Origin: Pigoraptor vietnamica
Taxonomy: Eukaryota; Opisthokonta; Filasterea
Assembly: GCA_943704525.1 (NCBI GenBank)
Contig: CALSCQ010002546.1
Span: 1 to 44,964, forward strand
Direction: 5' to 3'
Length of the DNA stretch: 44,964 bases
The position numbers were made by a program, and so were the translations under genes. The stretch's first letter is position 1, and the number at the start of each line of letters is the position of its first letter. The notes beneath the pieces are model-generated. The model was not told the origin of the DNA and searched no databases. It saw nothing but the letters and a program-made list of their open reading frames with translations. Below are positions 1 through 44,964 of this stretch, in pieces.

Positions 1-275
1 GGGGGGGGGGAAGGGATAAATTGCTGCCGTGGGTGTAGAACTCCGTGTCCCACTGTGAATTAGGTGGCAGGGTGCGTGTGTGTGTTGCGCTGTGTTGTGT
101 TGTGTGATTATTGGGAGAGGTGGTTGAATTTATCGCTGCAGCTGCGTGTGTCACATCGCGTGTCCCACTAGTGTCTCACACTCTGTCTCACGCTCTGTCT
201 CACGCTCTGTCTCACGCTCTGTCTCACACTCTGTCTCACGCTCTGTCTCTCACTCTGTCTCCTCTGTGCCGACAG

Positions 276-1864
276 AGTTCATCCGCTCCGAGTTTCTCAA
301 GGCCGGCGCCCGCGAGACGGTCGAGGGGATCCGCGATTCCACGGCCGCACAGCGCGTGCGCGACCAGGCCTCCAAGACGCTCCTCATGCTCAACCACCCC
401 TGTGAGTCCCTTGACTTTCCCACCACACAACACACAACGTGCGCTCGCCGCCAGTCACTGTGCTACGCGCATTGTTTGCAGTGAATGGGCCTTGCGTCAT
501 CGCACTCTGTTACGCACCCGCACATTTGTCTGCTGTATCGCTCTTTCCTCATCCCCACCGCACGCACAGTCGATCCTGCAAAGCTGCAGCCCATCGTGTC
601 CAAGTCGCTGAAGCGCAAGCGAATGGCCGAGCTTGCCGCACAGACAGGCGCGTCGGGACCTGCGCCCCAGGCACAGCCGGCAGCGGCGGCGCCGGCGGCC
701 CAGGAGAAGGCGGCTCCAGCAGCGGGCGGTGCGGCGTCGTCTGGCGGCGTGCAGTCGGTGTGGCTCAAGTGCTTTCTCGACACGGACGTGCGGCTCGTGC
801 GCGTGAACGTTGACGTGTCCTATGCCGAGCTGTTTGAGAAGATCCGCCAAAAGTACGGCCTCAACAAGCACGACGGCATCAATATCAAGGTAGCGGTGGA
901 CTGTGGCGGTTGTCGGCGTGTGTGGACGTGCGCGTGGGAGATGTACTTGACTGCCCGTCTCTCTTATGCCACATTTGAAAGCACCCGTCTCGTCGGGCGA
1001 GGAATGCGTTACGCGCACTCTCACACGCGCGTGTTTGCACTGTTCGCCCCCGCAGTACCGCGATGCGGCCAACGACATGATCCCGATGGACGACGAGGAC
1101 GCGATGGAGTATGCGTTCATGTGCCACGGCGAGCGCGTCGCTTCCAACGACAGTGTCAAGATGGAGCTGATCATATCGAAGATCGCCGGGGGCAACACGG
1201 CAAAGGCACCGCCCCCGCCCCCGGATGTGCGCCGTGAGTGTCCCCCCCCCCATCCCTCTTCACGTCGTCGCAATTCGTTTGGAGCCACCCGTTTTGTCTT
1301 CAGCGCAACGCTTCGTTTACTCCGATTCGTGCACATGGAAATTGGAGCTCACACTCGTTTCCTCCCACAGCGGCCGAGGAGAAGCCCCCAACAGAGTACG
1401 CGTCGGTGCGCGACCACCTTCTCTACGAAATTCGCAAGGGAGCGACGCTGCGCAAGATCGACCCGCTGGAGATCAAGGAGCATAAAACCGTCGAGGAGCC
1501 CACGGACGCCCGGTCGCAGCTGTTCCGCGACATTCGCAAGGGGGCGAGCCTCCGATCGGTGCGTGATCGCTCTCCGTCTCTACGTGGCGGTGGAGGAAGA
1601 ACATATCTCTATGGTTTACATTGATCGCCCTCTGCCTCCTGTGTTTCGATCCATGTTGAGATCCGTGTAACTGACGTGGTGGTCTTGCGCTTGCGTGTGC
1701 AGGTGGATAAGTCGACGATACGCGACAGGAGCGAGCCACGCCGCATCGCTCTTGCCGACGTGGCGTTTTCCAGCGATGGCTCCACCATCGCGGAGAAGAT
1801 GCGTAAGGCGCGGCGGCAACTGTGCACGTCCGTGGTGCTCGAGAGTGACGACGACTGGGACTGA
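276..1864 (+). CDS. PB1 domain, tandem WH2 and central-acidic tail protein (probable Arp2/3 nucleation-promoting factor), 5' partial
   Basis: Exons 276-401, 570-889, 1056-1233, 1371-1558 and 1703-1864 join in phase (1,0,1,0) to a TGA stop; the first coding exon(s) are missing or lie in the repeat-rich 1-275. About 323 residues are visible. After a basic linker and an Ala/Pro-rich stretch comes a PB1 domain (roughly residues 104-180) with a beta1 lysine (LKCF) and an acidic OPCA loop (YRDAANDMIPMDDEDAMEY). Then two WH2 actin-binding motifs, each with IRKGxxLR (nt about 1402-1461 and 1508-1561). The C-terminus has an amphipathic IAEKMRKARRQL segment and ends ESDDDWD, the order of a WASP-family V-V-C-A module in which a Trp near the end of the acidic tail contacts Arp2/3. 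Family knowledge: VCA modules deliver actin to Arp2/3, and PB1 domains pair head to tail with other PB1 partners. Inference: PB1-recruited actin nucleator. The single-Trp tail is short, so Arp2/3 activity is less sure than actin binding. Confidence 0.8.
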
Positions 1865-2229
1865 GGCCCGGCTTGGTGCGGAACAAAAAAAAACATGAAG
1901 CGCAACCTCTGGGGTCGCCACTTGCATATACCGTCATTTGGATAGCGCAAATCGTAAGCGTGCTGGTGGTGCGGATTGATACCACACAGCAGCGACTTTG
2001 CGAGAGGAATGCGCACTGTCACTGGCGCATATCAAGACCTCCACCGTACGCTCGACCATGGCACATCACGACGAGGGCGTCGGTTCTTGAACAGCGGCAG
2101 CTTTATATACATTTTCGGAGGCAAACGCAAATCGAAGCGGTGACAACGCAGCACGCGGGGCAGTTATGAAGTACGCTGCGATACCAACCGCGAATGCAAC
2201 GGAACGCACGCAGTGTTACAGCCCGTCAC
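1865..2229. other. Intergenic, convergent 3' ends
   Basis: This lies between the stop codons of the PB1/WH2 gene and the sialate O-acetylesterase gene. It should hold both 3' UTRs. I see no open frame with family resemblance and no clear RNA gene. Confidence 0.5.
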
Positions 2230-3928
2230 TCACATGTGCGCGCCGCTGTACCACGCGAACTTCCAGGCGCGGGCGTTCGCGAGGATGGGCGATCGCTCGC
2301 CAGTCTCGTTGGCGTTCGTGGGCTGGTATTGCCCCATGGAGATGACGCACGAGTCGGGCGGGAGTGCCCTCTCGCCGGTTACAGTGACAGGCCCGGTTGC
2401 AGCCGTCGACGCGAGGACGGCCGGGGCTGAGGCAGCCGTGCGCGACGACCTCTTCAGACGATGCGTCCAAAACAGGAGGCCGACAATCGCGGCGATGAAC
2501 GCGCAACACATGGCGACGACGGCGATCTCGACATCGCTCGTGACGGAGCGGGTGAACAGCGGGAGGGTGGGCGAGTCGGGATTGACGGAAGCGACGAGCA
2601 CCGCCGGAACTGGCGCGAACGCAACGATGGAATCGCTGTCGAAGAGGAACGGTTTTTCCAGTGTCAGTTGGTAGCTCGAATGGCACGTGCATTAAAAAGT
2701 TCCCAACTGCTCGGCTGACGATAGTAGGCATCGATGCAAGCTCAACAACAACTGAGTGTAGCGAACTGCCAAGAGAGACTCACTTGAAAGGCACGCTGAA
2801 GGGCGGCGTTGGGAGCCCCTGAGTGTTGTAGATGGCGCACTGGGGGAGGTCGGAATACGCATAGCGCACACCTGTCGCGTGGCCAACGTTCTCGGGAATT
2901 GAGACGATGACACGATGATGGCCGTCCAAACCAGTCGCAATGTGGGCGCCCGTGGCAGCGACCCATTCGCCGTTTTCGTTGGCGACGTCAAAACCAGCCG
3001 AGTTCGCGCAGCACTCGACGCAGGCCTCGGTGCCGCGAAGGGCAATGCCTCCCGCGCTGGTCTCGAAAAGGAGCTCGATGTTGCGCACGCTCCCATTCGC
3101 ACCTACGCCCGAGGAAAGGCCAGTTGTGAGCCGATTGAGCACACAGAAGAACTGAGATTACTGTAGAGGCTCGGCTGACTACTGTTGCGGGACGACTGAC
3201 AGCGACCGACAGCCGCTCACCTTCGCCGAACGGCACCGCGGCCATGCGGAACTTCGGACCTTCGACGACGACGTCCGTCTCGTTGTATACGAGGGCGCGT
3301 GCGAGCAGCGCAAGACGCGCGCCCAGGGTTTGCTTGTTGCGCGGATGGATCGACTCCAACGGTGAATCGGGGTCACTGCGAGCGATTGGCACAAGAGGGA
3401 CCGTCAGTGCCTAGCATGAAGGAGCCGGCCTACGTTTCAGCGCGCGCATACACTCGTTTCCACGCGAACGAGCAAACAACCGCATAATGCACACACGGGG
3501 AGACAACAGGGCTCTTACCTAATATCGAATGTCGCGACCATGCCAACGTTCGGGAGCGCTACTGCGTGCTGCACGCAGGCAAAAGCAAGCGCCACGTCAG
3601 AGAAGTCACTCTAGGGCCGCGCGAACTACACGGCAAACGTTCTCAGTCTCCGAACACTCACCGACTGCGCCTCCCGCACGCCGGAAAAATCAGTGTAAGG
3701 CTTGCCAACGCCACTGAGCTGCACAACCATGAAGGGGAGGTCCGTCGCGTTGACGAACTTGACGCGCATGTCGACGATGAAGGCCTGCAGCCGACACGCG
3801 TACGTGTCGACGGAGAATCGGTTCTGCTCCCCCTGGTACCTGAGGGCAAACAGGAGAGGCGTATGAGCATGCATGCATGTATGAGGGGCGTGAGAAAAGA
3901 GACGTATGAGTGTGCGCGTGAGTGTGAC

Positions 3929-3965
<37 letters not shown>

Positions 3966-5579
3966 TGTGTGTGTGAGTGTGTGAGTGTGTGTGTGTGTGT
4001 GTGTGCGTGTGTGTGGCGTCTATGTGCGCGCGTGTGTGCGTGTATCTTTGTACACGCAAGCCAGTTGGCCGACTCGACGTACCAGAGGAACCCTTTGATG
4101 GCGAGTGGCAGGAAGGGCGCAATCATGCCGTTGAAGAGCTTGACCGGCGGAGCGCTGCAAAACGAACGCAACATTAGCCATGCGCTTATGCACATTCCAC
4201 TCGCACTTCTCGTCCCGTGAGACAAGCGAGCACGCCGACAGACACCCACTTGGTCGTTACGTTGATGAAGCCGCTGATGCCGCCCTTGCACTGGAACAGC
4301 GCTTCGGGGGAGCTCCAGGACTCGATGGGAGTGCCTATGACGGCGCTGCAACGCAGAAGACATCGGAGCGGGTGAGAACGAGGGCGCTCTGCGGCAAACG
4401 GCATCACCACTTCAATTCAAATGTGCGCGCACCTTGTGATAAGTCCCACGATGGCGTTGGGCCGGCTGCGGATCAAGTCGCGCCCGAAGAAATAGCTGTC
4501 GCAAGGAGCGAATATATCAGCTGTGTGGCGCACGACGCAGGCTAACAACTGTGTGCAGTGTATAAATATCGCAAAGACTCACCATGCTGCTGTATGTGTG
4601 TATGCGTGTGTGTATATGCAGTGTATGCGTGTGCGCGAGCGCGCGCGCGTGTGTGGTGTGCAGTGTATGTGTGCGTGCGCGTGTGCGTCTGTGTGTGTGT
4701 GCCGTGTATTTGTGTGCGCGCAAACAATCGCAAGGGCTCACCATGCCGCGCTCGCGTAATTGAACGGCCACTCGCCACCGCTGTGGATGACGTCCGGGCT
4801 CGAAACGCCCCACTTATACGGAGCCTGGGCATGTGAAGCGACTCTACATGAGCCACGCGTGCGCACGCAGCCTTCAGCATGCATGCAATTTTCACTTGCG
4901 TCAGTTCCGTCACTCACCGCAGAGTCGACGTCCCTCTGGGGACTCCCTGACCACGAGTCGGCGGCCGTGAACAAGCGCAGGTTCGGATAGTTAATCGAAT
5001 CGAGCGTCTCCCGTGTCGCGTTGAAGGTGAAGCCCACCGACAGGCGCATGTTGGATTGGCCCTGTGAGCGGCGCAGAGTCAGAAAATCGGACGCGCATCC
5101 TGCTCACCCAACTGTGCACGAGACCCACCGAGCAGAAAAAGACGTCGCCGAACATGACATTCGAGAACTTGAGTTCGGATGGCCCGGCGGTCACGCGCAG
5201 AGTGTAGGGACCGCCGTGCTCCATGGGCGCAAGCACTACAGACCACTGGCCGTCGTCCGTGTCGGCCGAGATGGTCGTGACAGTCTGCCCCGCAATCGAA
5301 ACCCTGACCTCCGTGCTACGAACGGTGGAGCCTGTGGACAATAAGCCACGTCAGTCAGTGCACATTGAAGGCGGGCGTTATGCAGCTTCGTTAAGCTTGC
5401 TGCGTGACGCGCAGCCCACCCCAAATCTGCGCTGCCTTCGGGAAGCCCTGAAGCACCATGTTGTCCGAAAAGAAGGAGGGCATCCACAGGCGAGTGAGCG
5501 CTGCGGAGCCATGCGCCCGACTGCACAGAGTTAGCATGACCAGGAAATAGACGACAGTGAGGCAACGTGAGAGACCCAT
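2230..5579 (-). CDS. SIAE: Sialate O-acetylesterase-like SGNH hydrolase with C-terminal membrane anchor
   Basis: Twelve phase-consistent exons on the minus strand (5420-5579, 5129-5331, 4918-5061, 4742-4824, 4433-4495, 4261-4345, 4083-4138, 3662-3839, 3519-3568, 3221-3375, 2784-3102, 2230-2674) give about 646 aa. It starts with a signal peptide, followed by SFFSDNMVLQ and IWG typical of the family. The nucleophile block CSGQSNM is at about residue 120, WYQGEQN at about 265 and the catalytic-histidine block SIHPRNK at about 350. Family function: removal of O-acetyl esters from sialic acids in secretory or lysosomal compartments. Odd points: the usual QGES motif is QGEQ here, and the last exon encodes a membrane segment (about residues 549-569, AVVAMCCAFIAAIVG) followed by a cytosolic tail, whereas the animal enzyme is soluble. 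Two 3' splice sites are AAG (exon 7) and GAG (exon 12), chosen because they alone keep phase. Substrate specificity is not readable from sequence. Confidence 0.85.
3922..4015. repeat. GT-rich microsatellite in SIAE intron
   Basis: Nearly pure GT dinucleotides with occasional GA interruptions fill most of the intron between exons 7 and 8 of the esterase gene. A second, impure GT tract (about 4596-4720) sits in the intron between exons 4 and 5. Confidence 0.9.
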
Positions 5580-6183
5580 TTCTGCGTGCAGTGTAAATAA
5601 CTCGGCGATTGTGAAGTCAACGGCAAAGTTCGACAAGGTAACAACAAAACTGAGTGCTTTCGCAGTTGCGCGCAAGGACATCGCATTTATAGTCTCCCCA
5701 TCTGCAAGAGCAAGAGAGTGGTCGTTCACAAAAAGTCTGTTTTCAGCGTCAGCGCCGTGCTGGGGAACTCTCCACGCTGTGTCGTGCTGTCTTTGAGGTC
5801 ACCCTGTCTTGACCAAAATCGGTAGTCCGGACAGAGAAGGGACACGTGCCAAAAATATCACTCACCAAATAAGGCTAAAATTTAAAACTAAAAATATAAA
5901 ACCAATCCGATGCATGGAAATTGTTTCTAATTATAGAGCATGTCTCAGCCACAAATTGGGATGTGAGAGGGCCTATATTTAGGTGGTAGTAGACCAATTT
6001 TATGACGTCCCTATGGCGTCAATGTTGATCTCCCTTGGAAACGAGCCTTCCGCTGAGTGGCTTTTCAGTGTTCATAATAGTGACAGCAGTCCATTGTTTA
6101 TTGTAGCAGCTGTTCCTCGCCGTCGCGTCGTCAATGGCACCGTGTCGATGACTCGAGGGGGCCTTTTTTATTAACGGTCTCGC
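5580..6183. promoter_or_regulatory. Divergent intergenic promoter region with MEF2-type box
   Basis: About 600 bp separate the start codons of the divergent esterase (-) and TSNAXIP1-PDE (+) genes. The stretch 5860-5990 is conspicuously AT-rich against the GC-rich surroundings and contains CTATATTTAG at 5973-5982, an exact match to the MEF2 consensus YTA(A/T)4TAR. No coding exon was recognised. Promoter function is inferred from position and composition. Confidence 0.5.
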
Positions 6184-7631
6184 ATGGCGTCCGAGTGCGC
6201 TGAGGCGGGCCCCGCGCCGCCGCGAAGGGCCAGTGATGCATTCACAGTGAGCACGACGCTCAAGGAGGTCGACCCGGTGCGCGCGGTTCGAATTGTCAAC
6301 GCCACAGCCGCGAATGCCAATGTCACGGGTGTGGGCACCGTGCCGAAGCGGCTGCGTCGGCGGCAGGCGAAGGGACCGTCGGATGTGCAGCGACTGGGAG
6401 ATTGGCTCCCGGCCAAAGAAACAGAGGAGTACCTCGCGCACGTGCGAGAGCTCGTGGAGCAGGCGAGTCGTCCGCGCTGTGATTGCTGAAGATGGGGAGG
6501 GCTAGGTGTTGACGGGTGGCTTAACGAGACTGTCTTGCAGGAGCTGGCGGTGTGCGGGTGTGCGACGGAACCGGGGACTACAAATCTGCAGCGCTTCCAG
6601 ATTTTCCGGCAAGCGTTCGAGCGCATTGTTGGGAAATTTTCGTGTTTTGGGCCTCTTTTGGCGGAAATCAAGGTGGGGCTTGTCGTGATCGCGGGACGAG
6701 CGATTGGGGGAGGCGCAACCATCCATCCCGTATGTTGAATTTGTTGTGAACCCCGTCGTAGGCGGAATACGACCACACCATCGAGCTGATTGAGCGGCAG
6801 TTGGAGGAAGCGGCGCGAATTCGACGCAAGCTGCAGACGTGTCTGGCCGAGGAAGAGAACATTACGAGCGTGCGGGCGTACAGGGACATGCTGCAAGATC
6901 GGGTCGACGCAGAGGACGAGCGCAACCAGAGGTGACTGTCGCCCTCTGCCGTACCACGCGCTGTGTGGCACACGTGCTTATTGCATGCACACACACTCCA
7001 CAGCATACTCTTCTAGTGTTCCATTCACACCACTTCTGTTCGTGTGTTGTGTATGCGTCTCGTGCGCTCTGCTACTCAGACTGACCTCGTGAGTGCGCGC
7101 AGCTTGAAGCACGATCTCGATCACATCCGCTACATGAAGGGAAGAGCCGCGCGGAAACGGCGCGCCGCTGCCATTCTGCGTGAGTGTCCGTTTCGCCTCT
7201 ATGGTTCAATGTGCGCCCCGCGTTCGTGGCCATTCTGCGCGATCACGTCAGCATGCCCAATCACAAGGCACAGTGTGGCGAGGGTAATCAAACCAATCGA
7301 TCGCCCTTGTTTCGGTCCATCGCAGCTACCATGGTCGCGCGCAGGCGGTCGTCCACACTCTTCCACATTGACGTGCGGCAGAAGCTGAGCGCGCAGCCCA
7401 CGCCGCAACTGCCGCCGTCTGCCATTCCGACTGCGAGCGACCCTGCGATGAACTTGAGCCAGGGGAGGCGCCCGTCGCGGCGGACGAGCGCGGCGCTGTT
7501 GAATGCGACCGAGGTGCTCAACCTGTCGACGAACGTGCAGGCGCTCCTGAACGAGGTTGGGATGGAGCCGTTTCTCACGCTGTGGTTGCTGGCATGCAGT
7601 CTTTGTTCGCTCTCGATCGTGTGTATGCGGG

Positions 7632-7725
<94 letters not shown>

Positions 7726-9829
7726 TGCTGTTATCGTGTGTGATGTGGGATGTGTGTTTGTGGTGTGCGTGGAAAGGGCGCATGTTGAAAGGGTTCTTGT
7801 TTGCGCAGCTTGCGCGATACAAGCGGACGGTGGACCAACTGCGGCGCGACGAGCACGAGAAGTTTGTCCCTGTCGAAGTCAGAGATGAACTGGACGAACG
7901 GCTCAAGGAAAGATCGGTGCGTGCTTCTCAGTTCTTCAGCAGTTGGCGGGAGGAGGAGGGGCGGTGGGGGAGGGGGGGGGGGGGGGGAAGGGGGGGGAAG
8001 GTGTTGTTGTTGGGCTGTTTGGGTGCCCTTTCTTTGCATGTTTTGTGACACTTTTTGCTGCGAATGCAACCGCAGCCGCTGCCCCGATTGCGCGTCCCAC
8101 GGCAATCACCGCGGAAGACATTCTCTCGCACCTCAAGGCGGACCCCTCGCTGCTTTCGCGCGTCGTGAAGGACCTCGCGAGTGCCAAGGACGTGCAGGCA
8201 TGGGTCACGGCCCACCCGGACGAGGCGGGCGAACTGAAGCTGCCGAAGCCCGTGCAGGGCCGGCGGTCGCTGCAACCCAAGCGCAGTGACTCGTCGGAGC
8301 GCAGCGGGGATGGAGAGGGCGAGGATGAGATTCGGCCGCTGCGGAAGAGCGACAGCGTGCCGACGGCGTCGCAGCCGAACATCCGCAAGATGTCGAGCAC
8401 CTTCGAGCTGCGCATCCAGAAGAAGCAGCTGCAGGAGACTCTAGACGGCGAGATTGAGAAGCGCATCGCCCTGCTGGAGGTTGCGCACGACATTCACGAG
8501 GAGCTGGACACGCCGAAGCTGTGCATGAAGATTATGCAGTCGGTGGGCAAGCTGCTTGACGCCGAGCGGTGCACGCTCTTCCTTGTCGACAAGGAGAACA
8601 ACGAGCTCTTTTCGTATGTCGTCGACACGCGCACGCGCAAGAAGTCGGTGGCGCCAAACAGCGTGGGCCTTGCGACGGACGTCATGCGCGTCCCGATGGG
8701 CGTTGGCATACACGGGCACGTCGCGCAGACTGGCGAGGTGCGTGTCCAATCTGCGATTCCCCTCCGCTCCGAGGCACTTTTGTTCTGTTTGCGTTGACGC
8801 CGTGAACCGCGCCACGTGGACTCGCTGTGTTTTGCTCCACCACGCCACCCCCCCTTACAATGCATCTGTGTCAATTCGGCGCAGGTCGTCAATCTGTCGG
8901 ACGTCGCGAAGGACCCGCAGTTCTCGGCGGACTTTGACGCCGACGGCCTGCGCGTGCGCAACATGCTGACGATGCCGATCAAGCACAAGGACGAGGGCAT
9001 CATGGCCGTCGCGTCCATCGCCAACAAGCAGGGCGACCGCCACTTTGACGAGTACGACGAGGGCATCTTCGAGAACTTTCTCGTGCTCTGCAGCATTGGC
9101 CTGCGCAACGCCAAACTGTACGAGCGCACGGTCGCCGCGAACAAGCAGCGCGAGACGCTGCTGCACCTCGCCAAGACCATCTTTGAATACGTCGAAATCG
9201 ACGAGCTCGTCAAGAAGATCATGTCCCTCGCGCGCGGCCTCTGCATGGCCGAGAGGTGCGTAGCCCACATGCCCACACCGAACCCTCGAAAGCGCTGCCG
9301 TCTGTCTTCTTTGCCTCCCTGCATTTTGCGCGAATTGGTCTCTGAGCGTGCATCCGCTGCAGGTGCTCGGTGTTCCTCGTAGACAGCGAGAACAAGCAGC
9401 TCTACTCGAAGGTGTTTGACCTCACCGAGGAGGAGAAGCAGAAGACGGACACGCCGGTGAGTGCGCAGTTGCGCTTTAATCACCATCGAAAGTACAGCGG
9501 AACAAGAACAGCGGTGATGTGCGTCTCTGACCAATGCCTCGGCTGCGCAGCAAAAGGAGATCCGCTTCCCCCTGTCCAAGGGCATTGCCGGTCACGTGGC
9601 CACGACGGGCAAGTCGGAGAACATCCAGGAGCCCTACAACGACCCGCGCTTCAACTCGAAGGTGGGTTGGGCTTTGTCTGGTTTGCTTCTGTGAAGTGTG
9701 TCTGCTTAAGACCATGGCAGCGCAGTGGGTGGTGTGCATTTGCGTGATACATATTCAAAACTTTGTGGAAATGCATATGTGGCCTGCGCATTGGTTCACT
9801 CATTCACACACACACACACGCACCCACCG

Positions 9830-9861
<32 letters not shown>

Positions 9862-11660
9862 CATCTCGCAGATTGACGAGGAGACGGGCTTCAAGACGCG
9901 CAACATTCTCTGCATGCCCATCACCGGCGCGGACCACAACGTCGTCGGCGTGGCGCAGCTCGTGAACAAGATTGGCAAGCACGGTTTCACGCGCGAGGAC
10001 GAGGACCTCTTCATGGGGTTCGCCGTGTACTGCGGCATTGCGCTCAACAACGCGCAGCTCTACGACAAGTGCTTCAAGTCGGAGCGACGGCTGAAGGTCG
10101 CGATGGAGCTGCTCTCGTACCACGCGCAGGCGCCCGAGGAGGACGTCGAGCGACTCAAGGGACGGCTGACAAAGATGGTGAGTGTGCCGATATCTGCACA
10201 TTGCGCCCTTGGAGGAGGCTTGAGCCTTTTGCAATAGGAGGGAGAGAAAGTACATGGGCGTTGGGAGGGTGAGTGTCCGCAGGGCAGATGGTCGCTGACA
10301 CGAAGCGCGCGTGGCCGAGTGCAGAACCACAACGTGCACAACGAATACGGCCCCGTGGAGAACTTTTTCTGGTCGTCGTGGGCGGTGGCGGACGATGACA
10401 CGTGCGCCGTCGTGTTTGGGATGTTCGAGGACCTCGGCTTCACCGAGCAGTACAAGATATACCGCGACACGCTCTGCCGCTTTGTGCTCACCGTGCGCAA
10501 GAACTACCGCAAGGTGCGCTACCACAACTGGCAGCACGCGTTTGGCGTCAGCCACCAGATGTACTCGATCATCAAGTCGTCGCCGACGGTGCGCGATTCG
10601 CTCTCCGAACTCGAGAAATTCGCGATGATGGTGGCGTGCGTGTGCCACGACGTCGACCACCGCGGGACGAACAACAGCTTCCAGCAACAGGCGAAGAGCC
10701 CGCTCGCCGAGGTGTACGGCACGTCGGTCATGGAGAAGCACCACTTTGCGCACACGGTGACCATCCTCAACACGGACGGCCACAACATCTTCGAGTCGAT
10801 CCCCAACTACGCCGAGACGCTCGCGTACCTTGAGGACTCGATTCTCGCGACGGACCTCGCGCTTTACTTCAAGAACAGGGACAAGTTCAAGCAGGTACGT
10901 TCGTGGGCGACGAGTGTGTGGTAGCGGGCTGTGCGCAGAGCCCTTGCGGCCGTGTGACATGCGGGGTGAGGCTGACCGTATCACCTATGCGTTCAGATTG
11001 TGACGAACAGCTCGTTCGACAAGAGCAACAGCGAGCACCGTTCGCTCCTCCGCGGCATCCTCATGACGTGCTGCGACATTTCTGCGATTACCAAGCCGTG
11101 GGAGGTGCAGCAGGGTGAGTCTTCGCATCCCCCCCCCCCCCCAACGCGCACACACCGACCACTGGCTGTCGGCGCGTCTGACCCTCCGCACCCGCAGACA
11201 TCGCCAAGATTGTCTACTCCGAGTTCTTCGAGCAGGGCGACATTGAGCGGCAAATGGGGCGCACGCCCATTCCCATGATGGACCGCACCAAGGCCGAGGA
11301 GCTCCCCAAGATGCAGGTGCGCCCGGTGTCCGTGCACTGCCCTTGTGTGCGGGCGGTGTTGCTGTGCGGTCACTGTGCCGGTGTGCGTCCTGAGCCCGCT
11401 GCTGCGCGCAGGTGGGCTTCATCGACTTCATCTGCCTGCCGGCCTTCGATCTGCTCTCGAAGGTGTGCCCCGAAACGGCGCCCCTCGTGGACGCCGTCAA
11501 GGCGAACCGCGAGCGGTGGCAGGGCATGGTCGGGACGGAGGCTGCCGAGGCGCTCAAGCGAGAGCTCGCCACCATTCCCATCAAGGTGCCCTCCATCACG
11601 AACATTTCGGCGTCTGCCACAAACATATCCAAGTCGTCGACGAGCGTCTCGAAGGCATGA
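6184..11660 (+). CDS. TSNAXIP1-type N-terminus fused to GAF-GAF-PDEase (cyclic nucleotide phosphodiesterase)
   Basis: Fifteen exons: 6184-6462, 6541-6672, 6762-6931, 7103-7179, 7326-7555, 7809-7920, 8076-8737, 8885-9255, 9363-9456, 9551-9661, 9872-10177, 10325-10894, 10997-11114, 11198-11316, 11412-11660; about 1199 aa in one phase. Residues about 94-200 ([33 protein letters not shown]) match the TSNAXIP1 N-terminal family and continue as coiled coil. Two GAF domains follow (about 475-620 and 660-830), each with the NKFDE signature ([26 protein letters not shown]). The catalytic domain (about 905-1160) carries [22 protein letters not shown] and the invariant glutamine in [11 protein letters not shown], so it should hydrolyse cAMP and/or cGMP. 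The weak point is the junction of exons 6 and 7: phase needs donor GTGCTT at 7921, not the stronger GTGCGT at 7917. If that is wrong, a coiled-coil gene (6184 to about 7920) and a PDE gene with unknown 5' end would be separate. The first intron is GC-AG. Confidence 0.75.
7640..7722. repeat. Pure (GT)n microsatellite, about 40 units
   Basis: An uninterrupted GT dinucleotide run of about 80 bp sits inside intron 5 of the TSNAXIP1-PDE gene, preceded by eight T residues. Confidence 0.95.
7969..7999. repeat. Poly-G tract
   Basis: Long G homopolymers (about 19 then 9 G with AA between) lie in the intron between exons 6 and 7 of the TSNAXIP1-PDE gene. Homopolymer length is a likely assembly error site, but it falls outside the exons chosen. 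Confidence 0.9.
9806..9862. repeat. (CA)n microsatellite in PDE intron
   Basis: A CA-rich dinucleotide tract ends 10 bp before the 3' splice site at 9871 of the PDE gene. Confidence 0.9.
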
Positions 11661-12089
11661 TGCCGCGGGATGCACAGGCGCTCTCTTCGCGTGCACTTGC
11701 GTTCGCCGCGTGCGTTTTTTGCGTGTCTTTTGGAATTTGGCATGAACCCCCTGTAATAATGCACCTGAAAGCTGTGCGTCGTCCAGGCCTTGCGAATGGA
11801 GCTGTAACAATTGCCGCGCGCCGTCCAAGCCTTGCGAAGTGGAGCGCAGGGGTGCGCGCATTTGGGACGGCCGTGTTGACTGCCACAAAATCCGCTGGTT
11901 CTCAATTTGGAAGTGTGTCCGGACGCATCAGAGTTCACAGTCCTCGCACGCAACTGCGAGCATGCAACGTCCGTCAAAAACAGCTTCAAGGCGCGTCATG
12001 ACCCACGAGCGACGCAGAGGAGCGAAGCACAGGACAGAGTAGCGAGCGTCAGTTCCCGTGGCATTGACCCGTGCTCGTCTTGCGCCGCA
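11661..12089. other. Intergenic between PDE and CS/Sel1 genes
   Basis: This is a same-strand intergenic spacer of 429 bp. It holds an imperfect direct repeat of about 28 bp (about 11778-11805 and 11820-11847, sharing CGTCCA(A/G)GCCTTGCGAA). No exon was recognised. The 3' UTR of the PDE gene and the promoter of the next gene are expected here. Confidence 0.45.
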
Positions 12090-13778
12090 ATGGAGGGCGC
12101 CGCGGGCGACATTGTGATGACGGTGGCGGGCGACCCGTCGCTGTCGTACGCATGGACTCAGACGCCGGTGCGTCTGTGGTTGCTTGTCTGTGCGCCTGTG
12201 GATGTACCCCAGAGGGCAGGGTCTTTTCTTCTCTGTTGAAAAACTCGTTCTGTGTGTGTAGCTCAATGTGTGTGATCGTGTGTTACGCTGAATCGTTGCG
12301 CAGGATACTGTGGCCGTGACAGTGTTTCCAGCGACCGACTTTAAACCAAAAGATGTCGACGTGCGCATCACCGGCACGGCCCTTTTCGCGGGTCTGAAGG
12401 GAGCCACGCCCCTTGTCTCCGTGAGTAACAGGCGCCCGCTGCCCCTTGTGTCGCATGCATGCTCACGGCCCATCAACGCAGGGCACTCTCTTCAGCCGAG
12501 CCTCAAAGGATGACAGCGCGTGGGTGTATGACGTGCGCGACGGGCGGCCGTGCATCGAGGTGCACCTGCAGAAGACGTACGCGGGGCTGTGGCCGCACCT
12601 GATGGCCGACCCCGGTTCGGGGAAGGAGGCACCGGGCGCGCCGCTCGATCCCCAGAGCCTGTTTGAAATTGCGCAGCGGCGGGAGGTCGAGGGCGACATT
12701 CCGGGTGCCATTGCGCTGCTCGAGCGGGCGGCGGAGCGCGGCGGACTTGCCGCCATTCTGCAGCTGGCGTCGATGTACCGCACGGGGAAAGAGGGCGGCG
12801 GGCCGATCGAGGGGAACGCAGCAAAGTGCGTGGGCATGTGCCGTGGAGAATGCGCGCGTGCAGTTCGGTGTGAATTTGCGTGCTGTGTGCGCATTTCATG
12901 GTGCTGTTGTGAGTGGTGTGTCCCTTGCGGCGTGGTCGTTACTGTCGTCTCATCCGCGCCCATCCACAGGGCTTTTGAGCTCTACACGCGCGCGGCTGCG
13001 ATGGGCAGTGCAGAGGCGCACTTCTTCCTCGGAGACGCCCTCCAGCGCGGTGCCGGTGTCGAGCGCAATCCGAAGCGCGCGCTGCACCACTACGCCGTGG
13101 CTGCCGAGGCCACGCGCCGCCACGAGTACACGCCGGTGGCTGCGTTCCAGGCGGGCCTCCTGTGCCACACTGGCAGTCCCGGCGCAGAGCATGCCCACGT
13201 CGCGCAGGACTACGAGAGTGCGGTGCGCTGGTGGAGGCACGCTGCCTCGCTCGGCTACGCGCCGGCACACTACAATCTCGGGTGGGTGTTGCATAAGCAG
13301 CGGGTGCGCTTCGATACCCCGTCCAGTTTCTCCCTCCGCCTAATTCTGCGGGAATGTGATTCTGACACCGCACTTGGATGTCTGCAGCGTCATGTGCATG
13401 CAGGGCACGGGAACGAAGCGCGATCTCTCGGCTGCGCGCGACCACTTTTCCAAGGCCCACGGCATGGACCCCGGCCTCCAGGTGCCGGACTTGCCGCCGC
13501 TTGACCCCGCCGCACGGTCGATCGAGCTTGCCGACGCCCTTCGGCGCGGTAGCATTGCCGCGAACATTGGGGACTTTGGCCTGGAGGACATGGAGCGGCG
13601 AAAGGGTGGTGCGCTGAGCCCCAGTCCGACGGCGCAGCGGAGAGGCAAGGGCAAGGGAAAGAGGGACGGCGCGGCAAAGAAGGCGCAAGAAACGACGGGG
13701 TGGTCGCTGGCGGGCCTTGCACTTGCGGCGGCCGCGGTTGTTGGCGCGGTTCTGCTGCACCAGCGGTGGGGCCGGTGA
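12090..13778 (+). CDS. CS-domain and Sel1-like-repeat protein with C-terminal membrane anchor
   Basis: Five phase-consistent exons (12090-12167, 12304-12420, 12482-12825, 12970-13281, 13388-13778) encode about 413 aa. Residues about 20-100 form a CS (p23/NudC/HSP20-like) beta-sandwich: YAWTQT, VAVTVFPATDFKPKDVDV, and CIEVHLQKTYAGLWPHL near its end. Sel1-like/TPR repeats follow (AIALLERAAERGGLAAILQLASMY; AFELYTRAAAMGSAEAHFFLG; AVRWWRHAASLGYAPAHYNLG; DLSAARDHFSKAHG). A Lys-rich stretch precedes a single hydrophobic segment at the extreme C-terminus (SLAGLALAAAAVVGAVLL) and a short basic tail, the layout of a tail-anchored protein of ER or mitochondrial outer membrane. CS domains often bind HSP90 or dynein regulators and Sel1 repeats scaffold complexes, so a membrane co-chaperone is a reasonable inference, not a demonstrated role. 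Confidence 0.82.
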
Positions 13779-13814
13779 GAGAAAAGGAAAAAAGGGTTTG
13801 CGGAAAGTAACTAA

Positions 13815-13906
13815 TCACGTGATGGTGTAACAAGCAATTTGCGGCAGCCAATCGGAAAAAGCCGTCGTCGATTACGGAACACACAAGCGACGGACGCGTT
13901 ATAAAA
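13815..13906 (+). promoter_or_regulatory. GLOD4 core promoter: E-box, CCAAT, TATA
   Basis: In the 166-bp gap before GLOD4 three textbook elements stand in order: TCACGTGATGGT at 13815-13826 (CACGTG E-box), CCAAT at 13848-13852 and TATAAAA at 13900-13906, 39 bp before the start codon. This is the clearest core promoter in the window. Confidence 0.65.
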
Positions 13907-13944
13907 GCGCTCTCTGGCCTTACAAAGCCTCCTTGTCTGGCTTC

Positions 13945-15493
13945 ATGCTTGCTGTGCGCGCCGTGGCTTGCGGAGTGCGCGCGTCCCAGTACACCGCCGT
14001 CGTCACTTCCGCCGTGCGCACCCACGCACTCGCTCGCACGTTCCGCGCGCTGCCGTCGCGCCTGTCGTGGCCTGCGCCCCTGCTTCCCAGCTTCGGTGAG
14101 TCGGCCTGTTGCGTTGCGACTGTGCAAGTGTGTGCGAGCAACTTGCTAAATAGCGCCCTCCGCAGCCCTTGCATCCTTCTCGTCTGCGGCCGCGTGCGAC
14201 AGTCACAAAATGGCGGACGACGGCCGGCGCGCCCTTCACTGGGTCCTCAAGATTGGGAACCTGAGTGCGTGTTTTGCGCTGCTGTGCTCTTGTTGCACGG
14301 ACTGTTGGCTGAGCGCCGTCTCCGCAGAGTCCACGCTCCAATTCCTCGAGGGCGTCCTTGGCATGCACGTGCTGCGGCACGAAGAGTTCAACACGGGCTG
14401 CGAGGCCACGTGCAACGGCCCTTACGCCCGCCCGTGGAGCAAGACGATGATCGGTGCGTGTGTGCGTGTGCGTGCGTTTGTGTGCGTGCGTTTGTGTGCG
14501 TGTGCGCGTTTGTAATGCGGATGCAATGTCACATGCGCGCACCGTGGCTCACGGCCCATTCCACTCCGTGTAGGCTACGGTCCCGAGTCGCACCACTTTG
14601 TGCTTGAGCTGACATACAACTACGGCATCCGCACATACAAGCGTGGCAACGACCTGCGTTACATTGCTGTGGAGGGCGCGGGGCTCGTGGCCAAGGCGCG
14701 CGCCGCCGGCCTCGAGGTGGAGTCCACCGCCGAGGGGCTCTTTGTGCGATCGCCCGACGGGTACGCCTTCCGCATATCGGACGCAGCACAGAGCGCCGTG
14801 ACGCAAGTCAGCATTGCTGTCGGGGACCTTGCCTCGGCCACGGGTGCGTGCGGCAGCTGCCTTTTTCCGTCTTGTGGCGGAGGCAGGGCGTACGGGCGAC
14901 AGTCCCTGAGCAAGTCCTTCTCTGCACACTGTGGAGTCGATGCACGTACCAATGACCACGCTGACCCAGCATGTCGTCTTCGCAGACTACTACTCGCGTG
15001 TGCTGCTCATGCGGACGTACGCGAAGAGCGACCGCGCCGTTGTCCTGGGCTACGCCGACAACCAGGCCAAGCTCGAGCTCGTGCAGTCCGACGTGCCCGT
15101 CGACCACGCCGCCGCATTCGGCCGCATCGCGTTCGCCGTTCGCGACATCCACCCCGTGCACAAGGCGGTGGGTACTTGGCCATACTGCGATTGCTGGCCG
15201 CCTGCAGTTGCGGTGTGCGCTGTTTGACGCTGTTTTTGCCGAAATTGTTTCGGATGTCAAAAGTGACACTTTGACTTGCGCAGGTGACCGCGGCGGGTGA
15301 CCGCATCCAGACGGAGCCTGTGCGTCTGGACACGCCCGGCAAGCCCACTGTGGAGGTGGTCATTCTGGCGGACCGCGACGGCTACGAGATATGCTTCGTG
15401 GGCGAGGAGGGCTTTGCGGCGCTGAGCACGACCAAGCCCGGCGACGAACGCATCGACTGGGCCACGCGCGCGGAGAGCGGCGGCGACCGCTGA
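13945..15493 (+). CDS. GLOD4: Glyoxalase domain-containing protein 4 homolog with mitochondrial-type presequence
   Basis: Six phase-consistent exons (13945-14095, 14166-14264, 14328-14453, 14574-14843, 14986-15167, 15284-15493) give about 345 aa. Close resemblance to animal GLOD4 is visible throughout: [71 protein letters not shown] and [19 protein letters not shown]. The fold is a pair of vicinal-oxygen-chelate (glyoxalase/dioxygenase) modules; enzymatic activity of GLOD4 itself is not firmly established. Compared with the animal protein there is an extra N-terminus of about 68 residues, rich in Arg, Ala and Ser and lacking acids over its first 50, encoded mainly by a separate exon. It reads as a mitochondrial targeting sequence. 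An internal Met (HKMADDGRR) matches the usual animal start and could serve a cytosolic form. Confidence 0.92.
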
Positions 15494-15614
15494 GGTTGCA
15501 ATGAACAGCCGACTGTTTGCTGAAAGCAATTCTCTCCTCAAAGTGCAGGAAGCAACTTGACATGCACACACACACACAACGCCACGGGTGCCTTTCATTC
15601 GCACGGCCTGTCTC

Positions 15615-17086
15615 CTACGACTCGTATGGCACAGGGATGACCTGCCCCTCGCCACGCTCCTCGAGCTCCGTCAGCAGTGCCTGGAATGCACGTGACACGG
15701 GTCCCACTCGCCCGTCGCCCACGGGACGGCCATCGAGCCGCGTCACGCCGAGACACGAAGCCCCGCCGAAGAAAATGATTTCTGTCGCCGCCCGCGCCGC
15801 GTCAATGTGCACGTCCTCAATCGCCACGCCACGAAGAGTGCCGGCAGCGACGAGCCTACGCGCGCGGGATAGGGGTCAATTGCATTCAACTGCATGCACA
15901 CGCCCACCCTCGCAACGTACCTGTCGGCAAATTTCAACAGCGAAGTGACGGTGATTCCCGTGAGAATGCCGTCGAACTTCGGGTGGCGAAGCACGCCGTC
16001 CGCGCCCACCACCGCCACGTTCATCACGCAGCTCTCCCCAATGTACCCGCGCTCGTCCACGTGGATGCCGAAGGTCCCTCCCTTCTCTGCGGCACGCGCA
16101 CACACGAGCGCGTTGATGAGGTAGTTGGTGCTCTTCATGCGCGCGAGGGCGGGGGGCTTGAGGGGGACTTCTGCCGCGGTCACCGTCGCCTCCGATATTC
16201 CGCTCTCCGCCAGCGCCTTCTTGTCAACAAAGAAGTCGTGCGCCACGGCGTAGAAGACGCTGCCGCCCTTGCACTCCTGGAGTGCGACGTACTATCAATT
16301 GGACTGACATACGCGCGACACACACACACACACACACACGCGCACCCCCCCCCCACACACACACACACACACACTCTCTCTCTCTCTCTGTCTCCCTCGC
16401 TTTCTCCATTTCATCCGTAGAGACGCACCGCGGGCGAAATCCCAAAGCCGCCGGGGCCGACAGAGAGGTACATGCGGATCATGACGCTGTCGCGCTTCTT
16501 CGCAATGGCCGCGAGTCGCAGCACAATCTCGCGCATTCGGTCGGTGCCAAAGGGAAGAGGGATGTGCGCCATTTCGGCCGACGCATGGAGGCTGCGCGAA
16601 CAGCACGTGAGGAGGGGTGTCTGCTCACAGTGCTGATGGTTTTACGCACCGCTCCAGGTGCTGGTCCAGTTGGAAGAGCTTGCCGTTCGAAATGGTCGTC
16701 GTGTCAAAAACAGCATGGCCCCTGTGCACCTGCCACGGGAATTAGAACTGCGCATACTGGCACATGTACACGCACGCACACACACACACACACACATACA
16801 CGCTACAAAAGCACACATAACACATGCACACATGCACACACACATGCACACGCTACACACACACACACACGCACGCACACACACACACAAATACAATACA
16901 CGCACACGCGCACAGGGCCGCTACCATGTGGTCGTCCAGGGGCGCCACGAACAGCGCGGGGTCTGTGATGAACCCCCCCAGGAGGCTCGAGTACATGGCG
17001 TGGTAGGCCGTGCGTGCCTTTGCGTGCAGTCGCTCGTGCAGCCGCGCCACGACCTCCTCCGCCGACAGTATGGGATCGCTGGCCAT
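15615..17086 (-). CDS. Class IV (fold-type IV) PLP aminotransferase, D-amino acid/ADC-lyase-like
   Basis: Five minus-strand exons (16925-17086, 16650-16729, 16429-16591, 15921-16291, 15615-15855) in matching phase encode about 338 aa. Family landmarks are DDHMVHRGHAVFDTTTI near residues 52-68, the PLP-lysine block ARMKSTNYLINAL (Lys about 188), and the C-terminal TEIIFFGGASCLGVTRLDG. The N-terminus resembles the plant enzymes annotated as D-amino-acid transaminase or aminodeoxychorismate lyase more than mitochondrial branched-chain aminotransferases. Likely reaction: transamination of D-amino acids, or pyruvate elimination from aminodeoxychorismate in folate synthesis; the sequence alone does not decide. 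No targeting peptide is evident, so it is probably cytosolic. It is divergent from a class III aminotransferase across 342 bp. Introns carry CA/CT microsatellites (16319-16388, 16770-16912). Confidence 0.87.
16319..16388. repeat. (CA)n, C-run and (CT)n compound microsatellite
   Basis: A compound dinucleotide repeat with a central C homopolymer lies inside the intron between exons 3 and 4 of the class IV aminotransferase gene. A second CA-rich tract (about 16770-16912) lies in its first intron. Confidence 0.9.
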
Positions 17087-17428
17087 GGTCGCAACGGCGC
17101 CGGTGTGGGCACGTGGTTGCTTGTGTGCGACGATGACTGCCACAAGTAGCCGTGCTTTGGATCGCACGCTGGACACATGCACACAAAGGCATGTCCAGAC
17201 ACAAGTGGGAGTCAGGCATGTCCAGACACCAGTGGGAGTCCGGCATCAGTCGCCAGACAACCAGACGCTGGCTTTCGAGAACAACGGGCACTCCTTGTCG
17301 TCGACGCAAGTTGCGCACACAGAGACACACTGCGCGGCGCCCAGAGAAGAGCTGCAGCGCCGCGTGCTTTTCTTTGTTGTTGCCATAGCATAACAGTCGG
17401 ACGCCCAGAACACCGCGTGACTGAAACA
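17087..17428. promoter_or_regulatory. Bidirectional promoter between two aminotransferase genes, with 27-bp tandem repeat
   Basis: 342 bp separate the start codons of the class IV (-) and class III (+) aminotransferases. It holds two adjacent near-identical 27-bp units (17187-17213 and 17214-17240, core GGCATGTCCAGACAC). No coding exon was seen. Shared promoter is an inference from geometry. Confidence 0.5.
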
Positions 17429-17859
17429 ATGGCAGCGCTTGTGCGTGCGGCGCGCTCGATGCGCCCTGCGGGTGGGAAAAGCCCGCACTTGCGCACACTT
17501 GAGCGTGCACGAAGCGCAAGTACGATGGCACATGAAAGTAGATTTTTGTTCATTCGACATGTGTGGGATTCACATCTAAAGTTTTTCCTACGCACGGTCG
17601 CAGTCACTGACGCGCAACCCAATTCGCACGCAGCACCCGCAGTGCGCCGCTTTTCGCAGGCGGCTGCGGCTGCATCCGACCTCCATCGGGACGGCGTGGC
17701 CATTGCGCAGCGGCACATTACGCCGGGCATCAGCCGCATGACGGACCTGGTGGTGTCGCGCGCGGAGGGGTCGTGGCTGTACACGGCGACGGGGGACAAG
17801 TACCTCGACTTCACGTGCGGCATTGGCGTCACTAACACGGGTGCGTGAATTGCCGCCGC

Positions 17860-17906
<47 letters not shown>

Positions 17907-19696
17907 GTTGTTCTCCTTCTGCTACATGGTGTTGAGAGCTGAATGGAACAGAGAAAGGCCCGTGTGTCCAGTGCAAGTGACCCATGCGCTTACCTTCGTC
18001 GAACTCCTTCGCTCCGCAGGACACTGCCACCCGAAAGTCGTCGCCGCCGTGCGCGAACAGGCCGGCAAGCTCCTCCATGGCCAGGTAACAGGGCGGGACA
18101 GATGTCTCGCTGTGAATGAGCGCCTGACTTTGAAGTGCGCTCACATGTCTGCACGCACGCACGCACGCACGCATCCCTCTGTCGCAGGTGAATATTGTGC
18201 TGCACGAACCCATGCTGACGCTCATTGAGCGCCTTCTCAAGATCGTCCCCAACGGACTCGGTGCGTTGCGCCTGTGTGTCGCTGTTACTTGCCGCATCGT
18301 CCTCGCTGCAACCTGCGCTGACTCTTTCGGTCGCTGTCTCCTGCCACTCCATTCCTCCCGTTCGCACACGCACGCACACAGACACGTTCTTCTTCTGGAA
18401 CTCTGGTGCGGAGGCAGTGGAGGCGGCCATTAAGCTCGCGCGCCACTACACCGGCAAGCCCAACATCATCGTTTTCCAGGGCGGTTACCATGGACGAACG
18501 ATCGGTGGGCGGATGGGGCATGGGAAGCACGCGCTCACGCACAGACACTCTCGCGCGCGCACACACACACGCACACACACATTGCATACTGGAGGGACGT
18601 ATTGATAAGTCATGAGAGAGGAAGCAATGGCACATGCGTTAACCGTGAGGCATGCGATGATAAGGGCGCTGATGCGATTTGTCCTGCGCAGGCACCATGA
18701 GCCTCACGACGTCCAAGTACATCTACCGCGCGCGTTACGGCCCGCTAATGCCCGGCGTGTTCGTGTCGCCGTTCCCCTACCTCCGCCAGATGCCGCCGGG
18801 CGTGGTGCGTGCTTTGTGTTACCACTCTGTTATCTGCTTGCACACACAAGCCTAAGCGCTTGCACACCCCTCGCAGAGCCAGAAGCAGGCGACGGCGTAC
18901 TGCCTGGAGCAGTTTGAGCTGCTTCTCCACCAGCAGTCGTCGCCCGCAGAAACGGCGTGCGCCATCATGGAGCCCGTGCTGGGCGAGGGCGGATACGTTG
19001 AGGCCCCTCTCGGTGGGTACTGCCCTGTGCCGAAATCCCGCTTCATGCATGCGCGCTGACGGAGTCCACTGTTAAACAGAGTTTTTGCGTGGCATACGCG
19101 ACATCTGCACTCGACACGGCATTCTGCTGGTCGCCGACGAGGTCCAGACGGGCTTTGGGCGCACGGGCAAGATGTTCGCCGTCGAGCACTACGGCGTCAC
19201 GCCGGACATTCTCGTCATGGCGAAAGGACTTGCGTCCGGAATGCCCCTCTCGGCCATCGTCAGCTCGCGCGAGGTGTGCTCCAAGTCGCCCAAGGGCAGC
19301 CAGGGAGGCACGTACGCGGGGAATGCCGTGTCGTGCGCCGCGGCACTCGCGACCCTCGACGTCTTTGAGCAGGAGGGCCTACTGAGCAATGCCAACGCGC
19401 GCTCTCAGCAGCTGCGCGAGGGCCTTGCGCGCATGCAGCGAAGCGGACTGCCGCTCGCCGAGGTGCGAGGGCTGGGGCTCATGGTCGGCCTCGAGTTTGA
19501 CCGGCGCGCGCCCGAGGGGTTCGCGGGAAAGGTCGCGGGGGAGTGCGCGAAGGACCGGTTGCTTGTGCTGCCAACGAGTGCGTTTGAGTGCATGCGCCTC
19601 ATTCCCCCACTCAACGTGAGCGAGAGCGAGTGCGCGACGGCGCTCGGTGTGCTTGAGGGCGCCATGGCCCGCGCAGCAAAAGCCGCCGGGTTGTGA
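17429..19696 (+). CDS. Class III PLP aminotransferase (4-aminobutyrate/ornithine-type), mitochondrial-like
   Basis: Seven phase-consistent exons (17429-17840, 18020-18084, 18188-18260, 18382-18504, 18692-18804, 18877-19012, 19080-19696) give about 512 aa. The N-terminal 90 residues are Arg/Ala/Ser-rich with few acids, as in mitochondrial presequences. Core motifs: [65 protein letters not shown], the PLP-lysine block [15 protein letters not shown], and [19 protein letters not shown]. These define subgroup II (class III) aminotransferases; the last two motifs look most like bacterial-type GabT 4-aminobutyrate aminotransferases. Alternatives are ornithine/acetylornithine or beta-alanine-pyruvate transaminase. 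Probable role: GABA or related omega-amino acid catabolism in mitochondria. Intron 1 contains a (CT)n run (17862-17902). Confidence 0.88.
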
Positions 19697-19872
19697 TGCG
19701 TCTGCGTGCTGCCTTCTTTCGTCGTCTTTCAGCGGGGCAAAGAACCCCTTGTTCTCGCAAAAGTTGCACGCAAATACACGCAAAACTCGCTGGCAACGCA
19801 TTTTCTTCACAGCACAGCCGCACGCGCACGCACACACGCACACGCAAACACACCCGCACGCCACGCCGACAA

Positions 19873-22125
19873 CTACTCGTCGTAGTAGTACGCATCGTCG
19901 TCGTCGTCGTCTGCGCCGTCATCATCGTCCGCAGCGCCGTCGTCTCCCTCGTACTCGCCCGCGCCCTCCTCCTCCTCAATGGCCTCGCCGTCCTCATCCA
20001 CCTCGACGACGCTCACAATTCCGCTCAGAAATGCATAGCCAATCATGGCCACGACCGACACGCCCACCGCGAGCCACTTTTGCCGCCGGAACGAGCGCTG
20101 CTCGGGCGACGCAACGGGCGCGCGGGGCGTCCCTTCCGACAGTGGGCCAAAGCCGCCGTCAAAGTACACGCGCGCAATGGTGTCGAAGTGGCGGACGAGC
20201 GGTGCGTGGTTACGCACTAGCCTCCGCAGGCGGTCGTCGGGGACGTCCGAACGCAGCACGGGCGCGAGCAGCGCAAATACCGCCGCATCGAGCGTTGTGG
20301 GCGCGCGGCCAAAGAAGAACGGGCCGTCGCCGAGGCGCACGCTAAGGGTGTTCAGTGCCTCCGAAACCTTGTCGTACAGCTGAGAACAGGCAGCGTACCG
20401 GGCTCTTGAGTTGTCGTACACATAGCAGTACATGCATGCACGCATGCACGAACGCACGCACGTCCACGCACACAAACGCGCGCACGCGCGCCGGCAGTAC
20501 AGAAAAAGAATGAGAGAACGTCGGGAAGACCGCACACCCCAATCCCCACCGGTTGCGGGTCTTCGAGGTCAAAACCGGCGGCGGCGATGCGTGCGGTGGC
20601 TTCCCTCCTGCACAGGCGCAATTGGGAGCGGTGTTCCGTGAGTGAAGTGTTGAACCCACACAAAGGCGTGTGGAATTGAATCGCACGCGCGCAGGGACAC
20701 TGCACACTACATGAGAGGGAGCCGAGAGACCAAAGCACGCACAGCCAATCACTTGAGCCCGAGCAACGCAGGATGAGCAACGCACGCGGAACAAGGAGCA
20801 ACGCAGCGACAAACTCAATGCGCACCAAAGTAGGCGCCTCACATACACCGCACTCCGCACAACAAACACACCTTGCCTGGTACGTGAGAATGGCCCCCAC
20901 GGGAAACGGGGCAATCTGCGCATACCACCCGCGCGTGAATTCCCTGTAGTTGTCCTCCACGGCCCAGAGTGCGTGGGCGCGGGCGAGGTCGACCGACGCG
21001 GCGAGCAGGCCAATGTAGGCGACGGTCTCAGCGCCCTGCGTCGGAACATGCGCAACTGTGTCAATTCATTTTGCGCGCTCTAACACACAATCACATGCAC
21101 GCACACACGCCGGCACATCCATAGACGCACATGCACGCAAATACACGCACACATTACATACAGAGGACACGCACGCGCAACATCCCACGCATACGCGCAC
21201 ATGCACATGCACGCACACATAAACGAACACATTATTCCAGACGCACGTGCGCGGACAGCTCACGCAGACAGACACAGCACACGCACACTCACATAAACCA
21301 GACAAATACACACACCACACACATACACACACACACCTCTCATAGACCAGACAATACACACATCACACATCACACACACACACACACATACACCACATAC
21401 ATAAACACATACACAAACACATACACACATCACTCACACACAGAGCACACCAATACCGACCTGGATAGAGGAGAGGTCTGCATCAATGTTGAGGCCGGCC
21501 TTGCGCCAGTGCGCAATAATGTTGTTTGCGCCGCCGAGAAGCACGTCACCATGGCGATAGAAGGGGAATGTGCCTGTGTGGCATTCCAGATGAGGGCAAC
21601 GACAACAGCACAGGCACGCACAGTCACACACACTCGCACATTGTCAATTACTGCACTCACTCACACTCACACACAACTCAGACTCGCACACGCAAACGCA
21701 TGCGCACACACACTCTCTCTCACTCACACGCACACGCCACTCATAACATCCGTTCGCATAAAATGCTCAGGGTACGTACCACGCACACGCCACTCATAAC
21801 ATACGTTCGCATAAAATGCTCAGGGTACGTACCAGAGGGCGACATCTGCGGGTTTGTCGCGTGCCGCACAGTGAGTGCTTTTTTCGCAAAGCGCGCGTAG
21901 GCAATGACCTGCGTGTGAACAAACGTCAGCAAAGGCTCTCTCTCTCTCTGTCATTCATCTGTGGAAGTGCCTCGTAGTGGCTTGTGTGAAGGCCCGGGGC
22001 GTCATAGGCTCGATGGGGATCAACGCCATCGAACGCTTTGCAGCTGCAGCCACCTTCAGACACTCCGGGTCGAGCGACGGCACGCCCCACGCGCCAGGCC
22101 ACACATACAGCTCCGCTTCTGCCAT
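19873..22125 (-). CDS. MTX: Metaxin (SAM/TOB outer mitochondrial membrane complex subunit)
   Basis: Six minus-strand exons (22054-22125, 21833-21908, 21461-21573, 20872-21035, 20550-20607, 19873-20379) in matching phase encode about 329 aa. The N-terminus (ELYVWPGAWGVPSLDPECLK, VIAYARF, NPQMSPSGTFP) and centre (FTRGWYAQIAPFPVGAIL; GDGPFFFGRAPTTLDAAVFALLAP) track animal metaxin-1 closely: a thioredoxin-like plus GST-C fold that helps the Sam50 complex insert beta-barrel proteins. A C-terminal anchor (VVAMIGYAFLSGIVS) is also metaxin-1-like. An acidic tail of about 45 residues with runs of Asp ends YYYDE and is longer and more acidic than in animals. Introns are long and CA-rich. Intron 2 carries a tandem duplication of its own donor. 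An E-box (22221-22228) lies 96 bp upstream of the start. Confidence 0.9.
21074..21460. repeat. CA-rich low-complexity tract
   Basis: Almost 390 bp of CA-dominated sequence fills the intron between exons 3 and 4 of the metaxin gene. Only purine-pyrimidine dinucleotide structure is visible; no exon was recognised inside. Confidence 0.85.
21728..21833. repeat. 53-bp tandem duplication including a 5' splice site
   Basis: Two adjacent copies (21728-21780 and 21781-21833) differ at only about one position. Each contains the sequence GGTACGTACC, read on the minus strand as a G|GTACGT donor. The functional metaxin exon 2 donor is in the second copy (by plus coordinates); the other copy is an intronic duplicate 53 nt further downstream in the transcript. 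Confidence 0.9.
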
Positions 22126-22953
22126 CTTCGCGCGAGCACAGACGCACGTGCGACAAACGACGACAAAGGGCTGCGTTTGATGTGCTTTCAGTCCCTCCAC
22201 ACCATGACATCAGCTGGGTCTCACGTGACCCCGATTCCAGTGAAGATCGATGCAAGGTGGGTGTTACTGTGTCGCCGGCGCCGGCAACTGGGTCCGGCCT
22301 GACTGAGAGAGGCCGTGCGAGACGGATTGCAGCGGTTTGACTGCCGGACCTTGCCAAATATGCCGGCTTTGACAGGTCCTACCTGTTGCGGTCGGGCATT
22401 CACAACAGTCGTACTGGCGACTGGAGTGGCACTGAAGAATACTGACTTACGGAACTGCCCAGTGCGGCCGGCTGCCCGGACACCGTGGCACGGTCGGGCG
22501 CCGGCGGCTTCGTCCATCACTCAGCCACGCCACTTCACCCGCGCCGCCCAGCGGAAAGTAGATGTACAAGTTTATGCCGCGTGCGCAGGACATCAGCCGA
22601 CCGAGACGACCGGCCACACACCGATTGGCAGACGCGCCATCACTCGCCCTCCACGGGGCAGTCGTCTGTTGCACCGTCTGCGGCTTGGGCTTGTGTCTGC
22701 AGCTTTAACACAGCTAGTATTAGCCATCAGCGACAAATGCCAAATTAGTCGCATTCAACCACCCGCCGCCATCTCGCTTCAGTCACTGCCCATTCGACCA
22801 CAGTGAAAGTCCTATTAGTAAGTAACCGAGCGCCGTCTGAATGAGTTATCAGGTTCAACGGATCTAACTAGACAACTCCGACATTCAAGACAGTCTACAA
22901 GGCCGAGCGCGCCGGTCAAAAACAGGCGCTGCCGTCCCACCTGACAAGCCCAC
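22126..22953. other. Intergenic, no recognised gene
   Basis: 828 bp lie between the metaxin start and the 3' end of a small secreted protein gene. It contains TCACGTGA at 22221-22228 and a GC-rich stretch (22260-22510). One open frame on the plus strand (22315-22806, 163 codons) shows no family resemblance or exon-like codon use, and I do not call it a gene. Confidence 0.5.
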
Positions 22954-23328
22954 TCATCCCACGGGACAGTCAGCGTCTGACGAGCACTGGAATGTGCCCA
23001 TTCGCTCAAACATCGCCGTGGGCGCGGCGCGAATGTAGACGGCGTTCGAGGTAAAGCCCCACTCCTTAGTCCCAACGCCCGCCGCGAACGACGAGGCCGT
23101 GTTAGGGACGGACTCGGGGAGGTGCAGAGGCTCGTATTTGTCGACGTTGCCTGTCTTTGGGTCCGGATGCGCCGACCAGCAGTTGTCCGTTTCATCAGCG
23201 CAGACGACAAAACGGTCCGTTGTGCCGGCAACATAAAAGGAGCCGTCCAGAGTGGCGCCGACGCCGGCCATCGCGTCCGCGAAGAGCGCGACGAGCACCG
23301 CCGCCGCGATTACTACACGCGGGTTCAT
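22954..23328 (-). CDS. Small secreted protein, unknown family
   Basis: A 124-codon minus-strand frame begins with a clear signal peptide (MNPRVVIAAAVLVALFADAMAG). The mature part has four cysteines placed as VVCADETDNCW and FQCSSDADCP, and aromatic-rich strands (SFYVAGTTDRFVVC; WGFTSNAVYIRA). The frame ends soon after the last Cys pair (DCPVG, then stop). That is abrupt for a disulphide module, and GTGGGA right after DCP could be a donor splicing to a downstream exon I cannot place. I do not recognise the family. Codon use and the signal peptide support a real gene; the 3' end is uncertain. Confidence 0.5.
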   Translation of the reverse strand: MNPRVVIAAAVLVALFADAMAGVGATLDGSFYVAGTTDRFVVCADETDNCWSAHPDPKTGNVDKYEPLHLPESVPNTASSFAAGVGTKEWGFTSNAVYIRAAPTAMFERMGTFQCSSDADCPVG

Positions 23329-23686
23329 TTTCCCCGTCGGAGGCGACCGACTGATCTGCCGAGCAGTTGTCCCGGCGGGCGGCTCAGTGACACTGCCAAG
23401 TCACGAGCGCACGGTCACTGATAGAGGCGGTGAAATGATTGCGCGGAATTGAAAAGGCGACAGCGGGGGAAAAAATGCGACGCGATTCGTTTGGGAGGGG
23501 GAAACCGATTTTGTGGCACCCCACCTCCTCAAAATAGGAAAGCGGTCCCCAGAGAACATCACGTGCGGTCACGTGCATGTATACCAATAATGGCAATAGA
23601 CACCTGGCGTGGCCCAAAAAGGGAAATTCGTCGCGCGATCGATGCGCAGTGAGGGAATTCCACTGACCGCAAGCGCGACAAATATA

Positions 23687-23725
23687 CCATAATAGGGTAT
23701 AAATTATTTTTACATCCATATTAGG
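23687..23725. promoter_or_regulatory. Paired CArG boxes (SRF-type MADS sites)
   Basis: CCATAATAGG at 23687-23696 and CCATATTAGG at 23716-23725 both fit CC(A/T)6GG exactly, the second being the classical serum response element core. They are 29 bp apart in a short AT-rich patch about 340-380 bp upstream of the LIM-RasGEF start. A CCAAT box follows at 23778-23782. No factor is shown to bind. Confidence 0.55.
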
Positions 23726-24063
23726 ATACGGAGGGATGCGCTGCGCCAAACGGGGGTGGCCTGTTTTGCCTGTCCAGCCAATCGCAGCAGAGTGCTTTTG
23801 CTCTATGTGTGCGAGAGATGCCAGCACTACCCCCGTGGGCCTTCGTTCATAGCACTGCTTGCACACTGCAAGGCAAGCGTGGAGAGAGGGACGGCGTAGA
23901 GTGTTCTTGCCGCAGTAGAGTGGGACGTGGGGGGATCCTCAGTGGTCGGCAGTGGTCGAATAGCCGTGTGATTGCGGCGCATTCCACTGGTACTGTGCCG
24001 CACTGCAGCGCCTCACCGCTTCACACGCACTCTCCGGGGACTATGGGCAGCGTCGTCTGAGAA

Positions 24064-27000
24064 ATGGCGGAGACAACCAAGGACGCAGGTGGGTGTGCCT
24101 TGCAGTCATGTCGTTTTCAGTCGGTGATCGGGCACTGTCGCTGTTGTGTTTCAGCGTCGACGATGCCTGTGCTTTCGATTGCGACGGAGGGAATGATTTG
24201 CGCACCGTCCGAGCGTGGAACACGCGCGTCGGCTGTTTGCTCATGCTGCGGCGGCCGTTCGCGCGCAGTGTGTTGCGCCTGCGGCAACCGGTTCGAGGGC
24301 GGCGCCAAATTTGTGTTTGCGCTCGAGAAGAACTGGCACCATGCGTGCTTCGCGTGCGCGGCGTGCAACCAGCCCCTCACCGACTTTGTCGTGCTGGAGG
24401 GGAAGGCGTATTGCACGAAGCACGCCGAGGAAAAGCAGCAGGCCGAGTATGTCGCGTCGTGCAAGCGCTGCGACGAGTGCAACACGCCGCTCACGGGGCT
24501 CTTCTTCGTGCGCGACGGCAAGAACTTCTGCTCGGCGCATCGCAAGCCCGCGAGCAAGGGCCCCCCATGCGCCGCGTGCGGGCTTGCGATCGATGGCCCG
24601 GCGACGCTGGCGCAGGACCGCCGGTTCCACATGGACTGCTTCCGCTGCGTGCGGTGCGAGCGGCCGCTGGGCACGGGGGAGCCGTATTACGACGTCGAGG
24701 GGGACCCGTATTGCGAGAAGCACTACCGCGCCGCGTTTTGCCAGACGTGCGACGGGTGCGGGCGCACGATCGAGGGCGACCACGTGAGCGCGCTGGACAT
24801 GCACTTCCACACGCACTGCATATTCTGTGTGCGCTGCTCGGCGCCCATTCTGCCCGGCGCCAAATTCGCCGTCGTCGACGGGAAGTTTGTGTGCGAGCCG
24901 TGCAATGCTGACACGCACGCCCCACCGCCGACTGCGCCCGTGCCTGCGGTCCCCGTGACAATCGATTCGCCTGCGCCGCCGGAGGACGACGATGACGAGG
25001 ACAGCGACGACGAAAGCGCGCCGCCCGTCGGTGCGCGCGTGTGTGTGTGTGTTTTTGTGTGTGTGGTCAGTGCGTATGTATGTGAGCGAGAGTGTGAGTG
25101 TGTTTGTGTATTCGTATGACGCGTTGCGTGTGTGTGCATAGGGGCGCAATCGGTGCGTCACTGGCGCAATTGCTGTGGTTGCGCTCTGCGTGAGACATGT
25201 GAAGCACCGAGTGTTCGCTGTTGCGTGTGGCCCTGACACGCGGCGACCGCAGCCAGCGCCACCGAGGCCTTTCGCATTGGGCGAATTCGCGCCTACAGCC
25301 AAAAAATTGCGCCGTTCCTCGAAGTGGGGAAGGTCGTGGGTGGGTGCCGGTGGTGTCGCTTTTGCCTGTGGCACGTGACTTGTGCGTGCGCCGCATTCGC
25401 TAACGGTGTGTGTGTGTGTGCGCGCGCGCGTTTCGCAGCATTGCCCAACGAGGAGAAGGAGCAGCCGATGACACTCGAGCGCATGCTAAAGCTGATGGAC
25501 CTCGGTGGGTGGCCGAGCTGCTTGTGAATCGCGATGTAACGTGCACTGCCACCACTTGTCTTTTCTCTTCTGTTCGCTGCATGATCGATTGCGGTTCAAC
25601 CCGTTTGGCACATGGAACTGAGGCCCTTTCTGTTCGCTGATCACGTGATGGTGCAGACGTTGATCCTTCGGCGGTCATTGATGGCTCACGCGCGCGTAAC
25701 ATGGACAGCGACGACGAAGAAGACGAGGGTGAGTAACAGGCCACTCGGGATTGCGTATGGCCTGACACTGCCACCAGCCCTTGCTTACCTCTTGCCTCTT
25801 CAGACGGACCGACGGGGCCCATTTCACTGCCGGGTCTCATGTCGCTCTTGGACGTCGGCGAGTGTGAGTGCAATGCGTGGCTTTGTGCGTGTGCAGAGTC
25901 GCCTTGACGTAGCTGGAGGAAGGGCGAGGCTACTAGTTAGTTAATCGACCGTCTTTTGTGTGGCAGCGAACTCGAAATCAGCGCGAAGTTCGACGGAAGA
26001 GAGCTCCACAGCCACGCCCCGTGGGTGTCATTGCGCCTGCACTGTTTTCGCTTTAAGCGCTCCTGTTGTTCACTTTGTGTGTGCGACTGTTTTTCACTGT
26101 ACTATGTGCGACTGCCTCTCACTTTGTGTGCGACTGTTTTACACTTTAATGTGTGCGACTGTTTTTCACTACTGTGTGCGACTGTCTCTGTCGTCGCCTG
26201 TTTGTTCCACAAACTGCTTTGATGGGCATCCCCTTGTACTCACGCAATCGTCGCTCTATGTGCCGTCGCTTGTTCTTTTCTTCATTGGGCTGTCGCTTTG
26301 TTCTTATCTTCTCGCACATCCTTGCTCTCCCCATTGCGCAGCGCTCCCGATGGAGTCCCATTACGCATCGCTTTCATTTCCCACGGAACAGCGCAAGAAG
26401 TCGGCCGATCGCCCGACCAACCTGCAGAACATTGAAGAGGAGCCGGTGGGTACCTTACAGTCATCCACTCGCGCACGCAGCGCACACAGGAGGCTTGTCA
26501 TGTGGTCAAAGCGCGCCGATTTCATTTTCCCGCACAATGCTGCGACCGCACGGATGAATCAATTGCTGATCCCCGACCCTCTCTGCCCTAATCACACACA
26601 TACACACACGCGCGCAACCCCTCCTACGTCTCAGACCGAGTACGCAATTCCCATGCACCGCCGCCCGTCCCTCGCTTCGAGCGACCCGGACCTCGTTCGC
26701 CGGCGCAGCGTGTCCATGCCAAACCTCCCTCTCGACCGCCAGCGCGCCGAGGGGCAGAAGGAGCCCCCGCCCAAGTCGCCCCTGGGGCCCACGTCGGACC
26801 GCTCGCAGCTCTCCCCCCGTGCGAAGGACGGCAGCCCGAAGGACTTTCGCGAGCGCGCCAAGTCGGCCAACCAGCGCCCCAAGGTCACCTCGCGGCTGTC
26901 CGGGTGGTTCCAGCGGCTCGTCAGATCGGACGCCGCTGCGGATGCCTCGCCGCAGGCCGCGCCGTCGCCCGCGTCGACCGCGCCACCGCCCGGTGCACTG

Positions 27001-29301
27001 AAGAGGGAACTGTCTCAAAGCGCGGACGCCATCAACGAGGACCTTGCGTCTCTGTCGCCGGCGCCGTCGCCCAAAGTGCCCTCGCCGCAGCGATCGCCGA
27101 AGGCAGCCGCGCGTGACAGCCTGCGGTCATTTCTTGGCGGCAGGATATTGCCGCGTGGTGCGGCCCCTCCGCGCGACCCGGAGCCGCGCCGGCGGTCGTC
27201 GAAGGTTGCGATGGACGGCACGCTGTACCAGCGATCCAAGGAGGGCGAATTTGTAATCATCGGCGGAACCCCTGAAAAGCTTGTGGAGAAGGTCGCTGCG
27301 GGAGGTGTGTGCACGCGCGCGTGTGGAAGCGCTGTGGGGTGTGCCTGTTGAAGCGGCATATTCGTCCGCAGTGGGCCTTGTGCAGCACATGCTTTGGCTC
27401 TCTGTCCCTTGTGTTGACCCTCCCATTACCTTGTCGCGCAGACACGCAGTATGCGAACGTGTTTGTGCTCACCTTCCGCCACGCCATTTCTCCCGTGGAA
27501 ATGATGCGGCTGATTGCGACGCGATTCGACATTGTCGATCCAGACGCAAATCCCGCCGCGTGGAGCAACAACCACGCAGCGTCGCAGCAGCGGTGCGTCC
27601 CTCCGCGCATTGTTGGCGTGCATGTGTTTGTCGCGTGATGGCAGATGCGGACTTGCGGGTGCGCGCGGGTGTGTGTGTGGGTTTGGATGAGTCTTCTCTG
27701 CGCGTTGGTAATGACACCCGCTGTGCTGCGCAGGATGGTCGAGTTCCTGGCCGAGTGGATTTCGCTCTATCCGATGGACTTCGTCACTGGAAGCGACGTC
27801 CGCGCCGTTCTCAACGACATGCTCGACACGCTCGCCGCAAACGGACTCGACGGCGTCGCCGCGCGCATCCGCCGCACCATTGCCGATTGTGTTGTGGTGG
27901 GTGTTGTGGTGGTACTCTCCTTCACGCTGCCTCCCTCTCACTTGCACTTCTCCGCGAGCGGGTGATCCCCTCCGTCACTGCGGCTGAACACCCCTTTGTC
28001 CCTGCGCCGCAACAGTCGCGGCAGTCGTTTTCGCTCGAGGCGCAGCGGAAGGCGTCCATTTCGATCGGCCTGAAGCGAAAGACGGAGTTTGTGGAGTTGA
28101 ACCCGACCAAGCTCGCCAGCGAACTCACACTGCAGGTGGATGGCTGCGCCGGCAGCAACAAATTGCCACGCTCCGCGTTAGCCCACTTGGGTTCGACTCC
28201 GATGCCGCACGCCCTGCCACCTGTTGTTGCACAAGCTTTTTTCTTCACCATGCACACCGCTGTTCGACTCTGTACGCACGCTTGCCATGGCCTGTGACGC
28301 CATCACTTTAATATCTCGAAGTGCCGTACTGCCTCCCTGCATGAGCGCCCCTGCGAGCTTTTTGTTTGCATCTTCACACGCGCCTTCCTTATACACACCC
28401 CTACCACGTGACGAGACTTACCCTCGCGCTGCGCACTTCCTAGGAACTGGAGTGGCTGCAGCGCGTGCGTCCCACGGAAGTGCTCATTCAGCTGTGGTGC
28501 GACGAGAAGGACCCTGTCGTCGCAGAGGCAAAGGGCGCGCTCACCGCGTACATCCAGTGGTTCAACACGGTGCGTGCCTGTTGTGTTTGCCTGTTGCCGA
28601 ATGCCTTCTCGGGTTCTCACTTTCAAGGTGTGGGCGCTGACATTCTCTTGCTCTCGCATTCATTTCGTGTTCTTACTTTCACTGTGTCTGCGTTGTTTGT
28701 GCGTGTGCGTTGTTCAGGTGTCGAGCTGGGTGAGCACGCAAGTCGTCACAACCGACGACCTCCGCCGGCGAGCGCAGACAGTCGAGCGATTCATCAAAAT
28801 CGCGAAGGTGGGCGTCAGTGCGTCACTGTGCAGTCAGAGTCCCACCGACATGTGCTGCGTCGCTAGTCTCCGCCTTATTCTCACCCCGCCTCTCTCCGTC
28901 TCCGTGCTTGCCTTGGCATGGCGCAGGTGTTGAAGCGGCTGCGGAACTTCAACACGCTCTATGCCGTCGTGCTCGGCCTGCACCATGGGGCCGTCGAGCG
29001 CATGAAGAAGACCTGGGAGGTGTGTGCCGCAGCCCATTATGTGCCACGCCACCCATTCTGGTCCCCTCCCCCCCTCCCCCCCCCGCGTCCCTGCAACACG
29101 TAATGCGGCTGTGCCTTGGCTGACGGTGCGTTGTGCCTGCGCAGCTCGTGTCGCGTCGCCGCCTCGCTGCCCTCCGCGAGATCGAGTCCATACTCGACCC
29201 AGACCACAACTTTGAAAACTACCGCAAGGCCTTCAAGAGCTGCGCGCCGCCCGCCATCCCCGTGCTTTGTGGGTGCTCTAAACACGCGAGTGTGCGTGTG
29301 C

Positions 29302-29349
<48 letters not shown>

Positions 29350-30143
29350 ATGTTGAGGCGGATCTTTAATTGTTCGCGCGATTGCCTTCTCCGCATTGGG
29401 CATTTGCTGCGCTTGTTGGGTTCGCATGGCTCACACGGTGTCCTTGCTCACGTGACAGGCATCATGCTCAAGGACCTCACTTCGCTGAACGAACTGCCGA
29501 AGCGCTTCAAGAACGCCTACGTCAACTTTCGCAAGCTGCGCCTCATCGCAGATCGCATCGACGAATTCAGGCGGTTCCAGGTGAGCCCACGTGACTGGCT
29601 GTGTGGCCGTGCACGCACGGGCTGTACATTGCCCCTCGTCTTTCGTTCGATCCACCCTTGGGATGCCTGTGACACGCGTGAACGATCTTTGTGGCTGGCT
29701 GAGTGTACCCCATTTTGAACTTCCCTCATCACCGTCTCTCCCGGCAGGGTTCTGAGTACCGCTCTCTCAGCGTGGACTCGCGCACCCATCGCTACTGCGA
29801 GAACCTCGAAAAGCTGGCTGACCGCGAGCTCTTCCGGTGTTCCAAGTACCTCGAACCCCGCACGGCGGCCTCGGCCGCGCCGCGCGAGGCGGGCAGCGGG
29901 GGCGGCGTGTCGTTTGCGCCCACACCCACACCCGCAGCTGCGACGTCGAGCGGACAGTCGACGCCATCATCGACCTCGCCGGTGGCGACGCTCGTTACTG
30001 CGGGTCTCGTGCGTGGGGTAGTGCACCAGCCGCTCGCGACGGTGGCTTCTGTGAACATGGAGGAGCAGAAGGGCACGTTTGGCCGCGCGGCGATGCGGCG
30101 CGTGGCCATGGAGCTCGCCCTTGTGCCGGACGAATCGTCCTAG
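24064..30143 (+). CDS. LIM-domain/RasGEF fusion protein
   Basis: Seventeen exons join without a phase break: 24064-24088, 24155-25030, 25439-25504, 25657-25728, 25804-25863, 25967-26020, 26342-26445, 26635-27304, 27442-27592, 27734-27896, 28016-28135, 28444-28569, 28718-28807, 28927-29019, 29145-29268, 29459-29580, 29748-30143; about 1103 aa. LIM domains: one at about residues 48-100 (HHACFACAAC, CTKH), a half domain (CKRCDEC...CSAH) lacking its first zinc knuckle, and two complete ones (CAAC...HMDCFRCVRC...CEKH; CDGC...HTHCIFCVRC...CEPC). Next come an acidic stretch, a Ser/Pro/Arg-rich linker, RasGEF_N (about 620-750; YANVFVLTFRHAISPVEMM, MVEFLAEWISLYP) and the CDC25-type RasGEF core (about 775-1020; KLASELTLQELEWL, NFNTLYAVVLGL, PPAIPVLCIMLKDLT). 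Expected role: GDP-GTP exchange on a Ras/Rap GTPase, targeted by LIM contacts to actin or adhesion sites. Five consecutive phase-1 introns bridge LIM and GEF parts, supporting one gene. Confidence 0.85.
29308..29348. repeat. (GT)n microsatellite in LIM-RasGEF intron
   Basis: A nearly pure GT dinucleotide tract lies 40 nt after the donor at 29269 of the LIM-RasGEF gene. Confidence 0.9.
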
Positions 30144-30483
30144 GATGATGTGTGCGATTCTGCGCATGCAAATACAAAGACTTGCATTCCTTACACCTCT
30201 CTGTTGCGCGCAGCAAATGATAGTTCGCGTGTTCTGGCGGTTGCAGAAACAAAGGTTGTCTAGGGTGTCGTGGGCGGACGCACGCATGACAAGTTCACGC
30301 ACGGCGCACGCGTAACACGATTGCCAATCGGTGCTTTTTTCTTCATGGAACGTTGCGGATTTGGGATCGCACAAACGTCCACTGTGCAGAGGCACGCGCA
30401 ACGCAGACGCACGCGGGCGCAGCAACACGCACGCTCACAACACAAGACGGGTATTCATAGGCAGACCAGACGACAGGGGCTGC
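30144..30483. other. Intergenic, convergent 3' ends
   Basis: 340 bp lie between the stop codons of the LIM-RasGEF (+) and DMT transporter (-) genes. It should contain both 3' UTRs. No further gene is seen. Confidence 0.5.
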
Positions 30484-32240
30484 TCATGCAGACTCCACCG
30501 CGCCGTAATCGATGCCGCTGTCGATGGACTGCGAGCGGCCAATGTCGCTGCCGGACCCGCCGAGAAGAGGCTTCTTCTCCTCCGTGGGGCCCTCGCAGTT
30601 GAGCGGGTCGACCTCGTCCTTGGGCTTGGCACCCGTGAAGTTGACAAAGTAAATCCCCGCGCAGATGAGCAGGGCGCCTGCGCACGCGGCCGCGTGAGCG
30701 ATGCGGGCAGGCGATGCGTGAACACGTGCAGTACAAGTGTGCGGGCGCGAATGAGTGGGCAAGTGTGCGGGCGCGGATGAGTGGGCAAGTGTGCGGGCGC
30801 GAATGAGTGGACAAGTGTGCGGGCGCGAATGAGTGGGCAAGTGTGCGGGCGCGAATGAGTGGGCAAGTGTGCGGGCGCGGATGAGTGGGCAAGTGTGCGG
30901 GCGCGAATGAGTGGGCAAGTGTGCGGGCGCGAATAAGTGTGCGGGCGTGGATGAGTGGACGAGTGTGCGGGCGTGGATGAGTGGACAAGTGCAGGCGTGT
31001 GGGGGAAGGCGTGCGGCCGTTTGTGCGCATTGCGGCCTGTTCTCGAGGGGATGCACTGTGTGCGCACTTATCTTCGTGCAATTGCATGTCGAAAGTGCGC
31101 ATGTCGAACGCGCGCAGACGCAAGACCCACCGACGACCTCGAGCACCTTGTACACCCAGCTGACGCCCGCCCAGTCGTCCTTGAATATGACGCCAAAGAA
31201 AATGCCGAAGACGGGAAGCAAAAAGCCGACCATTGTCTGCTTCACGGAGCCTGCGAGTGCACGTGCGTGCGTGCGTGACAAGCGGAGGGTGAGACCATAG
31301 TGTCCATATTTTGAGTATGACACGCCCATATTTGTCAATGCACTGGTTATAGCAAAACAGACACGAAGCGCAGCATCGCAGCCAATCAACCGGCTTCACT
31401 GCGACGCACCGATGGTGGAGAGGAGGAAGAAGTAGAGGAGGTAGGCGACGCACGTGGACACCACGCCGAGATAGACAATCGAAATCCACGCGATGGGCTT
31501 GGCATCGCCCATGAAGCGAAAGTGCGTCTGGCCGGCAAACGACTGCGACAAGGACACTCAGCGACAGCGGGGGGAAGGGCACATCAAGACGCTTGCACGA
31601 ACGCATGGACGCGTGCGCACACATAAAGACACACTCCTACACAGTGCACACACGTTGCGGGAGAACGCACTACGGCGCATGCATTTCACTCACGTCGACG
31701 GGGTAGTTGAATTCCCACGCAAGGGCGATGACGGCGGTGACAAGGCTGCCGGAGACAATTTGGCCCGTCGCGAGCACAATGGAGCAGCAGTCCGAGAGGT
31801 ACTTCTTGCCAAACACTGAGGGGGGCATGCGGCGTCATGTGAGCACATGCAGCCTCGAGCATGAAGCGCACGGGAATGCTTTGCGCCCGCTGTCCCTACG
31901 ACAGTGCAAGAGGAAAGAGAGACACCACACGCACCGCTCGCAAGGCCGTAGCTGGCGCACGCGGCGATGATCATGATGTAATAGCCGATGGTGCATCCCG
32001 TGCAGTCGCTGTCGTCGCCGCCCACGTTGAAGATCTTCTCGGCACAGACGACAAACACACCGCCAAATCCCACGACAAGCCCAATCATGCGCTGCTTGGT
32101 CATCTTTTCCTCGTGGTTCTGCGAAGGGCAGGGGGAGAGAGAGGGTGGAGGGTGGGGGCTGTTAAAAACGACCCGCAACACCACACACAACCAGTTCGCA
32201 AACATATGTCCATGAGTCAACACACGCACACGCTCACACG

Positions 32241-32278
<38 letters not shown>

Positions 32279-32987
32279 ACACGCATGCACGCACGCGTTC
32301 GCATACACACACACAGCTCATAGCCTGCAGCCTTGCTACATGTCACATGGCAAAACACGCACCAGCATAAAGTGTCCAAAGAGCTGCGCGAAGAGGGGAA
32401 TGGCGGAATCGAGAACGGAGGCAACGCCGACGTTGACGCTGGGCTTGCTCTCGGCCCACGCCACAAGCACAAAGGGGATCATGTTGTTCACCACGCCCAT
32501 GACCGTCACCTGCGAAGACAGAGAGAGTGCGGGAGTGAGTGGAGGGAAGATAAGAGTGCGGGTGGGAAAGACATCTCCTCAATACACAGCATGGGTGCAG
32601 TTGGAAACACCGAATCAGAGACGAGCGCAAGGGCACGTGACACTCGCCTGCCAGTAGAAGCCCGGGCGCTCCTTGAGGTGCCGCCGCAGAATTTCGCGGT
32701 GCGGCGGATGAACAAAGACATACACAAAATTGCCCAAGATCATAACCACCGACGCAAGCAGCGTGCGCATCGCCACGAGCGTAAACTGCGCACGGCAACG
32801 AAGGGTAAGACTGCGCAAAAAACACAACGCACACACGCGCACGAAAGTATCTTCCACGCAGGACAGCAACACGCGCTCGCTTGGGACGCACCGGAGGGAA
32901 GACCTCTGCGGCATACTTGATGAAGAGGAACGCGCAGCCCCAAATGGCGCCGAGTGCCACAAACGCAACAAGCTCAATCAGGCGCAT
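30484..32987 (-). CDS. Drug/metabolite transporter superfamily (EamA/DMT) membrane protein
   Basis: Eight minus-strand exons (32892-32987, 32648-32785, 32363-32509, 31935-32118, 31694-31815, 31410-31542, 31131-31250, 30484-30677) in matching phase encode about 377 aa. Ten hydrophobic segments fall in two halves, each opening with EamA-type motifs: LGAIWGCAFLFIKYAAEVFPP at the start, SVLDSAIPLFAQLFGHFML closing the first half, then YLGVVSTCVAYLLYFFLLSTIG and QTMVGFLLPVFGIFFGVIF in the second. A cytosolic C-terminal tail has acidic and Ser-rich motifs ending IDYGAVESA. A loop after the fourth or fifth segment contains paired Cys (DDSDCTGC). DMT members export small metabolites or exchange nucleotide sugars; the substrate cannot be told from sequence. 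The alternation of bacterial-type EamA features suggests a plasma- or endomembrane metabolite exporter. Intron 2 is GC-AG (GCGAGT donor), and intron 7 contains a 26-bp minisatellite. Confidence 0.87.
30734..30988. repeat. 26-bp minisatellite, about 10 copies
   Basis: A tandem array with consensus close to CAAGTGTGCGGGCGCGAATG followed by AGTGGG, period 26 bp, has about eight near-perfect units and two more diverged ones. It lies inside the last intron of the DMT transporter gene (30678-31130). Confidence 0.95.
32226..32300. repeat. (CA)n microsatellite in DMT intron
   Basis: A CA dinucleotide tract fills the middle of the intron between exons 3 and 4 of the transporter gene. Confidence 0.9.
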
Positions 32988-33823
32988 CTTCACCACGCGC
33001 ACTCAAAACGGCGCAGCGCCCGCACGCGAGTGGGAGATCGCACGCTGCGCCGACACAAGAGCACGCCACACCGATTGACAATGCACAGCCACTCGCGAAA
33101 CCCCGCCAAGAATTTGGCCTCCAAACAAAGGGCAGCGCGCGCTTGCTATGAAGCACAGCGACACCAGCGGAGCGCACAGGAGGCTGCAACGAGAGCGACG
33201 CGCTCGGAGTGATGCGGCACAGACACGAATACGCAACGCGGACGAATGGCGCGAAAAGGGGCGCGGTGGTCGCAATGGAACGGCGCGGAATGTGCCGCCG
33301 GTTTGGGCCCGTTTGAATAGCAGACAACACACACGTCGACGCACACGCAGACACACACACACACGCACGCACGCAGCCAGACGAGCGCGAACCCCTGCTG
33401 CGTGAGAGAGAGAGACCGTGTGTGCGTGTGCGTGCCCCAGTATGTGTGTGCGCGGTGTCATGTGGCTGCGCCGTTGTTTAGTGGAGTGCGAGGAAGCGCC
33501 GATTGGGCCGCCCTTGCCCATGTGACGCGCGCCGATTGGCTGGCACGGTGCCGCGAGTGGACATATTAGGACTATAATTGACTTCTTTCCTTTATATGTT
33601 TATTATATGACTACATGGCCATATAGGGGAGGTAACCGGATTTAGATTTTTCCGCGTGTCACGTGATGGTTTGCCTTCTTCTCTTCACACACACACTGCT
33701 CCTTCGCTGGCAGACTGCCGGCCCTGCCGCCGTCACGCCGGGGCAGTTGCTGTACGCGCCAGTTTCAACTGCCGAGGCACTTTTCAGTCAGTCACAGTCG
33801 TGGCGACTGACTATCTCGCGAAC
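32988..33823. promoter_or_regulatory. Divergent intergenic region, DMT transporter and TMEM234
   Basis: 836 bp separate the two start codons. Two inverted CCAAT boxes (ATTGG at 33502-33506 and 33535-33539), an AT-rich patch (33560-33630) and TCACGTGATGGT at 33659-33670 are the recognisable elements. Other open frames here lack exon-like features. Confidence 0.5.
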
Positions 33824-34644
33824 ATGTCGGGCACTGCAAGTATGTACTTCTGTAAATGCAAATGCAACTGCGCCGTGCGTGTGTGTGTGTGCATGCACTG
33901 ATCACGCCCACTCTCGCGACAGTGACGGACACGGCGCTCGGCCAGGCGGCGTGCTTTGTGCTCGTGGCGCTGCTGTGGGGCGGCACGAACCCGCTCATTC
34001 GCCGCGGGTCAAAGGGCATCGAGCACGTGAAGCGAGACACGCGCCTTGGCCAGGCCGCTGGGGAGCTCTGGTTCATGGTCTCGCGGTGGCAGGTGCGCAC
34101 GCAACTGGGCCTTGTGGAGCAAGTGAGGGTGCCGGCCGCTGTCAGTTGCTGACGTCCTCTCCGCGCAGTATCTCGTTCCGTTTGCTCTCAATCAGATGGG
34201 GTCGGTGGTGTCTCAGCAAGGCCGGTGCGTTCCCTCAACTGCAGTGGCGCTTCGCATGTTTTGCTCTTCCGTTCGCGCGTTCCCACTGTTACTGAGTCGG
34301 CTTTTTGGGCGCAATTTTTTGTTCATGCCTTCGCACAGATCTGAGCATTGCCGTGCCCACTGCGAACTCCCTCACATTCGTCTTCACGGAGCTCTCTGGG
34401 CGCGCTCTCGGCGAGCGTTCGGGCGGACCACGTGAGTGTCCCCTTTACCTTCGCAAGTGTGCATTCCGTTCACTGTGCGTGCACTTGACCGTCGCAAGCA
34501 TGCATAACTTACACAGTCACAGTCGGTGTTCACTTTTATCTTGGAAAGTGCATTACACTCACACACTCACTGCTTGCGACAGGCACGTGGGCGGGCATGG
34601 CGCTAGTGGTCCTTGGCACGGCCATGTGCGTGCTCTCAAAGTGA
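33824..34644 (+). CDS. TMEM234: TMEM234 homolog (small DMT-like membrane protein)
   Basis: Five exons (33824-33839, 33923-34092, 34169-34220, 34339-34431, 34583-34644) give about 130 aa. The match to animal TMEM234 is direct: LVALLWGGTNPLIRRGSKG, YLVPFALNQMGSVV, DLSIAVPTANSLTFVFTEL, GRALGE and a last helix WAGMALVVLGTAMCVLS. Four hydrophobic segments are expected. TMEM234 belongs to the small multidrug resistance-like branch of the DMT clan; in vertebrates it is linked to the kidney filtration barrier but its molecular role is unknown. The junction after exon 3 is uncertain: phase demands a GC donor (AAG|GCCGGT), and the second helix is about five residues shorter than in animals, so a micro-exon may be missed. 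Confidence 0.85.
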
Positions 34645-34801
34645 TTCGCCGTCGCCGTACACACATCGATGGAGGGGGCTAGCTGGCCGTGGATGCCGAC
34701 GCTTACGGCACGTCTCACTCGCCCTCGCCGCCGTAATTCGCCGGGCTCTTGTGCGATTCAGTTGAGCGCCCATACTTTTGCGGGGTTTGCGCGGGCTGTC
34801 G

Positions 34802-36740
34802 TCACTTCCACTTGTTGGTCGCGAGCGTCTCCTTCGGCCGCGCGTCCTTGGACACGGACGCGATAATGCCCACGATTTCCTTTGTGCGCGCGTTGTCGAC
34901 GCCAAAGTGCTGCTTGTAGATGAGGAAGGTCTGCGGGAGAGAGAGAAGGGGCGGTCAGAGCGGGATCACGTCCGGCAACGTGGGTTTGCGCCGATTAAAA
35001 GAAGCAGCTGCCGGCGTGCAATGGAGGGTGCGGCGATGACGGCGTGCACTCTGCGATTGCCCACCTTGTTGAAGTACTTTGCGGCATTGTCAATATCTCC
35101 CGTCGAGAGGTATATCGTCGCCATGAGCTTTCGCGTGTCGCCGAGCTGGATGCTGCGCGGGCCGCACGCGAGCGACTGCGACCGCCCGAGTCGCTTGAGG
35201 ACGCGGAGGGCTTCGTCTGGCTTCCCTTGCCGCGCCAACAGCCGTCCCCATTCCTCTCGCATCTCGAGCGAGCGGGGATCCTCCGCGCCGCACGCCCCTT
35301 CGAGCGCAAGCACGCACTCCGAGACGAGGGGCTCGGCCTCGTCGTCGTCCCCGGCGGCGACCAGTGCGAGGGCGGCTTGGCGGAGGGCGCGCGCCGTCTC
35401 TTTGCTGCGGGCGCCGTGGACAACCGCAAAGACCTCGTGCGCGTGGACGCTCCACTTGACGGCGTCGTCTGTGTTGCCGCGCTTTTGCTCCGCGTGAGAA
35501 CGAGAGTGAAGGAAAGGCTCGTATCTGCAAACACACCACGCATGCACATTCACACAGCGACGCGTGCACATAAAAAATCACCCCAAATTCTGCCGATCAG
35601 CACAAAGCGGATATCTGTCCAAGGTCGCGCGCAATGGCACCCATCAGCGCACTCTCGCTGCCCGCGCGCGAGTCAAGCATGTCGTGCGCCTGCGTGGCCA
35701 CGGGCGATAGCGTCAGAAACACCAACGCCGGATAAAGTACGCCCGTGCCCGCCATTCACATACATCTCTGCCGTGTCACATTGTCTTGACACTCGCGCAC
35801 ACAAGCAGTCATAAGCTAAACACGCTTTCCCACAGCCCCACCTTTCGAAGGAGTTCGCACGCGCGGTCCAGCCTTCCCTGTCGCATGGCCAATCGCCCCA
35901 TTTCGTGCACAACACGTGCCTCGAGCATCATCGGCGCGGCCGCTTCCGCCGCACCCGCCGTTCCGAGCGATTTTTCCGCCTTGTACAGGGCCTCTTCCGC
36001 GTCGGAAAACCTGCCACGCACACGTGCATGCGACGTCAGCGCCGCTTGTTTGCAAAGCAATGGACGCAATAAAGGCGCCACACTACCGACTATAAAGCGC
36101 CACCAGCGCACGCGATGCCCTCCACCCACTTGTCCAGATGCGACAGGCACGTGCCCATGACGCAGAATATCTCTGCAACCAGCGCAGCCGAAGCGCCCAC
36201 GCCACCCTCCGCCGCCGTGTGACGGTGCGCCTGCGGGGCCGACGACCACACGTCGCGCGCCTTCTGTGCGTGCGACAGTGCCTGTGCGTGCAGCGACTTG
36301 AGCTCCAGGTATGCGCGCGCGAGGTCCAAGTGGGCCCGCGCACACCGCCAGTGCATCTTCCCATAGATAATGCGGTTGAGGGAGAGCGCGACGGCGAGCG
36401 CGCGGATGGCGTCGTCGTGCCTGCGCGCGTTCACGTGCGCCTCAAACTCGGCCATCGCGCGCTCCAATTTGACCTCCGGCGGCAGCATGCTCAGGTCGAC
36501 TGGGCCTGTTACAATTGAGTCACAGGCCTCGCACGCACACTTCAGCGCACCCTCACGCAGCGTTGTTCGCCACTCACCTTCGTCCGGCTCACTTCCGAGC
36601 GAAGAGCGGTCGTCGCGGCTGTCCGCGTCGCGGTCGTCGTGACCCGACCCGTCGTCACTTCCGCCGTCGCTGCCGCTGTCGTGCGAATGGCTGGAGGACC
36701 CGCCATCTTCAAAAGCGCCCTCCTCATTGGACCCCTGCAT
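34802..36740 (-). CDS. TTC23: TTC23-like tetratricopeptide repeat protein
   Basis: Six minus-strand exons (36578-36740, 36112-36505, 35842-36010, 35604-35689, 35065-35524, 34802-34930) in matching phase give about 466 aa. After an acidic Ser/Asp-rich N-terminus, the block LNRIIYGKMHWRCARAHLDL-ARAYLELKSLHAQALSHAQKA is the hallmark of TTC23/TTC23L. TPR pairs follow to the end (AEEALYKAEKSLG; RLAMRQGRLDRACELLRK; ALRQAALALVAAGDDDEAEP; WGRLLARQGKPDEALRVLKR; ATIYLSTGDIDNAAKYFNK). TTC23 in vertebrates sits in the EvC zone of primary cilia with IQCE and the EVC proteins, so a ciliary-base scaffold is expected. The start at 36740 (MQGSNEEG) is the first in-frame Met of a phase-compatible exon; an upstream first exon is possible but did not fit in phase (an ATG at 36858, MDADIIVGEN, is out of frame). 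Confidence 0.78.
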
Positions 36741-37196
36741 GACAACGCCCCCGTCTGTGCGCAAAGTGACGCCGTCAGCAGACACACTCTGGAGGAAAGA
36801 ACGGCATCCCACGCAAGTACAGTTGCATGTTCTCACCGACAATGATGTCGGCGTCCATTTTCTACGCTGCGCGCCGTGTCGCCAATGTGTCCCTCTATGT
36901 CGATGGACGCAACAAAACGCAGGTCGTTTTGGGTCGCTTGAACGAAGGATCCGAGTTGAAGAAGTGGAGCAGAGCCACATTCCACTGCCGGCGTTTGAAT
37001 TTTCCGATTCCGACAACAGTCACGATCGTAATGTGAAATCATGTTACCACCTATATTTGACAGTGCACACACCGTGGGTAGCGCCCTGTGCCCGTGCCCT
37101 TGTTTTTGCAGTTGTGCGTGTGCGTGCGTGTGCGTGTGCGTGTGCGTGTCGGCATATAAGCTCCCGTACTTCTGTGTGTTGTGGTGTAAATGTTGT
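36741..37196. promoter_or_regulatory. Divergent intergenic region with TATA-like box
   Basis: This lies between the TTC23-like gene (-) and the 92-bp triplication before the amidohydrolase gene (+). A TATAAG element in CATATAAG (37153-37160) follows a GT-rich tract and could set the start of the amidohydrolase transcript about 30 bp on, ahead of all three repeat copies. Confidence 0.45.
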
Positions 37197-37446
37197 GTGA
37201 TATTACGACTTCCCCTTGAGTGTATGCGCCTGCACGCGGCCGTTGTCGCGGTCGTTCTCCTCTGTGTGTGTGTGTCTGAGCCGTTGCTGTGATATTACGA
37301 CTTCTCCTCCAGTGTATGCGCCTGCACGCGGCCGTTGTCGCGGTCGTTCTCCTCTGTATGTGTGTGTCTGAGCCGTTGCGGTGATATTACGACTTCTCCT
37401 CCAGTGTATGCGCCTGCACGCGGCCGTTGTCGTGGTCGTGCTCCTC
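37197..37446 (+). repeat. 92-bp triplication of promoter-proximal and start-codon sequence
   Basis: Tandem units at 37197-37288, 37289-37380 and 37381-about 37446 (last one partial) share GTGATATTACGACTTC and an ATG followed by the first 11 or so codons of a signal peptide. The ATGs are at 37224, 37316 and 37408, exactly 92 bp apart. In copies 1 and 2 the frame closes after 22 codons (MRLHAAVVAVVLLC...); only copy 3 runs on into the amidohydrolase-like protein. Copies 2 and 3 also have TTCTCCTCCAG just before the ATG, a good 3' splice site. Confidence 0.93.
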
Positions 37447-38909
37447 GGTGTCGCGCACGCCGCATCGGCAAGCGGCATGGCGTCGTCCTCTGCGTCGTCG
37501 GGCGCTGGTGCCAAGAAGAAGGGGACCAGCAAGGCCGGCGGCAAGTCATCCGCAAAGAGCAACGACGGCGCCCTGTGGCGCACGGTGGAGTTTGGGTCGC
37601 ACGGCTTTGTCGAATGGAGGCACGGTTCCCTGCCCATCGTGCTCTCTGCGCCCCACGGGGGTGCGCTGCGGCCGGATAACGTGGCCGATCGCAAGCACGG
37701 CGTGACCACAGAGGACATCAAGTCGCTGCATCTCGCGCTCGACATGGGCCGCGCGATGGCGGAGGCGCTGGGCGGGCGTGCGCCGCACATTGTGGCGTGT
37801 CACCTTCACCGGAGCAAGCTGGATGCCAACAGGGACGTCGAGAAGGCAGCGCAGGGAGATCCGCTAGCGACGGTGGCCCACAGCGAGTACCACGCGTTTG
37901 TGGAGCGCGCCATCGCCGAAGCGGTCGCCCAGTTTGGCTTCTGTCACGTGTTCGACATTCACGGCCACGGGCACCAGCGCGCCTGGATTGAGGTCGGCTT
38001 TGGACTGACGGCGACGGAGCTGCAGTTGGGCGACGGCGAGATGAATGCGCTCGCGAACAAGACGAGCATCAAGAAAATCGCGGAGAGGGTGGGTTGCTTG
38101 TTCGTGGCCGACACCTGCGACTCGTCGTATGCGCAATGTTCGCACGTCCACGTCCCATTCCTGCGAGTAACGCATTCCTCATTCGTGCGCACTTGCAGTC
38201 GTCCGTCGCGGCCGTGGTGCGTGGTAACATGAGCTTAGGGGCGCTGCTGCACCAGCACGGACACGAGGCCGTCCCAAGCCCCGCGGTGCCGCACCCGGGT
38301 GGCGAGCACTACTTCAACGGCGGATACACCGTGGTCACGCACGGCGGCCGTCGGAAGGACGGAAAGAACGTCGACGCGACGCAGTTGGAGCACCCGCTGT
38401 GCCTGCGTCGAACGAAGGAGGCGCGCGTCGCATACGCCAAGTGCTTTGCCGCCGCGTGCGTCGAGTGGGTGCGCGCGTGGTACGGCTTTGATCTTGCGTC
38501 TTTTCGCGCCCCTCAGACACCACTCACGCGTTGTGGGGGGTGCAAGCGCGATGTTGGCGTGCAGGTCGTGCCGCCAGCGCCCGTCGCTCGCCCCGCGGCC
38601 CAACCGCACGCGCCGTCTGCGCCGCCCCTCCCGTCCCAGTACGCACCGGCGCCAGTCACGTGCCCGGCCAACTTTCCGGCCATGTTCCAAGCGCAGTGTC
38701 ACGTGCAACAGCCGTATGCTGTGGCCGCGCCGCAGTGCTGCGCTGCGAATGTGCCGCCTTCCTACGACGCCGTTATGAACGGCGCGGGTTACGCGGCGCC
38801 TCCTTCCGGCCCCTATGCCCCTGGACCCTCGTCATCGTACCCGGTGTACGCGCCCCCGCAATCGACCGCTCCCTACCCCGCCAATCCAACGGGCAGTGCC
38901 AAGCGCTGA
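37408..38909 (+). CDS. Secreted N-formylglutamate amidohydrolase-like protein with Pro/Tyr/Cys-rich tail
   Basis: Two exons (37408-38088, 38199-38909) joined in phase 0 encode about 463 aa. A signal peptide (MRLHAAVVVVVLLGVAHA) precedes a Lys/Ser/Gly linker. The catalytic core has family signatures in order: LPIVLSAPHGGALRPDN, ACHLHRSKLDANRDVEKAA, HSEYHAFVERAI, and FDIHGHGHQRAWIEVGFGL, with His and Asp/Glu likely binding metal; a terminal core block reads FNGGYTVVTHGG. Bacterial members hydrolyse N-formyl-L-glutamate in histidine degradation. The eukaryotic secreted form may act on another N-acyl amino acid, so substrate is open. The last 120 residues are Pro/Ala/Tyr-rich with Cys motifs (CGGCKRDVG, APQCCAANVPPSYDAV), resembling an annexin/PPxY-type low-complexity tail rather than catalytic sequence. 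The start is the third of three tandemly repeated ATGs. Confidence 0.82.
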
Positions 38910-39402
38910 AGCACACCCGGATGCGAGTGTGCGTTCGTGTGTGTCCGTTGTGCCGCAAACATCGCTTACTTTTTCCAATTGTGGTGCTGTGCGCCACTGC
39001 CATTCGCTTACGTGTCTCATCGTCCTGTGTCCCCGCCTGGCGCGGGTGTCGCCTGAATACATGCAATGCGGATCAACTGAGCTTGTGTGTCAATGTTCTA
39101 AATGTGTTTGGCTAAGAGGCCATTTGTGTAGTAGACTGGGAAACTTCTTCTTCTTTTGCTTCGCTGGCGGCAGTGCGCCAATTTCATTTACACTTTTTTT
39201 GTTGCTTTTCCCATTATTTTTTCTCCCCCACCCAGGTGGGCGCGCGGGACAACCCGGCGCCCCCCCTCGGCTCACGGACCAGCCGTAATAGAGCAAGCGA
39301 GGTGGGAAGGAGAGGCTGCACATAGGGCGACGCCAGGCGCGGCCGCGGCGTACGCAAACGTCAGAAAGACAAACGCGCGCGCGCGAAAAAAACGCAGGGC
39401 GG
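38910..39402. other. Intergenic, convergent 3' ends
   Basis: 493 bp lie between two convergent stop codons. A T-rich stretch at about 39136-39230 is the only notable feature. No exon was recognised. Confidence 0.5.
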
Positions 39403-40515
39403 TTAGAACCCCGGCACAACGCCGTCAGCTCCGCCGTGCACCATCTCCCGCGTCATCGACACGGGGGTGCGCTCGGGCACCATGCAGAGCCACGACGCGT
39501 CGGCCGCGGGCGCGGCGCCCGCCGTCAGCGAGCCCGTCACCGGGTACTTGCGCTCGGCGGCGATGTCAGGATACGAGTACGTGGGCCAGCTTGCGTCAAA
39601 GGCACCCACGGCGCCGTCGGGGACGTGCGAGGCGATCGCGTCGTCCGAGACGAGAGGGGCAAAGCCGCCGTCCTCGAGCTTGACCAACGGCTGGTCGCCG
39701 CCGAGCGAGTCCATCTGGTTGAAGAACTGGAGCATCGTGAAGGGCGTCATCGCCGACGCCGTGGGAAGCGCAGAGATCGGTCCCACGCCGTACGACGGCG
39801 CCGTGTACGACGCAGCCGGCAGCGCAGCGGGCACCGCGTACTCGAGCTTGACGGGCTGCGCGGGCACCGTGAGGGGCGCAATGGCGGGCTTAGTCTTCCT
39901 CCGCGACGCGAGGGCCTTGGGCGCCGGCGCCGGCGCTGCCGCCTTCTTGGCAGGCGTAGGGGCGGGCGCCTGCATCATCGCCTCCATGTGCTTGTCGTCG
40001 TCGCTCGTGTGCTCCGACATGTCCTCCGAGCCGTCAGCCGTGCGCATGCGGCGCTTCGTGCGCCACCAGTACGACGAGAGGCGGAAGCCGGCCTTGCGAC
40101 GGGCCTGGCTGCACCCGTGCTCGCGCTTCCACCGCTTAATCTCGGCCTTCTGCTTCTTGAGGTCCAGCGAGCGCCGCTTGGGATCAAACCGGTTCACCTC
40201 GAGCATGAGCGCGAGGTACTGCGTCGGGCGCAGGCGAATGGCCTTCTTCTGGTCCTCGTCGACCTCGGTGCGCGAGTACTCCTCGTTGATCATGGCGCGG
40301 AGCTCGTCCAAAAACGGGCCGATGTCCCGCTCCTCCGATGGAAGAAAGCGCTCGCACACCTCCTCAATCGTCTCCTTCGCGAGGCGTTTCGAGAGCGCCC
40401 GCACCTTCTGCTTCTCGATTTCGCGGGGAATGCGCCGCGCGCGAATCATGCTCGTTATCTCGGCCTCGTACTTGCGAGCCGACGCAGAGCCGCCCCGCGA
40501 ATTTGTGGGGGCCAT
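39403..40515 (-). CDS. Single-exon basic/acidic protein of unknown family, possible transcription regulator
   Basis: An uninterrupted minus-strand frame of about 370 codons starts at 40515. I do not recognise the family. The first 170 residues are charged and helical (KYEAEITSMIRARRIPREIE; KAIRLRPTQYLALMLEVNRF), followed by a strongly basic patch (WKREHGCSQARRKAGFRLSS, YWWRTKRRMR) that looks like a nuclear or nucleic-acid binding segment. An acidic Ser/Asp/His stretch (DGSEDMSEHTSDDDKH) follows, then an Ala/Pro-rich half with scattered aromatics, the composition of an activation domain. It is the only clearly intronless gene among about fifteen, and GC-rich codon use along its whole length supports it as coding. 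Intronless state and TATA-rich promoter fit a regulated gene or a retrocopy, but this is inference. Confidence 0.72.
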   Translation of the reverse strand: MAPTNSRGGSASARKYEAEITSMIRARRIPREIEKQKVRALSKRLAKETIEEVCERFLPSEERDIGPFLDELRAMINEEYSRTEVDEDQKKAIRLRPTQYLALMLEVNRFDPKRRSLDLKKQKAEIKRWKREHGCSQARRKAGFRLSSYWWRTKRRMRTADGSEDMSEHTSDDDKHMEAMMQAPAPTPAKKAAAPAPAPKALASRRKTKPAIAPLTVPAQPVKLEYAVPAALPAASYTAPSYGVGPISALPTASAMTPFTMLQFFNQMDSLGGDQPLVKLEDGGFAPLVSDDAIASHVPDGAVGAFDASWPTYSYPDIAAERKYPVTGSLTAGAAPAADASWLCMVPERTPVSMTREMVHGGADGVVPGF

Positions 40516-40561
40516 CTCGAAGGTTGTGAGCGCGCCGCTCGCGCGCTTTCGGAGAGTGGCA

Positions 40562-40584
40562 GATATATATATATATATATATAT
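40562..40584 (-). promoter_or_regulatory. (AT)n TATA tract upstream of the intronless gene
   Basis: Twenty-three bases of alternating A and T, 47-69 bp before the start codon of the minus-strand gene, stand where a TATA box would be. Being self-complementary it reads as TATATA on either strand. Confidence 0.55.
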
Positions 40585-42479
40585 GCGCCGAAAACCTCGC
40601 GCCGGTCCGATAAATGCGGTTAACGCGCTAGACGAAGTTATCCGAACGAACGAAAAAAGTTGGTCAAGTTGCCGAAGCAAAGCGACCGAAGCAAAGCGAC
40701 CTTTTCAACGCTCAGGGCGCGTGTCGCAATGGACGCCGCAGATGGCGAAGGTGTCTGTGTTGCGTTCGCTGTGGGTTCGCGACTTGTCTTGCGGTTTCAC
40801 GTCGGGTGTGAACGAGTTCCTTTGCCGCCGCGACACACAAATTCCTCAAAGTTGCGAGATGTCATGCCGTGAAGGACACGCGGACGCCCATTTTATTCGA
40901 TTGCGCGAGTGAGTGCCGTCCCGTGGGGTCGGAAGCCGTGTGTGAGAGAGAGAGAGAGAAGCGACCACTGAGAGAGAGGTTGTGTGCCTGCGTGCGTGAG
41001 CGTGCAACGTGTCACACGTCTCTCTCCCACTCGCCGTCGTCTCACTGCTTCCCGAACCCGCGAGAAGGCGTGTAACGCGTAATAAATGCGATTTCCATAC
41101 AACTTTCATAGTGAAATAATTCTGTCCGGGCCGATCACGCTGCCCCCATCCATATATGGTCATGCCACGTCATTGTTAATTTCGCGCGGGTTGCGCAATA
41201 GTCGGCCCATAGTCACTGGGCCAGGTGGGAGCAAGGGGCATCCCCGCTATACATAGCCCTCATAGTACAGTAATTATTATCATACAGTCATACACTGACT
41301 AATGGAATTGCCCCCCATACAAATCGAGTCAATGGCCAGCCAATCGCAGTGCGCCAATCGGCCGTCTTGCGATGAACGGCCAATCGCAAAAGCGATGCGT
41401 CATGATCTCTATAAATAGACATGTCGTTTGAAGCGCGCGATTTTTTCCAAAATTGGATGTGGTTGGGTGACATGTAGATGTCCATTTCCCTAATTTGGTG
41501 TGTTAATTTTCTATTTTAGGATCGAACTGCACACGCAGGTTACAAAAATAGTGCAGGGGTAACGTGCGTCCTCCCTCTTCACTCTTCTCCGCTGTGGCAC
41601 AACGCCGGGTAAGCCCTGCCGCTATTCGTTGTTTTGTCTGCGGTTTTCAGTGGTGGCCCTCCCACGCACCGTAACGGCCGCCTCGGGTAACTTTGTTGGA
41701 CAGAGACTTGACGAAGTACACGCATGCACACACACGCACAGACACAGACACACACACGCACACATGCACACACTGCAGTTGGAGGGCCGCGACCGCCGGA
41801 CCGGCGGCCGGTACAGTCGCCGGACCGGAGTCAGAACTGGCCGCCGGTAGTTTAGCTCGAAAGCTGACGTTGGCGGTTTCCGGACCCGTTATTGTCTATC
41901 GACCGACCGATGAATGAACGATTGACGGTGCGCACTGCTCGCAGTCACGTCGTGATTGGCTCGGAGCAGACCGGCACCGGCTTCACAGTCAGGCCGACTG
42001 TCGGCGCACTGGCTCACTGACCCGTGCGCGAGTGTGCAGCTCCTTCTCCGGCGTCCTCAGCCGCCCCCCGCAGTTCTCTTTCTTCGCTGCGTCCGTCACA
42101 ACAACGTCTCCTCCATCTTAGTTTCGCAGTTGGCCCCGGCCTCGCCACCAGCCTCACCAAGCGTCGCGCTGTCGTCACACCGCCGGGATCATCGCCGCTC
42201 GTCCTCCTTCGTCGTCAATTACCTGTGTGAGCGCAAAACTCCAGTGAGCGAGCTTTACTGCAATTGACGGCGTATGGACCATCAGTGCAATGCGCACTGT
42301 TAGTGTGTCAGTCGCCGTGCGACTGGCAACGCCGGCTGCATCACACCTGTCCAGCCGTTTTCTTCGTGTTCGAAGCCACGGTACAAGTCTTTGACGCCAT
42401 TCTCAACGATAGCATGATCCCAACGGCTTGAGTCAAAGCAGCAAAACACAAACAACCGCAGGAAAGCACAGCCACTCGC
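40585..42479. other. Long intergenic stretch without a recognised protein gene
   Basis: About 1.9 kb. It holds a CArG box (CCATATATGG, 41150-41159), a promoter-like cluster (three CCAAT boxes and a TATA box, 41340-41418), a CA microsatellite (about 41728-41774) and a CpG-rich GCCGG stretch (41786-41850). Several 3' splice-site-like motifs (for example before 41519) suggest spliced transcripts, but no open frame resembles a family. Confidence 0.5.
41340..41418 (+). promoter_or_regulatory. Orphan promoter: three CCAAT boxes and TATA/MEF2-type box
   Basis: CCAAT occurs at 41340-41344, 41354-41358 and 41380-41384, each followed by CG; CTATAAATAG follows at 41409-41418. Spacing suits a plus-strand core promoter, yet no protein gene starts downstream. 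Open frames after the expected start site are shorter than 20 codons. Confidence 0.5.
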
Positions 42480-42638
42480 CTTCGGCGTCCCCGTGAAGCC
42501 GTCCAGCAGCACTTTCTTGTCCGCGGGCGTTTCATCGCAGCACCAGTGGAGGTTCCTAAGGCGGTCCGTCAGCGCAATTTCGCGCTTGACCTCCACAGTG
42601 TACGACAGATCTTCAAACGAAATGGTCACCGGCGCCAC
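42480..42638 (-). pseudogene. ABCG-type transporter fragment (first part of nucleotide-binding domain only)
   Basis: A 53-codon minus-strand stretch reads VTISFEDLSYTVEVKREI, then KKVLLDGFTGTPK, the start of an ABCG/WBC half-transporter nucleotide-binding domain just before Walker A. It ends at an AAG|GCGAGT GC-type donor, the same hexamer used in two other genes here. No Walker A, signature motif or Walker B can be found in the 1.9 kb that follows on this strand, and no in-frame ATG precedes it before a stop. Most simply it is a relic or the isolated edge of a rearranged gene; an intact gene with a very long intron is unlikely because the intronless gene lies next on the same strand. Confidence 0.6.
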
Positions 42639-42639
42639 A

Positions 42640-43139
42640 CTTGGAGAAGAGACGGACGAGACGCGCTTCCCGTGCGGGCGTGCGGCGTCTGCTATGGCTG
42701 CCTGTGCGCCCGAGTGTGCGTGGACGACGCGAAATGCTCACTCAACCAAAACAGGCAACTGGTCGGCCATTTATTCCTTTGAGCGACGGTCGGGCGGCGC
42801 GACCAGCGAGGGACAGTCAAACTACCATTAGACGGCGAAGGCGAACCTGGGCACGCCTAAGCGAGCAGCGCGCGCACGCACGCTAATGTCTCTGCAGCAG
42901 AGCCGCGCTTCTCGGAACGCCGCAAAGGGTTAGATGGTCACAGAGATGCCGAACAAAAAGCAGCACGTCGACCCACCGAGTGAATGAGGCTATGAAGCAC
43001 GAGGCCATTGTCGCGCGCAAAAGCCCACGCAAGGTTATCGAGCGCGGCAGTGGACGCCCATGAAGATATAGAGCTCGACAAGCCCGAGTCATTGACTCCT
43101 CCCGCCGCTGCCTTCGCCTTACCCTTCGAACGACCGCCC
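42640..43139. other. Intergenic, no recognised gene
   Basis: About 500 bp lie between the ABCG fragment and the 3' end of the last gene. Nothing identifiable was seen beyond continuing open codons upstream of the ABCG fragment to about 42737. Confidence 0.4.
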
Positions 43140-44853
43140 CTAAGTGAAATCCCACGCGGAGTCGATTTCTTCGCTGCCCTGTGCCGAACACGGGACCTCC
43201 GCCTCAAAGGCGGGGCGAATGGGGTCGACCGCTTCCAGATCGCCAAGGGCTTCCTTGAGAACCGCAGCAAACTGGTGCATGACTGCCAACCAGTGCGCGA
43301 GACGCCGACAGCCCGCCGCTGAAACCGACACGCTCGTTCACGACAAGATCGAAAACGTCGAGGCGCTCATGGAATACACCCTGGACGGGGATTCCCGTGC
43401 TACCCGCCGCCCCCTTGCGAGGCGACATGGCGACGACTTACACCTTGTGCTCGTTGACGAGCATGCCGAAGACTGCGAGCTTCGACGCCCGCGCGCGCGC
43501 CGATCGCTCGTGCCTCTGCCGTCCGCCAGCACGCTTTCCACGTGGCTTTCGAGGGCGAGCAGCATCATGACGGCCATCTTTTCGGCATCCCTGTGATCCG
43601 CCGCAGGTTTGCATATCGCCGGATCGGCCTCAACGAACAACAGCGGCGCCAACCCAATCACGCCTCGGACTTTCGCGACCATGTCCGCGCGACGAACGTC
43701 AATCTCGCGCTCATTGGGTGCGTATGCAGCGTACTCGCTGAGGTATGACTCGACTGACACCTGCAAGACCGAGGAAAGCGCGCGGGCCATAAAGAAGAAG
43801 AGCGGGAACTGCATCTCGTAATGGAGCTGCGCCTCGCGATCGCGCTGAGGATTGAAGTATGTCGACGCATACGAGTACAGCGCAATCTCGTAACAATCGA
43901 GCGCGGCCTCAGGCGTGCACGTCTCCCACCGGCACAGCGTGGGAGAAGAAATCGCCCGTGATCTGCTGCAGTTCAGACGCGTTATAAACACCGGGACGCG
44001 CGCGCACGACCTCCTCCGCGTGCCGACTCGCAAACGTCGAAGGGGACATTGCGCTGGTGGCGACGGGCACCGCGTTCAGGATCGCCTGAAACTCCTTGCG
44101 CCACTCCTCCAGCGTGGTATCGATGAACGCCCGCGCATCTTCGCTCCAATGCAATGCGATGCGGTTTGGGGGCGTCCGATACACCCCAAAGAGCTGGAGA
44201 AGTTGGAGGAAGGGCGGAACGGATCTGCCAGAGTCCACGCGATGAGTTGAGTAGCGGCACATTACGTACTGTAAGTCGCACAATATTCAACTTTCGCTGC
44301 GAGACTCACGCATGTCTGGGAGCAAGAGCGCTCAAGAGCACGACATACGGGTCGTCGCGGAGGTCTTCGCGGGCGGCCGCAGACAACAGGCACCAAACGG
44401 CATGTCAGCACGGCCCAACCGACAAGACAACAGCAGACGTGCACCAAGGGAGGCCCACCCTTTGCCTTGTACAAGGGCAACGTCAGCCCAAGGCCCACCG
44501 AAAGAGGCACAACGCCGCCCGTATTATCCTCGAGCGTCACATCCTTCACAGACGCTTTCAAAAGGGTCGCAATACACTCGGCAATTTGGGTGGTCACAAC
44601 GCCGTTGGGCACTGTAACTGTCAAGTGGGGAGACCCCTCCACATCGACTTCAATCCCGGTGCTTGAGACGAGTGCAGCGGCACCGGCGCCTGCTTCGCCC
44701 CTGTGTGTGCATGAAGGTTGTGTGGTAAGTCAAAACCAGGACTTCTGAAGAAAATAAAAGAAAAATAAATAAGGGAACCCGACGCGCCAGCTTGGTCACA
44801 TTGTGGAGAGGGTCACCTGCACGCTTTGGGCCGGCATCTTTTCCCGTGCTCAT
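43140..44853 (-). CDS. Unknown multi-exon protein
   Basis: Proposed minus-strand exons 44817-44853, 44459-44689, 44310-44364, 43930-44224, 43520-43844 (or to 43535), 43444-43472, 43332-43380 and 43140-43282 join in phase to about 387 aa beginning MSTGKDAGPKRAG. I do not recognise the family. The N-terminal exon looks like a small beta-rich domain (HLTVTVPNGVVTTQIAECIA; SVKDVTLEDN). The rest is helical (WSEDARAFIDTTLEEWRKEF; YEMQFPLFFFMARALSSVLQ; FAAVLKEALGDLEAVDPIRP). Weak points: the exon 3 acceptor is GAAG, the junction after exon 5 needs a GC donor, and an alternative reading of 43845-43929 is also open in one frame (ALDCYEIALYSYAS), so that stretch could be exon rather than intron. The shortest intron is 49 nt. 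The gene is likely real; its structure is tentative. Confidence 0.45.
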
Positions 44854-44913
44854 TCTCGAGCTGCGAAATCGGCAGGATTGAGGCCAAAGAGGCATGCACA
44901 CACTCGCCGAAAA

Positions 44914-44914
<1 letters not shown>

Positions 44915-44960
<46 letters not shown>
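44915..44960. repeat. Poly-A homopolymer at window end
   Basis: An A run of about 46 bp near the end of the window, mirrored by a G run at positions 1-10. Both look like places where assembly or cutting stops rather than biological polyadenylation. Confidence 0.8.
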
Positions 44961-44962
<2 letters not shown>

Positions 44963-44964
44963 AA

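Follow-up and report, generated by a model that had tools for sequence, protein, structure and literature searches.

The window analysed covers contig C1055 from end to end (44964 bases, N count 0). The genome to which it belongs is rich in introns and comprises 1395 contigs with 32.5 Mb in total. At its left end (276-1864, + strand) lies a gene whose five exons were spliced, in our model, into one open frame encoding a partial protein of 323 residues and ending at TGA 1862-1864. All exon borders are GT-AG, the phases agree across the four introns (137-168 bases), and the GC3 of exons 2 to 5 is 0.79, 0.86, 0.84 and 0.80, respectively. The features of the gene are the following.

276..401, + strand: exon 1, entered from an off-contig intron or 5' region; charged stretch FIRSEFLKAG...; GC3 0.93
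570..889, + strand: exon 2; basic patch SKSLKRKR (599-622), Ala/Pro-rich linker, first half of PB1 with the lysine of LKC (764-772)
1056..1233, + strand: exon 3; second half of PB1 with the acidic (OPCA) loop (1056-1112), five-proline stretch APPPPPDV (1206-1229)
1371..1558, + strand: exon 4; WH2-A (1409-1459) and most of WH2-B (from 1511)
1703..1864, + strand: exon 5; end of WH2-B, linker, central-domain-like helix STIAEKMRKARRQL (1781-1822), acidic tail ESDDDWD (1841-1861), stop TGA

The coding region of PB1 is itself cut by the intron 890-1055, and the frame of exon 4 has no ATG in the exon or upstream back to the in-frame stop at 1235, so that the WH2 exon cannot begin a separate gene in that frame. 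For these two reasons the two-gene reading was rejected with fair confidence, and the PB1 and WH2 parts most likely belong to one gene, as judged from the genomic sequence. An error in the gene model, by which PB1 and WH2 exons came from two genes or the contig was misassembled, is very improbable: the 5' end of the model lies beyond the contig, but the four introns are in phase, the gap between exons 3 and 4 is only 137 bases and the window is free of N.

As the window is the entire contig, any additional 5' exon lies off it. The frame of exon 1 contains no ATG from the stop before 128 up to position 386, and its high GC3 suggests that the coding sequence extends from an earlier, off-contig exon; an internal start, at ATG 386 in exon 1 or at the KRKRM ATG in exon 2, is possible. 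The exon 1 piece (FIRSEF...AELAA), helical by impression only, had no match in Pfam or PDB. An origin of exon 1 in the last part of a helical domain of ENTH/ANTH/VHS type, also an impression, was rejected as unsupported. Profile matches of ENTH, ANTH and VHS in the genome (E up to 1) were located on nine contigs, the nearest to a contig end at 2.3 kb (C661), and six-frame local alignment of exon 1 with five ENTH/VHS loci gave a best score of 50 (100 shuffles: mean 40, maximum 54). No missing 5' exon fitting by eye was found at the ends of the next-numbered contigs, C1054 and C1056. Apart from itself, the stretch 1-275 had two matches in the genome, both to its repeat-like part 174-265 at 76-77%; diverged copies of this part are on C1061 and C134. 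The contig starts with a run of G, and a repeat of the CTGTCTCACGCT type stands ahead of exon 1.

Other genes were observed downstream in the window. The next one, at about 2230-5800 (- strand), runs in the opposite direction to the PB1-WH2 gene; its stretches are presumably sialate O-acetylesterase-like, and three open stretches of it had no Pfam match at E 0.001. The remaining ones are listed below.

8798-10921, + strand: exons of a GAF-domain cyclic nucleotide phosphodiesterase (GAF 7.6e-9, PDEase_I 5.1e-44)
15746-16291, - strand: aminotransferase class IV (2.6e-12)
19076-19693, + strand: aminotransferase class III (3.6e-57)
24061-25116, + strand: frame with three LIM domains (1.4e-38)

Domains of the encoded protein

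The original prediction had described a PB1 domain with both the basic lysine and the acidic OPCA loop, two IRKGxxLR WH2 motifs, an amphipathic helix and a DDDWD terminus, and had proposed profile searches as a check. In the whole 323-residue protein, PB1 and WH2 were both above their Pfam cut-offs. The PB1 domain reached 25.4 bits (E 1.4e-5), and 28.8 bits as a piece alone, for a cut-off of 23.6. In an alignment of five rows (the PB1 studied here, two other PB1 domains of the same genome, PKC zeta and TFG), K5, D11, D52 and A65 were invariant, so that the basic and acidic pairing faces both look present. The lysine of LKC and the acidic YRDAANDMIPMDDED loop were aligned with those of other PB1 domains, and both features are thus borne out. 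We take the strand-1 lysine to denote type II and the acidic OPCA loop type I PB1 domains, and this domain has both. Its nearest PDB matches were TFG (E 0.031) and PKC zeta (E 0.071), both weak.

WH2 (PF02205) was matched in two stretches of the whole protein at E 2.2e-8 (33.9 bits, cut-off 23.1). As separate pieces, WH2-B was above the cut-off (26.2 bits) and WH2-A below it (16.7 bits, E 0.0059). Both share IRKGA[TS]LR, in agreement with the two motifs described. The nearest PDB match of the WH2 part was N-WASP (E 0.31). A match to PF23229 (DUF7067), under its own cut-off and overlapping WH2, was disregarded, and NCBIfam gave no match.

The C-terminus reads ...STIAEKMRKARRQLCTSVVLESDDDWD. Its acidic stretch, ESDDDWD followed by the stop, is short, has its W near the end and is of the kind foreseen. 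According to the account of Kollmar et al., the central domain consists of three large hydrophobic residues with three residues between each, followed by a doublet or triplet of K/R and by one last hydrophobic residue; an acidic end, usually with W, comes next (PMC3298513). The helix studied here lacks the three-hydrophobic pattern and has a looser form, with two hydrophobic residues, an R/K doublet and a hydrophobic residue. The WAVE of the same genome has the two-hydrophobic form too, and its WASP the three-hydrophobic one. Among 5000 shuffles of the linker, the looser form appeared in 18.6% and the stricter form in 2.5%. The amphipathic character claimed for the helix turned out to be weak, its hydrophobic moment being equalled by 7.4% of 20000 shuffles, which is not significant; by the same test the helices of WAVE (46%) and WASP (84%) from this genome were no better. 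The loose fit and the non-significant moment make the helix compatible with a central domain and not a proof of one. A stronger argument comes from the acidic W end.

Searches with the tail gave matches that were taken as chance. Those in PDB comprised 11 distinct chains, WD40 and designed chains plus one kinase (PkwA, in a WD40-type stretch), nearly all of WD40 type through VAFSSDGSTIA. A viral contig (L084) was matched at 48% over 40 residues (E 2e-6, relative to the candidates only) within an open stretch of 243 residues; the match includes the 8-residue search stretch IALADVAF, and no WH2 or acidic W end was seen in the frame as printed. Among genome contigs, 87 stretches fitted a search pattern and 0 were confirmed.

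Arp2/3, WH2 and PB1 genes in the genome

The DNA pattern GAYGANTGGGANTRR, which encodes D-[DE]-W-[DE] followed by a stop or TGG, was searched in the 32.5 Mb of the genome and gave 8 matches, versus 3 for a control pattern. TGG followed in 3 of the 8 and a true stop in 5, as listed below.

Gene studied here: ESDDDWD end
C1305:3190: WASP, with WH1 matches at 1298-1596, PBD piece (2.9e-19), polyproline and end DDDEWD; parts in order on one strand, splicing between them not demonstrated
C1305:106362: SCAR/WAVE, with WH2 (5.3e-6), end DDEWE and a YFFDLW stretch, presumably the end of the SCAR-homology domain, hence the assignment
C522: coronin-like gene, PF16300 (8.5e-15), end EDEWD
C479: no visible gene, stop shortly upstream in frame; looks like chance

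Three of the four other true-stop matches (WASP, SCAR/WAVE and the coronin-like gene) thus represent families that bind Arp2/3, coronins with such acidic W tails included. With 5 true-stop matches in 65 Mb of strand, the number that would fall by chance no more than 400 bases from any one WH2 is about 3e-5. The WH2 profile search of the genome, which missed the WH2 motifs of the gene studied here, gave at least 7 matches, and one of the seven, SCAR/WAVE, was followed by an acidic W end. Among the seven are also the matches on C881, C1273, C1094 and C203. On C650, at about 17.9-19.2 kb, an IMD (E 1.8e-32) is followed by polyproline and WH2, in a gene that is MIM-like or possibly WAML-like. WH1 was matched not only in the WASP on C1305 but also at a second locus, on C438 at about 6.7-7.1 kb.

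Arp2 and Arp3, the two actin-related subunits, are present in the genome, as identified by protein similarity. The query for Arp2 and ARPC4 consisted of the yeast proteins. The Arp2 gene, on C408, was matched in four exons with 62-73% identity and a fifth with 61% and one TAG inside; the exons joined by hand gave E 1.5e-210 to Arp2 chains, and the exons on C1115 gave E 9.9e-153 to Arp3 chains. Other matches of the yeast query were to C1063 (44%), where the actin-like gene was taken as actin, and, more weakly, to C1115 and other places. Yeast ARPC4 had no match in the genome, and the profiles of ARPC2 and ARPC4 (PF04045 and PF05856) had none in this genome or in any of 14 control genomes. Because the profiles were silent in all 14 controls, and because Arp2 and Arp3 are clear, this result was not read as evidence of absence; it may reflect a limit of the search, an assembly gap or a real loss.

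The PB1 profile search of the genome gave at least 10 matches at E up to 1, 4 of the 10 above the PB1 cut-off, one of these only with its neighbours in frame; the count is a lower bound, since the intron-split PB1 of the window was missed. Among the matches found, the closest to that PB1 was on C1022 (36% identity, E 0.001), where the PB1 exon reached 57.7 bits. The PDB matches of the exon just upstream were p67phox chains only (4 distinct sequences, best E 1.6e-5), and both exons probably form one gene. This region, at about 29.8-31.5 kb, suggests that the protist has a p67phox-like gene and an NADPH oxidase under regulation. The PB1 of C666 has an NBR1-type Ig domain (5.3e-12) nearby, and the frame of C915 combines PB1 with a UBA-like match below the cut-off (E 0.046). 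The PB1 genes of C1022, C666 and C915 may be considered candidate partners of the PB1 studied here; the coupling of the activator to p62/NBR1, PKC or NADPH oxidase, as originally proposed, is an inference. All three are leads only. For p40phox, contact with the actin skeleton has been reported (PMC2938475).

Interpretation and comparison with known systems

The protein is best explained as a putative WASP-type Arp2/3 nucleation-promoting factor with PB1 in the place where WASP has its GTPase-binding domain, a reading to which we assign a probability of about 0.7. Its binding, its activity and the role of its PB1 are, we infer, as follows. The WH2 motifs would supply actin; Arp2/3 would be bound by the central and acidic parts; and PB1 would pair head to tail with itself or with another PB1 protein and in this way cluster or place the activator. 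Clustering is plausible as a switch because the recovered part is without a GTPase-binding domain, whereas the WASP of the genome has one: GBD/CRIB (PF00786) had no match in the recovered 323 residues, and the WASP piece matched at the value given above. WH1 and IMD had no match in the recovered residues either, the 5' end being off the contig.

Alternatively, the protein could regulate actin monomers or filaments through its two WH2 motifs, by sequestering, delivery or Cobl-like nucleation, with an acidic tail that binds Arp2/3 weakly, only holds it or inhibits it. The tail of arpin, for instance, inhibits Arp2/3. The loose fit of the central domain is in line with this, as is the acidic W end in a gene outside the WASP kind, the coronin-like one; in addition, 6 of the at least 7 genome WH2 matches lie on contigs without an acidic-W-stop match, examples being polyproline-WH2 on C975 and IMD-polyproline-WH2 on C650, and other forms of tail are possible. 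Against it, the order WH2-WH2-basic helix-acidic W end agrees with the WWCA arrangement, and the one WH2 of the genome profile search that precedes an acidic W end belongs to SCAR/WAVE. We regard a monomer or filament regulator as unlikely.

The protein might also belong, in divergent form, to one of the described subfamilies (WASP with WH1, WAWH or WAML), with its defining N-terminal domain on the missing exons and PB1 as an insertion, which is compatible with the WASP-type activator proposed here and bears on its classification. The basic patch ahead of PB1 resembles the basic region ahead of the GBD of WASP, and the N-terminus is missing; on the other side, the recovered residues are without a GBD/CRIB match and the genome has a separate WASP. 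This assignment appears rather improbable. More doubtful still is the idea of the PB1-WWCA protein as founder of its own WASP subfamily, with branching switched by head-to-tail assembly of PB1 and not by a Rho GTPase, for example through pairing with the p67phox-like PB1, so that one membrane site would produce both branched actin and superoxide.

What chiefly distinguishes WASP-family proteins from one another is their N-terminal modules, which set the time and place of branched actin formation. A PB1 module in a WASP-type activator would tie Arp2/3 activation to the assembly of PB1 polymers or heterodimers, as in autophagy receptors, aPKC polarity and NADPH oxidase, a route undescribed for Arp2/3 activators in the open-access literature searched. 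The protein also allows one to ask whether oligomerisation alone can stand in for release by a GTPase.

In the sources consulted, members of the WASP family are known by their C-terminal VCA tail (PMC4276913) and divided by what precedes it (PMC3298513). The N-terminal parts vary in amoebae and other protists, as in WAML and WAWH (PMC3298513), and in mammals too, as in WHIMP (PMC7112243). In the portions of PMC4276913 used here, PB1 (p62, Nbr1) and VCA (WASH) are treated apart, and the term PB1 has 0 occurrences in the main texts of PMC3298513 and PMC7112243. In accordance with the claim that no activator with a PB1 domain had been described, none was found in the open-access literature searched. 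The Arp2/3 activator with a PB1 domain originally proposed is, as a prediction, well supported by its anatomy and by the Arp2, Arp3, WASP and SCAR/WAVE genes of the same genome; its newness lies in the domain arrangement and not in the mechanism. From sequence data, PB1 with a WASP-like tail is a new arrangement of the WASP kind, in one genome and with the 5' end missing.

The likeness to N-WASP/WASP (WH1-basic-GBD-polyproline-WH2(s)-C-A) consists of the tandem WH2 (as in N-WASP), the central-domain-like helix, the acidic W end and the upstream basic patch and prolines; the protein differs in having PB1 instead of GBD and a very short proline run, with WH1 unseen as the 5' end is missing. With SCAR/WAVE it shares WH2, the acidic W end and a two-hydrophobic, central-domain-like helix of the same form as that of the WAVE of its own genome (VASILMRRMAIEM), whereas two WH2 motifs and PB1 are present and the recovered part has no SCAR-homology domain or long polyproline. 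PB1 is shared with p67phox, aPKC, TFG and p62/NBR1, the strand-1 lysine and acidic loop having been compared with PKC zeta and TFG; to our knowledge, none of these proteins carries WH2 or an Arp2/3 tail. WAML (IMD-WAID-polyproline-VCA) and WAWH (GBD-VCA) are, as described in PMC3298513, protist members of the WASP family with an altered N-terminus on a VCA tail; the N-terminal domain in their case is IMD or GBD.
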